From assembly GCF_005160265.1 (NCBI RefSeq), contig NZ_CP039865.1:2070828-2134827 (forward strand): a stretch of 64,000 nucleotides of DNA. Reading direction: 5' to 3'. A model generated the notes under the pieces. The model was given only the letters and a program-made list of their open reading frames with translations, ran no database searches and was not told where the DNA came from. This document shows positions 1 to 64,000 of this stretch, in pieces. Numbering within the stretch: position 1 is the first letter of the stretch; every line of letters starts with the position of its first letter. The translations under genes were made by a program, and so were the position numbers. Source of the DNA: Phreatobacter aquaticus (lineage in GTDB: Bacteria; Pseudomonadota; Alphaproteobacteria; Rhizobiales; Phreatobacteraceae).

Positions 1-28
1 GTCCTATTGCCGTAACAGGCCCGCCGCC

Positions 29-505
29 TCAGAACGCCGGTTCGAGCGTCACCGTGCCGCGCACGCCGGTCATCACCATGCCGCGCGTGCCATGGGGGCG
101 CCACTTGTTGGCGCCCTGGATCGCCCAGAAGATCGCGCGCTCCTGGGCGTCGACCGGCTGGCCACAGCGCTTCTCGACGAAGTTCAGCGGCCCGAACCGC
201 AGGTCGTTGATCCCGGGCCGGCGAAAATCGGCATGAACCGGATTGCAGCCACCGAAGCCACTCATCCTGAGATTGCCTGAGAAGGTGAAGATCGGGCGAT
301 CGCTCGCCGCCGGCCGCTGGCCATTGACGCTCACCACCGCCAGCCGGATGTCGGCTGGAAAACGCTGGTACATCATGATGTCGGCGCGGCTCGGCGGGCG
401 TGGCCGTGCCGGTTCCCGGCGGCGCGTCTGTGCCTCCGCAATCGAACTTGCGGCAAACACGAGGAGGGTCGCGAGGGCAAGACAGGCGGGCGCGCGTCTG
501 GTCAT
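29..505 (-). CDS. META-domain (HslJ-like) secreted protein
   Basis: About 158 residues. The N-terminus has arginines, a hydrophobic stretch and an AEAQ-type cleavage site, so export is expected. The remainder resembles the META/HslJ fold: an FTFSGN-like strand, a GCN turn after a glycine pair, then a segment with a conserved cysteine (RCGQ) and a terminal VTLEP strand. META proteins are small envelope or heat-shock-associated proteins of unclear biochemistry. An upstream in-frame TTG at 511 exists, but ATG at 505 starts directly at the signal peptide. It lies 3' of the sigma-54 regulator gene on the same strand, 47 bp away, and could be co-transcribed. Confidence 0.75.
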   Translation of the reverse strand: MTRRAPACLALATLLVFAASSIAEAQTRRREPARPRPPSRADIMMYQRFPADIRLAVVSVNGQRPAASDRPIFTFSGNLRMSGFGGCNPVHADFRRPGINDLRFGPLNFVEKRCGQPVDAQERAIFWAIQGANKWRPHGTRGMVMTGVRGTVTLEPAF

Positions 506-552
506 GACCAAACCGTTTATTCAGCCCGGCGCCGTCCCGCAAGCAGCTCGCG

Positions 553-1980
<1,428 letters not shown>

Positions 1981-2103
1981 GGCCGGGCGACCCCTCACGC
2001 GGACCGTAACTCAATGTACGGCGCGACTGTGAGGGAACAGGGTAAACGGGAGGTTTCATTCGGCCGAGGTCCCGGCCAAAGGTTGCAGGGAGCCAAACGG
2101 CAA

Positions 2104-2134
2104 AACGGGCCCGCGCGGTGAGCGCGGACCCGTT
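2104..2134 (-). terminator. Rho-independent terminator after the Spy-like gene
   Basis: Arms 2104-2116 and 2122-2134 form a 13-bp stem with one mismatch and a 5-nt loop (ggtga). Read on the minus strand, the stem is followed by a short T run (GTTTTG). It lies 54 bp past the stop of the gene at 2188-2808. Confidence 0.65.
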
Positions 2135-2187
2135 GATGCGGCGGGCCGAGGGGGGCTTTGTCCCGCCGTTGCTACCGGCTTAATCGC

Positions 2188-2808
2188 TCAGAGGCGGTTC
2201 GGACCCTGGCCCGGACCGCGGTTGCCCTGTCCATCCGGACCCTGGCCACCGCCCCAGCCGCGACCCCAATGGCCGCCGCCCTCGTGACCGTGACCCCAGT
2301 CGCGGCCTTCGCCGCGCATGCCGCCCATGCCACCCATCATCATGCCTCGGCCGCGCGACATCATGCGGTCGACACGGGCTTTCTGGCTGGCGTCGAGGCT
2401 CGCATAGAGTGGCTGGGCCGCGTCGGCGATCTTCTTCATGGTGGCGGCGCCTTCGGCCATCCGCTCGGCGGCGGTCCGGAGGCGCTGCACCGGATCGACC
2501 TGCTGCTGGGCATTGCGCATCTCGCGCCGCTGCTGCATGCGCTGGAAGCGCTGGTTGGCGGCTTCGCGCAGGGCTGCCTCAAGCGCCGGCCAGTGCTTTT
2601 CCTGGTCGGGCGTCAGCCGCAGCATGGCCTTCATCGCGGCCATCCGGCCGTCGAGGAACGCGGCGCGATCTTCCGGTGACAGACGCTCGAAACGACCGCC
2701 GGGTCCGCCGCCGGGGCCACCCTGGCCCTGCGGACCGGGCTGTGCGATGGCGACTGCGCCGACGAGCAGGCTGGCGATGACCGCCGCACCGATAATGCTC
2801 TTCTTCAT
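2188..2808 (-). CDS. Spy/CpxP-family periplasmic protein (LTxxQ motif)
   Basis: Signal peptide (MKKS, hydrophobic core, IAQ), then a Gly/Pro/Gln-rich linker and an all-helical region with the LTPDQ motif of the CpxP/Spy family and a second LDASQ motif. These periplasmic proteins act as ATP-independent chaperones or stress sensors, sometimes linked to metals. The C-terminus is unusually rich in Gly, His, Arg and Met, which could bind metal; that is inference. A perfect GGAGG (complement of 2817-2821) sits 8 nt before the ATG at 2808 but only 2 nt from the ATG at 2814, which fixes the start at MKKS. Confidence 0.82.
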   Translation of the reverse strand: MKKSIIGAAVIASLLVGAVAIAQPGPQGQGGPGGGPGGRFERLSPEDRAAFLDGRMAAMKAMLRLTPDQEKHWPALEAALREAANQRFQRMQQRREMRNAQQQVDPVQRLRTAAERMAEGAATMKKIADAAQPLYASLDASQKARVDRMMSRGRGMMMGGMGGMRGEGRDWGHGHEGGGHWGRGWGGGQGPDGQGNRGPGQGPNRL

Positions 2809-2922
2809 GGACATGACCTCCATTGGTGCCGCCCAGGGCGGCGATGAGGTCAGGTTACGCCCGTGCAGTCCGCCACCCCAGTTAAACTTCGTCCATGTGG
2901 CGGCATGCTGCGAAGGATGCGG

Positions 2923-3762
2923 TCAGGCCTGGGGCTTCGGCTCGTCGGCGGGTTTCGGCGCAAACTTGTCGAACAGCTGTTCCAGTTGCGCCAGCTGCTG
3001 GTCCTGCAGGCCGCGGCCATGTTCGAACAACTGGCCGACTGTGGCGGTCCAGGTATCGGCGGCCTGCTGGCCGAGCGAGCGGGTGCCCGTGGCCTCGCCG
3101 GTCGGCGGACGCGTCAGGTCGCCGTTCAGCAAGGGGTTGGCGGCCTGCATGGCCTTGGCGAATTCCGCCATCTGCTCGAGGCCGGGTATGCCGCCGGCTG
3201 GCTTGGCGGCGCCGGGGACACCGCCCATGAAGCTGGAGAACATGCCCATCATGCCGCCGAGCGGGTCGGCCGGCTGCTGGCTCTGGGCCCCGGTGAACGG
3301 CGACATGGCGGCCGCCAGCAATTGCCCGAGCGGGTTCTTGCCGTCCATCGCCTGCTTCATCAGGCCGCTCATCAGGAGCGATGCCATGACCGGCATCATC
3401 TGCTTGGTCGCCTCCTGCCCGACGCCACTCATCGAAGCCGCCTGCTGGGCGATCGCCTGGGTCAGGTCGTTGGAGCCGAACACCTTGGCCATGACCTCCT
3501 GGCCCGCCTGCATCATGGCGGGACCCGCGGCCATCGGATTTTCCATCATCTTGGCGAAATCGGGCGCCTTGGCGAAGGTACCGAACAGACCGGCGACGTC
3601 GAGCGGTGATTGCACCGCGCGGTTCATGCCCATGGAGAAGGCGGGCAGCAGCGCGTCCATTGTCGCTTTGGTCTGCTCCGCGGACAGGCCGTAGACCTTG
3701 GCCATTCCCTCAAGGCCGGGGTTCTTCTGCACCTGAGCCAGGATGTCGGCGAGATTGAACAT
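2923..3762 (-). CDS. DUF937 domain protein
   Basis: A 279-residue protein beginning MFNLADILAQVQ. It is Met- and Ala-rich with repeated amphipathic helices (AQQAASMSG, MMPVMASLLMSG), which matches the DUF937/YidB-like family. No catalytic motif, signal peptide or clear membrane segment is visible. The C-terminal part (TWTATVGQLFEHGRGLQ) looks phasin-like and could be a surface-binding helix; that is a resemblance only. A GGGAG lies 8 nt before the ATG. The gene stands between the MATE exporter and the Spy-like gene without tight coupling to either. Confidence 0.72.
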   Translation of the reverse strand: MFNLADILAQVQKNPGLEGMAKVYGLSAEQTKATMDALLPAFSMGMNRAVQSPLDVAGLFGTFAKAPDFAKMMENPMAAGPAMMQAGQEVMAKVFGSNDLTQAIAQQAASMSGVGQEATKQMMPVMASLLMSGLMKQAMDGKNPLGQLLAAAMSPFTGAQSQQPADPLGGMMGMFSSFMGGVPGAAKPAGGIPGLEQMAEFAKAMQAANPLLNGDLTRPPTGEATGTRSLGQQAADTWTATVGQLFEHGRGLQDQQLAQLEQLFDKFAPKPADEPKPQA

Positions 3763-3828
3763 GGGCGGTGCTCCCCTGCGGCTATTGGTCTGTCATTGGC
3801 ACCATCTAACCATGCCCCGCCCGATCCG

Positions 3829-5259
3829 TCACGCGCCGGCGGTCGCAGCCTTGCCACTGGTGAACGGCGAGTTGGCGCTGGGTGGCCCGGCCGGCATGGG
3901 CGGTTCGTCCGGAGGCCTCTGGCCCAGCCTGTCGATCACCCGGTAGCAGATGAGGATGGACGCGATGCCAAACACGATGCCACCGACCGCCTGTCCCGCG
4001 ATGATGCCCTCGGCCCCGTGGGCGGGCCCTGCGATCCAGGCGCCGGCCATGGCGAAGGGAACGGTGCCAATGGTGGCGCGCGCCCAGTTGAACACGGTGG
4101 AATAGGTCGCGAAGCCGAGATTGTTGAAGGCGGCATTGGCCACGAAGACCGCGCCGTTGAACGCCCAGGCGAGTGCCGCATAGACACAGAAGAACCGGAT
4201 CACCGCTGCAGCCTCGCCGGTCGCGCCGAACAGGTGGACGATCGGCCCCGACAGCGCGAACAGGATCAGCCACACCGCCAGACCGTAGAGGGCGATGAAT
4301 GTCAGGGAATCGGTCAGCGTCTGGCGCACGCGGGGAAACAGCCTGGCGCCGACATTCTGGCCCATGATCGGGCCGACCGAGCCCGACAGGGCGAAGAAGG
4401 CACCGAACGCCACCGGCACCAGCCGGCCGAGCACGGCCCAGCCGGCGACAGCGCCGTCGCCGTAGCGGGCGATCATGGCGGTGACGATCGAATTGCCAAG
4501 CGGTGTGGCGAGGTTCGTCAGGATGGCCGGCACGGCGATCCTGGCAAGGGGCTTGAGGTCGGAAATGACATGGGCCGGGGTCGCCCGGCTGGTCAGCTTG
4601 TGAACGCGCACGACCGAGTGCCAGCCGAGCGCCAACATGGCGAGCCTGGAGATCACCGAGGCAATGGCCGCGCCATCGACGCCGAGCCCGAAGCCGAAGA
4701 TCAGGATCGGATCGGCAATGGCGGTGACGATCCCGCCGGCAAGCGTCACCCACATGGCGCGCTTGGCATCGCCCGCGGCTCTCAGAATGCTCGAATACAT
4801 CATGCCGAGGCCGAGAAACACGGTGGCCGGCATCACCATCCAGAGGAAGCGGTCGGCAATGGCGTGGGTGCGGCCGGCCGCGCCGAGTGTCGTCAGAAGC
4901 CAGCCCGAGACAGGCAGCATGCCGAGGCTGATGGCGGTCATGGCGATGGCGACAAGCACCAGGCTCGACGTCGCGAGCTGGCGGGCACGGTGGCGGTCGC
5001 CGGCGCCCAGTGCCCGGGAGACCAGGGCCGTACCGGCAATCGACAGGCCGATGCCGAAGGACGTCAGGAAGAACAGAACCGTCCCGGCATAGCCGATGGC
5101 CGCGGCCAGTTCCTGTTCGCCGAGCTGGGCGATGTAGAAGAGATTGAGGAGGTCGACGAAGAAGATCGACACCAGCCCGATCGAGCCCGTGACCGTCATC
5201 TCGACGACGTGGCGCATCGTCGAGCCCTGCGTGAACTTGGCCGGCGGCGGGGTGCTCAT
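3829..5259 (-). CDS. MATE-family multidrug/sodium efflux transporter
   Basis: A 476-residue polytopic membrane protein with about 12 hydrophobic segments and the internal duplication of MATE/NorM transporters (segments such as GIGLSIAGTALVSRALGAGD and SGSVGPIMGQNVGAR). These exchange Na+ or H+ for cationic drugs or metabolites across the inner membrane. Its ATG overlaps the stop of the upstream KefB-type gene by 4 nt (ATGA), so translation is probably coupled and the two are one transcript. The substrate cannot be read from sequence. Confidence 0.9.
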   Translation of the reverse strand: MSTPPPAKFTQGSTMRHVVEMTVTGSIGLVSIFFVDLLNLFYIAQLGEQELAAAIGYAGTVLFFLTSFGIGLSIAGTALVSRALGAGDRHRARQLATSSLVLVAIAMTAISLGMLPVSGWLLTTLGAAGRTHAIADRFLWMVMPATVFLGLGMMYSSILRAAGDAKRAMWVTLAGGIVTAIADPILIFGFGLGVDGAAIASVISRLAMLALGWHSVVRVHKLTSRATPAHVISDLKPLARIAVPAILTNLATPLGNSIVTAMIARYGDGAVAGWAVLGRLVPVAFGAFFALSGSVGPIMGQNVGARLFPRVRQTLTDSLTFIALYGLAVWLILFALSGPIVHLFGATGEAAAVIRFFCVYAALAWAFNGAVFVANAAFNNLGFATYSTVFNWARATIGTVPFAMAGAWIAGPAHGAEGIIAGQAVGGIVFGIASILICYRVIDRLGQRPPDEPPMPAGPPSANSPFTSGKAATAGA

Positions 5260-7085
5260 CCGGAAAACCTCGTCTCGTCGGACAGGACGTCCTCCGCTTC
5301 GGCATTGAGGGGCGTGGCGCGCCGGACCGGCTCGGTCAGCGGCGCCGGCATGAATTGCGGGTGCATGAGATGGCTTCCGGCGGCGGGCCCTTCCTGCTGC
5401 TGCAGGATGAGACGCTTGGCGTCGCGCTTGCGCAGGTCGACCATCACATCCTCGGCGCGGGTCTGATCGATCCCGAGTTCGACCAGCGCCTCCCGTCCGA
5501 ACACGAGCGCGCTCTCGAACAATTCGCGCGTCTCGAAATCGACGCCGGCCTTGCGCAGCGCGATGGTGTGAGCCCGGTCATAGGATCGGACATAGAGCTT
5601 GGCGAATGGGAATTCCGACTTGATCAGCTCGACGATCTTGTCGGCCGCCTCGCGCTTGTCGACGCAGACGCAGATGAGCCGGGCCCTGCCGGCGCCGGCT
5701 GCGCGCAGCACGTCGAGCCTGGTGCCGTCGCCGTAATAGATGCGAAAGCCGAAGGTCGCGGCGGCCTGGATCATCTCCACGTCATTGTCGATGATGGTCA
5801 CTTCGGCGCGCTCGGCCAGCAGCATCTGCGACGTGACCTGGCCGAACCGGCCGAAGCCGATCACCAGCACCTCGCCGCGCACATCGCTGTAATCCTCGTC
5901 AGGCTCGTCGGCCTTGGCCTTGCCGCGCTCCAGCATCCATTCCCCGAGCTTGTAGAGGAACGGATTGATCGCCATCGACAGGACGACCAGCGCCACCAGG
6001 ATCGAGGAATGCTGGCCTGTCAGAATGCCGGCCGACTGGGCCGCGGCATAAAGCACGAAGCCGAACTCGCCCGATTGGGCCAGCAGGAGCCCCACGCGCA
6101 CCGCCTGCGGGTGGTCGTGGCCGAACAGGCGCATGATCCCGTACATGACGACGGTCTTGAGTGAGAGCAGCAGCACCAGCGCGATCGCGATGCGCCACCA
6201 GGCGGCGGCCACCACCGACAGGTCAATGGTCATGCCGACCGACATGAAGAACAGGCCCATCAGGATGCCGCGGAACGGCTCGATATCGGCCTCGAGCTGA
6301 TGGCGGAAGTTCGATTCGGCGAGGAACACGCCGGCCAGGAACGCGCCCATCGCCATGGACAAGCCCGCATAGTCCATCAGCGCGGCGGCCCCGACCACCA
6401 CGAGAAGCGCCGCCGCCACCATGATCTCGCGGGCACCCCAGGTCGCCAGGAACCGGAACAGCGGATTGAGCAGATAGAGACCCGCCAGAACCACGGCGCC
6501 GACTGCGCCGATTGCCTTGGCCGCGGCGAGCCACCAGGCCTCGCCCGCCTGCGCCGGCAAGGGCGACAGGAGCGTCACCAGCAGAAGCAGCGGGATGACG
6601 GCGAGATCCTGGAAGATCGCCACCGCGAAGGCGCGTTCGCCATGGGGAGAATGCACTTCGCCGCGCTCTTCCAGCACCTGCATCATCACGGCGGTCGAGG
6701 AGATCGCGAGGCCAAGGCCGGCAATCAGCGAGGCCGACAGGTCCCGGCCGAAGGCAAACGGCACCCACATCACGACCAGGCCGGTGAGCACGACCTGCGC
6801 GCCGCCGAGCCCGAATATGTCCTTGCGCATCGACCAGACGCGCGACGGCTTCAGTTCCAGTCCGATGATGAACAGGAACATCACGATGCCCAGTTCGGCG
6901 ATGGTGAGGATCGCTGCGGGATCGCGGAACAGGCCAAAGATCTGCGGGCCGATCAGGATGCCGGCGACCAGATAGCCGACAACCGAGCCGAGATTGATGC
7001 GCCGGAACAGCGGCACGGCGACGACCGCCGCACCGAGCAGAACAAGAGTGGGGGTCAGAAAAGCTGCGGCGGAATGTTCAGCCAT
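5256..7085 (-). CDS. KefB/KefC-type monovalent cation:proton antiporter (CPA2) with RCK domain
   Basis: 609 residues: a CPA2 Na+/H+ exchanger membrane domain (about 1-385; NAGIL-type helix at 40-50, FQDLAVIP at 158-165), then a cytoplasmic RCK/TrkA-N Rossmann domain starting at GFGRFG (410-415). The family exchanges K+ or Na+ for protons and is gated by nucleotides or glutathione adducts. The KTN part keeps the RELFESALVFGREAL helix typical of KefB/C. No KefF/KefG ancillary oxidoreductase gene is adjacent. A perfect 14-bp palindrome lies just upstream of the start. Confidence 0.9.
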   Translation of the reverse strand: MAEHSAAAFLTPTLVLLGAAVVAVPLFRRINLGSVVGYLVAGILIGPQIFGLFRDPAAILTIAELGIVMFLFIIGLELKPSRVWSMRKDIFGLGGAQVVLTGLVVMWVPFAFGRDLSASLIAGLGLAISSTAVMMQVLEERGEVHSPHGERAFAVAIFQDLAVIPLLLLVTLLSPLPAQAGEAWWLAAAKAIGAVGAVVLAGLYLLNPLFRFLATWGAREIMVAAALLVVVGAAALMDYAGLSMAMGAFLAGVFLAESNFRHQLEADIEPFRGILMGLFFMSVGMTIDLSVVAAAWWRIAIALVLLLSLKTVVMYGIMRLFGHDHPQAVRVGLLLAQSGEFGFVLYAAAQSAGILTGQHSSILVALVVLSMAINPFLYKLGEWMLERGKAKADEPDEDYSDVRGEVLVIGFGRFGQVTSQMLLAERAEVTIIDNDVEMIQAAATFGFRIYYGDGTRLDVLRAAGAGRARLICVCVDKREAADKIVELIKSEFPFAKLYVRSYDRAHTIALRKAGVDFETRELFESALVFGREALVELGIDQTRAEDVMVDLRKRDAKRLILQQQEGPAAGSHLMHPQFMPAPLTEPVRRATPLNAEAEDVLSDETRFSG

Positions 7086-7110
7086 GGGTCCGGAGCGTTC
7101 GGGGGAAAGA

Positions 7111-7124
7111 ACCCTAATTAGGGT
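7111..7124. promoter_or_regulatory. Perfect palindrome upstream of the KefB-type gene
   Basis: ACCCTAATTAGGGT is a perfect 14-bp palindrome, 26 bp before the ATG at 7085 and in the 105-bp gap after tldD. The AT-rich centre stands out in this GC-rich DNA. The position fits an operator overlapping the promoter of the kefB-MATE unit. No regulator can be assigned. Confidence 0.45.
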
Positions 7125-7190
7125 GCCTCCCTCCGCTCCGATACCCGAGGGATTTCACGAAGGTGCGACAGCCAGCCGCCGGCCTGTGGC

Positions 7191-8606
7191 TCAGCCCGTG
7201 CCGCCGACGGTGATCCGCTCCATCTTCAGCGTCGGCTGGCCGACACCGACCGGCACCCATTGGCCCGCCTTGCCGCACATGCCGATGCCGGTATCGAGGC
7301 TCATGTCATTGCCGATCATGGTCACGCGCTGCATGTCGGCGGGACCCGACCCGATCAGCATGGCGCCCTTGACCGGCGCGCCGATCTTTCCGTTCTCGAT
7401 CCTGTAGGCTTCCGTACACTCGAACACGTATTTGCCCGACGTGATGTCGACCTGGCCGCCGCCGAAATTGACGGCATAGAGGCCGTTCTTCACGGAGGCG
7501 AGGATCTCCTCCTTCGAGTGGCTGCCGCCCAGCATGTAGGTATTCGTCATGCGCGGCATGGGCACATGGGCATAGCTCTCGCGCCGGCCATTGCCCGTGG
7601 CCTTGACGCCCATGAGCCGGGCGTTCTGGCGGTCCTGCATATAGCCGACCAGCCGTCCGTCATCGATCAGCACCGTGCGGTTGGACGCCGTGCCTTCGTC
7701 GTCGATCGAGATCGAGCCCCGGCGGCCAACGATCGTGCCGTCGTCCACCACGGTCACGCCCTTGGAGGCGACCATCTCGCCCATCAGCCCGGCAAAGGCT
7801 GACTGGCCCTTGCGATTGAAATCGCCCTCAAGCCCGTGGCCCACCGCCTCGTGCAGCATGACGCCGGGCCAACCGGGGCCAAGGACCACATCCATCTCGC
7901 CGGCGGGCGAGGCGACGCTGTCGAGATTGATCAGCGCCTGGCGGATCGCGAGGTCTGCCGCCTGCTTCCAGCGGCCCTCGGTGATGAATTCGGCATAGGC
8001 CGCGCGGCCACCAAGGCCATAGGAGCCGGTTTCCTGCCGGTCGCCGGCACCAGCGACCACCGAAACATTCAGCCGGACGAGGGGGCGAATGTCGCGATAG
8101 GTCTGCCCGTCAGCGCGGATGATCTCCACCACCTGCCAGGATGCGGCGAGAGACGCCGTCACCTGGCGGACCTTGGCCTCCTTCGACCGGGCATAGGCGT
8201 CGATCTCTTCCAGGAGCTTCACCTTGTCCGCGAAGGGCGGGCCTTCCAGCGGGTTATCATCTCCATAGAGGCGGATATTGGTGCGGGCAGGGGCCTCGGC
8301 GAGTGTACCGGCATAGCCCGAGGCGACAGCGCGCACCGTCTCGGCGGCACGCTTCAGCGCGCCCTCCGACACATTGGACGAATGGGCATAGCCGACCGCC
8401 TCGCCTTTGACCGAGCGCAGCCCGAAGCCCTGGCCATTGTCGGTCGCCGCGTTCTTCAGCCGGCCATTGTCGAACAGCAGCGATTCCGACTGCTTGTATT
8501 CAAGGAACAATTCGCCGTCATCGGCGCCTTCAAGCGCCTCCGCGACGATTCTCCGGGTGACATCGGGATCGAGGTCGGCGCGGGCGAGAAGCGAGGTTTC
8601 GGTCAT
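7191..8606 (-). CDS. tldD: Metalloprotease TldD
   Basis: 471 residues with the TldD zinc site HEAVGH at about 252-257, the N-terminal substrate-binding region (FLEYKQSESLLFDNGRLKN) and the glycine-rich C-terminal region. TldD pairs with TldE/PmbA to form a heterodimeric protease that trims unfolded peptides such as modified-peptide precursors and the CcdA antitoxin. No pmbA is in this window. Length is normal for the family. It is followed on the same strand, at a distance, by the KefB-type gene. Confidence 0.95.
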   Translation of the reverse strand: MTETSLLARADLDPDVTRRIVAEALEGADDGELFLEYKQSESLLFDNGRLKNAATDNGQGFGLRSVKGEAVGYAHSSNVSEGALKRAAETVRAVASGYAGTLAEAPARTNIRLYGDDNPLEGPPFADKVKLLEEIDAYARSKEAKVRQVTASLAASWQVVEIIRADGQTYRDIRPLVRLNVSVVAGAGDRQETGSYGLGGRAAYAEFITEGRWKQAADLAIRQALINLDSVASPAGEMDVVLGPGWPGVMLHEAVGHGLEGDFNRKGQSAFAGLMGEMVASKGVTVVDDGTIVGRRGSISIDDEGTASNRTVLIDDGRLVGYMQDRQNARLMGVKATGNGRRESYAHVPMPRMTNTYMLGGSHSKEEILASVKNGLYAVNFGGGQVDITSGKYVFECTEAYRIENGKIGAPVKGAMLIGSGPADMQRVTMIGNDMSLDTGIGMCGKAGQWVPVGVGQPTLKMERITVGGTG

Positions 8607-8690
8607 GGCGATGTCCGGACGTGGGCGGGGCTCTGGCCCTTCATGTAGCCATGCCGGCCCGCCGGCGCGAGACCCGGCTCTCGATTGGCC

Positions 8691-9224
8691 TTACTGAAGC
8701 GCGGCAAAGCCTTCCTTGAAGCCCTTGAGCGACACCGGCACGCCGATGCCCTCCTCGGGCGTCTGGAAGATGATGAAGGTCGCCGTCTCGCCTGCCGACA
8801 GCTGGGTGACCAGGTTGTCGTCCATGATGACTTCCGCGACGCAGCCCGACGGCAGGCAGCGCACGAAGCCGGCACGGCCGACATCGGCCTGATCGATCTT
8901 CAGGCCAAGGCCAGACGGCAGCAGGACCCCGAGAGGGGCGAGGATGCGCAGGAGACGGGCGCGGCCGTCAGCCGTTCTGAGCGCGATGATGGTCAGCGCG
9001 ACATTCGGCCTGTCCTCGGCGGCGACATTCTGCACCAGGGCGCATTGCTCGGTGCGTGCGCCGGGTGGCGTGTCGCAGCGGATCTGCCAGTCGCCATGGG
9101 TGGCCCGGACGGCGCCCTGGGCGTGGGCGGCTGTTCCGCCGGCAAGGGCTGTTGCCAGTGCGGAGAGCAGGAGAGCTGCCGGGAGACCGAGGGTTCGCAT
9201 GATCCGATGAGACCGTTTCGCCAT
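8691..9224 (-). CDS. Invasion-associated locus B (IalB)-family periplasmic protein
   Basis: About 177 residues: signal peptide ending AHAQ, then the IalB-type sequence beginning with an HGDWQIRC motif, paired cysteines (CALVQ, VRCLPSGC) and a terminal EEGIGVPVSLKGFKEGF segment. The family is named after a Bartonella protein linked to erythrocyte invasion but is widespread in free-living Hyphomicrobiales; its molecular function is unknown. ATG 9224 gives a normal signal peptide. ATG 9200 is also possible. The open frame runs further upstream, but that extension is not signal-like. Confidence 0.82.
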   Translation of the reverse strand: MAKRSHRIMRTLGLPAALLLSALATALAGGTAAHAQGAVRATHGDWQIRCDTPPGARTEQCALVQNVAAEDRPNVALTIIALRTADGRARLLRILAPLGVLLPSGLGLKIDQADVGRAGFVRCLPSGCVAEVIMDDNLVTQLSAGETATFIIFQTPEEGIGVPVSLKGFKEGFAALQ

Positions 9225-9709
9225 TGCTGGAATTCCCGTAACGCATATCGGCCGCACGTGCCGGCCCCGCCTGACGAATCGCTGAAGCCATGAGGCTAGC
9301 CGGAGGCGAGACCGGTGCGAGGGACCATCCTGTCGCACCCCTGTCAAGTTTGGCAGCCCAATCTGGGGCGCGATCATGGCCAAAGCGGAAATAATTGCGT
9401 GATCCACCGAATTCGCCTGCCCGTAACCCTTCCCGAAGGCGCAATGTGGCCCGCCGGGATGGCGCATTCATGCCGATGGCTGCATCCTCAATCGGTCGCA
9501 TTGCGAGCATGGCGTTTTTGTGTTTCAAGGACTTCTAAAGTTCCCCCGCCGGCTTGGCTGCTCGCGTCTTGCGCGACGAGCCTCCGTGGAACGGATCGAG
9601 GGACGAAATGCCGCGTCAGCGGCAGGCGGCTCCGCTACGGCGCCGGCATGACAAGAGACAGGGCCCGTGGCTTTTCGTGCTTCCGGGTCGAGAATATGGA
9701 GCGGTAGAC
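9225..9709. other. Intergenic region, divergent promoters of the IalB-like gene and ctaC
   Basis: 485 bp between two divergent starts. I see no RNA gene and no convincing small ORF. It must carry the promoter of the cytochrome oxidase operon; the stretch around 9480-9545 is relatively T-rich and precedes ctaC by roughly 170 bp. No operator could be identified with confidence. Confidence 0.5.
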
Positions 9710-10630
9710 ATGCTTGAGGCGATGCGAAACGGCGCGTCGGCAAGGCGGATCGGGGCAGCGATGCTCCTTGGTGCGCTTGCGGTGCTGGCGGCGTTCGAGC
9801 CGGCCTTGGCCCAGCAGGGCCAGGCACCCGGTCAGCCGGTGCCTGGCGGTATCAGCTTCCAGCCGCCGGCAACCGCCGTGGCGGAATTCCTGCAGTGGTT
9901 CCACAACGGGTTCCTGTTGCCGATCATCACCGTGATCTGCATCTTTGTCGCCGGCCTGCTCTGCTACGCGCTCTGGGCCTTCAGCGAGAAGCGCAACCCG
10001 GAGCCCTCGACCACCACCCACCATGTCGGCCTTGAGGTCGCCTGGACGGTGCTGCCGGTCTTCATCCTGATCATCATCGCCATTCCCTCGTTCCGCCTGC
10101 TCTACCAGCAGCTGAACATTCCGCGTGCCGACATCACCATCAAGGCGATCGGCTCGACCTGGAAATGGTCCTACGAATATCCCGATCACGGCAATTTCTC
10201 GTTCGTCTCGAGCATGCAGACCGACCAGGAGCGCGCCGAGCGCATCGCCAAGGGCACACCTGCCGGCGAAGTGCCGCGGCTGCTCGCGGTCGACAACGAG
10301 GTCGTCGTGCCGGTTGGCAAGGTTGTCCGCGTCCAGGTCACCGCCTCCGACGTGATCCACGCCTTCGCGGTGCCGTCCTTCGGCGTCAAGATCGATGCCG
10401 TTCCCGGCCGTCTCAACGAGACCTGGTTCCGCGCGACCCGCGAGGGCCTTTATTACGGCCAGTGCTCCGAGCTCTGCGGCAAGGACCATGCCTTCATGCC
10501 GATCGCTGTCCGCGTCGTCTCCGACCAGGCCTTCGCCGCCTGGGTCGAGGACGCCAAGAAGCGCTTCGCATCGACCGCGCCGGCAACCACATTTGCCGCC
10601 GCCACCATCGAATTGCCGTCGGCGCGCTGA
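9710..10630 (+). CDS. ctaC: Cytochrome c oxidase subunit II
   Basis: Subunit II of aa3-type cytochrome c oxidase; it accepts electrons from cytochrome c at the dinuclear CuA centre. About 306 residues: signal peptide ending LAQ, two transmembrane helices, and a periplasmic cupredoxin domain with the CuA ligands in GQCSELCGKDHAFMP and the upstream His (DVIHAF). The aromatic patch SYEYPDHG is also present. A GGAGCGG 5 nt before the ATG at 9710 fixes the start; the frame is open further upstream, but that extension is not signal-like. First gene of the operon. Confidence 0.96.
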   Translation: MLEAMRNGASARRIGAAMLLGALAVLAAFEPALAQQGQAPGQPVPGGISFQPPATAVAEFLQWFHNGFLLPIITVICIFVAGLLCYALWAFSEKRNPEPSTTTHHVGLEVAWTVLPVFILIIIAIPSFRLLYQQLNIPRADITIKAIGSTWKWSYEYPDHGNFSFVSSMQTDQERAERIAKGTPAGEVPRLLAVDNEVVVPVGKVVRVQVTASDVIHAFAVPSFGVKIDAVPGRLNETWFRATREGLYYGQCSELCGKDHAFMPIAVRVVSDQAFAAWVEDAKKRFASTAPATTFAAATIELPSAR

Positions 10631-12301
<1,671 letters not shown>

Positions 12302-12337
12302 TGCATCGAGCCTGACCGGCTCGATCGGCAAAGAAGG

Positions 12338-12365
12338 AAGGCCCGGGACTGACGTTCCGGGCTTT
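12338..12365 (+). terminator. Hairpin with T run after ctaD
   Basis: Arms 12338-12348 and 12355-12365 pair over 11 positions, including G-T pairs, around a 6-nt loop and end in TTT. A second hairpin (ATCGAGCC/GGCTCGAT, 12305-12325) precedes it. Together they could attenuate transcription between ctaD and ctaB, giving more subunits I and II than assembly factors. This is inference. Confidence 0.45.
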
Positions 12366-12452
12366 CCGCCAGACCTCAAGGCTCGTTCCGGCCTTTCCAG
12401 CGTTTCGGGTCCGGGCGACGTCCCGGTTTCCAGGCAACAGAAGTACCAGCCC

Positions 12453-13382
12453 TTGTCCCTCGTCGACGACACGCCCCAGAACCGCGCAGCCCTGGTCAGC
12501 CAGGGCGCACCGGGCGATTTCATCCAGCTCCTGAAGCCGCGGGTGATGTCGCTTGTGGTGTTCACGGCGCTGGTTGGCATGGTCGTGGCGCCGGGCTCGA
12601 TTCATCCGGTTCTGGCCGCAGCGAGCCTGCTCGCCATTGCCGTTGGCGCCGGCGCCTCGGGCGCACTCAACATGTGGTACGACGCCGACGTCGACGCCCT
12701 GATGCACCGCACTGTCGGCCGCCCGATCCCGGCTGGCCGGGTTGCGCCCGGCGAGGCGCTGGCCTTTGGCCTGATCCTGTCTGTCCTGTCGGTCATGGTG
12801 CTCGGCATCGTCGCCAACTGGCTGGCCGCTGGGCTTCTCGCCTTCACCATCTTCTTCTATGCCGTCGTCTACACGATGTGGCTGAAGCGCTGGACGCCGC
12901 AGAACATCGTCATCGGCGGTGCCGCCGGCGCCTTCCCGCCGGTCATCGGCTGGGCCGCCGTCACCGGCTCCATCTCCATCGAGCCGCTGATCCTCTTTCT
13001 GATCATCTTCGCCTGGACCCCACCGCACTTCTGGGCATTGGCGATCCTGAAGACCGATGACTATGCCCGGGCCGGCATTCCGATGATGCCGGTCGTCGCC
13101 GGTGCCGACGAGACGCGCCGCCAGATCTTCATCTACACGCTGATTCTTGCCCCGATCGGCATCGCGCCCTGGCTCATGGGATTTGCTGGCCGCCTCTATG
13201 CGGGCGCCTCCATCCTCGGCGGGCTGATGATGCTGGCCTGCGCCATCGACATCCTGCGCCATCGCGAGGGACCCGCCGCCCGCAAGTCGGCCGGCCGGAT
13301 GTTTGCCTTCTCGATCGTCTATCTGTTCGTGCTGTTTGCCGTCCTGCTCGTCGAGCGGGCCGTCCTGGCCCGGTTCATGTGA
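12453..13382 (+). CDS. ctaB: Protohaem IX farnesyltransferase (haem O synthase)
   Basis: Polytopic UbiA-superfamily prenyltransferase that converts haem B to haem O, the precursor of haem A for the oxidase. 309 residues. It has the first aspartate-rich motif ([12 protein letters not shown]) and the second loop motif ([14 protein letters not shown]). The likely start is TTG at 12453 (MSLVDDT); no ATG occurs in frame before the first conserved helix. It lies 151 bp after ctaD, the only long gap in the operon. Confidence 0.94.
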
Positions 13383-13393
13383 GGAGCGGGGCC

Positions 13394-13558
13394 ATGGTGG
13401 AGCAGCAGCAGGAGCCCGGCATCATCCTCACGCCAGAGGAAAAGAAGCGTCAGCGCCAGCGCAATGTGGCGATCGCCATCGCGCTTGTCGCACTTTGCGT
13501 GCTGTTCTGGGCCGTGACCCTGGTCAAGGGTCCCGCCATGCTCACGCGGCCCATGTGA
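13394..13558 (+). CDS. CoxF-like small membrane protein of the oxidase operon
   Basis: A 54-residue protein: charged N-terminus (TPEEKKRQRQRN), one transmembrane helix (VAIAIALVALCVLFWAVTLV) and a short C-terminus. Its size and place between ctaB and ctaG match the short CoxF proteins of rhizobial oxidase operons, thought to assist assembly. A GAGGAGCGGGG ribosome-binding site precedes the ATG by a few nt. It follows ctaB by 11 bp and precedes ctaG by 8 bp. Function is inferred from position only. Confidence 0.8.
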   Translation: MVEQQQEPGIILTPEEKKRQRQRNVAIAIALVALCVLFWAVTLVKGPAMLTRPM

Positions 13559-13566
13559 GGCGCCGG

Positions 13567-14163
13567 ATGAGCACCGAGACACCGACCCCGAGGAACTGGA
13601 AGCGCGACGTGAAGGTCGGGCTTGCCGCCTTTGGCTTCGGCGCGGCGATGTTCGGTGCGGCCTTTGCTGCGGTTCCGCTCTACGACATGTTCTGCCGGGT
13701 CACCGGCTTCGGCGGCCGCACCATGGTCGCCGAGCGGCCGGCCGACCGGGTGATCGACCACAAGGTCGATATCCGCTTCGATGCCAATATCGCATCCGGC
13801 CTTCCCTGGCGCTTCCAGGCCGAGGCCCCTCGCCAGGCTGTCCGGGCCGGCGAGACGCACCAGATGACCTACAAGGTCACCAACACGTCGAATCAGCCGG
13901 TCACGGCGCTCGCAAGCTACAATGTCACGCCGCTCGCCACCGGCCGCTACTTCAACAAGCTGCAGTGCTTCTGCTTCACCGAGCAGACGCTCGAGCCCGG
14001 CGAAACGCGTGAATTCACCGTTGTCTATTTCGTCGATCCGGCGATCATCGACGATCAGGAAGCGCGCAGCGCCAACACGATCACTTTGAGCTATACCTTC
14101 TTCCGTCAGAACTCGCCGCCGCGCCCGCTTGCGCAGCAGTCGAGTTCGGTGCGGAGCAACTGA
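13567..14163 (+). CDS. ctaG: Cytochrome c oxidase assembly protein CtaG (Cox11)
   Basis: Copper chaperone that metallates the CuB site of subunit I. 198 residues: an N-terminal single membrane anchor (VGLAAFGFGAAMFGAAFAAVPL), a cysteine just after it (YDMFCRVTGFGG), and a periplasmic immunoglobulin-like domain with the copper-binding pair in KLQCFCFTEQ and the conserved FVDP strand. The start at 13567 is the ATG right after the GCGCCGG leader. The frame is open upstream in ctaB but without coding logic. Confidence 0.95.
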   Translation: MSTETPTPRNWKRDVKVGLAAFGFGAAMFGAAFAAVPLYDMFCRVTGFGGRTMVAERPADRVIDHKVDIRFDANIASGLPWRFQAEAPRQAVRAGETHQMTYKVTNTSNQPVTALASYNVTPLATGRYFNKLQCFCFTEQTLEPGETREFTVVYFVDPAIIDDQEARSANTITLSYTFFRQNSPPRPLAQQSSSVRSN

Positions 14164-14219
14164 GCGACAGGATGTCGGGGGCAACCCCGGCCGACTTGAG
14201 GCAAATGGAGAGACCGGCA

Positions 14220-15089
14220 ATGGCCGAGGCCCATACCAAACACCACGACTACCACCTCGTGCCGCCCAGCCCCTGGCCGTTCATCGGCTCGATGGCGGCC
14301 TTCGTGATGGCTGTCGGCGCCGTCATGTGGATGAAGGCGATGGCGCTCGGCGGGCTTCAGCTCGGCTCGGTCCTGTTCTTCGCCGGCCTCATCGGCGTGC
14401 TCTACACGATGTTCGGCTGGTGGTCGGACGTGGTGCGAGAGGGCCAGGAGGGCGATCATACCCGCGTCGTCCAGCTGCATCTGCGCTATGGCATGATCAT
14501 GTTCATCGCCTCCGAGGTGATGTTCTTCGTGGCCTGGTTCTGGGCCTATTTCGACGCCTCGCTGTTTCCCGGCGAAGTTCGTCAATATGCCCGCACCGAA
14601 CTGACCGGCGGTCACTGGCCGCCGAAGGGCATCGAGGCGTTCAACCCGCTCCAGCTGCCGCTCCTCGGCACGCTCGTCCTGCTGCTCTCCGGCACCACGG
14701 TCACGGCGGCTCACCATTACATCGTCACCGGCGAGCGCGAGAAGGCCAAGAGCTATCTCTGGTTCACCGTGCTGCTCGGCCTCCTGTTCACCACGCTTCA
14801 GGCCTACGAGTACAGCCACGCCCACTTCAACTTCTCCGGCCATATCTATGGCGCCACCTTCTTCATGGCGACCGGCTTCCATGGCTTCCACGTCATCGTC
14901 GGCACGATCTTCCTGCTGATCTGCGTGATCCGCATGTACAAGGACAACCACCTGACACCGGAGCGCCATTTCGGCTTCGAGGCGGCCGCCTGGTACTGGC
15001 ACTTCGTCGACGTGGTCTGGCTGTTCCTGTTCGCCGCCATCTATGTCTGGGGCTATGGTTGGGCAGCGCCCGCCGGCGGCGGCCACTGA
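14220..15089 (+). CDS. ctaE: Cytochrome c oxidase subunit III
   Basis: 289 residues with seven hydrophobic helices; hallmarks are the N-terminal HDYHLVPPSPWP, SEVMFFVAWFWAYF, the FNPLQLPLLGT segment and the terminal WYWHFVDVVWLFLFAAIYVWG. Subunit III stabilises the oxidase and supports proton uptake. GGAGAG lies 9 nt before the ATG at 14220, and the His-rich beginning is family-typical. It is the last gene of the operon and is followed by a strong terminator. Confidence 0.97.
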   Translation: MAEAHTKHHDYHLVPPSPWPFIGSMAAFVMAVGAVMWMKAMALGGLQLGSVLFFAGLIGVLYTMFGWWSDVVREGQEGDHTRVVQLHLRYGMIMFIASEVMFFVAWFWAYFDASLFPGEVRQYARTELTGGHWPPKGIEAFNPLQLPLLGTLVLLLSGTTVTAAHHYIVTGEREKAKSYLWFTVLLGLLFTTLQAYEYSHAHFNFSGHIYGATFFMATGFHGFHVIVGTIFLLICVIRMYKDNHLTPERHFGFEAAAWYWHFVDVVWLFLFAAIYVWGYGWAAPAGGGH

Positions 15090-15120
15090 TCCCGCCGAAG
15101 TGATCGATATCGAGCTTGGC

Positions 15121-15146
15121 AAGGGCGGCTTCGGCCGCCCTTTGTC
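15121..15146 (+). terminator. Strong rho-independent terminator of the oxidase operon
   Basis: A perfect 9-bp stem (15121-15129 with 15134-15142) is closed by the stable TTCG tetraloop and followed by TTGTCTTG. It lies 31 bp past the ctaE stop. Confidence 0.85.
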
Positions 15147-15255
15147 TTGATTTGGCCGCGCTTCCTGCTGAGATCAGGGTCAGTCCTGACGACGCTCCCG
15201 CGGCGGCATGGCGCGCCGATCACAGTGCCTCCTGCCTCCCACTGGGTGCCCCCAC

Positions 15256-16617
15256 ATGACCATCACCCGCCGCTCGCTTGCCCCCACACTTGCCGCCGCT
15301 GCATTGCCGGTCTTTGCACCGGCGGTCGCCAGCGCCGCCGTGCCTGTCGAGAAGGTCTCGCGTTCGGTCCTCGCCAACGGTCTTCAGGTCATCACCATCC
15401 CGGACCACCGGGTTCCGGTGGTCACCCACATGCTCTGGTACAAGGTTGGCTCCGGCGACGAGCAGCTCGGCAAGTCGGGCATCGCCCATTTCCTTGAGCA
15501 CCTGATGTTCAAGGGCACCAACCGGACACCGAAGGACGTGTTCTCGCGCGCGGTCACCGCGGTCGGCGGCAACGAGAACGCCTTCACCTCATACGATTAT
15601 ACCGGCTACTACCAGCGCATCGTCCGCGACCGCCTGCCGGCCATGATGGATTTCGAGGCCGACCGCATGATCGGCCTAGCGCTCACCGACGAGGTTGTCG
15701 CTCCCGAGCGCGAAGTGGTGCTGGAGGAGCGCCGCTCGCGCACGGACAATGATCCGACCGCCCGGCTCTCCGAGCGCATGAGCACCGCGATCTGGGGCGA
15801 GACGCACCCTTACGGCATACCGATCATCGGCTGGGAGCGCGAAATCCGTCAGCTGAACCGCGAGGATGCCTTCGCCTTCTACCGGCAGTTCTACGCGCCG
15901 AACAACGCGATCCTGGTGGTCGCCGGAGACGTCACGCCGGACGAGGTGGTGAAGCTCGCCGAGGCGACCTATGGCCGCAACGCCGCCAATCCCGCGATTG
16001 GCCCGCGGACCCGGCCGCCCGGACCCGACAAGGCCGAGCGCCGCTATGTCCGCCTGGCCGACGCAAGGGTCGCCCAGCCGAGCATGACCCAGACGCTGAT
16101 CGTTCCGTCCTACGCGACCGCGCGTCCGGGCGAGGCCGAGGCCCTGGAAGCGCTGTCGCAGATCACCGGGACCCATCCCAATGGCCGCATGTACAAGGCT
16201 CTCGTCACCGAGCAGCAGATCGCGGTCAGCGCCGGCGCATTCTACAGCGGCGGCGCCCTCGGCCAGGGGCGCTTCGGTGTCTATGCGACGCCGCGTCCCG
16301 GCGTGACGCTCGAGCAGCTGGAAGCCGCCATGATCGAGGTGATGGCCGTTCTCCGGCGGGATGGCGTGACCCAGGCCGAGCTCGACCGCGCCAAGACCCG
16401 GCTTGTCGCCGAATCGATCTTCTCCCAGGACAGCCAGGCCTCGATGGCCCGCATGTATGGCGCGGCGCTCACCTGTGGATCGACGGTGGAGGACATCCAG
16501 GACTGGGCGAACCGCATGCGCAAGGTGACGCTCGACCAGGTCAATGCCGCGACCCAGATCGCCTTCCAGCTTGACCGCATGGTGGTCGGACAGCTCTTGC
16601 GCGAGGATCGCAGATGA
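15256..16617 (+). CDS. M16 zinc peptidase, catalytic subunit
   Basis: A pitrilysin/mitochondrial-processing-peptidase-like protein. The inverted zinc motif HFLEH is at residues 78-82 with the downstream glutamate in the VVLEERR segment, so it should be active. The N-terminus (TRRSLAPTLAAAALPVFAPAVASAA) is a signal sequence, which places it in the periplasm. ATG 15256 is chosen because the signal begins there. The last codon overlaps the next gene (ATGA). Family members form a pair with a non-catalytic partner that shapes the substrate chamber. Confidence 0.93.
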   Translation: MTITRRSLAPTLAAAALPVFAPAVASAAVPVEKVSRSVLANGLQVITIPDHRVPVVTHMLWYKVGSGDEQLGKSGIAHFLEHLMFKGTNRTPKDVFSRAVTAVGGNENAFTSYDYTGYYQRIVRDRLPAMMDFEADRMIGLALTDEVVAPEREVVLEERRSRTDNDPTARLSERMSTAIWGETHPYGIPIIGWEREIRQLNREDAFAFYRQFYAPNNAILVVAGDVTPDEVVKLAEATYGRNAANPAIGPRTRPPGPDKAERRYVRLADARVAQPSMTQTLIVPSYATARPGEAEALEALSQITGTHPNGRMYKALVTEQQIAVSAGAFYSGGALGQGRFGVYATPRPGVTLEQLEAAMIEVMAVLRRDGVTQAELDRAKTRLVAESIFSQDSQASMARMYGAALTCGSTVEDIQDWANRMRKVTLDQVNAATQIAFQLDRMVVGQLLREDRR

Positions 16618-17963
16618 CCGCGTATCTGCCGCGCCGCCATCTCCTCACAGGAAGCCTCGCCATGTCCGCCGCCATTGCGCTGCCCGAACTTGCCCCAAGC
16701 CCTGCCCGGGCTGCGGGATCGGCGCGGATCGAGGTCGTCCGCTCGCCGGGTGGCATCGAGGCCTGGCTGGTCCGACAGACGCATCTGCCGATCATCGCCA
16801 TCGACTTCGCGGTCCGTGGCGGGTCGTCCCAGGATGCGGCCGACAAGGCCGGCACGGCCAATTTCCTCGCCGCCATGGTGGATGAGGGTGCCGCCGAGCT
16901 GACGTCGCAGGGATTCCACCAGGCGCTGGAAGACCGGGCGATCGAACTGTCCTTCTCGGCCAGCCGCGACACCTTTTCCGGGTCCATGCGCATGCTCAGC
17001 GAGCATCGCGACGAGGCCGTGCGCCTCTTGAAGATCGCCGTGCAGCAACCGCGTTTCGACGCCGAGCCGATGGAGCGCATCCGCCAGGCGCTGCTGTCAT
17101 CGATCCGCCGGTCGTCAACCAATCCCAATGCGATTGCCAGCGAAACCTTCTGGGCCACTGCCTTCCCGGGCCATCCCTATGGCCGCCGCTCGAGCGGCAC
17201 CGCCGACAGCGTGCGCGCGATCAGCCGGGATGATCTGGTTGCCATGCGGGCGAGGCTGTTCGCCCGCGAGCACCTCAAGGTCGCGGTGGTTGGCGACATC
17301 GCGCCGGACGATCTCGGCCGTCTGCTCGACGATGTGTTCGGCACGCTGGCACCGAAGGCGGATCTCACAATGGTGCCCGATATCGCCATGGCGGGCCTCG
17401 GCGAGCGGCGGGTCATGCCGCTAGAGATCCCGCAGACCATCATTTCCTTCGGCTTGCCCGGTCTGAAACGGCCCGATCCGGATTTCATCCCGGCCTTCGT
17501 CGCCAATCATATCCTCGGTGGCGGCTCGTTCTCGTCCAGGCTCTATCGCGAGGTCCGCGAGAAGCGCGGTCTGGCCTATTCGGTCTCCTCCGGGCTCGCC
17601 GCTCTCGATTCCGCAGGCCTCGTGACCGGCGGCACATCGACCCGCAATGACCGCGCGGCCGAGAGCCTCTCTGTCATCCAGGCCGAATTCGCCCGGATGG
17701 GCGCTGACGGGCCGACCGATGAGGAACTGGACCAGGCCAAGCGCTACCTGATCGGGGCCTGGGCCATGCGCTTCGAGACCTCCAACGCCATCGCCGCAAA
17801 CCTCATCCGCATCCAGCTCGATGGCTTCGCGCCCGACTATCTCGACAAGCGCAACGGCCTGATCGATGCCGTGACCATGGATGAGGTCCGCAAGGTGGCA
17901 CGCCGCCTGTTCGGCGACCCGCGCATGCTGGTGGCAGCGGTCGGCAAGCCCGTGGGGCTCTGA
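16614..17963 (+). CDS. M16 peptidase-like protein, non-catalytic partner
   Basis: 449 residues with an N-terminal export signal (HLLTGSLAMSAAIALPELAPSPARA). The fold matches M16, but the zinc motif is absent: the aligned region reads TANFLAAMVDEG in place of HFLEH. The C-terminal RKKGLAYSV-type segment (REKRGLAYSVSSG) is kept. It overlaps the active subunit gene by 4 nt, so equimolar synthesis by translational coupling is likely. This active/inactive arrangement resembles the beta and alpha subunits of mitochondrial processing peptidase and other bacterial M16 pairs. Confidence 0.92.
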   Translation: MTAYLPRRHLLTGSLAMSAAIALPELAPSPARAAGSARIEVVRSPGGIEAWLVRQTHLPIIAIDFAVRGGSSQDAADKAGTANFLAAMVDEGAAELTSQGFHQALEDRAIELSFSASRDTFSGSMRMLSEHRDEAVRLLKIAVQQPRFDAEPMERIRQALLSSIRRSSTNPNAIASETFWATAFPGHPYGRRSSGTADSVRAISRDDLVAMRARLFAREHLKVAVVGDIAPDDLGRLLDDVFGTLAPKADLTMVPDIAMAGLGERRVMPLEIPQTIISFGLPGLKRPDPDFIPAFVANHILGGGSFSSRLYREVREKRGLAYSVSSGLAALDSAGLVTGGTSTRNDRAAESLSVIQAEFARMGADGPTDEELDQAKRYLIGAWAMRFETSNAIAANLIRIQLDGFAPDYLDKRNGLIDAVTMDEVRKVARRLFGDPRMLVAAVGKPVGL

Positions 17964-17970
17964 GGCAGCG

Positions 17971-18219
17971 TCAGCGCGTGCTGGCCTGCTGTCTGGTCTG
18001 GCCATGGCTCAGGACCATGCGGATGTCTGTGGCAATCCATCGCTCGCGGCCCCAGCACGGGATTCCGCGAGCGTTGAACGCCTCCGCTATCGCTGCGTGA
18101 TCCCGGGTGCCGTGAGCAAGATAGTCCCGGATCACCGGCAGGATGGCATCGACGAATCCGTCGAACAGGGCACGCGCCATCTCATTGTCGTCACGCGCCT
18201 TGCCGGATGTCATGCTCAC
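17971..18219 (-). CDS. Small protein resembling a recombinase-domain fragment
   Basis: 82 residues, no signal or membrane segment. The segment AIAEAFNARGIPCWGRERWIATDIRMVL strongly resembles part of the DNA-binding Recombinase domain of large serine recombinases (IAxxLNxRGIxTxxGxxWxxxxVxxxL). There is no catalytic resolvase domain, so it cannot be a recombinase by itself; it may be a stand-alone DNA-binding protein or a relic. It overlaps the previous small gene by 4 nt (ATGA), which suggests a functional operon rather than decay. Function is not known. Confidence 0.6.
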   Translation of the reverse strand: MSMTSGKARDDNEMARALFDGFVDAILPVIRDYLAHGTRDHAAIAEAFNARGIPCWGRERWIATDIRMVLSHGQTRQQASTR

Positions 18220-18443
18220 GGAAGGGGCGTGAGATAGGACGGCAGTGCGGGTGACGCGGAGAAACGCACCACATTGTCGCGGCCGCCCTCGGCGAGTGCG
18301 AAACGGACGGCTTCCTGCCGGGTGCGAAAGACGCCCTCAGCGAGGCCCTGGCTCTCGCGCGCGATCCACAGCCCGCCTGCGGATGGGCAGACCACGAAGA
18401 ACCGTGCCGAGGCTGGGTCGGGAGAGGGAAGGGCTTGTCCCAT
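18216..18443 (-). CDS. Small DUF2188-like protein
   Basis: 75 residues. The core (FFVVCPSAGGLWIARE, then FRTRQEAVRFALAEGGRDNVV) has the strand-helix layout of DUF2188-type domains, which recur as small proteins of unknown role. ATG 18443 starts at MGQALPSP. The frame is open back to 18512, but that part is translated from the neighbouring gene. The gene lies 10 bp after the small membrane-protein gene and overlaps the recombinase-like gene by 4 nt. Confidence 0.55.
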   Translation of the reverse strand: MGQALPSPDPASARFFVVCPSAGGLWIARESQGLAEGVFRTRQEAVRFALAEGGRDNVVRFSASPALPSYLTPLP

Positions 18444-18453
18444 GTCCGCCTCC

Positions 18454-18639
18454 TCAGAACGGCACGAACAAGGCAACGCGGAGCGCCAGACTGGCTGCAA
18501 CCACCAGCACAAGTCCTGTCGCGCCGAGGATCAGCGGAACGGCACGGGTGAGCAGCGGGCGAGGCGGCCGGAAGCCAAGGGCCCGGATGTGCGGGCGGGT
18601 AGGCCGGCGGTAGGTGGGGGTGTTGAAAATCAGCGCCAT
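18454..18639 (-). CDS. Small single-pass membrane protein
   Basis: 61 residues: an arginine- and proline-rich N-terminus (YRRPTRPHIRALGFRPPRP) and a C-terminal transmembrane helix (AVPLILGATGLVLVVAASLALRVALFV), predicting cytoplasmic-side positive charge. An AGGAGGT lies just before the ATG (complement of 18640-18650). It is the first gene of a tightly packed trio. No family is recognised. Confidence 0.6.
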   Translation of the reverse strand: MALIFNTPTYRRPTRPHIRALGFRPPRPLLTRAVPLILGATGLVLVVAASLALRVALFVPF

Positions 18640-18732
18640 GGTGACCTCCTTCGGTCGCCACGATGCCTAGGGCCTATGCCCGAAAACGCGCCATATCGAT
18701 TGCCGGGAACCGCATAACGCCGCCGTAAAGCT

Positions 18733-19524
18733 CTATGCGGCGGCCCTGAGCTTCTGGATCACGAAGGCCACGAACACGCCGATCAGCGTCAGCGCGAGGC
18801 CGAACCAGGTCAGCGCATATTCGAAATGGCGGTTGGGGAAGTCCAGCCGCGTTTCGCCGCCCTGTGGCAGCCCGCCCGGCAGGGCGACCGGGTCCGCATC
18901 GATGGAGAACGGCGCGACCACATTCGTGCCGAGACCGGCGGCCGAAGCCATCGGGCCGATATCGCGGGTGTAGAACAACCGCCGGGCCGCATCATCGGGT
19001 GCCGCCAGCATGCTGCGGGCTTCTGGAAAGCGGATGAGGCCGGTGATCGTCACGGGCCCTTCGATCTGGCCGCTGGCCCGCGTCGCCGGATCGCGCCGAT
19101 CGTTCGGTACGAAGCCGCGATTGACCAGCACGGTCGCGCCATCGGCGAGAACGAAGGGCGTGAACACCAGGAAGCCCTGGCCCTGGACCTTGGCCGGGTC
19201 CGCTGCGCGGCGGCTGTCGCCGGCCACATGATAGAGATAGGTCTCGCCAGTGTTGCGGAACGTGCCCGAGACCGAGACCCGTCGATATTCGTCACGCTCC
19301 GCCGTCATGGCGCTCCAGGCAGCCGGAGAGGGCAGGGCAACCGGTGCGGCGTGGGTGCGCGCCGCAACCTGGGCCACCAGCTCATTCTTCCAGGCAAGCC
19401 TCGACAATTGCCAGGTGCCAAGGCCGAGCAGGACGGCGAGCGCCGAAAGCGCGGCAATGGCCGGCACGACAAGGGAGCGATAGGGCGAAGGGAGAGCGGT
19501 CATCGGCTGCAGGTAATGGCTCAC
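18733..19524 (-). CDS. SURF1-family oxidase assembly protein
   Basis: Integral membrane protein needed for haem a3 insertion into cytochrome oxidase. About 263 residues with an N-terminal helix (PAIAALSALAVLLGLGTWQLSRLAWKNELV) and a C-terminal helix (LTWFGLALTLIGVFVAFVIQKLR) flanking a soluble domain (VLVNRGFVP, NRHFEYALTW), as in SURF1/Shy1. The start is GTG 19524, abutting the DUF983 stop, or ATG 19503. It lies in the same gene neighbourhood as the oxidase operon but on the opposite strand, 3.6 kb downstream. Confidence 0.92.
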   Translation of the reverse strand: MSHYLQPMTALPSPYRSLVVPAIAALSALAVLLGLGTWQLSRLAWKNELVAQVAARTHAAPVALPSPAAWSAMTAERDEYRRVSVSGTFRNTGETYLYHVAGDSRRAADPAKVQGQGFLVFTPFVLADGATVLVNRGFVPNDRRDPATRASGQIEGPVTITGLIRFPEARSMLAAPDDAARRLFYTRDIGPMASAAGLGTNVVAPFSIDADPVALPGGLPQGGETRLDFPNRHFEYALTWFGLALTLIGVFVAFVIQKLRAAA

Positions 19525-19896
19525 TCACTCGCTGTCGAGCCGCCCCTGCTGAGCCTTGTTCACATATTGGAGGGCGATCATCACGCCCTTGAGCGGCCTG
19601 AGCAGGCCGAGACAGACCACCAGGATGGTCGGGCCCCAGATCACCGCATGGAGCCAGAACGGCGGCTCGTATTTGACTTCGACATAGAGCGCCATGGCGC
19701 AGATGATGAAGCCGGCGATCAGGATCACGAAGACCGCCGGGCCGTCGCCGGCATCGGCGAAGGAATAGTCGAGGCCGCAGGCTGTGCAGGCCGGCTTGGG
19801 CGTCAGGAAGCCGTCGAACAGCGCACCCTCGCCGCAGCGCGGGCAGCGGCAGCGGATGCCGGTCGAAAACGGCGATTGCGGCTGGTAGTAGGTCAT
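19525..19896 (-). CDS. DUF983 zinc-ribbon membrane protein
   Basis: 123 residues: an N-terminal zinc ribbon (CRCPRCGEG, then CTACGLDY) followed by two transmembrane helices (AVFVILIAGFIICAMALYV and AVIWGPTILVVCLGLLRPLKGVMIALQY), the DUF983 layout. The family usually sits beside ctaE and SURF1 and is presumed to help oxidase biogenesis. An AGGGGA 6 nt before ATG 19896 sets the start. It is directly followed by SURF1 with no gap, so the two form one transcript. Confidence 0.88.
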   Translation of the reverse strand: MTYYQPQSPFSTGIRCRCPRCGEGALFDGFLTPKPACTACGLDYSFADAGDGPAVFVILIAGFIICAMALYVEVKYEPPFWLHAVIWGPTILVVCLGLLRPLKGVMIALQYVNKAQQGRLDSE

Positions 19897-20176
19897 GCCT
19901 GTCCCCTTGTCCGCCGCATCATAGCGCCCGCCACACTGCGGTGCGAGTGCCGCATGGCTGCCGAGCAGCCTCAACCTTTCCCTAACCCTATGCGCAGGGA
20001 CGAGGATTGCGTCGCCTTTTAAACGCATTTCCTGCCTTCGATCTGTGGTTCGTTAACTGCTTCTTCAAGGCTCGCGGCTAGCGTCCAGCTTGGGATTGCT
20101 TGAACAGTTCAGGCATCCGCGGATTTTTCGGGAACGGCAATACCCAAGCGGTTGCCGCGATCTTGGAGCAGGTTTG

Positions 20177-20560
20177 ATGGCTGTTGATCTCTCGATGCCG
20201 ATCCTCGTGGTCGACGACTACAACACGATGATCCGCATCATTCGCAATCTTCTGAAGCAGCTGGGCTTCGACGACATCGATGATGCCTCGGACGGTTCGG
20301 CCGCCCTGGCGAAGATGAAGGAGAAGAAGTACGGCCTCGTGATTTCCGACTGGAACATGGAGCCGATGACCGGCTACGAGCTCCTGAAGGAAGTCCGTGC
20401 CGACGGCTCGCTGACGCGCACCCCCTTCATCATGGTCACCGCCGAATCGAAGACGGAAAACGTCATCGCGGCGAAGAAGGCCGGCGTGAACAACTACATC
20501 GTCAAGCCGTTCAATGCCCAGACCTTGAAGGCCAAGATCGACGCCGTGTTCGCCGACTGA
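20177..20560 (+). CDS. CheY-like single-domain response regulator
   Basis: 127 residues, a receiver domain only: acidic pair VVDDY, phospho-acceptor in ISDWNMEPMTG, the switch Thr in VTAES and the lysine in IVKPF. In this context (CheZ follows 125 bp downstream on the same strand) it is most likely a chemotaxis CheY that binds the flagellar switch when phosphorylated. GGAGCAGG precedes the ATG by about 5 nt. No cheA, cheW or flagellar gene is adjacent, so the pair is separated from the main chemotaxis cluster. Confidence 0.93.
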   Translation: MAVDLSMPILVVDDYNTMIRIIRNLLKQLGFDDIDDASDGSAALAKMKEKKYGLVISDWNMEPMTGYELLKEVRADGSLTRTPFIMVTAESKTENVIAAKKAGVNNYIVKPFNAQTLKAKIDAVFAD

Positions 20561-20685
20561 TTGGGCCAAAAGCCCTTCGTCGCATTCACGCTCACGCGTT
20601 CGAGCCCCAGCGCATGGCGCCGGGGAGCGATCTCATGCGCCTATCGGACTGACGCCGCCGCAGAAGTCCCAAGGAACCGGCCACA

Positions 20686-21384
20686 ATGAAGCAAGTTTCG
20701 ACCGATCACCTCGACCGCATCGTTCAGTACATCCGCACCAAGGGCGATGGCGGGGTCTCGCTGTCCGACGTGGTTGGACTGGCAGAGGTGACGGTTGAGT
20801 CCTTGTCGAGCTTCTTCCGCTCGATCGACATGTCGGTCTATCGCGAATTGTCCGACATCGCCGCCTTCATCACCAACATGAAGTCCGAGGTTGGCCGGCT
20901 CCAGCCGAACGACCTGAAGCACAGCCGCATTCCGGCTGCCGGTTTGGAACTCGACGCCATCGTCAAGGCGACCGAGAAGGCCACCGACACGATCATGGGC
21001 GCCGCCGAGGAATTGATGGCCGCCGACGCATCCGACCATGTCGCCTACAAGGCCATGGTCGACGAGCGGATGATGCTGATCTTCGAGGCCTGCTCGTTCC
21101 AGGACATCACCGGCCAGCGCGTCGCCAAGGTGATCGATACGCTGAAGCACATCGAGGCCCGCGTCTCCCGGTTCGCCGAGGCGATCAACGCGGCCGATGC
21201 CGATGGCTATCTCTCCGAAGAGGAGAAGAAGCGCGAAGAACGCAAGATGAAGAACATCCTGCACGGGCCGCAATTGTCCGGCGAAGGTGTCAATCAGGAC
21301 GACGTCGACGCCCTTTTCGACAAGCCGGCCAAGCCTGCCAAGTCCAGCGGCAAGCAGGACGACGTCGACGCCCTCTTCAAATAG
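20686..21384 (+). CDS. cheZ: CheY-P phosphatase CheZ
   Basis: Dephosphorylates CheY-P to end the motor signal. 232 residues, mainly long helices, with the CheZ catalytic segment EACSFQDITGQR (the glutamine that positions the attacking water lies here). The C-terminus, which in CheZ proteins docks CheY, contains two copies of QDDVDALF separated by a Lys/Pro/Ala-rich spacer. The DNA for this motif is an exact 20-bp repeat at 21295-21314 and 21355-21374. It forms a pair with the upstream CheY-like gene. Confidence 0.9.
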   Translation: MKQVSTDHLDRIVQYIRTKGDGGVSLSDVVGLAEVTVESLSSFFRSIDMSVYRELSDIAAFITNMKSEVGRLQPNDLKHSRIPAAGLELDAIVKATEKATDTIMGAAEELMAADASDHVAYKAMVDERMMLIFEACSFQDITGQRVAKVIDTLKHIEARVSRFAEAINAADADGYLSEEEKKREERKMKNILHGPQLSGEGVNQDDVDALFDKPAKPAKSSGKQDDVDALFK

Positions 21385-21396
21385 GTCTCGCCGGCC

Positions 21397-22272
21397 TCAC
21401 CAGCTGAGATTGCGCATCGCATAGCGCGGGTGCTGTCCGGTCTCCGCGATCAGCGCCGCCAGCCCCTCCGCCTTGATGCCGTCCGGCCCGAGCACCTGTT
21501 CGGCGTGGATGCCCTCGCCCAGGAACAGGCAATCAAAACCCATCCGTGCCGCGCCCGCCACGTCGGTGCGCATCGCGTCGCCGATCGTCAGCACGCGCGA
21601 CCGGTCGGTCGGCTTGCCGGTAATCCGCTCGGCATAGCCAAGGCAGGTTTCATAGGCCGGCTCGAACGGCTTGCCGGCATAGAGCACCTTGCCGCCCATT
21701 GCCTGGTAGCGGTCGCCGATGGCGCCGGCGCAATAGATCAGGTCGTGGCCGACCTCGACCACCTTGTCCGGATTGCCGCAGACGAAATAGAGGTCGCGCG
21801 CCTTCATGCGCTCCAGCCGGTCCTGGTAGTCGTCGGGCGTCTCGTTGCGGTCGTCGACCAGACCGGTGCAGACCACATAGGCGGCATCCTCGATAGCGAC
21901 GAGCCGGGCATTCATTCCCTCGAACACGACCAGGTCGCGCTTCGGTCCGACATGATGGATCGGCTCTCCGGGGCGCGTGCGGATGACGTCGCGCGACACG
22001 TCGCCAGACGTGACGATGGCGTCATAGGCCGCGCGCGGGATGCCCAACCGGTCGAGCTGGCCGACCACGACCGGGCTCTGGCGCGGCGCATTGGAAATGA
22101 GGATCACCGGCACGCCTTGCCGGCGGATCGCCATCAGCGCCTGGGCGGCGGCCGGATGCGCCTTCATGCCGTTGTGCAGCACGCCCCAGACATCGGAGAG
22201 CACCACGTCATACTGGTCGGCGATGGACGAGAGACCGGAAAGGACCGGCGGCACAGCTATGGTCTGGGTCAT
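21397..22272 (-). CDS. HAD-IIA (NagD-like) sugar/nucleotide phosphatase, TIGR01459 type
   Basis: 291 residues with the HAD nucleophile motif DVWGVLHNG, motif II ISNAPR, the IIA cap region and a terminal GDAMRTDVAGAARMGFD motif. Such enzymes dephosphorylate small phosphorylated metabolites; the substrate here is not defined. ATG 22272 is preferred to GTG 22281, which lacks any ribosome-binding site. It converges on cheZ with a 12-bp gap. Confidence 0.87.
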   Translation of the reverse strand: MTQTIAVPPVLSGLSSIADQYDVVLSDVWGVLHNGMKAHPAAAQALMAIRRQGVPVILISNAPRQSPVVVGQLDRLGIPRAAYDAIVTSGDVSRDVIRTRPGEPIHHVGPKRDLVVFEGMNARLVAIEDAAYVVCTGLVDDRNETPDDYQDRLERMKARDLYFVCGNPDKVVEVGHDLIYCAGAIGDRYQAMGGKVLYAGKPFEPAYETCLGYAERITGKPTDRSRVLTIGDAMRTDVAGAARMGFDCLFLGEGIHAEQVLGPDGIKAEGLAALIAETGQHPRYAMRNLSW

Positions 22273-22374
22273 GGCCCGCACCTATAGGAGGGGCGCCCGG
22301 CCGGTCAAGAACGAACCATCGCGTGCTTGCCGAGGCGCGTGAACTGAAACAGTCTGGGACGGGGAGAAACGGCC

Positions 22375-22845
22375 ATGACCGAGACAGCCAGCGGCCAGAC
22401 GCCGCGCCAACTGGCGGAAGCCTTCTATGAGGCCTTCGCCGCCCGCGATGCCAAGGCCATGGGCGCGCTGTATGCCGATGACGCCCAGTTCGAGGACCCG
22501 GTCTTCGGCAAGCTCGATGCCGCCAAGGTGCGCTTCATGTGGCGCCTGTTGCTGGGGCGGGCGACCGATCTCGCCGTGTCCTATGAGGTGATGGAGGCGA
22601 CCGACACAACCGCGCGGGTCGCCTGGACCGCCGGCTACACGTTCGGTCAGACCGGCCGTCCGGTGGTCAACCGGGTCGTCGGCACCCTGACATTCCGCGA
22701 CGGCCTGATCGTCGACCATGTCGACCGCTTCTCGTTCTGGGCCTGGGCCCGCCAGGCCCTGGGACTGCCGGGCCTCCTGCTCGGATGGACGCCGTTCCTG
22801 CAGGGTCAGGTCTCGGCCAAGGCGCGCAAGACGATCGGGCTTTAG
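22375..22845 (+). CDS. NTF2-like (SnoaL-type) family protein
   Basis: 156 residues with the cone-shaped NTF2 pattern: an initial helix (LAEAFYEAFAARDAKAMGALYADDAQFEDPVFG), then long strands, ending VGTLTFRDGLIVDHVDRFSFWAWARQALGLPG. These small domains act as isomerases, hydrolases or binding proteins; no catalytic signature is certain here. GGGGAG stands 8 nt before the ATG. Its stop codon overlaps the stop of the convergent dehalogenase-like gene by 4 nt. Confidence 0.85.
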   Translation: MTETASGQTPRQLAEAFYEAFAARDAKAMGALYADDAQFEDPVFGKLDAAKVRFMWRLLLGRATDLAVSYEVMEATDTTARVAWTAGYTFGQTGRPVVNRVVGTLTFRDGLIVDHVDRFSFWAWARQALGLPGLLLGWTPFLQGQVSAKARKTIGL

Positions 22846-23741
22846 ACCGCGAGGAACGGCTTCAGGGCCGCGAGCGTGCCGGCCGGATTCTCCTCCGGGA
22901 TGAAGTGACCGGAATCGACGGCCACGCCCGTCGCTTTCGGCGCGAACAGCTTCCAGGCATCGAGCGGGCTTGCGCCCTCCGACGGAATGCCAGCCGAGCC
23001 CCAGACGACATGGACCGGCACGCCGATGGTCTTGCCCGCGGCCTTGTCCACTTCATCGGCGGCAAGATCGACGGTCGCGCCGGCCCGATAGTCCTCGCAA
23101 CAGGCATGGATCCGCGACGGGTCGTTGAAAAAGTCGCGGTAATGCTGGCGCGCCCGCGGATCATAGGCGGTGAGCGTGCCCGCCTTGGTCCAGAGTGCCA
23201 GCTTCTGCTCCAGATAGGCGGTCGGATCCTTGCCGATCTCCGCCTCCGGCTGGCCCTGAGGGCCGGACAGGAACAGCCAGTGCTCGGTCTTCGGCGATGG
23301 GCTGGCGCGGATGCGCTCCCACATGGTGATGGTCGGCACGATGTCGAGGAGCGCCAGGCGCTCGACCCGGCCGGGATGATCCAGCGCCATCCGGTAGGAC
23401 ACGCGTGCGCCGCGATCGTGGCCGATGACGGCGAAGCGGACATGGCCGAGCTGCTCCATCACCTCGATCAGGATCTTGGCCATGTCGCGCTTGGCGTAAG
23501 GGTAGTGCTGGCTGCCGCCCTCCGGTGCCACCGACCAGCCATAGCCCGGCAGGTCCGGCAGGATGAGCGTGTGCGTCTTGGCCAGTTCCGGCGCGATGCG
23601 GTGCCATTCCACATGGGTCTGCGGAAAGCCATGGATCAGCAGAAGCGGCGGCCCGGACCCGCCGGAGCGCGCGAAGATCTGCCCAACCGACGTGTCGAGC
23701 CAATGGGACTGGAAGCCGGGAAAGAGATCTGACGTGGCCAT
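22842..23741 (-). CDS. Haloacetate (fluoroacetate-type) dehalogenase, alpha/beta hydrolase
   Basis: 299 residues. Every residue used by the characterised fluoroacetate dehalogenase RPA1163 is present one position earlier: nucleophile D109, D133 and H279 as triad, R110 and R113 for the carboxylate (motif HDRGAR), and H154, W155 and Y218 forming the halide pocket. The oxyanion motif HGFPQTH is at 37-43. This predicts hydrolysis of haloacetates to glycolate in the cytoplasm. An epoxide hydrolase is unlikely because the HW and Y pattern is specific. ATG 23741 gives the family's usual length; an upstream ATG exists at 23756. Confidence 0.87.
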   Translation of the reverse strand: MATSDLFPGFQSHWLDTSVGQIFARSGGSGPPLLLIHGFPQTHVEWHRIAPELAKTHTLILPDLPGYGWSVAPEGGSQHYPYAKRDMAKILIEVMEQLGHVRFAVIGHDRGARVSYRMALDHPGRVERLALLDIVPTITMWERIRASPSPKTEHWLFLSGPQGQPEAEIGKDPTAYLEQKLALWTKAGTLTAYDPRARQHYRDFFNDPSRIHACCEDYRAGATVDLAADEVDKAAGKTIGVPVHVVWGSAGIPSEGASPLDAWKLFAPKATGVAVDSGHFIPEENPAGTLAALKPFLAV

Positions 23742-23798
23742 GACTGCTTGCTCCAATGCGATGCGGAGACTAGCAGGCAGCGCCCGGTATGGAAGGCG

Positions 23799-25085
23799 TC
23801 AGGCCTTGGCCGCCTTTTCCCGTGCCACAGCCTGCCAGCCGATATCACGGCGGCAGAAGCCACCGGGCCAGTCGACGAGATCGACGGCCTGGTAAGCCCT
23901 GGCCTGCGCGTCGGCCACCGTCTTCGCCATGGCGGTAACGTTCAGCACGCGCCCGCCATTGGCCACCAACGTTCCGTCCTTCAGCGCGGTTCCCGCATGG
24001 AACACATGCACGCCATCGACGGCACCCGCCTTGTCGAGGCCTGCGATCGGCGTGCCCTTCTCGGGCGTAGCCGGATAGCCGTTGGCGGCCATCACCACGG
24101 TCAGGGCGGCATCGTCATGCCAGCGCACGCTCATGGTCTTGAGCTGGCCGTCCACCGCACCCTGCAACAGGGTCAGGAGATCGTCCTTCAGCCGCAGCAT
24201 CAGCACCTGGCATTCCGGATCGCCGAAGCGGCAATTGTACTCGATCAGCTTCGGCCCCTGGGCCGTGATCATCAGGCCGGCATAGAGGATGCCCTTGTAG
24301 GGGTGCCCCTTGGCCTTCATTGCCGCCATGGTCGGGCGAATGATCTCGGCCATGGTCCGATCGATGAGGGCCTGCGTCATCACCGGCGCCGGCGAATAGG
24401 CGCCCATGCCGCCGGTATTGGGGCCGACATCGCCGTCGCCGACGCGCTTGTGGTCCTGGGCGGTGGCGAGCGGCAGGGCCGTCTCGCCGTCGCAGAGTGC
24501 GAAGAACGAAGCTTCCTCGCCCTCCATGAACTCTTCCACCACCACTTCCGAGCCCGCCTCGCCGAGCCCGCCGTCGAACATCATGTCGACGGCGTCGAGC
24601 GCTTCCTTGAGATCCATCGCCACGACCACGCCCTTGCCGGCGGCAAGCCCGTCGGCCTTGATGACGATCGGCGCGCCGACCTTTTCGACATAGGCGCGGG
24701 CAGTCTCAACGGACGTGAAGCGTCCATAGGCGGCGGTCGGAATGGCGAAGTCGCGGCAAAGATCCTTGGTGAAGCCCTTGGACCCTTCCACCTGTGCGCA
24801 GAACTGCGTCGGGCCGAAGGCCTTGATGCCCGCGCTCGCCAGGTCGTCCACCAGTCCCGCCACCAGCGGCGCCTCAGGCCCGACAACGACGAAGGTGATC
24901 GCGTTGGCCTTGCAATAGGCCGCAACGGCTGCGTGATCGGTCACGTCGAGGCTTGCGATGATGGCATGTTCGGCAATGCCGGGATTGCCCGGCGCGCAAT
25001 GGAGCGTGCCGATCAGCGGGCTCGCCGAGAGTGCCCAGGCGAGAGCATGTTCGCGGCCGCCGCCGCCGATCAGGAGCACGTTCAT
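23799..25085 (-). CDS. purD: Phosphoribosylamine-glycine ligase (GAR synthetase)
   Basis: Second step of de novo purine synthesis: ATP-dependent ligation of glycine to phosphoribosylamine. 428 residues with the family start [19 protein letters not shown], the PGNPG loop, the ATP-grasp core ([19 protein letters not shown]) and the metal-binding [24 protein letters not shown] before ATG 25085 sets the start; the open frame upstream is not conserved-looking. Divergent from xseA. Confidence 0.96.
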
Positions 25086-25216
25086 CAGGTCACCTCGCGT
25101 CGGATGGCTGTTGCCGCGCGGGGAAAGACCCCGAACCACATGCAAAGCGCGCTTCAATCCGTCTCGCCCTGCGTCTAGACAAGAGTCCCGCTCCGGGCAA
25201 CGGATTCGCTTGATCG

Positions 25217-26800
25217 ATGACCGATGTCGTCCCCACCAATGCCGCCGAGATCACGGTCACGGAACTCTCCTCCGCCATCAAGCGGACGGTGGAGGATGCG
25301 TTCGGCTTCGTGCGGCTGCGCGGCGAGATCTCCGGCTACAAGGGACCGAGCTCGTCGGGCCATTGCTATTTCCGCCTGAAGGACGAAGGCGCCACCATCG
25401 AGGCGGTGATCTGGAAGGGCACGTTTGCCCGGCTGAAGTTCAAGCCGCAGGAAGGCCTGGAAGTCGTCGCCACGGGCCGCGTCACCACCTTCCCCGGCTC
25501 GTCGAAATATCAGGTCGTCATCGAAAGCCTGGAGCCTGCTGGCGTCGGCGCGCTGATGGCGCTGCTCGAGGAGCGCCGCCGCAAACTCACCGCCGAAGGC
25601 TTGTTCGAGGCCTCCCGCAAGCGGCCCTTGCCCTATCTGCCGGAGGTGATCGGCGTGGTGACCTCGCCGACCGGCGCCGTCATTCGCGACATCCTGCATC
25701 GCCTGGCCGACCGCTTTCCGCGCACCGTTCTCGTCTGGCCGGTGCGCGTGCAGGGCGAGGGCAGTGCGGCCGAAGTCGCCAATGCCATCCGCGGCTTCAA
25801 CGCCATCGACGACGACAGCGACCTGCCGCGCCCCGACGTCCTGATCGTCGCGCGCGGGGGTGGCAGTCTGGAGGATCTCTGGGGCTTCAACGAGGAGATC
25901 GTCGTCCGCGCCGCGGCCGAGAGCGTCATTCCGCTGATCTCCGCCGTCGGCCACGAGACCGACACGACCCTGATCGACTTTGCCGCCGATCGCCGCGCGC
26001 CGACGCCCACCGCCGCCGCCGAGATGGCGGTGCCCGTGCGCGCCGACCTGATCGCCGAAGTGACCGATCTCGCCCGCCGCCAGGTCGCTGGCATCATGCG
26101 GTTGCTGGACGACCGGCGCACCCAGACGCGCGCGGCCTCCCGCGCGCTCCCCGATGCCGAGCGCCTGCTGGAACAGGCCCGCCAGCGGCTCGACAATGCC
26201 GGCGAGCGGCTGCCCAATGCCCTGATCGCCAATGCCGCCGCCCATCGCGCCCAGCTCCTGCGCGCGGCTGGCCGCCTGTCGCCCGGCATGCTCACCGCCC
26301 GCATCGCCCGTTCCGGTGACCAGATCGTCGCGCTGTCGCGGCGCGCCGGTGCCGCGGCCGGCCGGCGCATCGAGATCCAGGACCAGGGATTTCGGACACT
26401 CTCCGCCCGCCTGTCGCGCTCGCTCGGCGTCTATGCGGCGGCCCAGACCACCCACATCGCCCGGTCTCGCGACCGGCTCGGCGATCTCTTCGCCCGTGCG
26501 CCTCGCGCGATCGATCTCATCCTGCGCCGCCGGGCCGACCGGCTGGACGGAGCCTCCAAGCTTCTCTCCGCTCTGTCCTATCAGGGCGTGCTCGCCCGCG
26601 GCTTCGCGCTGGTGCGCGATGAGGCTGGCAAACCCTTGCGCACGGCTTCTGCCGTCGCCGCAGGGGCGTCCCTGACCATCGAGTTCGCCGATGGCCGGGT
26701 GGCTGCCCAGGCCAGGGGCGAGGCTCCGCCGCGACCGGCGAAGGCCGATGCGAAGCCTGCGAAGAAGCCGCCCGGCGAAGGGCAGGGCAGCCTCTTCTGA
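25217..26800 (+). CDS. xseA: Exodeoxyribonuclease VII large subunit
   Basis: Catalytic subunit of the single-strand DNA exonuclease of mismatch and recombination repair. 527 residues: an N-terminal OB-fold ([44 protein letters not shown] is split over residues 14-57), the catalytic domain with [13 protein letters not shown] and [28 protein letters not shown] in succession, then the coiled coil. A low-complexity Lys/Pro tail ends the protein. The small subunit xseB is not adjacent. It converges with the next gene, 4 bp apart. Confidence 0.95.
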
Positions 26801-26804
26801 GTAC

Positions 26805-27797
26805 TCAGCGGGCGGGCGCCGCGTCTCTGAGCCGCGTGACAATCTCCGCCAGGCGATCAAGACCCGCCGGCTGCACTGTCGTGCCCATATGGTCGATGGC
26901 CGGCAGGATCTCGACTTCGATGCGCGGGTTTGCCGCCTTCATGGCCGCCGAATAGGCGTCTGCGCGGAACATCTCGTCATTGGCGCCGATCAGGATGGTT
27001 GTCGGCTGGCCGATGCCCCCGAGGGCTGCGCGCCAGTCGCGCGGCAGGCTCATATTGGCGAGCAGCCGATGGGAATAGATGCTGGCCCGCTTGCCCTGAG
27101 CCCCTGCTGGAACGGCATAGGCAATGGCCGGCAGGCCGTCGAAGGCCGAGAGGCCGATGATGTTGAGCAGCGACAGGGCAACGATGCGGGGCACCGCCGC
27201 ATCGGCCCAGCCCCCCGAATTCGGTCGCGTGACCGAAGGTTCGTTCGACAGGAACGGCGATGTCGCCACATAGGCATCGAACTTTTTGCCAAGCGGGCCG
27301 CCGGCGATCCGCAGGGCGAAGGCGCCGCCCAGCGAATGACCGATCAGCACCTTCTTTTCCCCGGCATGGCGGGATTCGATCAGGGCCAGAAGGTCGACCA
27401 TGTCGTCCTCGAGCTGGCCGCGATAGCCGATATCGCCCAGCGTGCCGCTCTCGCCATGGCCCCGGATGTCGATCGCATAGACGGTGAAACCCTGATCTGC
27501 CAGCACGCGGGCAACCCCCGTCATGCCGGAGGCGGTGCCGCTCGATCCATGGATGGCCACCGCTATGCCGCCGCCCGGACGGCCCGGATGCAGCTTGTAG
27601 CCGAGCCGTGTCCCGTCGCGGGCGGTGAGGAAGCTGTAGGGCAGCTGGTCGGCCTGCCAGCGGCTCATGATCTGGCCGGCGGCTTCCATGGTTGGCATGG
27701 GCGGTGGCGTTGCCGGCCTGAAGATGGTGATGACAGCGGCAAAGGCCGCGACGACGCAGACGACGAGGGTGAGACAGATGGCGGCGAAGATACGCAT
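26805..27797 (-). CDS. Alpha/beta hydrolase with membrane anchor
   Basis: 330 residues. The N-terminus (MRIFAAICLTLVVCVVAAFAAVITIF) is an uncleaved anchor or signal; the rest is a serine hydrolase with oxyanion region AIHGSSG, nucleophile GHSLGG and a late catalytic His in PAIDHMG. The DIRGHGES motif suggests a monoglyceride-lipase or acylhydrolase-like enzyme facing the periplasm. Substrate unknown. GGAG 6-7 nt before ATG 27797 sets the start. It is divergent from the LytTR gene; the two starts are 92 bp apart and share a promoter region. Confidence 0.83.
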   Translation of the reverse strand: MRIFAAICLTLVVCVVAAFAAVITIFRPATPPPMPTMEAAGQIMSRWQADQLPYSFLTARDGTRLGYKLHPGRPGGGIAVAIHGSSGTASGMTGVARVLADQGFTVYAIDIRGHGESGTLGDIGYRGQLEDDMVDLLALIESRHAGEKKVLIGHSLGGAFALRIAGGPLGKKFDAYVATSPFLSNEPSVTRPNSGGWADAAVPRIVALSLLNIIGLSAFDGLPAIAYAVPAGAQGKRASIYSHRLLANMSLPRDWRAALGGIGQPTTILIGANDEMFRADAYSAAMKAANPRIEVEILPAIDHMGTTVQPAGLDRLAEIVTRLRDAAPAR

Positions 27798-27889
27798 GGA
27801 AGGGCTCCGGCGGGGGTGATGCCGATTGCCTAGTCGTGGCGCCGGCCCTAGTCTCCGGCCACTTCGCGAACGGTACGATTTCTTCGCCA

Positions 27890-28708
27890 ATGACCGACGG
27901 CCTTCCCCCACACTCCGATCGCCGGACCACACCCACGTGGCTCAGCCCGGTGCTGACCTTTGTCGGCTTCGGGGTTCTGCTCGGTCTGCTCGGTCCCTTC
28001 GGCTCCTATCTCGGCATCACCCTGCCGGTGCGGGTCGCGCATTACACGGTCAATATGGTGGTCATCAGCCTGATGGCGGTGGCCGCTCATTGGCTGGCGG
28101 CGCGGCTGGTCTTTGGTGGCCCGCCGCCGCTCTGGGCATCGCTGGCGATCGCGCTGATTCTGGCTGTGCCGGGAGCCGTGGTCGTGCTGGGCAGCCTCTG
28201 GCTGTTCGCACCGCAGGTTCTGCCGCACGTGACCTTTGCCGAGCTGTGTGTCCAGACGGCCCTGATCAATGTGCTGATCAGCGTCGTCGTTCGCATGATC
28301 CGGGCCTGGCGCATGGCGAGCAGCCAGCAGGCCGCCGCCGCCATCCATCTCTCTACGCCCCAGGCTCCTGCGGCGCCGTCAGCGGTGCTCGTGCTCGATC
28401 CGCTGCGCGAGAAGCTGCCCCTGCCGCTGCGCCGGGCACGTATCCTCGGCCTCACGGCCGAGGACCATTATCTGCGGGTCCATACCGACCAGGGGGCGGC
28501 CCTCATCCTGATGCCGCTGTCGCAGGCGATCGACACGATCGGTGCGGATGCGGGGCTCAGGATCCACCGCTCTCACTGGGTTGTCCGCGAGGCAGTGGTC
28601 GACAGCGCCCGCAAGGAAGGCCAGATCGAGGTGAAGCTTGCCAATGGCCTCGCCCTGCCGGTCAGCCGCAGCGGTCGCCGCCTGCTCGCAGAGGCTCGCC
28701 TGATCTGA
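27890..28708 (+). CDS. Membrane-bound LytTR transcription regulator
   Basis: 272 residues: four transmembrane helices in the first ~140 residues (for example SPVLTFVGFGVLLGLLGPFG), then a cytoplasmic LytTR DNA-binding domain at the C-terminus (LGLTAEDHYLRVHTDQG, IHRSHWVVREAV, LPVSRSGRRLL). This one-component layout, with a membrane sensor fused to LytTR, is widespread in alphaproteobacteria. The likely target is the divergent hydrolase gene, but that is inference from position. ATG 27890 is chosen; a GTG at 27836 is also in frame. Confidence 0.85.
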   Translation: MTDGLPPHSDRRTTPTWLSPVLTFVGFGVLLGLLGPFGSYLGITLPVRVAHYTVNMVVISLMAVAAHWLAARLVFGGPPPLWASLAIALILAVPGAVVVLGSLWLFAPQVLPHVTFAELCVQTALINVLISVVVRMIRAWRMASSQQAAAAIHLSTPQAPAAPSAVLVLDPLREKLPLPLRRARILGLTAEDHYLRVHTDQGAALILMPLSQAIDTIGADAGLRIHRSHWVVREAVVDSARKEGQIEVKLANGLALPVSRSGRRLLAEARLI

Positions 28709-28711
28709 GGC

Positions 28712-28737
28712 GGTCCGGTCCCGCCTGGAACCGGACC
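28712..28737. terminator. Bidirectional hairpin between convergent genes
   Basis: GGTCCGGT (28712-28719) and ACCGGACC (28730-28737) form a perfect 8-bp stem with a 10-nt loop in the 41-bp gap between two convergent stops. It lacks a T run, so a shared weak terminator is the best reading. Confidence 0.5.
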
Positions 28738-28749
28738 CTCCATCAGCGG

Positions 28750-29871
28750 CTACTGCAGGGTTTCCTGGGCGATCCAGGTCTTCACCGCCCGCAAGGCGTC
28801 ATGGGGTGTCTCGGCAAGGCTGAGCGCCGATTTCCAGACGGTCAGCTGACCGTCCGCACTCGACCCTTCCGCAACAATGGTGCGGCAATGGGCGAGATCC
28901 TCGGCGCAGCCCATCGCCTCGGCTTCGTCCTGAACCATGTCCATCACCTCCGCCAGTGCCTGGCTGATGGTGATCGTGGTCCGGCGCGCCTCGTCGACGA
29001 AGCTGCCGTGTACGCCATAGCGCTGGGCCCGCCACTTGTTCTCTTCCGAGATAGCCCGCGTCACCGGCGACAGCTTGGCATTGACCTCCGGGTTGCGGAT
29101 CAGATGGCGGACCAGCGAGCGGTAAAGCGCCGCGATCGCCATCGTGTCGTCGAGCTTCGTGCAGCAATCGGGTGCCCGTAATTCCAGCGTCGGAAAACGG
29201 CGCGACGGCCGGACCGCCCACCAGACATAGCTCGAATCCTCGATGATCCGCGCCTCCACCAGCAGCGAGACGTAGTCGTCATATTCGGCCTGGGTCGAGA
29301 ACTGCTCGCCGAGCCCGGTGCGCGGCAACTCGTCATAGGCGGCGAGCCTGTAGCCCATCAACCCCGTCGAGCGCGACTGCCAGAACGGCGACGAGGTCGA
29401 CAAGGCGATGATCAGCGGCACGAAGGGCATGATCCGCGACATGACGTCGACGCGTTTCGACAGGTCGTCGAACTCGGCATGGACATGCATGCCGCAGACG
29501 ATGTTGCGCTGGCCGAGCATCTGCAGGTCGTGCATCACGCTGTCATAGCGCTTGGCCTCGCTGGCGCGCTGCGTCGCCCACATGGCGGTCGGGTGGGTGC
29601 CCGAGGCGAGGATCGACAGGCCATGGCTCGCCGCCACCTCGCCCAGCATGCCGCGCATCGCCTTCATCTCATTGCGCGCCGCGGTCGTGTCGCTGTGCAC
29701 CGAGCTCGAAAGCTCGATCTGCGATTGCAGCAATTCTCCCTTTACCCGATCTCCGAGCCGGGTCTTCGCCGCCTCGAAGAAGCCCTGCGGCATGCGGCGC
29801 ATGACAGCCTTCGTCTCCCCGTCGACAACAAAAAACTCTTCCTCGATACCAAAACGGCAGGTGTCCGACAT
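28750..29871 (-). CDS. Carboxylate-amine ligase, YbdK / type 2 glutamate-cysteine ligase family
   Basis: 373 residues with the GCS2 signature: RFGIEEEFFVVD near the start, MHVHAEF and the RAPDCCTKLDDTMAIAAL segment. E. coli YbdK has weak glutamate-cysteine ligase activity; the true substrate is usually unknown, so I do not call it GshA. A GGAGA lies 5 nt before ATG 29871, which decides that start over the ATG at 29883. The 268-bp upstream gap contains an inverted repeat at 30003-30020. Confidence 0.88.
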   Translation of the reverse strand: MSDTCRFGIEEEFFVVDGETKAVMRRMPQGFFEAAKTRLGDRVKGELLQSQIELSSSVHSDTTAARNEMKAMRGMLGEVAASHGLSILASGTHPTAMWATQRASEAKRYDSVMHDLQMLGQRNIVCGMHVHAEFDDLSKRVDVMSRIMPFVPLIIALSTSSPFWQSRSTGLMGYRLAAYDELPRTGLGEQFSTQAEYDDYVSLLVEARIIEDSSYVWWAVRPSRRFPTLELRAPDCCTKLDDTMAIAALYRSLVRHLIRNPEVNAKLSPVTRAISEENKWRAQRYGVHGSFVDEARRTTITISQALAEVMDMVQDEAEAMGCAEDLAHCRTIVAEGSSADGQLTVWKSALSLAETPHDALRAVKTWIAQETLQ

Positions 29872-30002
29872 GATTGTCTCCATCTGTGCGGGCACGGAAC
29901 GTTGGGACGGAACGCGAGGATGCGTGTTCCGCCAGGCCGCGACCCAACCCAGTCCTAGGGGCCGCGACTGCCCCCAAGGCTGGCGGTTGCACAGGCAGAA
30001 AT

Positions 30003-30020
30003 GTGACCAAAACCGGTCAC
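30003..30020. promoter_or_regulatory. Inverted repeat upstream of the YbdK-like gene
   Basis: GTGACC (30003-30008) and GGTCAC (30015-30020) are perfect inverted arms around a 6-nt spacer, about 130 bp upstream of the ATG at 29871. The centre is A-rich. It could be a dimeric regulator site; there is no further support. Confidence 0.35.
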
Positions 30021-30139
30021 GCGTTGCCGCATTTCTGTAACCATCTGAAATATGGCGTGAACTTAAATCGATTGACTTGGGGGCCGATTGGCCCGTCCCG
30101 GAGGCGTCCGGTTGCTTCGCGTCGGCGCGGCGGGCCGGC

Positions 30140-30883
30140 TCAGCGCCAGTCGCCGATCGCCGCCTGGACAACGGCAAGCGCCGCGACCGCCGCCGTGTCC
30201 GCCCTGAGAATCCGGGGGCCCAGCGATAGCGCGGTGGTCCCCGGACGCCGGGCGATCAGCTCGCGTTCCTCCGGTGCGAAACCGCCCTCCGGGCCGATCA
30301 GCACAGCAATGCGGCCGGGCCGCTCGGCGCGGGTCAGTGCCTCGACCGGGTTGGCGACGGCGGCATCCTCGTCGCAGAACACCAGCAGGCGATCGGCCTC
30401 CATCTCCGCCAGGATCTGGGTGAGCGGGCGGGCCTCGTCACATTCGGGAAGGGTGAGGATGCCGCATTGCTCGGCCGCCTCGACAGCATTGGCGGCCATC
30501 CGCTCGGCGTTGACACGGGTCACCTGTGTATAACGCGTGATGGCTGGAACCAGCCGGCTGGCGCCCATCTCGACCGCCTTCTGCACCATATAGTCGAGAC
30601 GGGCCTGTTTCAGCGGCGCGAAGACCAGCCAGAGGTCGGCGCCTTGCGTCTGCGCACGAAGCAGGCGCTCGATCCTCAGGCCCACCGCTTTCTTGGCTAT
30701 GCGCTCGATCCTGGCCAGCCACTCACCGTCGCGGCCATTGAACACATGGAGATGCGCGCCATCGGCCAGCCGCATCACATTGACCAGGTAATTGGTCTGG
30801 TCGCGATCGCAGGCGATCAGCGCGTCGGCGCCGAGCGGATCGGCGACGTGGAGCCGGGTAGCCGTGAAATCATAGTCCGCCAT
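30140..30883 (-). CDS. rsmE: 16S rRNA m3U1498 methyltransferase
   Basis: SPOUT-class enzyme that methylates U1498 of 16S rRNA with S-adenosylmethionine. 247 residues: an N-terminal PUA-like domain (RLADGAHLHVFNGRDGEW) and a C-terminal knot with IGPEGGFAPEE and LSLGPRILRADTA. ATG 30883 begins MADYDFTATRLHV, the family's usual start. It is divergent from the secreted protein gene at 31043. Confidence 0.93.
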   Translation of the reverse strand: MADYDFTATRLHVADPLGADALIACDRDQTNYLVNVMRLADGAHLHVFNGRDGEWLARIERIAKKAVGLRIERLLRAQTQGADLWLVFAPLKQARLDYMVQKAVEMGASRLVPAITRYTQVTRVNAERMAANAVEAAEQCGILTLPECDEARPLTQILAEMEADRLLVFCDEDAAVANPVEALTRAERPGRIAVLIGPEGGFAPEERELIARRPGTTALSLGPRILRADTAAVAALAVVQAAIGDWR

Positions 30884-31042
30884 GGTGCGCCTCGCCGTCC
30901 GGGGCCGATAGAGCGGTCCGCGCGCGCTGGCAAGCGAGCCGTCACGCGGGGCTCGCGGCATTTGCCACGATCCCGACGGATTGATATGGAGAATGCCAAT
31001 TCAGACAACCCTTTCCCGCGGACGAGAAAAAGGGGCCCGATC

Positions 31043-31534
31043 ATGTGCCTTCCTTCACCGACCCGCACGCGCTCGCTCGTGCTCGCAGTCCTCGCCTCGG
31101 CCACCCTCGCGGCGCCGGCCTTCGCCAACGAGATCTGCGAGGCCGAGTTCAAGCCGATGATCGAGGCGCACCAGCGCGTCATGCAGCAGACCCAGGCCGC
31201 CATTCCGCGCACCCGCCCGACCACGTTCGAGCAGGCGCGCGCCAATGCCCAGCGGGCCTGCTCCGCGCTCACCACCGCCCAGGCCTCGTTCGAGCGGCTG
31301 AAGACGTGGGTCACCAACAATGCCGATTTCTGCCGTCTGCCCGAGCAGATCGTCAATGACGTGACGACCGGCACGACCAACGTGTCGCGCAACCGCACCC
31401 AGGCCTGCAATGGCGTGGCCCAGCTTGAGCGCCAGCGTCGCCAGGCTGAAGCCGGCGGTGGCGGTGCCAATCCCTTCGCGCCCAATGCCGGCCGCCGGCC
31501 GCAGCTTGACCTGCGCACGCCCGGCGCGCTCTGA
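31043..31534 (+). CDS. Secreted hypothetical protein
   Basis: 163 residues. A signal peptide (TRTRSLVLAVLASATLAAPAFA) is followed by a helical region with four cysteines (ICEAEF, RACSA, FCRLP, ACNGV), probably two disulfides in the periplasm, and a Gly/Pro-rich tail. An AAGGGG lies 6-10 nt before ATG 31043. I do not recognise the family. It ends 6 bp before ubiA and is likely co-transcribed with it, though a role in ubiquinone synthesis is not implied. Confidence 0.75.
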   Translation: MCLPSPTRTRSLVLAVLASATLAAPAFANEICEAEFKPMIEAHQRVMQQTQAAIPRTRPTTFEQARANAQRACSALTTAQASFERLKTWVTNNADFCRLPEQIVNDVTTGTTNVSRNRTQACNGVAQLERQRRQAEAGGGGANPFAPNAGRRPQLDLRTPGAL

Positions 31535-31540
31535 CCAGTC

Positions 31541-32482
31541 ATGAGCATCACCGAAGGGCGCGTGGCCGACGCGGTCCGCGGCTCCTGGGTCGATAGCCGC
31601 GCGCCGGCAAGCTGGCGCCCCTATCTGAGACTGGCGCGCGCCGACCGGCCGATCGGATCCTGGCTGCTGCTGCTGCCGTGCTGGTGGTCGGCTGCGCTGG
31701 CAGCAATCGCGGCGCACCAGCCCTTGCCCAATCTCTGGCACATGGTCCTGTTTGCCATCGGCGCGGTAGCGATGCGCGGCGCGGGCTGTACCTACAATGA
31801 TCTGGTTGATCGCGACATCGATGGCCTGGTGGAGCGCACCCGGTCCCGGCCGTTACCTGCGGGGCAGGTCACTCCGCGCCAGGCCAAACTCTTCCTGATC
31901 GCCCAGGTAGTGGTGGGTGCGCTGGTCCTGCTGGCGCTGGCCAATCCCTTTGCCTGGGGCATCGGCATCGCCTCCCTCGGCATCGTGGCGATCTATCCCT
32001 TCATGAAGCGCATCACCTCCTGGCCGCAATCGGTTCTGGGGCTTGCCTTTTCCTGGGGCGCGCTGATGGGCTGGGCGGCGGCCTTCGGCCGGCTCGATCT
32101 GCCGGCCTACCTGCTCTATGCCGGCTCGATCCTGTGGGTCATCGGCTATGACACGATCTATGCCCATCAGGACCGCGAGGACGACGCCATCGTCGGCGTG
32201 AAATCGACGGCGCTTCTGTTCGGCACGCGCACGCCGCTGATGCTCGGCCTGTTCTATGGCGGCGCGGTGCTGTTCTTCGCAGCCGCCCTCTGGCTGGTTG
32301 GCGGCTCGGTCATCGCCGTTCTCGGGCTGCTGGTCTTCGCGCTGCATCTGGCCTGGCAGATCGCCCGCCTCGACATCGAGGACCCGGATCTCTGCCTCCG
32401 CCTGTTCCAGTCGAACCGCGATGCCGGCCTGATCCTGCTTGCCGGCCTGATGGCCGAAGCGGCCCTGCGCGCACTCGTCTGA
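31541..32482 (+). CDS. ubiA: 4-hydroxybenzoate polyprenyltransferase
   Basis: Inner-membrane enzyme that prenylates 4-hydroxybenzoate in ubiquinone synthesis. 313 residues with multiple transmembrane helices and both aspartate-rich motifs: NDLVDRDID and YDTIYAHQDREDD. The substrate-side segment RADRPIGSWLLLLP is typical of UbiA. The stop codon abuts the stop of the convergent PaiB-like gene (32483). Confidence 0.95.
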   Translation: MSITEGRVADAVRGSWVDSRAPASWRPYLRLARADRPIGSWLLLLPCWWSAALAAIAAHQPLPNLWHMVLFAIGAVAMRGAGCTYNDLVDRDIDGLVERTRSRPLPAGQVTPRQAKLFLIAQVVVGALVLLALANPFAWGIGIASLGIVAIYPFMKRITSWPQSVLGLAFSWGALMGWAAAFGRLDLPAYLLYAGSILWVIGYDTIYAHQDREDDAIVGVKSTALLFGTRTPLMLGLFYGGAVLFFAAALWLVGGSVIAVLGLLVFALHLAWQIARLDIEDPDLCLRLFQSNRDAGLILLAGLMAEAALRALV

Positions 32483-33121
32483 TCAGCGCCGCCGGGCCTT
32501 GTCCACCTGCGCCGCGACCTCCCGGTCCATCGGCGCATCGGATGCGCCAAGACCCGCCACCACGCCGTCAATATCGGCAGCGGGCCGGTTCTGGCTCAGC
32601 TTGGCCTTGCCGTCGAAGCCCGTCACCTCGAAACGCATGCCGACGATTGCGCGCATCTGCATGGCGACGAAGTCGTCAGGCGCATCGGAGAGAGCCCAGG
32701 GGTGGCTGCGCCCGGCCTCGTGGGCAGCGGTCAGGTCGGCGAGGTTGAGCTTCAGGAAGTCGACATCCGCCGGCCAGGACACGCGGCCGCGCACATGCAC
32801 GGCGGAATAGTTCCAGGTCGGCACCACCTTGGCGGTCTGCTTCTTGGTCTCGTACCAGGACGGCGTCACATAGGCCTGAGCGCCCGTGAAGATGAGCAGC
32901 GCATCGCTGCCTTCGGCGGCCCGGCCCCAATGGGGATTGGCGCGGGCCAGGTGGCCGAAGAACGCGCCCTTCGCGCCCTCGGCCGGCTTGAAGATCACCG
33001 GCAGATGGGTGGCGAACAGGCCGTCCGGCCCATGGGTCACAAGGGCTGCGAACGGGTGAGCCTGGCAGAAGCCCGCCATTTCGGCATCGTCGGCCATGGC
33101 GAAGAGCGGCGGCACATACAT
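32483..33121 (-). CDS. PaiB-family FMN-binding protein
   Basis: 212 residues with PaiB features: MYVPPLFA at the start, then LVTHGPDGLFATHLPVI, GHLARANPHW and the central SWYETKKQTAKVVPTWNYSAVHVRG. PaiB proteins have a flavin-reductase-like split barrel. Bacillus PaiB was described as a negative regulator of sporulation and protease genes, but in other bacteria they may be FMN-dependent enzymes, so a regulatory role here is uncertain. Confidence 0.9.
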   Translation of the reverse strand: MYVPPLFAMADDAEMAGFCQAHPFAALVTHGPDGLFATHLPVIFKPAEGAKGAFFGHLARANPHWGRAAEGSDALLIFTGAQAYVTPSWYETKKQTAKVVPTWNYSAVHVRGRVSWPADVDFLKLNLADLTAAHEAGRSHPWALSDAPDDFVAMQMRAIVGMRFEVTGFDGKAKLSQNRPAADIDGVVAGLGASDAPMDREVAAQVDKARRR

Positions 33122-33142
33122 TCTGTGTGTCCAAAAGCAGAG

Positions 33143-33174
33143 AGACCCGGACGGTAGCGGAACCGTCCGGGTCT
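33143..33174 (-). terminator. Strong rho-independent terminator after the chemoreceptor gene
   Basis: A perfect 13-bp stem (33143-33155 with 33162-33174) with a 6-nt loop lies 42 bp past the stop of the gene at 33216-34925, followed on the minus strand by CTCTGCTTTTGG. It should insulate the downstream PaiB-like gene. Confidence 0.82.
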
Positions 33175-33215
33175 ATCCAATGCCTGTTGATGATGTCTGT
33201 AATCGTACCGGCTGA

Positions 33216-34925
33216 TCAGGCCGCCCGCACCTCGGCGACGAAGGTCTTCAGGGCGCGGTCGATCGAGGACGAGCATTCGGCGAGCCGCTGCGTCGCTTGG
33301 CCGACTTCTCCGGCCGAGCGCCCGGTATCGGTTGCCGCGTTGTCGACATCGACAATGGCGGTGCGCGCGGCATCGGCGTGATCATTCGCCTGGGCTATGG
33401 CGCGCGAGATTTCGCTGGTCGAAGCCTGCTGCTGGTCCACCGCCGCGGCGATCGCCGTGGTGATCTGGTCCATTGCACCGATCGTTTCGGTGATCGTGTT
33501 GATGGCGCCGACGGTCGCAGCGGTCGCCTGCTGCATGCGGTTGACCTGGGAGGCGATTTCCTCGGTCGCCTTGGCGGTCTGCCCGGCCAGCTGCTTCACC
33601 TCGGCGGCGACAACCGCGAAGCCCTTGCCCGCTTCGCCCGCGCGCGCCGCCTCGATCGTGGCATTGAGCGCGAGCAGATTGGTCTGCTCGGCGACCGCGG
33701 TGATCAGGCCGATGACCTCGCCGATCTTGCGGGCGGCGCCATCGAGTTCGGCGACCCGGCTGGACGTATCGCCGGCTTCCTTGACCGCACGGCGGGCAAC
33801 GTCGCTGGACGAGGCGACCTGGCGGCTGATCTCACCGATCGAGGAGGAGAGCTGGGTGGCGGCTCCCGCGACCGAGTTCATGTTCATGGTTGCCTGATCG
33901 GTGGCCTGCGAGGCGGCACTGACCTTGCCGCCCATGGAACGGGATGCGCCATCGAGATTGTTGGCACTGGTGTCGAGGGCCCCGACGGCCTGCTCGGCCT
34001 CGGCGATGCGCTGGGCCATATTGGCCTCGAAGCCCATCACCACCTCTTCCAGGCGCTGGGCACGCCGGCCGCGCTCCTCGGCATCGGCAAGCCGTGCCGC
34101 TTCGGCGCTGCGGGCCTCACGAGCCGCATCGCGCAGCACCACGATCGACCGGGTGAGGTCGCCGATCTCGTCGCTGCGCTTGGTCGGTTCGATCGCCGAT
34201 TCAAGGTCGCCTCCCGCAACGCGCTCGATGGCCTTGGTCGCGGCCACGAGCGGCTTGACCGAGCGGCGCACCACGACAACCGCAAGCAGCGCCAGAATGA
34301 CCACAACGCCGGCCAGCATGAGGCTCATGGCCGTCATCGTGCTGATGGCTTCGGCCGCGAATTGCTCGGTCGGAATGCCGATGAACAGGATGCCGGCGAC
34401 CTGGCCGTTGGCGCCGATGACCGGCTGATAGGCCGTGTAGAACGAGCGGCCGAACAGCATGGCCGGGCCGTAATAGGCTTGCGCCTGCTTCAACGGGACA
34501 TTGGCCGGATGGTCGGGCGCGAGCGAGGTTCCAACCGCGCGGTCGCCGTTCTCCTTCTTCAGATTGGTCGTCCGGCGGATGAAGGCGCCCTTGTCGTCGG
34601 TGACGAAGATCGTCGCGACGCCACCGGCCGCCTGAACGGTCCGGTCGACGATGGCGTGATCGGTGAAGGTCGGCATCGCCGGCGCCCGGACATCGGCGAC
34701 CCGTTCGCCCGAGATCGACAGGCGGGCATCGGGATAGGCCGCCTGGAACAGGACGGCGAGCGTCCGCATGTTCGTCTGGGCGTCGTGCAGGGCGCGGGTC
34801 TGATTGCGTGACTGGATCAGCGTCCAGCCGGACGCGATGATCGCACCTGCCGTGACGATCAGCAGGCAGACGACGAAGGCAACGGCCTTGGCGCCGAAGG
34901 AGAGCTTGGGAAATCGCAGCGACAT
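33216..34925 (-). CDS. Methyl-accepting chemotaxis protein with Cache-type sensor
   Basis: 569 residues: transmembrane helix (about 10-32), a periplasmic Cache-like sensor ([40 protein letters not shown]), a second transmembrane helix ([20 protein letters not shown]), a HAMP domain ([19 protein letters not shown]) and a signalling domain with the tip sequence [19 protein letters not shown]. It senses an external ligand and signals to CheA. There is no C-terminal CheR-tether pentapeptide. The CheY/CheZ genes lie 12 kb away. The ribosome-binding site lies in a hairpin (see 34937-34956). Confidence 0.95.
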
Positions 34926-34936
34926 GCGGGGGACAA

Positions 34937-34956
34937 CCTCCAGTGGTGTCTGGAGG
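34937..34956 (-). promoter_or_regulatory. Hairpin enclosing the ribosome-binding site of the chemoreceptor gene
   Basis: CCTCCAG (34937-34943) and CTGGAGG (34950-34956) form a perfect 7-bp stem with a 6-nt loop. On the minus strand the 3' arm contains the only GGAGG upstream of the ATG at 34925 (11 nt away), so the fold could mask it. Confidence 0.4.
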
Positions 34957-35049
34957 ATGCCTGCCGTTGGTTAATGTTGTGAAAATGAGGACTTCCCACG
35001 AGGGAATGCTGCGGAAAAAGTCAGAATACCGATCAGAGTTGGCCCGAAC

Positions 35050-36033
35050 TTACTCTGATTTCGGTAGATCAGTACCGGCCAACAGCGCCCTGGCGCGGTT
35101 GCTGTCATCGTGCATCTGCACAACCAGCGCATTCAGGTCGTCGAATTTCTTCTCGGGGCGGATGTACCCACCGAAGGCGACATCGACGATCTGCCCGTAG
35201 AGATCGCCGGCAAAGTCAAAGACATGAACCTCCAGGAGGGGGGGGCCGTTGTCGACGGTCGGGCGGCGGCCGAAGCTCGCAACGCCGTCGTGCCACACGC
35301 CACCGATGGCAATCTTCACCGCATAGATGCCGTGGGCGAGTTCCGTTGCGGGGGCCAGCGCCAGATTGGCGGTGGGAAAGCCCAGCGTGCGGCCGAGCTT
35401 GGCCCCATGGATGACCTCGCCCGATACGCTCCAGGCGTGGCCGAGGAGGCGATTGGCGACGTCGATCCGGCCGGCGGTCAGCGCCTCGCGGATGGCGGTC
35501 GACGAGGCCAGCACGCCGTCGACGCTGAAGGGCTGGACCTGGATCACGTCGAAACCGCCGATTGCGCCTGCCTTGACCAGGCTGTCCGGCGTGCCCCGGC
35601 GGCCTGCGCCATAGTGGAAGTCGCCGCCGACCACGATGGCGCGCGCCTGCAGCCAGCCGACCAGCACGTCCGCGATAAAGGCTTCCGCGCTCAGCGCCGC
35701 GAAATCCCGGTCGAAGGGCGCGCAGGCAATGCCATCGACGCCGAGCCCCGCCAAAAGGCGAAACTTGGTTGCCGGGTCGGTCAGGCGGAACATGGGCCGG
35801 TCCGGCTGGAAGAAGGCACGTGGATGCGGCTCGAAGGTGAGCGCAAGCGTCGGGCTGCCGGTTCGGCGGGCCTGGGTCATCGCCGTGGCGATGACATGCT
35901 GGTGTCCGCGATGCACGCCGTCGAAATTGCCGATCGCCACCACGCCCCCGGCGAGGCCGACGGGCAGGGGGGCAGGACGCACGAAAACCGGCGCATCCGC
36001 CGCGCTGTGCGAGGGCGGCAGGGTCAGTGGCAT
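35050..36033 (-). CDS. ribF: Bifunctional riboflavin kinase / FAD synthetase
   Basis: Makes FMN and FAD from riboflavin in the cytoplasm. 327 residues: an N-terminal FAD synthetase domain (GNFDGVHRGHQHVI; TFEPHPR) and a C-terminal riboflavin kinase domain (LGRTLGFPTANLAL; VEVHVFDFAGDLYG-like LLEVHVFDFAGDLYG). Length and domain order are standard. It lies between the MaoC gene and the chemoreceptor gene on the same strand, with spacers of about 80 and 120 bp. Confidence 0.95.
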   Translation of the reverse strand: MPLTLPPSHSAADAPVFVRPAPLPVGLAGGVVAIGNFDGVHRGHQHVIATAMTQARRTGSPTLALTFEPHPRAFFQPDRPMFRLTDPATKFRLLAGLGVDGIACAPFDRDFAALSAEAFIADVLVGWLQARAIVVGGDFHYGAGRRGTPDSLVKAGAIGGFDVIQVQPFSVDGVLASSTAIREALTAGRIDVANRLLGHAWSVSGEVIHGAKLGRTLGFPTANLALAPATELAHGIYAVKIAIGGVWHDGVASFGRRPTVDNGPPLLEVHVFDFAGDLYGQIVDVAFGGYIRPEKKFDDLNALVVQMHDDSNRARALLAGTDLPKSE

Positions 36034-36112
36034 GGCATCTGGATGAGACGAGGGTCGGTCACGGCGCGCGGACCCTGCCGCCCCGGACCGATATCGTCAA
36101 GCACATCGGGTG

Positions 36113-36565
36113 TCAGGCGGCGGCGACCAGTTCGGCGCGCGAGGGAACGCGCACCCAGGCCTCGCCGTCCAGAACGACCGTCGCATCGACGGCACATTCG
36201 CAGGCGAGACGCACCCGCTGGCGCGCCTCGATGATCTCGGCCACCTCGACATGGACCCGCACGACATCGCCGATCTTCACCGGCGCCTTGAAGTTGAGCG
36301 TCTGCGACAGATAGACCGCGCCGGGGCCCGGCAACCGCGTGCCGATCACCGCCGAGATCAGGCTCGCGGTATAGAGACCATGGGCGATCCGCTGGCCGAA
36401 CCGCGTCTTCGATGCGTAGAGATCGCTCAGATGGATCGGGTTCTGGTCGCCCGAAATATCGGCGAACCCTACCACGTCCTGGTCGGTCACCGTCTTGAGG
36501 ACAAGCTCCGACAACCCGATGGTCAGGTCTTCGAAGGCCATGGAACGGATCGAGCGAACGGTCAT
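36113..36565 (-). CDS. MaoC-like hot-dog dehydratase
   Basis: 150 residues with the hydratase-2 motif region DVVGFADISGDQNPIHLSDLYAS split around the catalytic Asp/His pair (D-x4-H) and the following RIAHGLYTASLISAVIG. Such proteins hydrate or dehydrate enoyl-CoA thioesters. GGAG 8 nt before ATG 36565 decides the start; the frame is open further upstream. The specific acyl-CoA cannot be named. It stands on the same strand as the RidA-like gene, 76 bp downstream of it. Confidence 0.88.
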   Translation of the reverse strand: MTVRSIRSMAFEDLTIGLSELVLKTVTDQDVVGFADISGDQNPIHLSDLYASKTRFGQRIAHGLYTASLISAVIGTRLPGPGAVYLSQTLNFKAPVKIGDVVRVHVEVAEIIEARQRVRLACECAVDATVVLDGEAWVRVPSRAELVAAA

Positions 36566-36641
36566 GCGGTCATCTCCGGGGGCGCGCACCATCGCGCCCC
36601 TTCTTGTGCATTGCAACAATACGCCGGATGGCGGGGAAAGT

Positions 36642-37028
36642 TCAATCCGCGACCGCTTCGCCCTCGATTTCCACCAGAAGTTCGGGCCGCACCAGCGCGG
36701 CGATCTGGAGGAATGTCGCAGCGCAGCGATGGTCGCCGAGCTTGGCCTGCCGCACGGTACGGAATGGCACGATCGCGTCCGGCACTGTCACATAGGTGAC
36801 GATCTTGACGAGGTTGGCGATGTCCATGTCGCCGGCGCGCAGCACGGCGATCAGGTTGTCGAAGGCCTGTGCGATCTGGGCTTCGAGGCCTTCCGGGACA
36901 GTGCCGTCGGGCGCCATGCCGATCTGGCCGGAAATGACCAGGCGGCGGCCCGACAGCGCGTGGGCGGCGGCATGGCTGTAGCTGGGCGAGGGGGCGTGAA
37001 CGGTCGGGGGATTGAAGAAGGTCGGCAT
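36642..37028 (-). CDS. Rid-family (RidA/YjgF-like) protein lacking the deaminase arginine
   Basis: 128 residues with the Rid fold pattern (LVISGQIGMAPDGTVPEGLEAQIAQAFDNL; PELLVEIEGEAVAD is at the end). Canonical RidA removes reactive enamines using an arginine (Arg105 in E. coli) just before the terminal strand. Aligning the end (CAATFLQIAAL) with the RidA end (PARSCVEVARL) puts alanine there, so this is one of the non-RidA subfamilies and may not deaminate imines. Confidence 0.85.
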   Translation of the reverse strand: MPTFFNPPTVHAPSPSYSHAAAHALSGRRLVISGQIGMAPDGTVPEGLEAQIAQAFDNLIAVLRAGDMDIANLVKIVTYVTVPDAIVPFRTVRQAKLGDHRCAATFLQIAALVRPELLVEIEGEAVAD

Positions 37029-37178
37029 TGGTCAAGCACTCCGGCAGGTGAATCAGGGCGGCTATCCTAGCGCGGGAAATTCTCCCGGTCGCAGCTGAAC
37101 CGGCGAGACGAATCACGTCGATTCGGGGCAAGGTTTGGCCCGTTCACCTTTGGTTGAAGGACTTGAGACCACTCGCCA

Positions 37179-38786
37179 ATGCCTCGTTCGGGTTCCTTCT
37201 TCGTCGCTCTGTGCATGACCGCGATCGCTGCATCGGTGGCAGCCCTGTGCTTTCTGGCCGGCGGCGTCGAGCTCGGCTATGCGCTGGCGATCGGCTTTGC
37301 CCTGCTGCTGGCCATGGTCATCGGCCATCTGGGAGCGCTGCAGTCCGGCTCCCGCCAGATGATCGAGGCCCGCCTTGCCGATCTGAGCCGGTCCACCGGC
37401 GAGTTCGGTCGCGACATGGCCGAATTGTCCAGCCGCCTCGACCGGTTCGAGACCTCCATGCTCGACCGGACCCTGGCCGCCACCGAGCCGATGGCCGAGG
37501 AGATTGGCGAACTTGGCGCTCTGGTGAAACAGTTCGCCGAGACGCTGCAGGTCCATGAGGCCGCCATCGTGCGCGCCACCGCCGCGCCCGCCATGGCCCC
37601 GCAAAGTCAGCCGGCGGCCCAGCAGCCAGCGCCGCAGCCGGCCTATCAGCCAGTGGCGGAACCAGCCCCGAGAATGGCGCCGCCCGCGCCGCCCGTCCCC
37701 GTCATGCAGCGCTATGGCGAAGCGCTACGCCAGCGCCTCGACCCCGTCCCCCCCGCGCCGCGCCGCGCGTCCGCGCCCGATCCGACCCTGCCGGACATTT
37801 TCGCCGGCATGACGCGCGATGACGCCCTGTCGATCGTCGACGAGGCGATCGCCGCCAAGCGCTACGACCTGTTCCTTCAGCCGATCGTGACATTGCCGCA
37901 GCGCAAGGTGCGCTGGTACCAGGCCTCGGTCCGGCTGCGCAGCGCCGACGGCGCTGTGCTGCAACCGGCCGATTATCGCGAGCTTGCCGAGGGCACAGGC
38001 CTGATGCCGGCTCTCGATGCCGAGACGCTCGCCCGCTGCATCCAGGTGGTCCGCCGGCTAACCTCGCGCAACCGCGATGTCGGCCTCGTCTGCGACCTCT
38101 CCGGCGCATCGCTGGCCGATGCCGCCTTCTCCAACGAGATGGTGGAATCGCTCGACGCCGCCCGCTCGGTCGCCGGCTCTCTGGTGCTCAGCTTCCGGCA
38201 TGATGCGCTGCGCGCCATGTCGCCGCTCGATATCGAGACGCTGAAGAGCCTGATGGACTACGGCTTCCGCTTCTCGCTCCACGGTGTCGGCGATCTCAGG
38301 ATCGAACCGCGCGACCTCGCCGAGAAGGGCTTCCGGCAGGTCAAGGTACCGGCCGAGCTGATGCTGTCGCGTGGCCAGGATGTCAGTCTGGCGATCCATC
38401 CGGCCGATCTGCCGAGCCTGTTCGCCCGTTATGGCATCGAGCTGATCGTCGACGACATCGAGAGCGAGCAGATGGTCGTCGACCTGCTCGACTACGACGT
38501 GAAATTCGGCCAGGGCGTGCTGTTCTCGCCGCCCCGTCCGGTGCGGGCCGAGGTGCTGGCCGGCGCCGAGCCTGCCGGCATTCCGCCCACCCAGGCATCC
38601 GCCCAGCCGACCCTGTCGCGGGCTCCGCGCACCGAGCCCCGTCCCGATCCGCGCCCCGCGCCACAGGGTCCCCAGTCGATTGGCGCGGCGGCGCTCGCCG
38701 CCGGCGCAGTGCCCCAGGCACGCGACCAGCGCCGCCCGGCGGGTATCGGCCAGGGATTGCGCGCGCTGATCCGCGACCGGTCCTGA
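37179..38786 (+). CDS. TipF-like membrane protein with degenerate EAL domain
   Basis: 535 residues: two N-terminal transmembrane helices (about 7-28 and 33-53), a coiled coil (55-130), a Pro/Ala/Gln-rich linker (135-205) and an EAL-type domain (about 210-470). The EAL signature is lost: the xExLxR position reads YQASVR (247-252), so the metal-binding glutamate is a glutamine, and the DDFG-type loop reads HGVGD. It should not hydrolyse cyclic di-GMP but could bind it. The same layout is known for Caulobacter TipF, a c-di-GMP receptor required for flagellar assembly. A further basic/proline-rich tail follows. Upstream of mutL by 31 bp. Confidence 0.82.
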   Translation: MPRSGSFFVALCMTAIAASVAALCFLAGGVELGYALAIGFALLLAMVIGHLGALQSGSRQMIEARLADLSRSTGEFGRDMAELSSRLDRFETSMLDRTLAATEPMAEEIGELGALVKQFAETLQVHEAAIVRATAAPAMAPQSQPAAQQPAPQPAYQPVAEPAPRMAPPAPPVPVMQRYGEALRQRLDPVPPAPRRASAPDPTLPDIFAGMTRDDALSIVDEAIAAKRYDLFLQPIVTLPQRKVRWYQASVRLRSADGAVLQPADYRELAEGTGLMPALDAETLARCIQVVRRLTSRNRDVGLVCDLSGASLADAAFSNEMVESLDAARSVAGSLVLSFRHDALRAMSPLDIETLKSLMDYGFRFSLHGVGDLRIEPRDLAEKGFRQVKVPAELMLSRGQDVSLAIHPADLPSLFARYGIELIVDDIESEQMVVDLLDYDVKFGQGVLFSPPRPVRAEVLAGAEPAGIPPTQASAQPTLSRAPRTEPRPDPRPAPQGPQSIGAAALAAGAVPQARDQRRPAGIGQGLRALIRDRS

Positions 38787-38817
38787 CGCTGCTCGCCGCG
38801 ATGGGCTAGGATAAGCC

Positions 38818-40623
38818 ATGCCGGTCCGCCAGCTCCCCGAAGGCATCGTCAACCGCATCGCCGCCGGCGAAGTGGTCGAGCGCCCGGCTGCCGCCGTCAA
38901 GGAACTGGTCGAGAATGCGCTGGATGCTGGCGCTGGCCGCATCGACGTGCTGATCGGGGCCGGCGGGCGGCGGCTGATCCGGGTTGCTGATGATGGCCAG
39001 GGCATGACGCGCGACGATCTCGCGCTCTGCATCGAGCGGCACGCCACCTCCAAGCTCTCCAGCGACGACCTGCTTGATATCCGGACCCTCGGCTTTCGCG
39101 GTGAGGCGCTGCCCTCTATCGGCGCGGTGTCGCATCTGCGCATCGTCACCCGCCATGCGAGCGAGCCCCATGCCTGGGCGCTGTCGGTCGATGCCGGCGA
39201 CAAGGCCGGGCCCATGCCGGCAGCGCTCGCCAAGGGCACGCGCGTCGAGGTCGAGGACCTGTTCTACGCGACGCCTGCCCGGCTGAAGTTCCTGAAGACC
39301 GACCGCTCCGAAAGCGCGGCGGTGGTCGATGTGGTCAAGCGCCTGGCGCTGGCCCATCCGACCGTCGCGTTCTCGCTGGCTGACGACGAGGGTGGGGTCC
39401 GCACCTATGCGGTGCAGGCCTTCGGCGAAGCCGGCCTGCTCGCCCGCATCGGCGAGGTCATGGGGCGCGACTTCGCCGACAATGCCATGCCGCTCGATGT
39501 CGCGCGTGGCGGCATCCGCCTGTTCGGCTTTGCCGGTCTGGCGACCTTCCACAAGGCGACGGCGGGCAGCCAGTTCCTGTTCGTCAACGGACGGCCCATC
39601 CGCGACCGCCTGGTCATGGGCGCGCTGCGCGGTGCTTATGCCGACGTCATGCCGCGCGACCGCCACCCGGCCGTGGCGCTGTTCCTGGAGCTCGATCCGC
39701 ACGAGGTCGACGTCAATGTCCACCCGGCCAAGACCGAGGTCCGGTTCCGCGACAGCCAGCTGGTGCGTGGGCTGATCGTCGCCGCCATCCGCGATGCCAT
39801 TGCCAGGGCCGATCCGACAACCGCCTCGACATTGGCCGCCGCCACCGTCACGGCGTTCCGGGGACCGTCCGGGCGGGGTGGATCTGGCCCAGCCTGGGAC
39901 TGGCGGTCCTCGCCCATGCGGCCGGTATCAGGCTTCGGCGAGGCGGCGCAGGCAGCCTTCGCCCAGAGCCCGTTCGATCTCGGCGCAGCTCCCTCCGCGG
40001 ATGCCCGGGCCTCCACCGCGCCGATCGATCCGGACGATCTCGACCGTCCGCTCGGCGCCGCCCGCGCCCAGGTCCACGGCACCTATATCGTCGCCCAGAC
40101 CCGCCAGGGCATGGTGATCGTCGACCAGCACGCAGCCCACGAACGTCTCGTCTATGAGCGGCTCAAGCGCCAGATGGCCGAGACCGGCATTGCCCGGCAG
40201 ACCCTGCTCATTCCGGTTGTCGTCGAGCTCGACCCTGCCGATGCCGCACGGCTCTGCGCGCGTGCAGGCGACCTCGAACCTTTCGGCCTGGTGATCGAGA
40301 GTTTCGGCCCCGGCGCCGTCATGGTCCGCGAGACCCCGGCCATGCTCGGCGATGTCGATGCCGAGGCGCTGGTGCGCGATCTCGCCGAGCACCTCGCCGA
40401 ATGGGACTCGACCGATCCGCTGGAGCGCCGGCTCCTGTCGGTGGCCGCCACCATGGCCTGCCACGGTTCGGTGCGCGCGGGACGGCTGCTGAAACCCGCC
40501 GAGATGAACGCGCTGCTCCGTGAGATGGAGGCAACGCCGGGCTCCGCCCAATGCAACCATGGTCGGCCGACCTCGGTCTCGCTGTCGCTGACCGATATCG
40601 AGCGGCTGTTCGGCCGGCGGTGA
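38818..40623 (+). CDS. mutL: DNA mismatch repair protein MutL
   Basis: 601 residues. The N-terminal GHKL ATPase motifs are complete (KELVENALDAGA, DDGQGM, TSKLS, GFRGEALPSIG). The C-terminal dimerisation domain contains DQHAAHERLVYE, matching the DQHA(X)2E(X)4E endonuclease motif, and CNHGRP near the end. So this is a nicking MutL, as in bacteria without MutH. A Gly/Ala/Pro-rich linker separates the halves. mutS is not in the window. Confidence 0.96.
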   Translation: MPVRQLPEGIVNRIAAGEVVERPAAAVKELVENALDAGAGRIDVLIGAGGRRLIRVADDGQGMTRDDLALCIERHATSKLSSDDLLDIRTLGFRGEALPSIGAVSHLRIVTRHASEPHAWALSVDAGDKAGPMPAALAKGTRVEVEDLFYATPARLKFLKTDRSESAAVVDVVKRLALAHPTVAFSLADDEGGVRTYAVQAFGEAGLLARIGEVMGRDFADNAMPLDVARGGIRLFGFAGLATFHKATAGSQFLFVNGRPIRDRLVMGALRGAYADVMPRDRHPAVALFLELDPHEVDVNVHPAKTEVRFRDSQLVRGLIVAAIRDAIARADPTTASTLAAATVTAFRGPSGRGGSGPAWDWRSSPMRPVSGFGEAAQAAFAQSPFDLGAAPSADARASTAPIDPDDLDRPLGAARAQVHGTYIVAQTRQGMVIVDQHAAHERLVYERLKRQMAETGIARQTLLIPVVVELDPADAARLCARAGDLEPFGLVIESFGPGAVMVRETPAMLGDVDAEALVRDLAEHLAEWDSTDPLERRLLSVAATMACHGSVRAGRLLKPAEMNALLREMEATPGSAQCNHGRPTSVSLSLTDIERLFGRR

Positions 40624-40663
40624 GGCTTCGGCCGACCAGCCCTTAATAGCGGGCACGGTTTTT

Positions 40664-40760
40664 CGTCATGGCCGGGCTTGTCCCGGCCATCCACGCCTTC
40701 AACGGCCGAGCCAACGGAACCCAAGACGTGGATGCCCGCCACAAGGGCGGGCATGACGAC
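40664..40760. repeat. Palindromic intergenic element, copy 1
   Basis: Two hairpins: ATGGCCGGG/CCCGGCCAT near the left end and ATGCCCGCC/GGGCGGGCAT near the right end, with outer CGTCATG and CATGACG termini and CCACG/CGTGG inner boundaries. The same termini and hairpins recur at 46935-47030 in the opposite orientation. This is a REP/MITE-like intergenic repeat family of the kind common in Hyphomicrobiales. It lies just past mutL and may also act as a terminator. Confidence 0.85.
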
Positions 40761-40788
40761 GGTGAGTGCTGTCCATTGCGCAGGCCCG

Positions 40789-41688
40789 TCACCCCTTCCG
40801 GCTCTCAAGCAGCTCCGCCGGCGTCGCATCCAGCGCTAGCTCGATCCGGCGCTTGAGATTGTCCTTGATCGGCTCGCAGGCGGCGAAGATCTCCTTCACC
40901 TTGAAGAAATCCAGCACGCGGAAGCCCTCGACCGGCGGCCGGAGGTGAATTGTCGGCCGGTGCTCGGCAAGCCGGATGCCGCTCAGAACCTGCATCATCA
41001 GCGTCACCGACCCGAACAGGGCCTGCCACGGATCCGGGATCGTCTCGTCGATGGTGCGATCATGGGCCGAGCCGTCGAGCACATCGACCGCGATGACGAT
41101 CGGCTGGCTCGCCTGATCGACCGCCACCGGATTGATCGTGCCGCCATCGATCAGCACGCGCCCGCGGTGGAGCACCGGCCGGAACGCGCCGGGGATGGCC
41201 ATGGAGGCCGCGACCGCCGGAATCAGCGGTCCATCGGCAAAGGTCACATCGACCCGGGCATAATAGTCGGCGGCCACCACCTTCAGCGGGATCGCCAATT
41301 CCTCGAATGTCTGCGGCACTGTCGACGGCAGCAGGCCATCGAGCAGCTTCTGCGGGTCGATCAGCACCGGATTGGTGAAGCCGTTGGTCAGCATTTCCGT
41401 GAAGCGGCCAACGCGCGCTGCAAACACCCGGCGCAGCACTTCGGGCTTCATGCGGAACACGTCGAGCGCATAGGTCCTGAGGTCCTGCCCACTCATGCCG
41501 GCGCAATAACAGGCGCCGATGATCGCGCCGATCGAGGTGCCGATCACTTCCGCAGGCTTCAGCCCCAGTTCGTCCAGCGCCTCGAGGACGATGACATGGG
41601 CGAGGCCCTTGGCGCCGCCGCCGCCCAGCACGAGCGAGATCGGCGGCCCGGATGGGACCAGGGTCTGGCGGGGCTCTGGAAGGGTCAT
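40789..41688 (-). CDS. Patatin-like phospholipase
   Basis: 299 residues of the RssA/patatin class: oxyanion loop LGGGGAKGLAHV, nucleophile elbow GTSIGA and the catalytic-dyad aspartate in DGGTINPV. The dyad and loop are intact, so lipid acyl hydrolysis is expected. The protein has no signal peptide and is probably cytoplasmic or membrane-peripheral. Confidence 0.92.
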   Translation of the reverse strand: MTLPEPRQTLVPSGPPISLVLGGGGAKGLAHVIVLEALDELGLKPAEVIGTSIGAIIGACYCAGMSGQDLRTYALDVFRMKPEVLRRVFAARVGRFTEMLTNGFTNPVLIDPQKLLDGLLPSTVPQTFEELAIPLKVVAADYYARVDVTFADGPLIPAVAASMAIPGAFRPVLHRGRVLIDGGTINPVAVDQASQPIVIAVDVLDGSAHDRTIDETIPDPWQALFGSVTLMMQVLSGIRLAEHRPTIHLRPPVEGFRVLDFFKVKEIFAACEPIKDNLKRRIELALDATPAELLESRKG

Positions 41689-41802
41689 GGCCGCATTCTA
41701 TAGCGCGGACCAGCGTCCCGCGGCAGCCGAAATGCGCGGGCATGGCTTGCGGCGGCAGGGAACGCGGGCTTTCATGGCCGCCCCTCGTCAAGGCTCGCAC
41801 GC

Positions 41803-42765
41803 ATGTCCGATTCTCTTCGTCTCGATCCCTCAGCCTTCGATCCGGCCCACGTGCCCGCCGACCAGCTGGCGGTCAATGCCGCGATTATCAAGCGCCTGCA
41901 GAGCTTCGACAATTGGTCGGCGGCACCCGCCATCATCCGCCAGATGCGGCGCGAGGGCAGGGGCGCCTTCCCGGCCCCCGTGCCATCGCCGCGCGCCACC
42001 ACGATGACGATCGACGGCAAGCACGGCCCGATCGGCCTGCGGATCCTCGGGCCGGAGAACCCCAAGGCGGTCTATCTCCACATCCACGGTGGCGGCTGGA
42101 CGCTCGGCACCGCCGATGGCCAGGACCAATGGTACGAGCGCTTCGCCGACCGGCTCGGCATCACCACCGTCTCGGTCGACTATCGCCTCGGCCCGGAGGA
42201 CCCCTATCCGATGGGACCGGACGACTGCGAAACCGCCGCGCTCTGGCTGGTCGCCGAGGCGCAGAAGCGCTTCGGCACCGACCGCCTGCTGATTGGCGGC
42301 GAGAGCGCCGGCGCCCATCTCTCGGTTGTCACGCTGCTGCGCCTGCGCGACCGCCACGGCATCATGCCGTTCTGCGGCGCGAACCTGCATGCCGGCTGCT
42401 ACGACCTTGGCCTGACGCCTTCGGCGCGCAACTGGGGCACCGAGAAGCTGGTGCTCAACACCCGCGACATCTCGATGTTCGTCCGCCATTTCCTGGTGCG
42501 CGGCGGCGATGTCTGCGATCCCGATATCTCGCCGCTCTGGGCCGACCTGAAGGGCATGCCGCCCGCGCTGTTCACGGTGGGATCCAGCGATCTTCTCGTC
42601 GACGACACGCTGTTCATGGCGCCGCGCTGGGTGGCGGCCGGCAACGCAGCGAGCCTCGAGGTCTATCCCGGCGGCTGCCACGTGTTCATCGCCTTCCCTG
42701 GCCAGAACAGTGACCGCTGCCTCGACCGGATCGAAGGCTTCATGCAGGGCGCGATCGCCGCTTGA
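41803..42765 (+). CDS. HSL-family alpha/beta hydrolase (esterase/lipase)
   Basis: 320 residues with the hormone-sensitive-lipase signature HGGGW, nucleophile GGESAGAH, an acidic residue in the SSDLLVDD region and the catalytic His in GGCHVF. Family members hydrolyse short-chain esters or amides. No signal peptide. It converges with the transporter-kinase gene; the stops are 3 bp apart. Substrate unknown. Confidence 0.9.
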   Translation: MSDSLRLDPSAFDPAHVPADQLAVNAAIIKRLQSFDNWSAAPAIIRQMRREGRGAFPAPVPSPRATTMTIDGKHGPIGLRILGPENPKAVYLHIHGGGWTLGTADGQDQWYERFADRLGITTVSVDYRLGPEDPYPMGPDDCETAALWLVAEAQKRFGTDRLLIGGESAGAHLSVVTLLRLRDRHGIMPFCGANLHAGCYDLGLTPSARNWGTEKLVLNTRDISMFVRHFLVRGGDVCDPDISPLWADLKGMPPALFTVGSSDLLVDDTLFMAPRWVAAGNAASLEVYPGGCHVFIAFPGQNSDRCLDRIEGFMQGAIAA

Positions 42766-42768
42766 GCT

Positions 42769-45700
42769 CTATTCGGCCGCCTGTTTCAGCACCCGCCACT
42801 GGGCGAGCAGCGCGCGCAGCGCCGCCGGCTTCACCGGCTTGTTCAGGAGGTGGACATTCTTGGCCTGCGCCCGGTCGCGCACCTCCTGGGAGCGGTCGGC
42901 GGTGATCAGGATGGCGGGCAGCGTCGCGCTGAACCGCCAGCGCAGCTGGGTCACCACATCGAGGCCGTTGCCCTCGTCCAGGTGATAGTCGACGATCAGC
43001 ACATCGGGCACCACGAGGTCGTCGTTCAGCGCCTCATGGGCCTCGCGCCAGCTGGCCCCGGTGATCGTGTGGCAGCCCCAGCCCGCCAGCAGAACGCGCA
43101 TGCCTTCGAGGATCTTCGGCTCGTTGTCGATGGCGAGCACGATCAGCCCGTCGAGCGGCGCCGCCGCGAAGGGCTGCGGCTGCGGTCCCGGCTGTGTCGC
43201 GGGCAGGGCCGGCGCGATGGGCAGCTCGACCATGAAGGAGGAGCCGCGGCCGACCTTCGACTTGATGGTCAGCCGGTGCTCCAGCACGCGGGCGATCCGC
43301 TCGACAATGGACAGGCCAAGGCCGAGGCCGCGAGCGATCTTGGCGCCCTGCTCGAGACGCTGGAACTCGTGGAAGATGATCCGCTGCTTGTTCTGCGGAA
43401 TGCCGGGGCCCGTGTCATGCACCTGCAGCGACAGCTTGCGGCCGCGCCTGCGGCAACCGACCACGACGCCGCCCTTGGACGTGTACTTGATCGCGTTGGA
43501 GATCAGGTTCTGCAGCAGGCGACGCAGCAGGCGCCGGTCGGAATGGACGGCGAGGCTGGAGGGCACGAAGGTCAGTGTGAGCCCGCGCTGGCGGGCCATC
43601 GGCTGGAATTCCACCGCCAGCTGGCGGAACATCTCGTCGATCCGGAAGCTGGAAATCTCCGCCTTCATCGCGCCGGCATCGAGCCGCGAAATGTCGAGCA
43701 GCGCGCCCAGGATCTCTTCCACCGCTTCGAGCGAGGCATCGACGTTCTCGACGAGGCGCGCGTCATCGCTGCCGGCCTGCCGCTCAACCAGGCTGGTCGT
43801 GTAGAGCCGGGCGGCGTTCAGCGGCTGCAGGATGTCGTGGCTGGCGGCGGCCAGGAACCGGGTCTTGGAATGGTTGGCCTCGTCGGCCTCGGCCTTGGCC
43901 TGGGCGAGTTCGGCATTCAGCCGGGTCAGCTCCTCGGTGCGCTCGCGCACGCGGCGCTCCAGCGTCTCGTTGGCGCGCTCCAGTTCTTCCGCCGCAGCGA
44001 CACTGGCTGTCACATCGGTATAGGTCGTCACCACGCCGCCATCGGGCAGTCTTGCCGAGCGCACCTCGATGAACAGGCCGCGCTTGGCCAGGCGCTCGGT
44101 CTGCGGCTCGCTTGAGTTCAAGAGCCGGTCGGCGCGTTCGGCCACCAACACGCGGGTGTCGCCTTCGCCGAATTCGCCGCGCGCGGCGAGGCTCATCAGC
44201 ACATCGTCGAAACCGGCGCCGATATGCAGATCTTCCGGCGGCAGGTCGAGCACCTCGGCAAAGGGGCGGTTCCACACCATCAGCTTGCCGTCACGGTCGA
44301 ACACGGCGACGCCCTGGCGCGCATGTTCCAGTGCCGTCTGCAGCACCTCGCGATTGTACTGCATGGCCGCATTGGCATCGTCGAGCAGCTTCAAGGCATC
44401 GGTGGTCGAGACCGAGCGCTTCTTCAGGAGCAGCGACAGGACGAGCCGCGACGAGGCCGTGCCGATGGCGGAAGCCAGCAGGCGTTCGGCATAGCGCAGC
44501 AGCTCGATATCGGCTTCCGACGATCCCTGCGGTTCGCCGCCGCGCTGCTGGCCATAGCTGCGGAAGGCGGCGGCGGTGCGCTCGGCGCCGAGATAGCGGG
44601 CGACCGTGCCATGCACTTCGTCGACCGAGACGGCGGAGCGCCAAAGCCGGAAGCTCGGCGCGAAGTCGGAGGGCTCGGAGGGCGCGAAGACCTGGGCCTG
44701 CAGCGTCTCGATGGCGATCGGCCGGCGCGACAGCGAGGCCGCGAGAAACACCGCGAGATTGAGCAGGAGCGACCAGAACACGCCGTGGGCGAGCGGCGGC
44801 AGGGTGACGCCGAACAATTCCTGCGGCCGCAGCGCCGCGATCCCGAACGGTCCCTCCGAGATCAGCTCCGGGCTGATGGCGCCGGTGGTCGCCAGCATCG
44901 GCAGGAGCAGCGTGTAGGTCCACACCGCCAGCCCCACCGCCATGCCCGCCACCGCCCCGCGGGCGGTGGCGCTCCGCCACATCATGCCGCCGAAGAAGGA
45001 CGGCGCGAGCTGGGTCACCGCCGCGAACGACAGGAGACCGATGGAGGCGAGCTGCGCCTCGCCGGCAATCCGGTAATAGAGATAGGCGGCAATCATCACG
45101 CCGAGAATGATGGTGCGGCGGATCTTCAGGATGGTCGGACCGAGATCGCCCGGTTCGTCGCCGCCCTGCGCCGATGATGGCAGCCGGCCCCGCAACTTCA
45201 GCAGCGACGGGATCACCACGTCGTTCGAGATCATGATCGACAGCGCTACGCTCGCCACGATGACCATGGCGGTGGCCGCCGACAGGCCGCCGATGAAGGC
45301 GGCAAGCGTCAGCACCGGATTCCCGCGCGACAGCGGCAGTTCGAGCACTGTCATGTCGCTGTCGAACGATCCCGCCGGAAACAGCAGCAGCCCGGCAATG
45401 GCGATGGGCAGCACGAACAGGTTGATCAGGACGAGATAGGCCGGAAACAGCCAGGACGCCCGCCCCACCTCGCGCTCCGAATGGCTCTCCACCACCACCA
45501 CATGGAACATGCGCGGCAGCAGGATGGCGCAGACGAAGGACAGGACGCTCATCGCCAGGAATGTCGAGAAATCCGGCCAGCGGATCACATGTTCCATGAT
45601 GTCGGGACGCGCTGCCACCTTTGCCGCGATATCGCCGACGCCGTCGAAGATCCAGAAGGTCACATAGATGCCTATGGCGAGGAAGCAGACGAGCTTCACC

Positions 45701-46311
45701 ACCGATTCGGCGGCCACTGCCAGCATCAGGCCGTCCTGATGCTCGGTCGCGTCGGCATGGCGGGTGCCGAACAGCATGGCGAAGGCCGCCATCGCCATGG
45801 CGACCAGCAAAGCGAGGTCGCCGAAGAACGGCAGCTCCTGGGTGGCATTGACGATGCCGCTCGGCTTGATGGTCGTCAAAAGCGAGTTGGAGACAGCCTT
45901 CAGCTGCAGCGCCACATAGGGGATCGTGCCAACCGTCACGATGAGGCAGACCATGGCCGCCACCGCCTGGCTCTTGCCATAGCGTGCGCCGATGAAGTCG
46001 GCGACGGAGGTGATGTTCTGCGCCTTCGCGATCCGCACCATGCGGGTGACCAGCGGCCAGAACAGGCCGAACATGAGCGCGGGACCGAGATAGATCGCCA
46101 GGAAGTCGAAGCCCGAGCGCGAGGCAAGGCCGACCGATCCGAAGAAGGTCCAGGACGTGCAATAGACCGCTAGCGACAGGGGATAGATCCAGGCCCGGCT
46201 GCGCAGCGCCGCCGTGGCCTTGGTGCGCTGCCGGTCGCCCCAATGGGCAAGCAGGAACAGGCCCACGAGATAGGCCAGAGCCGATATGATGATGACCAGG
46301 CCGAGTGACAT
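42769..46311 (-). CDS. Hybrid sensor kinase with N-terminal solute-symporter domain (CrbS/CbrA-type)
   Basis: 1180 residues: a sodium:solute symporter domain (about 1-530, some 13 helices), a STAC-like linker (about 560-630; [16 protein letters not shown]), a PAS domain (about 665-780), HisKA with phospho-acceptor SHDILQP (H825), HATPase (N box [11 protein letters not shown] boxes DTGPGIP and GLGLGLS) and a receiver (about 1055-1175) with phospho-acceptor in IVDYHLD (D1108) and NKP lysine. Relatives (CrbS, CbrA) respond to acetate, histidine or other organic acids, possibly by transporting them. No partner regulator such as the LuxR-type CrbR is adjacent. Confidence 0.93.
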
Positions 46312-46494
46312 GTTTGGCCGGAATTCCTCTGGGCCGGAGCGGCAAACTCACCACGGCGCGCGCCGCCTGTCCATTCGTCCGCTGGATATGTGACGCTGGG
46401 TCAGGTGGCCGGTTGCAATCGCCGGGCGGAGCCGCCACTGTCGTTTGCCGGGCCCGATACGGCCTGCCGAAGCGCAGCGGACAAGGACAGGACC

Positions 46495-46908
46495 ATGCTT
46501 AACGAGTTCAAACAGTTCGCCCTGAAGGGCAATGTGGTCGATCTCGCCATCGGCGTGATCATCGGCGCAGCCTTCGGCAAGATCGTCGATTCGATGGTCG
46601 GCGACATCTTCATGCCGCTGCTCGGCGCCATCGTCGGCGGTCTCGACTTTTCCAACTATTTCATCGGGCTGAGCAAGGCGGTCACCGCTGGCAATCTCGT
46701 CGATGCGCAGAAGCAGGGCGCGGTCCTCGCCTATGGCAAGTTCATGACCATCGCGATCAATTTCATCATCATCGCCTGGGTCATGTTCATGGTCGTCAAG
46801 GCGATGAACCGGCTGAAGAAGCAGGAAGCCGCCGCTCCCGCCGAGCCGCCGGCCCCCTCGACGGAAGTGGTGCTGCTCACCGAGATCCGCGATCTCCTGA
46901 AGAAGTAG
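46495..46908 (+). CDS. mscL: Large-conductance mechanosensitive channel
   Basis: 137 residues with the MscL start [31 protein letters not shown], first transmembrane helix, periplasmic loop, second helix ([20 protein letters not shown]) and a C-terminal cytoplasmic helix ([10 protein letters not shown]). It opens on membrane tension to release solutes during osmotic downshock. ATG 46495 is the family's usual start. Followed by intergenic repeat copy 2. Confidence 0.96.
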
Positions 46909-46934
46909 AAGACTTTCAAGACGGCCCGCTGGTT

Positions 46935-47030
46935 GTCGTCATGCCCGCCCTTGGGCGGGCATCCACGACTTGCCTAACCTTAAGCGGAAGCCAAAGACGT
47001 GGATGGCCGGGACAAGCCCGGCCATGACGA
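46935..47030. repeat. Palindromic intergenic element, copy 2 (inverted relative to copy 1)
   Basis: The reverse complement begins CGTCATGGCCGGGCTTGTCC and ends with the GGGCGGGCATGACGAC arm, as at 40664-40760. The two hairpins are conserved while the central ~40 bp has diverged. It occupies the gap between the convergent mscL and rsmD genes. Confidence 0.85.
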
Positions 47031-47074
47031 AAGACCTTGGGCTCTTGTGAGCTTCCAAAGGCGCTGTTTGCCAG

Positions 47075-47629
47075 TCAGGCCGCGCGCAGGATCAGGATCT
47101 GGCTGTCGCCGGCTTCGCGCTTCTCCAGGAGCGTGAAGCCGTCCGGCAGGTCGACCGTCACCTCTGCGGCCTCTTCGACGATCACCAGCGCCTGGCGCGT
47201 CAGCCAGCCGCCATCGCGCAGACTGATCAGCGCAAGCTCGGCCAGGCCCTTGCGATAGGGCGGATCGAGAAAGGCGAGGCTGAAGGGCTCGAAGGGCGCA
47301 AGCGGCCCGAGCTTGGTGGCATCGCGCTTCAACAGCCCGGTAATGCCGGACAATCCGAGCGCATCGACATTGCCGCGGATCAGTCCGCGTCCCTCGGCGC
47401 TCTGGTCGACAAAGGCCGCATAGACGGCACCGCGCGACAGCGCCTCAATGGCGAGCGCGCCGGTGCCGGCAAACAGGTCGACGACGCGGGCACCCTGGCA
47501 CGCGTCGTCATAGGCATGGGCGAGAACGTTGAACAGGCTCTCGCGCAGACGGTCCGAGGTCGGACGGATGGCGTCCGACTTCGGTCCCAGCAAGGTTCGG
47601 CCTTTCAGCCGGCCACCGACGATCCGCAA
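47075..47629 (-). CDS. rsmD: 16S rRNA m2G966 methyltransferase
   Basis: 184 residues with the RsmD start MRIVGGRLKGR, SAM site VVDLFAGTGALAIEALSRGA and the catalytic FLDPPYRKG. It methylates G966 in 16S rRNA. The start codon is TTG at 47629, 3 nt after the stop of the pseudouridine synthase gene; a GGGAG about 9 nt upstream supports it and lies inside that gene, so translation is coupled. Confidence 0.94.
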   Translation of the reverse strand: MRIVGGRLKGRTLLGPKSDAIRPTSDRLRESLFNVLAHAYDDACQGARVVDLFAGTGALAIEALSRGAVYAAFVDQSAEGRGLIRGNVDALGLSGITGLLKRDATKLGPLAPFEPFSLAFLDPPYRKGLAELALISLRDGGWLTRQALVIVEEAAEVTVDLPDGFTLLEKREAGDSQILILRAA

Positions 47630-47632
47630 GGC

Positions 47633-50600
47633 TCAGCGCTCCCGCTTGCCCCCGCCCGGACGGCCCTTGCCGCCGAAGGGCTTGCCACCGAAAGGCTTGC
47701 CGCCACCCGGACGATCGCCGAACGGACGGCCTTCGCTGCGGCCGCCGAAGCTCTTGCCGCCACCGCCGCCGAAGCTCTTGCCACCGCCGCCGCCGAAGCT
47801 GCGGCCACGATCCGGCCGGTCACCGGAGGGACGATCGCCGAATGGGCGGTCTCCCCTCGGCTTGAAGCCGCGATCCGGACGGTCGCCCGACGGACGGTCG
47901 CCGAACGAGCGCTCGCCACGAGGCTTGAAGTCGCGCTGCGGCCGGTCGCCATCGGGACGGTCGCCCCTTGGCTTGAAGCCGCGATCCGGACGGTCGCCGA
48001 ACGGACGGTCACCGCGCGGCTTGAAGTCGCGCTGCGGCCTGTCACCCGACGGGCGATCACCGAAGGGGCGGTCACCCCTGGGCTTGAAGCCACGATCAGG
48101 ACGGTCACCGGACGGACGATCGCCGAACGGGCGGTCGCCCCTCGGCTTGAAGTCGCGCTGCGGCCTGTCGCCATCGGGACGGTCACCGAACGAGCGCTCA
48201 CCCCGGGGCTTGAAGTCACGCTGCGGCCTGTCGCCCGACGGACGATCACCGAACGGACGGTCACCGAACGGACGGTCACCCCTGGGCTTGAAGCCACGAT
48301 CCGGACGATCACCCGACGGACGGTCGCCGAACGGGCGGTCGCCCCTCGGCTTGAAGCCACGATCCGGACGATCACCCGACGGACGATCGCCGAACGGACG
48401 GTCACCCCGCGGCTTGAAGCCACGGTCGGGCCGATCGCCTGACGGGCGATCACCGAACGGGCGGTCACCCCTCGGCTTGAAGCCCCGGTCGGGACGATCG
48501 CCTGACGGACGGTCACCGAACGGGCGGTCGCCCCTCGGCTTGAAGTCGCGCTGCGGACTCTCGCCCTCGGCACGCTCGGCCCAGGGCTTCACGTTGCGCT
48601 CGCGGTCCGCGAAGCTGCGATCCGGACGATCGCCGAAGGAACGCTCACCCCTCGGCTTGAAGTTGCGCTGCGGCCTGTCGCCATCGGGACGGTCGCCCCT
48701 GGGCTTGAAGCCACGATCCGGACGATCGCCGAACGACCGCTCTCCGCGCGGCTTGAAATCGCGCTGCGGACGTTCGCCACGGTCCTCGAAGCGGCTCGGC
48801 CGCTCCTCGCGCGCCGGGGCGTCTTCGCCACCGACCCGCTCGACCCGGACGCGACGGCCCTTGGAATCCTCCACCGGCGGGCCGCGACGGAAATCGCGGT
48901 CGCCGCCTTCGGCCGGCCGGCTGCCGCCCTTGAAGCTCGGGCGAGCCTTGCGCACCGGCATGGCTTCCGTTGCCTCGCCGTCGCGCCAGATCCGCGGACG
49001 CGAGCCGAACTTGTGCTCGGGGCTCTTGCCCTGCGGACGGTTGTCGCCCTCCTCGCGGTCGAACGAGCGCGGGCGCTCGGACCGACCTTCGAAGCGGCTC
49101 GGACGTTCGGCACGATCGCCGAACCGGCTCGGGCGCTCGTCGCGGCCACGGGCGGGACGCTCGCTGCGCTCCTCGCGACGGACAGGACGCTCGCTGCGGT
49201 CCTCGCGGCCACGGGAAGGCTTGGAACCGCCACGGTCGTCGCGGGCTCCGATCTGCTCGAACACCGGGCGGTCGAATTCGACGCCGGCCAGTTCCGAGAG
49301 CTCTTCGCCAAGCTGGTCGCGCAGCACGCGGGTGCGGACCTCGTCCACCTCGCCCTCGGGCAGCTCACCGAGCTGGAACGGACCGAACGACACGCGGATC
49401 AGACGGTTCACGTCGAGACCGATAGCGCCCAGCACGTTCTTGACTTCGCGGTTCTTGCCTTCGCGCAGCGACAGGGTCAGCCAGGAATTGGTGCCCTGGA
49501 TGCGGTCAAGCTCGGCCTCGATCGGGCCATACTCGACGCCGTCGACCTCGATGCCGCCACGCAGACGGTCGAGCGTGTCCTGGTCCACGATGCCGTGGGC
49601 CCGGACGCGATAGCGGCGCAGCCAGCCGGTGGCCGGCAAAGCCAGCACGCGGGCGAGACCACCATCGTTGGTCAGCAGCAGCAGGCCTTCGGTGTTGATG
49701 TCGAGACGGCCGACGGTGACGACGCGCGGCAGGTCATCCGGCAGTGCATCGAAGATCGTCGAACGGCCCTCGGGGTCACTGGTCGTGGTCACCAGGCCAG
49801 CCGGCTTGTGGTAGAGCCACAGCCTTGTGCGCTCGCGCTCCGGCAGCCGCTCGCCATCCACCAGGATCACGTCGCTTTCGACGACGTTCAACGCCGGCGA
49901 GTTCAGGACCTTGCCATTGACGCTGACGCGTCCGGCATCGATCCATTCCTCGGCTTCGCGGCGCGAGCAGAGGCCTGCACGGGCGAGAACGCGGGCGATC
50001 CGCTCCTCGCCGCGATTGACCGGCTCGAACGAGCGGTCGATCTGGCGCGGCACGGTGTTGCGGTCGCGGGTTGCGCGGCCTTCCGTGCGCTTCGGCTGGT
50101 CGTCGCGCTCGGAGGCCGGCGGACGGGCGTCGCGCGGGTCGAACCGGCTGGTCCGCTCATCGTCACGCTCGCGCGGCTGACGCTTCGGAGCCCGGGTAAA
50201 GCCAGCCTGCGCGGCCAGCGCCTTCACTACCGGATCCTCGTCGATGTCCTCGAGGAAGGCGGGAACGTCGTCGTCGAGCTCGATCTCGAGATCGGCGTCG
50301 GGCTCGAACGTGGCCTTGGCCTTGCCGGCCTTTGCGGGCTTGGCGGCCTTTTCAGGCTTGGCGGGCTTTTCGATCTTGGCAGCCTTGGCCGGCTTCTCAG
50401 CCTTGGCCGGCTTCGGGGCCTCGACGGCCTCGGGCTCGGCAACAACCTTGGCGGCCTTGGCCGACTTGGCGGGCTTGGCAGCAACCGGAGCGGCTTCCAC
50501 CGGCTCGGCCTTCACGGCCTTGGCCTTGGCGGCCTTCGCCGGCTTGGCATCGACGACGATGTCGGCCTTGGCAACAGCGGCCTTCTTCGGCGCAGCAGCG

Positions 50601-50905
50601 GCCTTCGGAGCAGCAGCCTTTGCCGCAGCCTTCTTGGGCGCAGCAACCTTGGCGGGTTCGGCAGCCTTCGGCTTGGCAACCGGGGCGGATTCGGGCTTGT
50701 CAGCTTTCGTGACGGCCTTCGCGGCCTTCTTCGGCGCGGGCTTGGCGGTCTCGATCAGAACGGTGGCGGCGCTCTCGTCAGCGGCGGCTTTGCTCTTGGA
50801 TGTCTTGGTTGCGACGGCCTTCTTGGCGGTCTCTGTCATGCCGTTGGAATCGGCTTTTCGCGTCCGGCCGGTAGCCGGGCGATCCTTGTCGCTCTTGCGG
50901 TTCAT
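47633..50905 (-). CDS. rluB: RluB-type pseudouridine synthase with long basic head and repeat tail
   Basis: 1090 residues, about four times the usual RluB length. Residues 30-200 are a Lys/Ala/Pro-rich, histone-H1-like head (AAKPAKA units). An S4 RNA-binding domain (about 301-350) and the synthase core with GRLDINTEGLLLLTNDG (catalytic Asp about 402) follow to about 535. The remainder is low complexity: Arg/Asp/Gly-rich with about fifteen FKPRG-containing repeats, then a Gly/Lys tail. It should isomerise a uridine in 23S rRNA (equivalent to U2605). It is upstream of rsmD, so both encode rRNA modification. Confidence 0.92.
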   Translation of the reverse strand: MNRKSDKDRPATGRTRKADSNGMTETAKKAVATKTSKSKAAADESAATVLIETAKPAPKKAAKAVTKADKPESAPVAKPKAAEPAKVAAPKKAAAKAAAPKAAAAPKKAAVAKADIVVDAKPAKAAKAKAVKAEPVEAAPVAAKPAKSAKAAKVVAEPEAVEAPKPAKAEKPAKAAKIEKPAKPEKAAKPAKAGKAKATFEPDADLEIELDDDVPAFLEDIDEDPVVKALAAQAGFTRAPKRQPRERDDERTSRFDPRDARPPASERDDQPKRTEGRATRDRNTVPRQIDRSFEPVNRGEERIARVLARAGLCSRREAEEWIDAGRVSVNGKVLNSPALNVVESDVILVDGERLPERERTRLWLYHKPAGLVTTTSDPEGRSTIFDALPDDLPRVVTVGRLDINTEGLLLLTNDGGLARVLALPATGWLRRYRVRAHGIVDQDTLDRLRGGIEVDGVEYGPIEAELDRIQGTNSWLTLSLREGKNREVKNVLGAIGLDVNRLIRVSFGPFQLGELPEGEVDEVRTRVLRDQLGEELSELAGVEFDRPVFEQIGARDDRGGSKPSRGREDRSERPVRREERSERPARGRDERPSRFGDRAERPSRFEGRSERPRSFDREEGDNRPQGKSPEHKFGSRPRIWRDGEATEAMPVRKARPSFKGGSRPAEGGDRDFRRGPPVEDSKGRRVRVERVGGEDAPAREERPSRFEDRGERPQRDFKPRGERSFGDRPDRGFKPRGDRPDGDRPQRNFKPRGERSFGDRPDRSFADRERNVKPWAERAEGESPQRDFKPRGDRPFGDRPSGDRPDRGFKPRGDRPFGDRPSGDRPDRGFKPRGDRPFGDRPSGDRPDRGFKPRGDRPFGDRPSGDRPDRGFKPRGDRPFGDRPFGDRPSGDRPQRDFKPRGERSFGDRPDGDRPQRDFKPRGDRPFGDRPSGDRPDRGFKPRGDRPFGDRPSGDRPQRDFKPRGDRPFGDRPDRGFKPRGDRPDGDRPQRDFKPRGERSFGDRPSGDRPDRGFKPRGDRPFGDRPSGDRPDRGRSFGGGGGKSFGGGGGKSFGGRSEGRPFGDRPGGGKPFGGKPFGGKGRPGGGKRER
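47820..48780. repeat. Coding tandem repeats (about 63 bp) in the RluB-type gene
   Basis: Units encode GFKPRGDRPFGDRPSGDRPD-like sequence, typically 21 residues, with shorter and longer variants. About fifteen contain an intact FKPRG and one is degenerate (VKPWA). The unit length stays divisible by three, so the reading frame is maintained. Repeat number could vary between strains by slippage or recombination. Confidence 0.85.
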
Positions 50906-51000
50906 AGGTGTCTCGTGAGATCGGGTTGTCGCGGCGCCATCCGGCGTGCGCGGCCGGGAACCCCGGCAGGAATGGGCGCCTTTAGCACGAACGAGCCGAA

Positions 51001-51465
51001 ATGGCGAGAGAAGACGAGCATGCGTCGTTAACGCCCATGGCGGCAGCCCTCGACGAGGCGCGGCTGGCGGCGGTGCGCGGCGAGGTTCCGGTCGGCGCGG
51101 TCTTGGTCAAGGATGGCCAGATCATCGCGCGTGCCGGCAACCGGACGCTGGCCGACCATGACCCGACAGCCCATGCCGAGATCGTCGCGATCCGCATGGC
51201 CTGCCAGGCCTTGGGCTCCGAACGGCTGCCGGGTTGCGATCTCTATGTGACGCTGGAGCCTTGCCCGATGTGCGCGGCGGCGATCTCGTTCGCGCGCATC
51301 CGCCGGCTCTATTTCGGCGCCTCTGATCCGAAAGGCGGGGCGGTCGAGAACGGCGTCCGGCTCTATGGCGACCCGACCTGCCATCACAAGCCCGAGGTCT
51401 ATGGGGGCATGAGCGAGACCGAGGCCTCGCACCTTCTCAAGGACTTTTTCCGCAGCCGCCGCTAG
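51001..51465 (+). CDS. tadA: tRNA-specific adenosine deaminase
   Basis: 154 residues with the zinc-deaminase motifs HAEIVAI (catalytic Glu) and PCPMCAAA. It converts A34 to inosine in tRNA-Arg(ACG). Divergent from the pseudouridine synthase gene and convergent with the iron permease gene (6 bp). Confidence 0.96.
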   Translation: MAREDEHASLTPMAAALDEARLAAVRGEVPVGAVLVKDGQIIARAGNRTLADHDPTAHAEIVAIRMACQALGSERLPGCDLYVTLEPCPMCAAAISFARIRRLYFGASDPKGGAVENGVRLYGDPTCHHKPEVYGGMSETEASHLLKDFFRSRR

Positions 51466-51471
51466 AGGCGA

Positions 51472-53169
51472 TCAAAGCCCGCGCTCGCCGGCCTTCCGTT
51501 CCATCGCGATCATCCGCGTGATCAGGATGACCGGGATGAGGCCGATGGCAACGATCACCAGCGCGCCTGTGGACGCCTGGGCCAGCCGCTCGTCGGAAGC
51601 GAGATTGTAGACGCGCACCGCCAGCGTATCGAAGCCGAAGGGGCGGATCACCACGGTTGCCGGCAATTCCTTCAATACGTCGACGAAGGCGACGAGACCG
51701 GCGGTGAGCAGGGGGCGGCGCAGCATCGGCGCATGGATCGCGCGGGCGACTTCACCGGGCGTCGCACCGAGCGTGCGGGCGGCGGCATCAATCGAGGACG
51801 GGATCTTGCCGAGGCCGGCCTCCAGCGGCCCGACGGCCACGGCCAGGAACCGCACGAGATAGGCATAGATCAGGGCGGCCGCCGTACCCGACAGGAGCAG
51901 GCCCGGTCCCCAGCCGGTCCAGGCTTTCAGCCAGCCGTCCAGTGCATTGTCGAAGGCGCCGAGCGGCACCATGATGCCGACCGCGATCACCGTGCCCGGC
52001 ACGGCATAGCCGATGCTCGCGACCCGAAGCGCGCCGGATGTCACCGGTCCCGGCGCCAGCCGCACCGCATAGGTGACGATACTGGCGATCGCCACGACGA
52101 CCAGCGCGGCAATGCCGGCGAGCAGGAACGAGTTCTGCGCATAGATGAGGAAGCGGGGGCCGAGCAGCGGATCGCCGCCCGAGAGATGCAGGCGCACGAG
52201 CGAGATCACCGGCAGGACGAAGCCGAGCAGCACCGGCGCCGCGCAGGCGGCAATCGCCGCGGCCGCGGCGAAGCGGGTAAGCCTGAGCGGCGCGATCTTG
52301 CGATGCCGCCGCACACCTGCCCCGAAGCGCCGGCCGCGCCGCGCCAGCCGCTCCATGACGATCAGCAGCAGAACGAAACTCAGAAGCCCGGTGGCAAGCT
52401 GGGCTGCCGCTACCCGGTCGCCGAGCCCGAACCAGGTCCGGTAGATGGCGGTGGTGAAGGTGGTGACGCCGAAATATTGCACCGTGCCGAAATCGGCGAG
52501 CGCCTCCATCAGGGCCAGCGCCACGCCGGCGGCAATGGCCGGCCGCGCCATCGGCAGGCCGACCCGGAAGAACGCCGCCCAGGGGCTTGAGCCCAAGGTC
52601 CGGGCGGCCTCCAGCACGCAGGTCGACTGGTCGAGAAAGGCGGTACGGGCCAGCAGATAGACGTAAGGGTAGAGCACCAGGACCAGCATGGTGCCGGCCC
52701 CCCAGAGCGACTGGATGTCGGGGAACCAGTAATCGCCGCGCGCCCAGCCGAAGGCCGCCCGCAAGCTGCCCTGGACCGGGCCGGCATAGGCCAGAGCATC
52801 GGTATAGGCGTAGCCGATGATGTAAGCCGGCATGGCGAGTGGCAGCAGCAGCAACCATTCCAGTGCCCGCGATCCCGGAAACCGGCAGAGCGTGACGAGC
52901 CAGGCCGTGCCGACCCCGATCACCGCAGTGCCGACGCCGACCACGAGGATCAGGCCGACCGTGTCGAACAGGATTTCCGGCAGGACGGTGCGGGCGAGAT
53001 GCGAGAGCGCATCGCCCGAGGGCTGGAACAGGCTTGCCGCCACCGCCAGGATCGGCAGTGCGACGAGCGCCGCAAGCCCGAGTGCCAACCCCATGACGGC
53101 GAGCCGCCCGGCCGATCGGTTCGGCCGGGCGCGCTCAACAGATCCGTCGAAGAAGACTGCTTCGGTCAA
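51472..53169 (-). CDS. Ferric-iron ABC transporter permease (FbpB-type)
   Basis: About 565 residues, a fused two-domain permease with two sets of six helices and two EAA loops (EAARTLGSSPWAAFFRVGLPMARPA and AARTLGATPGEVARAIHAPMLRRP, each in part). This fits the FbpB/FutB-type family. The start is TTG 53169, which follows a GGAAG by 8 nt, or GTG 53190, which would overlap the upstream gene by 17 nt. It acts with the binding protein encoded directly upstream; no ATPase gene follows, so the nucleotide-binding subunit must come from elsewhere. Confidence 0.9.
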   Translation of the reverse strand: MTEAVFFDGSVERARPNRSAGRLAVMGLALGLAALVALPILAVAASLFQPSGDALSHLARTVLPEILFDTVGLILVVGVGTAVIGVGTAWLVTLCRFPGSRALEWLLLLPLAMPAYIIGYAYTDALAYAGPVQGSLRAAFGWARGDYWFPDIQSLWGAGTMLVLVLYPYVYLLARTAFLDQSTCVLEAARTLGSSPWAAFFRVGLPMARPAIAAGVALALMEALADFGTVQYFGVTTFTTAIYRTWFGLGDRVAAAQLATGLLSFVLLLIVMERLARRGRRFGAGVRRHRKIAPLRLTRFAAAAAIAACAAPVLLGFVLPVISLVRLHLSGGDPLLGPRFLIYAQNSFLLAGIAALVVVAIASIVTYAVRLAPGPVTSGALRVASIGYAVPGTVIAVGIMVPLGAFDNALDGWLKAWTGWGPGLLLSGTAAALIYAYLVRFLAVAVGPLEAGLGKIPSSIDAAARTLGATPGEVARAIHAPMLRRPLLTAGLVAFVDVLKELPATVVIRPFGFDTLAVRVYNLASDERLAQASTGALVIVAIGLIPVILITRMIAMERKAGERGL

Positions 53170-53173
53170 TCCG

Positions 53174-54208
53174 TCACTTCCAGCCGGCACGATCCATGAT
53201 CTTCAGCGCCTCGGCATTGTTGGCGGCGAAGATGCGGGCATTCAGGGAATCCGCCTTGAACGTGCCCCAGGCCTTGACGACCGGCGGCCATTCGACGCCG
53301 GCCACCACCGGATATTCCGAATTGCCGAAGGCGAAATAGCGCTGCGCCGCCGGCGTCGCCAGATATTCCAGATAGGCCTTTGCGGCGTCCAGGTTCTTGG
53401 CTTGGCGGGCAATGCCGGCGCCGGAAATGTTGACATGGGTGCCGCGGTCGCCCTGGTTCGGGAAGAGCGGGCGGACCTTGGCAACCGTGTCCTTGTCCTC
53501 GGCCTTGTCGGACAAAGCGAGACCTCCGAGATAATAGGTATTGGCCACCGCAATATCGGCCTCGCCGGCGGCAACCGCCTTGATCTGATCCCGGTCGCCA
53601 CCGCGCGGAGGGCGGGCGAAATTGGCGACGAGCCCGCGGCACCAGGCCTCCGTCTTCTCCGCGCCGTGGGCGGCCAGCATCGCCCCGGTCAGCGACTGGT
53701 TGTAGACATTGGTCGACGAGCGGTTGACCACCTTGCCCTTCCACTTGGGATCGGCGAGGTCCTCATACGTTGCGATGGCGCCCTCAGGCACCCGCTCCCT
53801 CGAGACGACGAGGATGCGTGCACGGGTCGAGAAGCCGAACCAGTGGCCCTCGGGGTCGCGGTAGCTTGCCGGAATCCTGGTTGCCAGCACCTCGGAGGTG
53901 AAGGGCTGCAGCAGGCCCATCTCGCGGGCCCGCTCGGCGCGGCCGGCATCCACCGTCACCAGGATGTCGGCCGGCGAATTCGCGCCTTCCGAGCGCATGC
54001 GCTGCAGCAGAGGGTCGGCTTCCGCCTCCACGCGGTTGATGGTGATGCCGGTCTGCTTGGTGAAGTCCGAATAGAGCTGCTCGTCGGTGTCGTAATGGCG
54101 CGACGAATAGAGGTTGAGGACGCGGGTCTGGGCGCGAAGAATGGCCGGGCTGGCGACGAGAAGGGCGGCCCCGCCAATGAGGGCGCGGCGCGAGACGGTC
54201 GTGGTCAT
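53174..54208 (-). CDS. Ferric-iron ABC transporter substrate-binding protein (FutA/FbpA-type)
   Basis: 344 residues. The N-terminus (TVSRRALIGGAALLVASPAILRAQ) carries a twin-arginine-like motif, as for FutA, which suggests export of a folded protein by Tat. The mature part starts VLNLYSSRHYDTDEQLY and has tyrosines placed for iron (RHYD, TYYLGG). An AAGGAG 7 nt before ATG 54208 is a strong ribosome-binding site. It is translationally close to the permease gene. The 241-bp upstream region contains repeats that may be an operator. Confidence 0.92.
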   Translation of the reverse strand: MTTTVSRRALIGGAALLVASPAILRAQTRVLNLYSSRHYDTDEQLYSDFTKQTGITINRVEAEADPLLQRMRSEGANSPADILVTVDAGRAERAREMGLLQPFTSEVLATRIPASYRDPEGHWFGFSTRARILVVSRERVPEGAIATYEDLADPKWKGKVVNRSSTNVYNQSLTGAMLAAHGAEKTEAWCRGLVANFARPPRGGDRDQIKAVAAGEADIAVANTYYLGGLALSDKAEDKDTVAKVRPLFPNQGDRGTHVNISGAGIARQAKNLDAAKAYLEYLATPAAQRYFAFGNSEYPVVAGVEWPPVVKAWGTFKADSLNARIFAANNAEALKIMDRAGWK

Positions 54209-54314
54209 GTCTGTTCTCCTTGGCCGTTCAAGGCGGCACAGGATGGAATGCGGATAGGCGAAATCTGAACGTGGCGCATCCTAATGCGGGAAAAAATCCG
54301 TGCAAGACCAAGGA

Positions 54315-54386
54315 GATAGATTGGAACGGATCAAATCTGCAGATTGGAATTGCTATAGGGAGGCGGAATTGTTGAGACAATCTATC
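54315..54386. promoter_or_regulatory. Inverted and direct repeats upstream of the iron-transport genes
   Basis: GATAGATTG (54315-54323) is repeated as CAATCTATC (54378-54386). Between them, AGATTGGAA occurs twice (54318 and 54341), 23 bp apart, about two helical turns. The region is AT-rich and sits 107-178 bp before the start at 54208. Iron-responsive regulation (for example RirA, Irr or Fur/Mur in this group) is expected for such operons, but the motif does not clearly match a known box. Confidence 0.35.
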
Positions 54387-54449
54387 AACATGACCGGCCT
54401 CTGAATCCTGGCGCAGCCCGAACCGTCCCGCCGCGGCATACCGGTCCGG

Positions 54450-55424
54450 TCACGCCAGGATGTTGATGACCATCGTGCCGGCGTCGATCGGAGCAGGCGC
54501 GGAAAGCGTATCGCTGGACTGGCTTTCGCGCGCAGCGACCGTATCTTCGAGATCCTGGATCTCTTGCTCCATGCCGGCCTTGGCCTTTTCCGCCGCGTTG
54601 GCGTCGGGATCGGCGGCGTTCTTGTCCTTCAACTGGCGCACGGCGCGCTCGATGATCTGGCGGGCTTCGCGTCCGGCATCCTTGAACTTCTGCACCATCT
54701 CGCGCTCGCCGCGCGCCTTGTTGGCCGCCGCATCGATCTCGGCGGCTTTCTCCCGATAGCCTTGCCCGAGCGTCTGGCGGGCCTCCTCGGCCTCTTCGGG
54801 CGTCTGGACCTTGTCCTTGTCCGGCTTTGCGGCTGAATCGGCGGCCGCCTCCGCCGCAGGCGCGGCTCCCTGTGTCGCGGCATCTGCCCCCTCGGCCGGG
54901 GGCTCTGCTGCCGCCGTCGAAGGCGCGGCCGGCTGCGCCGTCGCAGATGGGCCGCCTTCGGACTTGAGCGCGCCGGCATATTCCTTGGCCGCGGACTTGA
55001 TCTCCTCCGCGATGGCCTTGGCCTGGCGGGCGACGGATCGCGGGTCGCCGCCGTAGAGCTTCAGCATTTCCAGTTTCTTGCGCGCCTGATCCAGCTTGGC
55101 CTCCGCGGCGGCTTTCCGGTCGGCAACCATGTTGCTTCTGGCCTGCTTGAGCGTACCCACCAGATCATTGGAGGTCTTCAGTCCCTCGGCCTGCTCTTCG
55201 GTGAGCCCTTGCGCCAGCGTTGCGTTTGAACCGGCGGCATTGGGTTGAAGGATCGAAAGCGCCATCGCGGACCGCGACAAGGTGATGGTCACGAACGGGT
55301 TGGTCGAGGCGGCTTTCCCGGCAGGGGTGTCGGAGGCCCCGGATTTGGCCCGGGCGCTGGGCTTGTCGCGCAGTGTGTCGGAGGCCAGGCCGAGACTGGA
55401 CGATATCGTGGACGAAATGGCCAT
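54450..55424 (-). CDS. Hypothetical coiled-coil protein
   Basis: 324 residues, not recognised. A Ser/Ala-rich start (MAISSTISSSLGLASDT), a Lys/Ala/Glu-rich heptad region (about 75-150 and 205-300; RKAAAEAKLDQARKKLEML), an Ala/Pro linker between, and an end reading APIDAGTMVINILA. No signal peptide or membrane helix is evident. The composition suggests an elongated structural or adaptor protein in the cytoplasm, or a type I/flagellar-like exported one; neither can be shown. It is preceded by an AT-rich region. Confidence 0.6.
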   Translation of the reverse strand: MAISSTISSSLGLASDTLRDKPSARAKSGASDTPAGKAASTNPFVTITLSRSAMALSILQPNAAGSNATLAQGLTEEQAEGLKTSNDLVGTLKQARSNMVADRKAAAEAKLDQARKKLEMLKLYGGDPRSVARQAKAIAEEIKSAAKEYAGALKSEGGPSATAQPAAPSTAAAEPPAEGADAATQGAAPAAEAAADSAAKPDKDKVQTPEEAEEARQTLGQGYREKAAEIDAAANKARGEREMVQKFKDAGREARQIIERAVRQLKDKNAADPDANAAEKAKAGMEQEIQDLEDTVAARESQSSDTLSAPAPIDAGTMVINILA

Positions 55425-55583
55425 GCCCGACCTTGCCGATCGATTGTGAAGCTGATGAACGCAGACAGCATCTGCCCCATCAAGATGTGTGATCGTCCAA
55501 GGTGGTTAAAAAGTTATGAATATCGGCCGATCTGAAGTCATATGAGAATATGGCGCAAATGAAGGGTGCCGCGAAATCATGGA

Positions 55584-55599
55584 GATACATGCGTGTATC
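55584..55599. promoter_or_regulatory. Inverted repeat in AT-rich gap
   Basis: GATACA (55584-55589) and TGTATC (55594-55599) are perfect arms around TGCG. They lie in the 217-bp gap between the coiled-coil gene (start 55424) and the stop of cysQ. It is either an operator for the former or a weak hairpin after cysQ. Confidence 0.3.
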
Positions 55600-55641
55600 G
55601 TCAGCCGGCGAACAAGTGATGCTGGAAAATATCAGCGGCGA

Positions 55642-56448
55642 TCACGTCGCGCCGAAGGCGGCGCTCGCGGCCACATAGGCGTCGGTGCGGAACGCCTTGT
55701 CGGCGCGCCCATAGACCAGCGGCGCACCCTCAGGCGATGTGACCCGGCCACCCGCGCCGGCCAGCACCGCATGGCCCGCGGCAATGTCCCATTCGGTGAT
55801 CGAGGCGAAGCGCACCGTGACGTCGGCGCCGCCCTCCGCAATCACCGCGAATTTCAGCGACGAACCCATGGCGAGCCGGTGGGTGACGTGGTGCTTGGCG
55901 AGATAGGCCTCGCCGCCGGCATCGGGGTGAGACCGGCTGACCAGAGCCAGCGCGCCCTCGGGCGGCAGGGAACGCGTGCGGATCGCGCTCCGCTGCGAGG
56001 CTGACGCAATGGGCGCCCCCGGCACGATCTGCATCGCCTCGGCCTTGTCGCCCATGCCGATCCAAAGCCGCTCCCGCGCCGGGGCATAGACCAGGCCCGC
56101 AATCGGCACGCCGGCCGAGATCAGGCCGATATTGACGGTGAACTCGCCATTGCCGGCCAGGAACTCCCGCGTCCCATCCATCGGATCGACCGCGATCAGG
56201 AGATCGGTCGAGGCGGGCAGGCGGCCGGCTGCCGCCGATTCCTCGGCCAGCACCGGCACGCCCGGCAAGAGCGTCGCAAGGCCGGCCAGGATGATCTCCT
56301 CGGCCTCATTGTCGGCGGCAGTGACGGGCGAGCCGTCGGCCTTCATCGTGGCGCTCGCGCCATAATGGCTCATGATCCGGGCACCGGCTTCCGAGCAGAG
56401 GGTGCCGAGGGCTTCAAGCAGAAGAGAATCGCGGAATCGCTGGGGCAT
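55642..56448 (-). CDS. cysQ: 3'(2'),5'-bisphosphate nucleotidase CysQ
   Basis: Removes the 3' phosphate from PAP/PAPS, a by-product of sulfate assimilation. 268 residues of the inositol-monophosphatase fold with the metal sites VLAEES, DPMDGTREF and EWDIAAGHAVLAGAGG. These two-metal, lithium-sensitive motifs are complete. No other sulfate gene is adjacent. Confidence 0.92.
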   Translation of the reverse strand: MPQRFRDSLLLEALGTLCSEAGARIMSHYGASATMKADGSPVTAADNEAEEIILAGLATLLPGVPVLAEESAAAGRLPASTDLLIAVDPMDGTREFLAGNGEFTVNIGLISAGVPIAGLVYAPARERLWIGMGDKAEAMQIVPGAPIASASQRSAIRTRSLPPEGALALVSRSHPDAGGEAYLAKHHVTHRLAMGSSLKFAVIAEGGADVTVRFASITEWDIAAGHAVLAGAGGRVTSPEGAPLVYGRADKAFRTDAYVAASAAFGAT

Positions 56449-56619
56449 GGCCCTGTCTAGGCCTACCGCACTGCCCGCGAAAGTCCGCCAATTGGAACTC
56501 CTGGGCCACAGCCCCGCCTCTTCATCCTTTGTTTACCGCCTTTCTTCGGATCGGATTCACTCCGGTTCGGCATGATGAAGAGGGCGTTGATTAAAACGTT
56601 CCGATTTTCGGGAAAGCCG

Positions 56620-57477
56620 ATGAGTATCGCGTTCGGCATGGGCACGCGGGGCCGCAAGGCCCTGAAATGGTTGGCGTTCGCCGCCGTCGGGCTGTCGCTC
56701 GCGGCCTGCGGTCGCTATGCCTACGAGCGCCGCGAGCAATGGCGCTCCGACCTTGAGAGCCGCTGCATGTCGTCCGGCGCCGTGCAGATGACGCGCTATG
56801 TCCAGCGCGGCGGCGCCGCCATCAACGGCCCCGGCGGCTGCGGCATGGACTATCCGCTGCGCGTTGCCGCCCAGTCGCAGGGCCTTGTCGCCTATAACCA
56901 GCCGCAGACGCTCGCCTGCCAGATGGTGCCCACGGTGGATCGCTGGATCGCCAATGTCGTGCAGCCTGCGGCCCAGCGCTGGTTCGGCGCCGGCGTCGTC
57001 GAGGTGAAGGCCGGTTCCTTCAATTGCCGTGGCATTCGCGGTGGGTCCAGCAACCGCATGTCGGAACACGCCTACGGCAATGCGCTCGACGTCTTCGCCT
57101 TCGTGCTGTCGAACGGCCATACCGTGGTGATCCGCCAGCACTGGCGCACCGACGGTCCGGACTCAGCCTTCCTGCGCGAGGTGTTCATCCGCGCCTGCGA
57201 TCATTTCACCACAGTGCTCGGCCCCGGCTACAACGCCTTGCACTATGACCATTTCCACCTCGATCTTGCGCGCCACGATCCCCAATGGACCCGGCGGGTC
57301 TGCCGGCCCCGGCCGGAGACGGTCATGATGCCGCAGAACGCCCAGCCGTTCAGCCAGTTCGGCTCGCAGTTTGGCGGCCAGCAGCAGCAACCCTTCGGCC
57401 AGCAGCAGCCGGGCGCCTATCGCCAGCAGGCCCCGTCCGGCAACCAGGGCTCCTTCGGGCTACTCGCACCCCGCTGA
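56620..57477 (+). CDS. Extensin-family lipoprotein (LAS-type peptidase fold)
   Basis: About 285 residues. A positively charged start, hydrophobic core and LAAC lipobox indicate an outer-envelope lipoprotein. The extensin-like C-terminal domain has the zinc-type ligands HAYGNALD and HYDHFHLD, as in D-alanyl-D-alanine carboxypeptidases of the LAS fold, so cell-wall peptide cleavage is plausible. The tail is Gln/Gly/Pro-rich. ATG 56620 follows GGGAAAG and begins just before the signal peptide; ATG 56572 is an alternative that would add 16 residues. Confidence 0.87.
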   Translation: MSIAFGMGTRGRKALKWLAFAAVGLSLAACGRYAYERREQWRSDLESRCMSSGAVQMTRYVQRGGAAINGPGGCGMDYPLRVAAQSQGLVAYNQPQTLACQMVPTVDRWIANVVQPAAQRWFGAGVVEVKAGSFNCRGIRGGSSNRMSEHAYGNALDVFAFVLSNGHTVVIRQHWRTDGPDSAFLREVFIRACDHFTTVLGPGYNALHYDHFHLDLARHDPQWTRRVCRPRPETVMMPQNAQPFSQFGSQFGGQQQQPFGQQQPGAYRQQAPSGNQGSFGLLAPR

Positions 57478-57548
57478 TGCGCCGTGCTGCCTTTCGATCG
57501 TCGCACTGATCGCCTATCTCTGGTGTGTCAGAACCAGGGACGGCCTCG

Positions 57549-60500
57549 TTGCAGAATTCGCTGCTCGCCATCGGTTTCGCGATCATCGCCGCCATCGTCG
57601 CGGCGCTGGTCGGCCCGTGGCTGATCAACTGGAACAATCACAAGGCCTATGTCGAAGCGGAGGCCGGCCGCATTCTCGGCCAGCCGGTGTCGATATCAGG
57701 CGATCTGTCGATCCGCCTGCTGCCCTCCATCACGGTCGATGCCCGCGATGTCACCATCGGCGCTCCCGGCCATCCGACCCGCATCGGCCGTCTGCACGGC
57801 GAATTGCGCGTCGCCCCACTGCTGCGCGGTGAAGCCGCGCTGACGGCGCTGCATCTGCGCGACGCCGACATCACCTGGACGGGTGGAGCCGGCATCGGCC
57901 GTCTGCTGCTGGCGGAGAACATCATCATCGAGAATGGCCGCCTGTCCGCACTCGATGCGACCGGTACGCCATGGCTGATCGGCGAGCGCATGATGCTGAC
58001 GGGCGAATCCCGCGGCAGCCGCGGTCCCGTGCGGCTCGAGGGCCGCATGGCCGCCGATGGCCGCACCGTCGCCGTGCAGACGCTCGCGAGCCTCCCCGAG
58101 CAGGGCGGCTTGAGCCTGCGGGTCCGCGCGCAGGACCAGGATCAAGGCCTCACTCTCGAGGCCGAAGGCACGATCACCGGCACTGGCGGTCCGCGCTTCG
58201 AGGGCCCGCTGATCCTGAGCGGCGCGACCGGTGGCCTGCCGTGGCGCCTGGCCGGCACCGCCACCGCATCGACGGAGAGCCTTCTGATCGACAAGGTCGA
58301 GGCGAGCCTCGGTCCCGCCGACCGCATGGCGCGCGGCAGCGGATCGATCCGCCTGTCCTGGGGCGCCAATCCCGCCATCGACGCGATCGTGACCGCTCGC
58401 CAGGTCGATCTCGACAAGCTCATCGAGGCGCCCGATGCGGCACCCCGCACGCCGCGCGACATCCTCGCCGGGCTGGTGCGCGCTGTGCCCGGGCTTGCCG
58501 GCGGCGCCTCCTGGCCCGTCACCATCGGCCTCGATATCAACGGCGTGACGCTTGGCGGCGCGCAGATCATCGACCTCAGGGGCGATCTCCACTCGGCCGC
58601 AGCGGGCTGGACGGCCGAGCGCCTGTCCGCGCGGCTTCCCGGTGACAGCGCCGTCGAGGCCTCGGGCCGTATCCTCGTCGCGCCAGATCTTGGCTTCTCC
58701 GGCGCGCTCGCCTTGCAATCGGCACGGCCGGGTGTGCTGATGTCCTGGCTCGACACGCTGCCGACCCCGGCCGGCACGCTGGACGATCCGATCCGCGTTG
58801 CCACCACCATGACCGCCGAGCCTGGCCGGCTCATCCTCGACAAGCTCGAGGCCCGGACGGCTGCCGGCGAGGCGAGGGGGCGCATCGCCTTCGACGTTCC
58901 GGCGCTCGGCCGCCATGCGCTGGCCCTCGACCTGACCGCCGAGACCCTCGACCTCGATGTCATCATGCGGCTGGCGCGCGGCGCCGGTGCCAGGCTCGAT
59001 CCGGCGACGGACACGCGGCTCAAGCTCCGCGCCAACGAGGCGACACTGGCCGGCCTTGCCGCCCGTGGTCTCGACATGACGCTCGCCTCCGATGGCCGCA
59101 CCTTCGATGCCGAGCGGATCAGCATCGCCGATCTCGCCGGCTTCGGCCTCGATCTCTCCGGCAGGCTCGATGGTCTCGGCGGCCCGCTGTCGGGCAATCT
59201 CGCCGGGCGGCTGACCGCCGGCACTGTCGAGGGGCTGGTCGGCCTGCTCGCCCGCAATGACCGGACATTGCCCTTGTCGCGGGCGATTGCCGAGCGCGCG
59301 GGCGTGCTGGGCCGGACGGAGCTCTCTCTCCTGTTCCAGGCAGGCTCCGGCCAGACGCTGCGGCTGAGAGCCGCCGGCAAGCTCGGCGAGGCGAACGTGC
59401 ATCTGGAGGCCAGCGGCACCGGCGACCTGACCCAACCCCTTGGCCTCGCTGGCAATCTGGCTCTCGTCGTCGAAGCGCCGCGTGCCGATCAGGTGCTGAC
59501 CCTGCTCTCGGGCCTCGCGCCGGCCTCGGCTGCGCCCGCGACCCCCACACGGCTCGAATTTGTTCTGGACCGCTCTCCTGCCGGCGCCGCAATTCTGCGC
59601 GGAGAGGTTGAATCCGCCGACACCATGCTGGCCTTCGACGGCACCCAGGCGCCGGACGGCCGCCGGGCCGCGACGCTCCGCCTGACCAGCCGTGATCTCG
59701 CGCCGCTCCTGCCCCTGCTCGGTGTGCCGGCCGATCTTGCCGGCCGCGTGCCGGCCGCCCTCACCGCCAGCATTGGCGGCGAGGGCGAGACCTGGCGCTT
59801 CCAGACCGCCGGCGGCTCGGTCAACCGGACGGCGGTTTCCGCCGACATCACGGGCAAGGCGCGCGTCGTCGACGGCACCGTTTCGGTCGGCGCGCTCGGC
59901 CTCGACACCTTGGCAAGCCTGCTGGTTGGCCCGGCCTTCCTGGTCGAGACCGACGCCGGTGGTTTTGCCGATGCCCCCTTTGGCCGGGCGCCGTTCGATG
60001 GCCTGGACGGACGGATTGCCCTGAAGGTCGCGACCCTGGGGCTCGGCACCTATCCGCCGCTGACTGGCTTCGAGACGACGATCAGCCGGGTGGGCTCGCG
60101 GACCGAGCTGACCGGGCTGTCTGCCCGCATCGCAGGTGCAACCATCAGCGGCGGCCTGATCGCCGACCGCTCGCCGCTGGCAACGCTCCTGTCCGCCAAT
60201 CTCGCGGCGGGCGGGCTGCCTCTCGCTCTTGTCCTGCCGGGCGCCCAGGCGACCGCGAGCCTCGACCTGGTACTGACCGGCACGGGCACGAGCCCATCGG
60301 CGCTGATGGCAAGCCTGCGTGGCGAAGGCCGCCTGGCAGCCCCGGCTGCCGCCGCCAGGGGCTTCGATGGCACCGCTTTGCGGCGCATCACCCGCGAGGC
60401 CGAGCGGGCCCAGGACCGCGGCCGCCCGATCGGCGATGCAGCTTTTGCCGCTCGGCTCGGCGAGGAACTGGACAGGTCAGTCGATCTGCCGGCCATTGCC

Positions 60501-61244
60501 GCCGCCGTCACCCTGTCCGGGCCATTGCTGCGCATGGCGGAGATCCGGCTGGCTGTCGGCGAGGGCAGCCTTGGCTTTTCGGCGAGCGCCGATCTGGCCG
60601 CTGGCACGCTTGCCGCCACCATCAGGCTCGCACCGCCGCCTCTGGAGCCGGGCGACAGCCTGCCTCTGCTCAATCTGCGCTTTGCCGGAGCGCTGGGCCG
60701 CCCCGACCGCACGCTCGACAGCGACGATGTCGCGGGCTGGCTGGGCTTGCGGCTGGTGGAACGCGCCGGTGTCGCCATCGGCATGACCGAAAGCGACCGC
60801 TTCGAGCGGATCCGGCAGCGGCTGTTCTCGCGCTTCTCGGCAAAGCCGATCCCGCAGGTCGAGGTGCCCCTGCCGCCGGTCATCGGGCTGTCGCCGGAGC
60901 TTCTCCCACCGCCGCCCGCGCCGCCTGTCGCGCCACCTGCCCCGGAGGTGGTGTCTGAGCCGGAACCGCCCGCGGAAGCCCAGCCGGCGCCAGCACTTGT
61001 CGCGCCGGCCGATAATGCGCCCGTGCCGGTGCCAAGGCCGGGGGACCAGCGCCCGCAGCCCCGGCCGCCGCAGGTCGCGACACCGCCCGCCGGAGCGCCG
61101 ATGGACCTTCCCTCCGTCGTCCGCCGCGCCCTCGACCAGCAGGGACGGCCGCCGGCCGCCGTCGCCCCCGGCGCGCCGATGTCGATCCTGCCGCCGCTTC
61201 CGCCCGCGATCGAAGTTGGCCCCGCGCCTGGAATGCGCCGCTAG
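57549..61244 (+). CDS. AsmA-family envelope protein
   Basis: About 1231 residues: one N-terminal transmembrane helix (LLAIGFAIIAAIVAALVGPWL), the AsmA start (GRILGQPVSISGDLSIRLLPSITVDARDVTIG in pieces), a long beta-rich body and a Pro/Ala-rich C-terminus (from about 1105). AsmA-like proteins are bridge-type lipid carriers spanning the periplasm towards the outer membrane. The start is TTG 57549, 8 nt after CAGGGA; GTG 57525 lacks a ribosome-binding site. Confidence 0.85.
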   Translation: MQNSLLAIGFAIIAAIVAALVGPWLINWNNHKAYVEAEAGRILGQPVSISGDLSIRLLPSITVDARDVTIGAPGHPTRIGRLHGELRVAPLLRGEAALTALHLRDADITWTGGAGIGRLLLAENIIIENGRLSALDATGTPWLIGERMMLTGESRGSRGPVRLEGRMAADGRTVAVQTLASLPEQGGLSLRVRAQDQDQGLTLEAEGTITGTGGPRFEGPLILSGATGGLPWRLAGTATASTESLLIDKVEASLGPADRMARGSGSIRLSWGANPAIDAIVTARQVDLDKLIEAPDAAPRTPRDILAGLVRAVPGLAGGASWPVTIGLDINGVTLGGAQIIDLRGDLHSAAAGWTAERLSARLPGDSAVEASGRILVAPDLGFSGALALQSARPGVLMSWLDTLPTPAGTLDDPIRVATTMTAEPGRLILDKLEARTAAGEARGRIAFDVPALGRHALALDLTAETLDLDVIMRLARGAGARLDPATDTRLKLRANEATLAGLAARGLDMTLASDGRTFDAERISIADLAGFGLDLSGRLDGLGGPLSGNLAGRLTAGTVEGLVGLLARNDRTLPLSRAIAERAGVLGRTELSLLFQAGSGQTLRLRAAGKLGEANVHLEASGTGDLTQPLGLAGNLALVVEAPRADQVLTLLSGLAPASAAPATPTRLEFVLDRSPAGAAILRGEVESADTMLAFDGTQAPDGRRAATLRLTSRDLAPLLPLLGVPADLAGRVPAALTASIGGEGETWRFQTAGGSVNRTAVSADITGKARVVDGTVSVGALGLDTLASLLVGPAFLVETDAGGFADAPFGRAPFDGLDGRIALKVATLGLGTYPPLTGFETTISRVGSRTELTGLSARIAGATISGGLIADRSPLATLLSANLAAGGLPLALVLPGAQATASLDLVLTGTGTSPSALMASLRGEGRLAAPAAAARGFDGTALRRITREAERAQDRGRPIGDAAFAARLGEELDRSVDLPAIAAAVTLSGPLLRMAEIRLAVGEGSLGFSASADLAAGTLAATIRLAPPPLEPGDSLPLLNLRFAGALGRPDRTLDSDDVAGWLGLRLVERAGVAIGMTESDRFERIRQRLFSRFSAKPIPQVEVPLPPVIGLSPELLPPPPAPPVAPPAPEVVSEPEPPAEAQPAPALVAPADNAPVPVPRPGDQRPQPRPPQVATPPAGAPMDLPSVVRRALDQQGRPPAAVAPGAPMSILPPLPPAIEVGPAPGMRR

Positions 61245-61268
61245 GCGGCGGGCTCGCCAATCGGCCCT

Positions 61269-61296
61269 TTCGCAGTCGCGCCGGCTCGCCTATATT
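61269..61296 (+). promoter_or_regulatory. Promoter of the tmRNA gene
   Basis: TTCGCA (61269-61274) and TATATT (61291-61296) match the -35 and -10 elements with a 16-bp spacer. The start of transcription would fall near 61303, right at the 5' end of the acceptor piece. Confidence 0.55.
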
Positions 61297-61302
61297 CAAG
61301 AC

Positions 61303-61645
61303 GCCGGGGCAACCCGGATACGGCGATAAACGGTCATCGTAATAAGCCTATCGGACCCGGGGGCAGTACCCGGCGCCTCCACCAGGAGCCCCTTCGCGAA
61401 GGGATTGCTGATGGGGGCGAAACAGGATCGACGAGGGTGTAAAGGGTGTTCTTTCGCTCGGCATGGTTCCGCCGTCATCGGGCCATTCAATAGTTGCCAA
61501 CGACAACTATGCTCCGGTGGCCGTTGCCGCGTAATGCGGTAATAGTACCGAAATCAAGCCCTTGCGGGTAGCACCGTAAGGCGGGGTTCGGAGGCACCTG
61601 GCAACAGAAGCCTCCACTTCCTTCCGCCTGTCCCAGGTGGTGGTA
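61303..61645 (+). ncRNA. ssrA: Two-piece (circularly permuted) tmRNA
   Basis: The acceptor piece comes first and ends in the encoded CCA (61382-61384); an excised spacer follows; the coding piece begins GGGGGCG at 61413. GGGGGCG pairs with CGCCTCC before the CCA to give a 7-bp acceptor stem with a G-U at the third pair, the alanine-identity element. The tag frame is GCC at 61496 to GCG at 61531 (ANDNYAPVAVAA) followed by TAA 61532-61534. A pseudoknot can be drawn at 61590-61639 (GGAGGC/GCCTCC with CACCTGG/CCAGGTG). It rescues stalled ribosomes and tags the nascent chains. Both ends are estimated. Confidence 0.93.
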
Positions 61646-61701
61646 AGCGGAATGACTTGCTCCATCGCCCCTGTTCCCTGGTTCCGCTGTCACGATCGCA
61701 C

Positions 61702-62274
61702 ATGGCCACAGACCTCATCCGCTACGACCTTCTGGCCCAGGACGCGCTGCGCGGCGTGGTGCGCCGTGTGCTGACCGATGCCGCCCGTGACGGCCTCCCC
61801 GGCGACCACCATTTCTACGTCACCTTCGACACGCGGGCGCCCGGTGTCAGGCTGTCGAACCGGATGCGCGAGAAGTATCCGCAGGAAATGACCGTGGTGC
61901 TGCAGCACCAGTACTGGGACCTGATCGTCACCGAGCATACGTTCGAGGTCGGCCTATCCTTCGGCGGCATCCCTGAGCGCCTGCTCGTTCCCTTCGAAGG
62001 GGTGAAGGGCTTTTTCGATCCCTCCGTTCAGTTCGGTCTGCAATTCGAGGTTGCAGGCGTTGAGGACGAGCAGTCCGCGGGTCCCGCGCCCCGGGCGGTG
62101 CCTCAGTCCGGCGATTCCGAGGCCAAGGTCAGCACCCCCGCAAAGGCCGGCTCGGCACCAAAAGCACCGGCCAAGGCACCTGCTGTCGAGGCCGCGACAC
62201 CCGATGCGGCAGCTTCCGAGGCGCCTGCCGGCGGTGCTGAAGTCGTTAGCCTGGACAAATTCCGCAAGAAATAG
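61702..62274 (+). CDS. sspB: SspB-family ClpXP adaptor
   Basis: 190 residues. The N-terminal substrate-binding domain (DLIRYDLLAQDALRGVVRRVL; YVTFDT; VVLQHQYWDLIV, LSFGGIPERLLVPFEGVKGFFDPS) is the alphaproteobacterial SspB type that tethers ssrA-tagged proteins to ClpXP. After an acidic/Ala/Pro linker, the C-terminal VVSLDKFRKK fits the ClpX-binding tail. ATG 61702 begins MATDLIRYD. It lies 57 bp after the tmRNA gene. Confidence 0.93.
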   Translation: MATDLIRYDLLAQDALRGVVRRVLTDAARDGLPGDHHFYVTFDTRAPGVRLSNRMREKYPQEMTVVLQHQYWDLIVTEHTFEVGLSFGGIPERLLVPFEGVKGFFDPSVQFGLQFEVAGVEDEQSAGPAPRAVPQSGDSEAKVSTPAKAGSAPKAPAKAPAVEAATPDAAASEAPAGGAEVVSLDKFRKK

Positions 62275-62303
62275 CGGTTATTTGCACGTTCCAGCTGAAT
62301 TCG

Positions 62304-62327
62304 ACCAAGTGTTTGAACGAACTTGGT
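62304..62327 (+). terminator. Candidate terminator after sspB
   Basis: ACCAAGT (62304-62310) and ACTTGGT (62321-62327) form a 7-bp stem with a 10-nt loop followed by TTAA, 30 bp past the sspB stop. The stem is AT-rich and short, so it is only a candidate. The rest of the 252-bp gap (62275-62526) shows no gene. Confidence 0.35.
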
Positions 62328-62526
62328 TTAATGAAAAGTTCGCCCGGATTTCCTACAATTGGTGGTATCTAGGGAAGGTTTCAACAACTCGGGCAACGAT
62401 ATAGAAAGTCTCGACCTTGTTCAGCAAGGGAAGGTAGCGGTGCAATCGTGCAGCTCGTGGCAACCCGTCCTCTGACATGAGACGGGAACCTCAGGCGGCT
62501 TCTGCACCGACGATGGGTGGGGCTCC

Positions 62527-62703
62527 ATGGGGGATGTCGTCAATCTGAAACGTGAGCGCAAGCGGGTTGCCCGCGCCGTTCGCGAGGTTGCGGCTGATGC
62601 CAACCGGGCGCGGTTCGGACGGCCGTCTGCCGATCGTCGCCTTGATGACGCGCGGGCCGAGCTGGACCAGCGCCGCCTTGACGCCCACAAGCGTTCGGAG
62701 TGA
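62527..62703 (+). CDS. DUF4169 small protein
   Basis: 58 residues, beginning MGDVVNLKRERKRVARA and ending in RRLDAHKRSE, highly charged and helical, with an NRARFGR motif, as in DUF4169. The family usually lies next to a ribbon-helix-helix gene, as here. Function unknown. ATG 62527 has a weak leader; the stop is at 62701-62703. Confidence 0.8.
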   Translation: MGDVVNLKRERKRVARAVREVAADANRARFGRPSADRRLDDARAELDQRRLDAHKRSE

Positions 62704-62711
62704 CGAGGCCA

Positions 62712-62942
62712 ATGAAGAGCCACGTGATCAAGCGTTCGATCGTTGTGGAAGGCCACAAGACCAGTGTGAGCCTCGAAGATGAATTCTGGACGGCGCTCAA
62801 GGAGATTGCCGCGGAGCGTCGGCAGACCTTGTCGGAACTTGTCGGCCATATCGACAGCGACCGCGCTCAGGGCAATCTCTCCTCGTCGATCCGCCTTTTC
62901 GTTCTGGATCACTTTCGGGCAGTACGTAAAAACACGCCCTGA
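62712..62942 (+). CDS. Ribbon-helix-helix domain protein
   Basis: 76 residues: IKRSIVVEGHKTSVSLEDEFWTALKEIA forms the strand and first helix, then AERRQTLSELVGHIDSDRA the second helix. It resembles the Arc/MetJ-like dimeric DNA-binding fold used in repressors and antitoxins. A GAGG precedes ATG 62712. The preceding DUF4169 gene ends 8 nt upstream, so the two are one unit. Target unknown. Confidence 0.82.
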   Translation: MKSHVIKRSIVVEGHKTSVSLEDEFWTALKEIAAERRQTLSELVGHIDSDRAQGNLSSSIRLFVLDHFRAVRKNTP

Positions 62943-63101
62943 AATCGCGTCTGTTGCCATGCATTTAGCCATATGATCGCACCGGAAGATTCAGCTTTTC
63001 CTGCCGCCTGATCGCTTGTATTGAGCCCGTGTGCGTGGTGTCATCCGCGCCCGAAAGCGCCGCATTCAAAGGCGCAAAGAACATGCCCGGAGCGGGGGAA
63101 T

Positions 63102-63626
63102 ATGTCAGACCAAACGAGTACCGCGGCGCCAGAGACGCGCGGCCTTATCAAGAGCCCACAAGACATGATGGCCGGCCTCTTCATGGTCGCATTCGGTCTC
63201 TTTTGCCTGTGGGCATCGTCCAACCTGACGCTCGGTCGCGGCGCCAATCTGGGGCCCGGGTCCTTCCCGCGCGGCCTCTCGTTCATGCTGATGGGTGTGG
63301 GCGCTATCATCATCATCCAGGCGCTGACCGTGGTCGGCCCAAGGCTTGAGGCCTGGGCCATTCGCGGGCCGCTGTTCGTGATCGGCGCGGTTTTGATCTT
63401 CGCGGGCACCATCCGCGGAACGACCCTGTTCGGCACCACCGTCATCCCGCCGCTCGGTCTCATCGTTGCCGGCCCGCTGACGCTGATCGTCGCGAGCCTT
63501 GCTGCCAACGAGCGCAACTGGTTCCAGACGCTGATCTTCTCGGCGGCCATGACAACCTTCTGCATTGTACTGTTCAAAATTGCGCTCAGGCTTCCTATCC
63601 CGGTCGCGCCCTGGATGAACTGGTAA
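63102..63626 (+). CDS. tctB: Tripartite tricarboxylate transporter small membrane subunit
   Basis: 174 residues with four hydrophobic helices and the TctB pattern (GPGSFPRGLSFMLMGVGAIIIIQ). It is the small membrane subunit of a TTT-family, binding-protein-dependent secondary carrier for citrate-like or other carboxylates. A GGGGGAAT leader is close to ATG 63102. tctA follows after a 10-bp gap. The usual periplasmic tctC does not precede it. Confidence 0.88.
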   Translation: MSDQTSTAAPETRGLIKSPQDMMAGLFMVAFGLFCLWASSNLTLGRGANLGPGSFPRGLSFMLMGVGAIIIIQALTVVGPRLEAWAIRGPLFVIGAVLIFAGTIRGTTLFGTTVIPPLGLIVAGPLTLIVASLAANERNWFQTLIFSAAMTTFCIVLFKIALRLPIPVAPWMNW

Positions 63627-63636
63627 GGGCTGACCG

Positions 63637-64000
63637 ATGGACATGTTTGCCAATCTCGCGCTTGGGTTCGGCGTCGCCTTGACGATCAAGAACCTTGGCC
63701 TCTGTTTCCTGGGCTGCATGATCGGCACGCTCATCGGCGTGCTGCCGGGCGTCGGTCCCATCGCGACGATCGCGATGCTGCTTCCGATCACCTTCGGCCT
63801 CGATCCCGTCGGCGCGCTGATCATGCTCGCCGGCATCTATTACGGCGCTCAGTATGGCGGTTCGACCACCGCCATCCTCGTCAACATTCCCGGTGAGGCG
63901 ACCTCCGTCGTCACGGTGCTCGACGGTCATCAGATGGCGCGCAACGGCCGCGCCGGTGCTGCTCTCGGCATTTCCGCGATCGGGTCCTTCTTCGCCGGCT
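63637..64000 (+). CDS. tctA: Tripartite tricarboxylate transporter large permease (partial, cut by window end)
   Basis: The first about 121 residues of TctA, starting MDMFANLALGFGVALTIKN. Conserved parts are GTLIGVLPGVGPIATIAML and GIYYGAQYGGSTTAILVNIPGE, signatures of the transport domain of TTT systems. The gene runs out of the window, so length and the presence of a tctC behind it are not known. Confidence 0.92.
   Translation, partial: MDMFANLALGFGVALTIKNLGLCFLGCMIGTLIGVLPGVGPIATIAMLLPITFGLDPVGALIMLAGIYYGAQYGGSTTAILVNIPGEATSVVTVLDGHQMARNGRAGAALGISAIGSFFAG

Follow-up and report, generated by a model that had tools for sequence, protein, structure and literature searches.

The stretch of DNA analysed here (the window; 64,000 nucleotides) carries an rluB-type gene at 47633..50905 on the minus strand, an open reading frame of 1090 aa with an ATG start whose product belongs to NCBIfam subfamily TIGR00093 and has the RluB structures 9cl9 and 4lab/4lgt as its best PDB matches. 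The start codon is backed by the N-terminus kept in Phreatobacter relatives (MPRK..DDRPA.SRT versus MNRKSDKDRPATGRT). The host, Phreatobacter sp. NMCR1094, is a freshwater bacterium. A gene that is presumably rsmD-like, judging from its family Pfam PF03602, lies at 47075..47629 (minus strand) and starts 3 bases past the rluB stop codon, and a divergent gene that we take to be a tadA-like deaminase from Pfam PF14437 and PF00383 lies at 51001..51465 (plus strand). Among 77 complete loci, the former was found directly downstream of rluB in 53 and the latter divergently upstream in 60. Long opposite-strand reading frames at 47529-49613 and 49013-51031 were considered as overlapping genes; given the protein-level constraint on the rluB frame, they were judged to arise as by-products of the GC-rich repeats. 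Since the genome is a single contig of 4,974,952 bases and is reported as a PacBio RS II sequence at 183x assembled with HGAP (PMC6742797), it is unlikely that the repeat number is an assembly artefact, the outcome that the first-pass annotation had named as fatal to its reading.

Domain analysis demonstrated an S4 domain (residues 301-347; 49865..50005, minus strand; Pfam PF01479, 51.1 bits, cut-off 22.8) followed by a PseudoU_synth_2 catalytic domain (residues 362-492; 49430..49822, minus strand; Pfam PF00849, 49.8 bits, cut-off 26.8), which is the domain order of RluB. RluB isomerises U2605 of 23S rRNA to Psi2605. In an alignment to 9cl9, on which the match was counted by hand, Arg400, Asp402, Tyr432, and Arg486 align with Arg108, Asp110, Tyr140, and Arg194 of E. 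coli RluB, described as the intercalating Arg108, the catalytic Asp110, the covalent Tyr140, and Arg194 (PMC3919597). The protein scored 123.8 bits against TIGR00093 (cut-off 109.3). Its score against the RluB equivalog NF007976, 155.8 bits, was below the cut-off of 290 and still the best among the equivalogs (RsuA, 79.2; RluF, 75.4; RluE, 71.8 bits); because that cut-off was missed, the protein is named RluB-type here and not a curated RluB member. A phmmer search of the PDB returned RluB at E values of 1.8e-42 and 9.4e-42, with RluE next at 4.8e-23, and the nearest fold by Foldseek was 4lgt (RluB; E value, 1.0e-23). One more RsuA-family protein was found in the genome; scanned as a fragment, it is RsuA-like. 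A 23-base sequence that we take to be the E. coli target stem-loop of 23S rRNA occurs once in the organism's 23S gene with 0 mismatches. These results support an ordinary RluB-type core with intact catalytic residues, which would act as a Psi2605 synthase, in agreement with the normal RluB-type core proposed by the first-pass annotation.

The core is preceded by 295 residues, and the head of 200 residues given earlier corresponds to the Lys/Ala/Pro-rich part only. This part (residues 1-205; 50291..50905, minus strand) has a fraction of charged residues (FCR) of 0.35 and a net charge of +0.13 per residue, and residues 1-200 contain 33.5% A, 22.5% K, and 10.5% P. No Pfam domain was detected in the head at E 0.01. 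An acidic motif, VPAFLEDIDEDPVVKALAAQAG (residues 214-235; 50201..50266, minus strand), includes a short predicted helix at 225-233, present in the two AlphaFold models with a block pLDDT of 65 and 54, respectively. The motif was conserved in 16 Phreatobacter loci (L007-L022, 11 of them distinct) and was found in 0/75 other loci. Head lengths were taken from the first in-frame ATG and are thus upper bounds; in L007 the conserved start lies well inside.

The tail (residues 563-1090) is indeed an Arg/Asp/Gly-type sequence, rich in R (22.9%), G (17.6%), P (14.4%), and D (13.1%), with 6.1% Glu and an FCR of 0.47; its length is 528 residues rather than the 550 first estimated. It contains the FKPRG array (residues 717-1033; 47807..48757, minus strand), for which Tandem Repeats Finder gave scores of up to 736, beyond chance. 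FKPRG occurs exactly 15 times, as the earlier count of about fifteen had it, together with one diverged VKPWA unit, and FGDRP and GDRP occur 15 and 38 times, respectively. The unit length of about 21 residues holds for nine of the 16 units (the last counted with the following Gly, 20 aa otherwise), the others being 16 (five units), 23, or 26 aa long, and nearly every unit has one or more Phe. Two motifs conserved among relatives stand ahead of the array, the Trp motif IWRDGEA (residues 639-645; 48971..48991, minus strand) and GRRVRVERV (residues 683-691; 48833..48859, minus strand), and a Gly/Lys-rich C-terminal end (residues 1034-1090; 47636..47806, minus strand) finishes with KRER. A GAR/RGG domain is a Gly/Arg-rich region with few acidic residues; the tail, with its Asp and Glu content and repeats reading FKPRGDRPFGDRP, is not of this type. 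GAR domains have likewise been set apart from strong polyampholytes (PMC11528048, section 6).

AlphaFold modelled the core with confidence and gave most of the tail a pLDDT under 50. A second run, with ten sequences, yielded a poor full-length model whose mean pLDDT was 40 and in which some of the core also fell under 50, which makes it weak evidence of disorder. No folded domain was found in the tail in the two runs, the only structure being a weak two-residue strand pair (678-679 with 685-686); residues 675-688, which overlap the start of GRRVRVERV, formed the one longer segment of the tail to reach a pLDDT of 50 (block mean 61). Positive and negative charges are evenly interspersed (kappa 0.04-0.06 by an approximate formula). 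Head and tail are charged and probably disordered arms, as had been suggested, a view backed by composition and weakly by AlphaFold.

The repeats are not nearly identical at the DNA level, as had been supposed. The nine 21-aa units share a mean DNA identity of 82% (70-94%) and a protein identity of 92%, and six units of identical protein differ pairwise at 4-12 of 63 bases. Differences lie mainly at silent sites (pN/pS 0.118, pS 0.52), and 0/900 neutral simulations, run on a star tree with random mutation and three transition biases, gave a pN/pS at or below 0.118. The silent-site divergence indicates that the copies are not recent and, with the simulations, rules out fresh slippage of near-identical DNA. 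Across rluB arrays, pN/pS was below 1 in 19/19 (median, 0.144), although this test dropped unit pairs with less than 70% DNA identity, a cut that can lower pN/pS and that the nine-unit test did not have; the window gene's array, put back as a copy cut near its end (L006), gave 0.41 on a 189-base period. The repeat unit looks selected at the protein level and not freshly slipped. FKPRG number ranges from 5 to 15 between Phreatobacter species, which also vary in unit type, but the expectation that copy number may change quickly started from near-identical copies, a premise that was wrong.

The pattern GDRPxGDRP was found 27 times in the window genome, only in rluB (22 matches) and infB, the gene for IF2 (five matches), and the reversed pattern gave 0 matches over the whole genome. 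Ten further Phreatobacter genomes had their main cluster outside rluB at infB; it shared an open frame with the IF2 G-domain in nine of them and lay beside the G-domain, in a broken frame, in L113. In rluB itself the pattern matched in 5/12 Phreatobacter genomes, a contig end cutting the gene in two of the other seven. GDRPxGDRP repeats in Phreatobacter thus recur almost only in rluB and infB.

Relatives were surveyed in 93 loci, of which L018-L097 are the best 80 by core similarity and no random sample. Removal of seven that were the window's own or duplicates (L005, L006, L018-L022) left 86, and the C-terminus is complete in 82 of them. All 73 complete non-Phreatobacter relatives have a net positive R/G/P-rich tail of 24-391 aa, with at least 100 aa in 65, and in-frame arrays of at least three copies occur in 49/93 loci, duplicates included. 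The long-armed architecture is not unique to the window gene. The Trp and GRxVxVE motifs are conserved outside the repeats, as seen in alignments of 49 of L018-L097 plus the window (A1) and of nine sequences plus the window (A2). The Trp motif is present in 65/82 relatives (56/73 outside Phreatobacter); by class patterns drawn up after the tails were inspected, shuffled tails gave 0.455 for class A and none for classes B and C. Another 15/82 have no Trp in the tail, and two have one outside the three classes. Some relatives are nearly arm-less, such as L046 (303 aa, head 8, tail 39); G024, G138, and G218 have listed open frames of 285-304 aa, relatives of 262-300 aa occur in many same-class genomes, and the same-class family f52 spans 262 to 1133. 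The arms are therefore dispensable in some lineages.

As the repeats look selected, the arms probably have a job, and the most likely one is to hold the enzyme on immature ribosomes. We propose, with a probability of a little under one half (about 0.47), that the arms tether an ordinary RluB multivalently to nascent 23S rRNA or pre-50S particles. The core would sit between two polyampholytic disordered arms whose Phe/Arg/Gly/Asp units, FKPRG[D/E]RPFGDRP, would touch nascent 23S rRNA and immature 50S particles weakly at many points and raise the local enzyme concentration, while IWRDGEA and GRRVRVERV may dock on one particular partner or on a defined site in rRNA. Modification or assembly may also be affected. 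RNA or ribosome binding, or condensation, was already plausible as first suggested, and selection on the unit makes it more likely. The tether is favoured by the intact core with its exact target stem-loop and a second family member that is RsuA-like, by the conserved gene neighbours, and by the constraint on the units and the spread of long positive tails and Trp motifs described above. The RluB chain in the pre-50S entry 9cl9 has 283 residues in E. coli numbering and 278 in the fold library; if 278 are the placed residues, at least about 27 lie beyond the 251-residue crystal construct. No paper for 9cl9 was recognised among the matches listed in a PMC full-text search. Ten independent mutations arose in P. 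aeruginosa rluB during an evolution experiment, at residues 313 and 323 of its disordered C-terminus (PMC8662654), and yeast Cbf5 without its Lys-rich arm showed strongly lowered rRNA pseudouridylation (PMC11528048, section 8). Against the tether stand the nearly arm-less relatives, the tails without the Trp motif, and its pLDDT below 50 in the window protein. The tail of E. coli RluB has only 40 residues and, by the published account, little conservation, and RluF is reported to bind the stem-loop with no contribution from its disordered C-terminal domain (PMC3919597); moreover, RluB put back in E. coli lacking ten modification enzymes had no significant effect on growth (PMC11194073).

The sharing of GDRPxGDRP with infB raises another explanation, in which the arms are mainly condensate modules through which RluB and IF2 would gather, for instance in the cold, in shared RNA-rich condensates made of translation and assembly factors. 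In E. coli and C. crescentus, IF2 is reported to phase-separate with RNA through its disordered region (PMC11838494), and the high FCR and regular Phe of the RluB tail would suit this role, but its well-mixed charges favour weak self-association and the sharing with infB is not strict across Phreatobacter. This explanation seems unlikely. The next in order, also unlikely, is that the arms are tolerated low-complexity DNA, lengthened by slippage and GC-rich codons into spacers or solubility tags of no specific role. The wide variation in length and unit type, the frequent in-frame arrays, and the almost arm-less relatives are consistent with it, though f52 does extend to 1133; the pN/pS values, the neutral simulations, and the conserved motifs outside the repeats argue against it. 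A histone-H1-like head that, as a putative DNA binder, would keep the enzyme at the nucleoid close to rRNA genes, with the tail secondary, is very improbable: residues 1-200 hold 49 basic and 20 acidic residues and Lys-rich KKE/D arms bring eukaryotic modification enzymes near nascent rRNA (PMC11528048), but composition alone is no test of DNA binding, and the Lys/Ala/Pro head was seen in Phreatobacter loci, heads elsewhere being short or mostly R/G-rich and that of L041 (A, P, S, E, K) coming closest to an exception.

RluB tails get little attention, and the enzyme was crystallised with its tail cut off (PMC3919597). No paper describing these tails was seen among the titles and abstracts listed in the PMC full-text search. 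Most members of the order examined keep long charged arms with selected-looking units and docking-like conserved motifs. If the arms act, they would offer a direct bacterial test of disordered arms concentrating modification enzymes on nascent rRNA, as in yeast Cbf5, with the Trp motif as a handle for finding the partner. A bolder idea, which we regard as a long shot, is a nucleolus-like code in Hyphomicrobiales, in which RluB, IF2, and a Suv3-like helicase with the peptide VEVWRPGG would be brought together, on nascent 23S rRNA or inside shared RNA condensates, by selected repeat-rich disordered arms and shared motifs (GDRP; [I/V]W[R/M] Trp); if true, it would be the bacterial counterpart of the KKE/D and GAR arms found on rRNA modification enzymes of eukaryotes.

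Compared with known systems, the window protein shares with E. coli RluB (4lgt, 4lab, 9cl9) the S4 and catalytic core, the Asp/Tyr/Arg residues, the target stem-loop, and a C-terminal extension predicted to be disordered (PMC3919597), whereas E. coli RluB measures 291 aa, of which 40 residues form the tail, and the window protein measures 1090 aa, its head taking up 295 residues and its repeat tail 528. Other Hyphomicrobiales RluB-type proteins (Bosea, Methylobacterium, Microvirga, Phyllobacterium, Roseibium, and others) share 67-74% core identity over the best segment, the R/G/P-rich tail, commonly the Trp motif and, in many, the neighbourhood; their tails are shorter and built of other units, and the Lys-rich head, acidic head motif, and FKPRG array are Phreatobacter's own. 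In Phreatobacter the IF2 N-terminal disordered region carries GDRPFGDRP repeats like those in the RluB tail of the window, but IF2 is a different protein acting at a different step, with the unit PPRPPGDRPFGDR and no FKPRG in the stretch examined. Cbf5 is guide-RNA dependent. Its KKE/D arm is, like the arms described here, a disordered, net positive polyampholyte on an rRNA pseudouridine synthase (PMC11528048, section 6), although it belongs to a different synthase family, has alternating charge blocks, and, like the eukaryotic snoRNP GAR domains, has no sequence relationship to the window protein, so that these arms may be compared only as working alike, with no relatedness claimed.

The rluB-type ORF (47633-50905, minus strand) encodes a protein of 1,090 aa, and the DNA around it belongs to one single contig of 4,974,952 bases; Phreatobacter sp. 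NMCR1094 is described as a freshwater isolate in the excerpt of PMC6742797. The core of the protein is an ordinary enzyme core. Its S4 and PseudoU_synth_2 domains both exceed the Pfam cut-off, and RluB was both the nearest solved sequence and the nearest fold. In NCBIfam, RluB was the top equivalog with 155.8 bits, not reaching the curated cut-off of 290, and the cut-off of subfamily TIGR00093 was reached. Asp402, Tyr432, Arg486, and Arg400 align with Asp110, Tyr140, Arg194, and Arg108 of E. coli RluB, whose roles are given in part of PMC3919597. Four further PF00849 matches in the genome, below cut-offs because they were scanned as fragments and classified from these fragments, resemble three RluA-family members and one RsuA; the window gene is therefore the only RluB/E/F-type enzyme in that genome search. 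The 23S target stem-loop occurs in one exact copy. Downstream of rluB, an rsmD-like gene starts 3 bases past its stop codon, and the tadA-like gene on the other side is transcribed divergently; among 77 complete loci, these neighbors were found in 53 and 60, respectively, and both in 41. Elsewhere, 61264-61618 (plus strand) carries an alphaproteobacterial permuted tmRNA gene (Rfam alpha_tmRNA; ARAGORN).

The first-pass annotation had described a normal synthase core between a Lys/Ala/Pro head and a charged repeat tail, and the ORF, composition, core domains, and 15 FKPRG units confirm these as real. The core is preceded by 295 residues, of which residues 1-200 comprise 33.5% Ala, 22.5% Lys, and 10.5% Pro. 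The tail of 528 residues has three sections: an R/E/D/G-rich section with conserved islands (residues 563-716), the repeat array with its 15 FKPRG units (residues 717-1033; 47807-48757), and a Gly/Lys end. Long open frames also run antisense to rluB (47529-49613 and 49013-51031, plus strand; 694 and 672 aa), probably as by-products of GC-rich repeats.

The new evidence presented here is for selection on the RluB repeat units. The repeats had been described as nearly identical in DNA, but the nine 21-aa units average only 82% DNA identity (70-94%). Silent sites differ by 0.52 and replacement sites by 0.061, a ratio of 0.118. Simulated neutral evolution to comparable divergence, run with three transition biases, produced mean ratios between 0.83 and 1.08 and a minimum of 0.39, and 0 of 900 runs reached 0.118 or less. 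Six units of identical protein are 4-12 of 63 bases apart (mean 7.5), compared with 11.0 for random codon draws from the same gene. Across rluB genes, pN/pS was below 1 in all 19 arrays tested, with a median of 0.144; four of these are head arrays and the other 15 tail arrays (a single array taken from each gene, with a minimum period of 45 bases, at least 3 copies, and a minimum score of 150; unit pairs under 70% identity left out). The window gene gave 0.41 in this test because its top-scoring period was 189 bases. Since gene conversion or slippage would also homogenize silent sites, protein-level selection on the unit is the simplest reading of these sequence comparisons. AGG Arg codons also cluster in the window array (14 of the 15 in the gene, 10 at FKP-R-G), which likely reflects the shared ancestry of the units.

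In the ten Phreatobacter proteins whose tails are complete, that of the window among them, the FKPRG count is 5-15, and the unit type varies by species group (FKPRGDRPFGDRPSGDRPDRG; FKPRGDRPFGDRPPRDRDGDERPRRD; FKPRGDRPFRDRDGDAPRGD). Mean unit identity was 0.69 within species versus 0.54 between species; FKPRG is thus retained despite turnover of the arrays from one species group to the next. The window gene and loci L007 and L009 have one common unit type, with identities between them (0.77-0.80) the same as within. Other R-rich units form arrays elsewhere in the order.

The arms of the window protein are unusual but lineage-wide. The core was present in 293 of 297 genomes of the order, and among the matches listed, the window open frame (1157 codons) is the third longest behind 1228 and 1174; the shortest listed is 285. 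Among 73 complete non-Phreatobacter relatives, the closest by core rather than a random selection, tail length ranges over 24-391 aa (median 267) and is at least 100 aa in 65; every one of the 73 tails carries a net positive charge, with R+G+P+K making up 49% or more. Head length, measured from the first ATG, ranges from 7 to 466 aa. Some proteins have almost no arms: locus L046 (303 aa), frames of 285-304 in three of the listed genomes of the order, and many of 262-300 in the same class, yet one family there extends to 1133. The arms are therefore widespread, not universal. Among the loci read, the Lys/Ala/Pro head with its acidic motif FLEDIDEDPVVKAL is confined to Phreatobacter, the motif being absent from 75 non-Phreatobacter loci; a short helix is predicted at it. 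The motif (50201-50266 in the window) is kept in the heads of the Phreatobacter RluB proteins tested.

A Trp motif was found in the tails of 65 of 82 relatives, in three forms: [I/V..]WR[AD]xE in 34 (nine of them Phreatobacter), VW[MR]APGAR in 21, and IW[SG][ED][DE]G in nine, with one relative having both of the first two. Fifteen of the 82 tails lack any Trp and two have a different one. Shuffled tails gave an expectation of 0.455 for the first form and none for the other two, the patterns having been composed after inspection of the data. When ten sequences were aligned, half of them from Phreatobacter, Trp640 proved almost invariant, and no variation was seen at Gly683, Arg684, Val686, Val688, and Glu689. 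AlphaFold left the Trp motif without predicted structure and placed a weak strand pair at residues 678-686. We read these islands as putative docking motifs for which any folding would take place on a partner.

Related features occur in two other proteins. The GDRPxGDRP pattern gave 27 matches in the window genome, 22 in rluB and 5 in infB, its only other such gene, and a control pattern gave none there. PPRPPGDRPFGDR repeats lie in the N-terminal region of IF2 (locus L099, G000:C1:727672-728442, minus strand). infB was also the main non-rluB cluster in 10 other Phreatobacter genomes, sharing a frame with the IF2 G-domain in nine. In the incomplete genome with the broken frame (L113, G003:C446), the repeat region adjoins the G-domain without sharing one open frame with it, which might reflect an assembly error. 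Matches within rluB occur in 5 of 12 Phreatobacter genomes, and one incomplete Phreatobacter genome had no match to the pattern. A further two-match cluster lies within a helicase tail in one genome; the window-genome orthologue (Pfam DEXQc_Suv3; L123:652-4170, minus strand) has a long low-complexity tail. From 41 genomes searched, 40 had a match and 30 helicase loci (L122-L151) were taken, one with an incomplete tail; Trp follows I, V, or L in all 29 complete tails from the order, with [I/V]WRP in 19. This resemblance to the RluB motif offers a lead and does not amount to a test.

Taken together, the reading we favor is that the arms may serve as a multivalent tether holding the enzyme on nascent 23S rRNA or pre-50S particles, in which the tail islands would provide docking. 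Some relatives manage with almost no arms, which counts against a tether. Also against it, the consulted sections report no significant growth effect when RluB was re-expressed in E. coli without ten enzymes (PMC11194073), and that the RluF C-terminal domain adds nothing to stem-loop binding (PMC3919597). Other published observations support it. Judging from title and lengths, the E. coli RluB in a pre-50S entry seems to extend past the crystal-construct residues. In P. aeruginosa rluB, ten mutations are described at residues 313 and 323 of the disordered C-terminus (extract of PMC8662654). The IF2 disordered region is reported to undergo phase separation with RNA (PMC11838494, in part). A portion of PMC11528048 states that KKE/D peptides form coacervates with RNA and that efficient pseudouridylation requires the Lys-rich arm of Cbf5.
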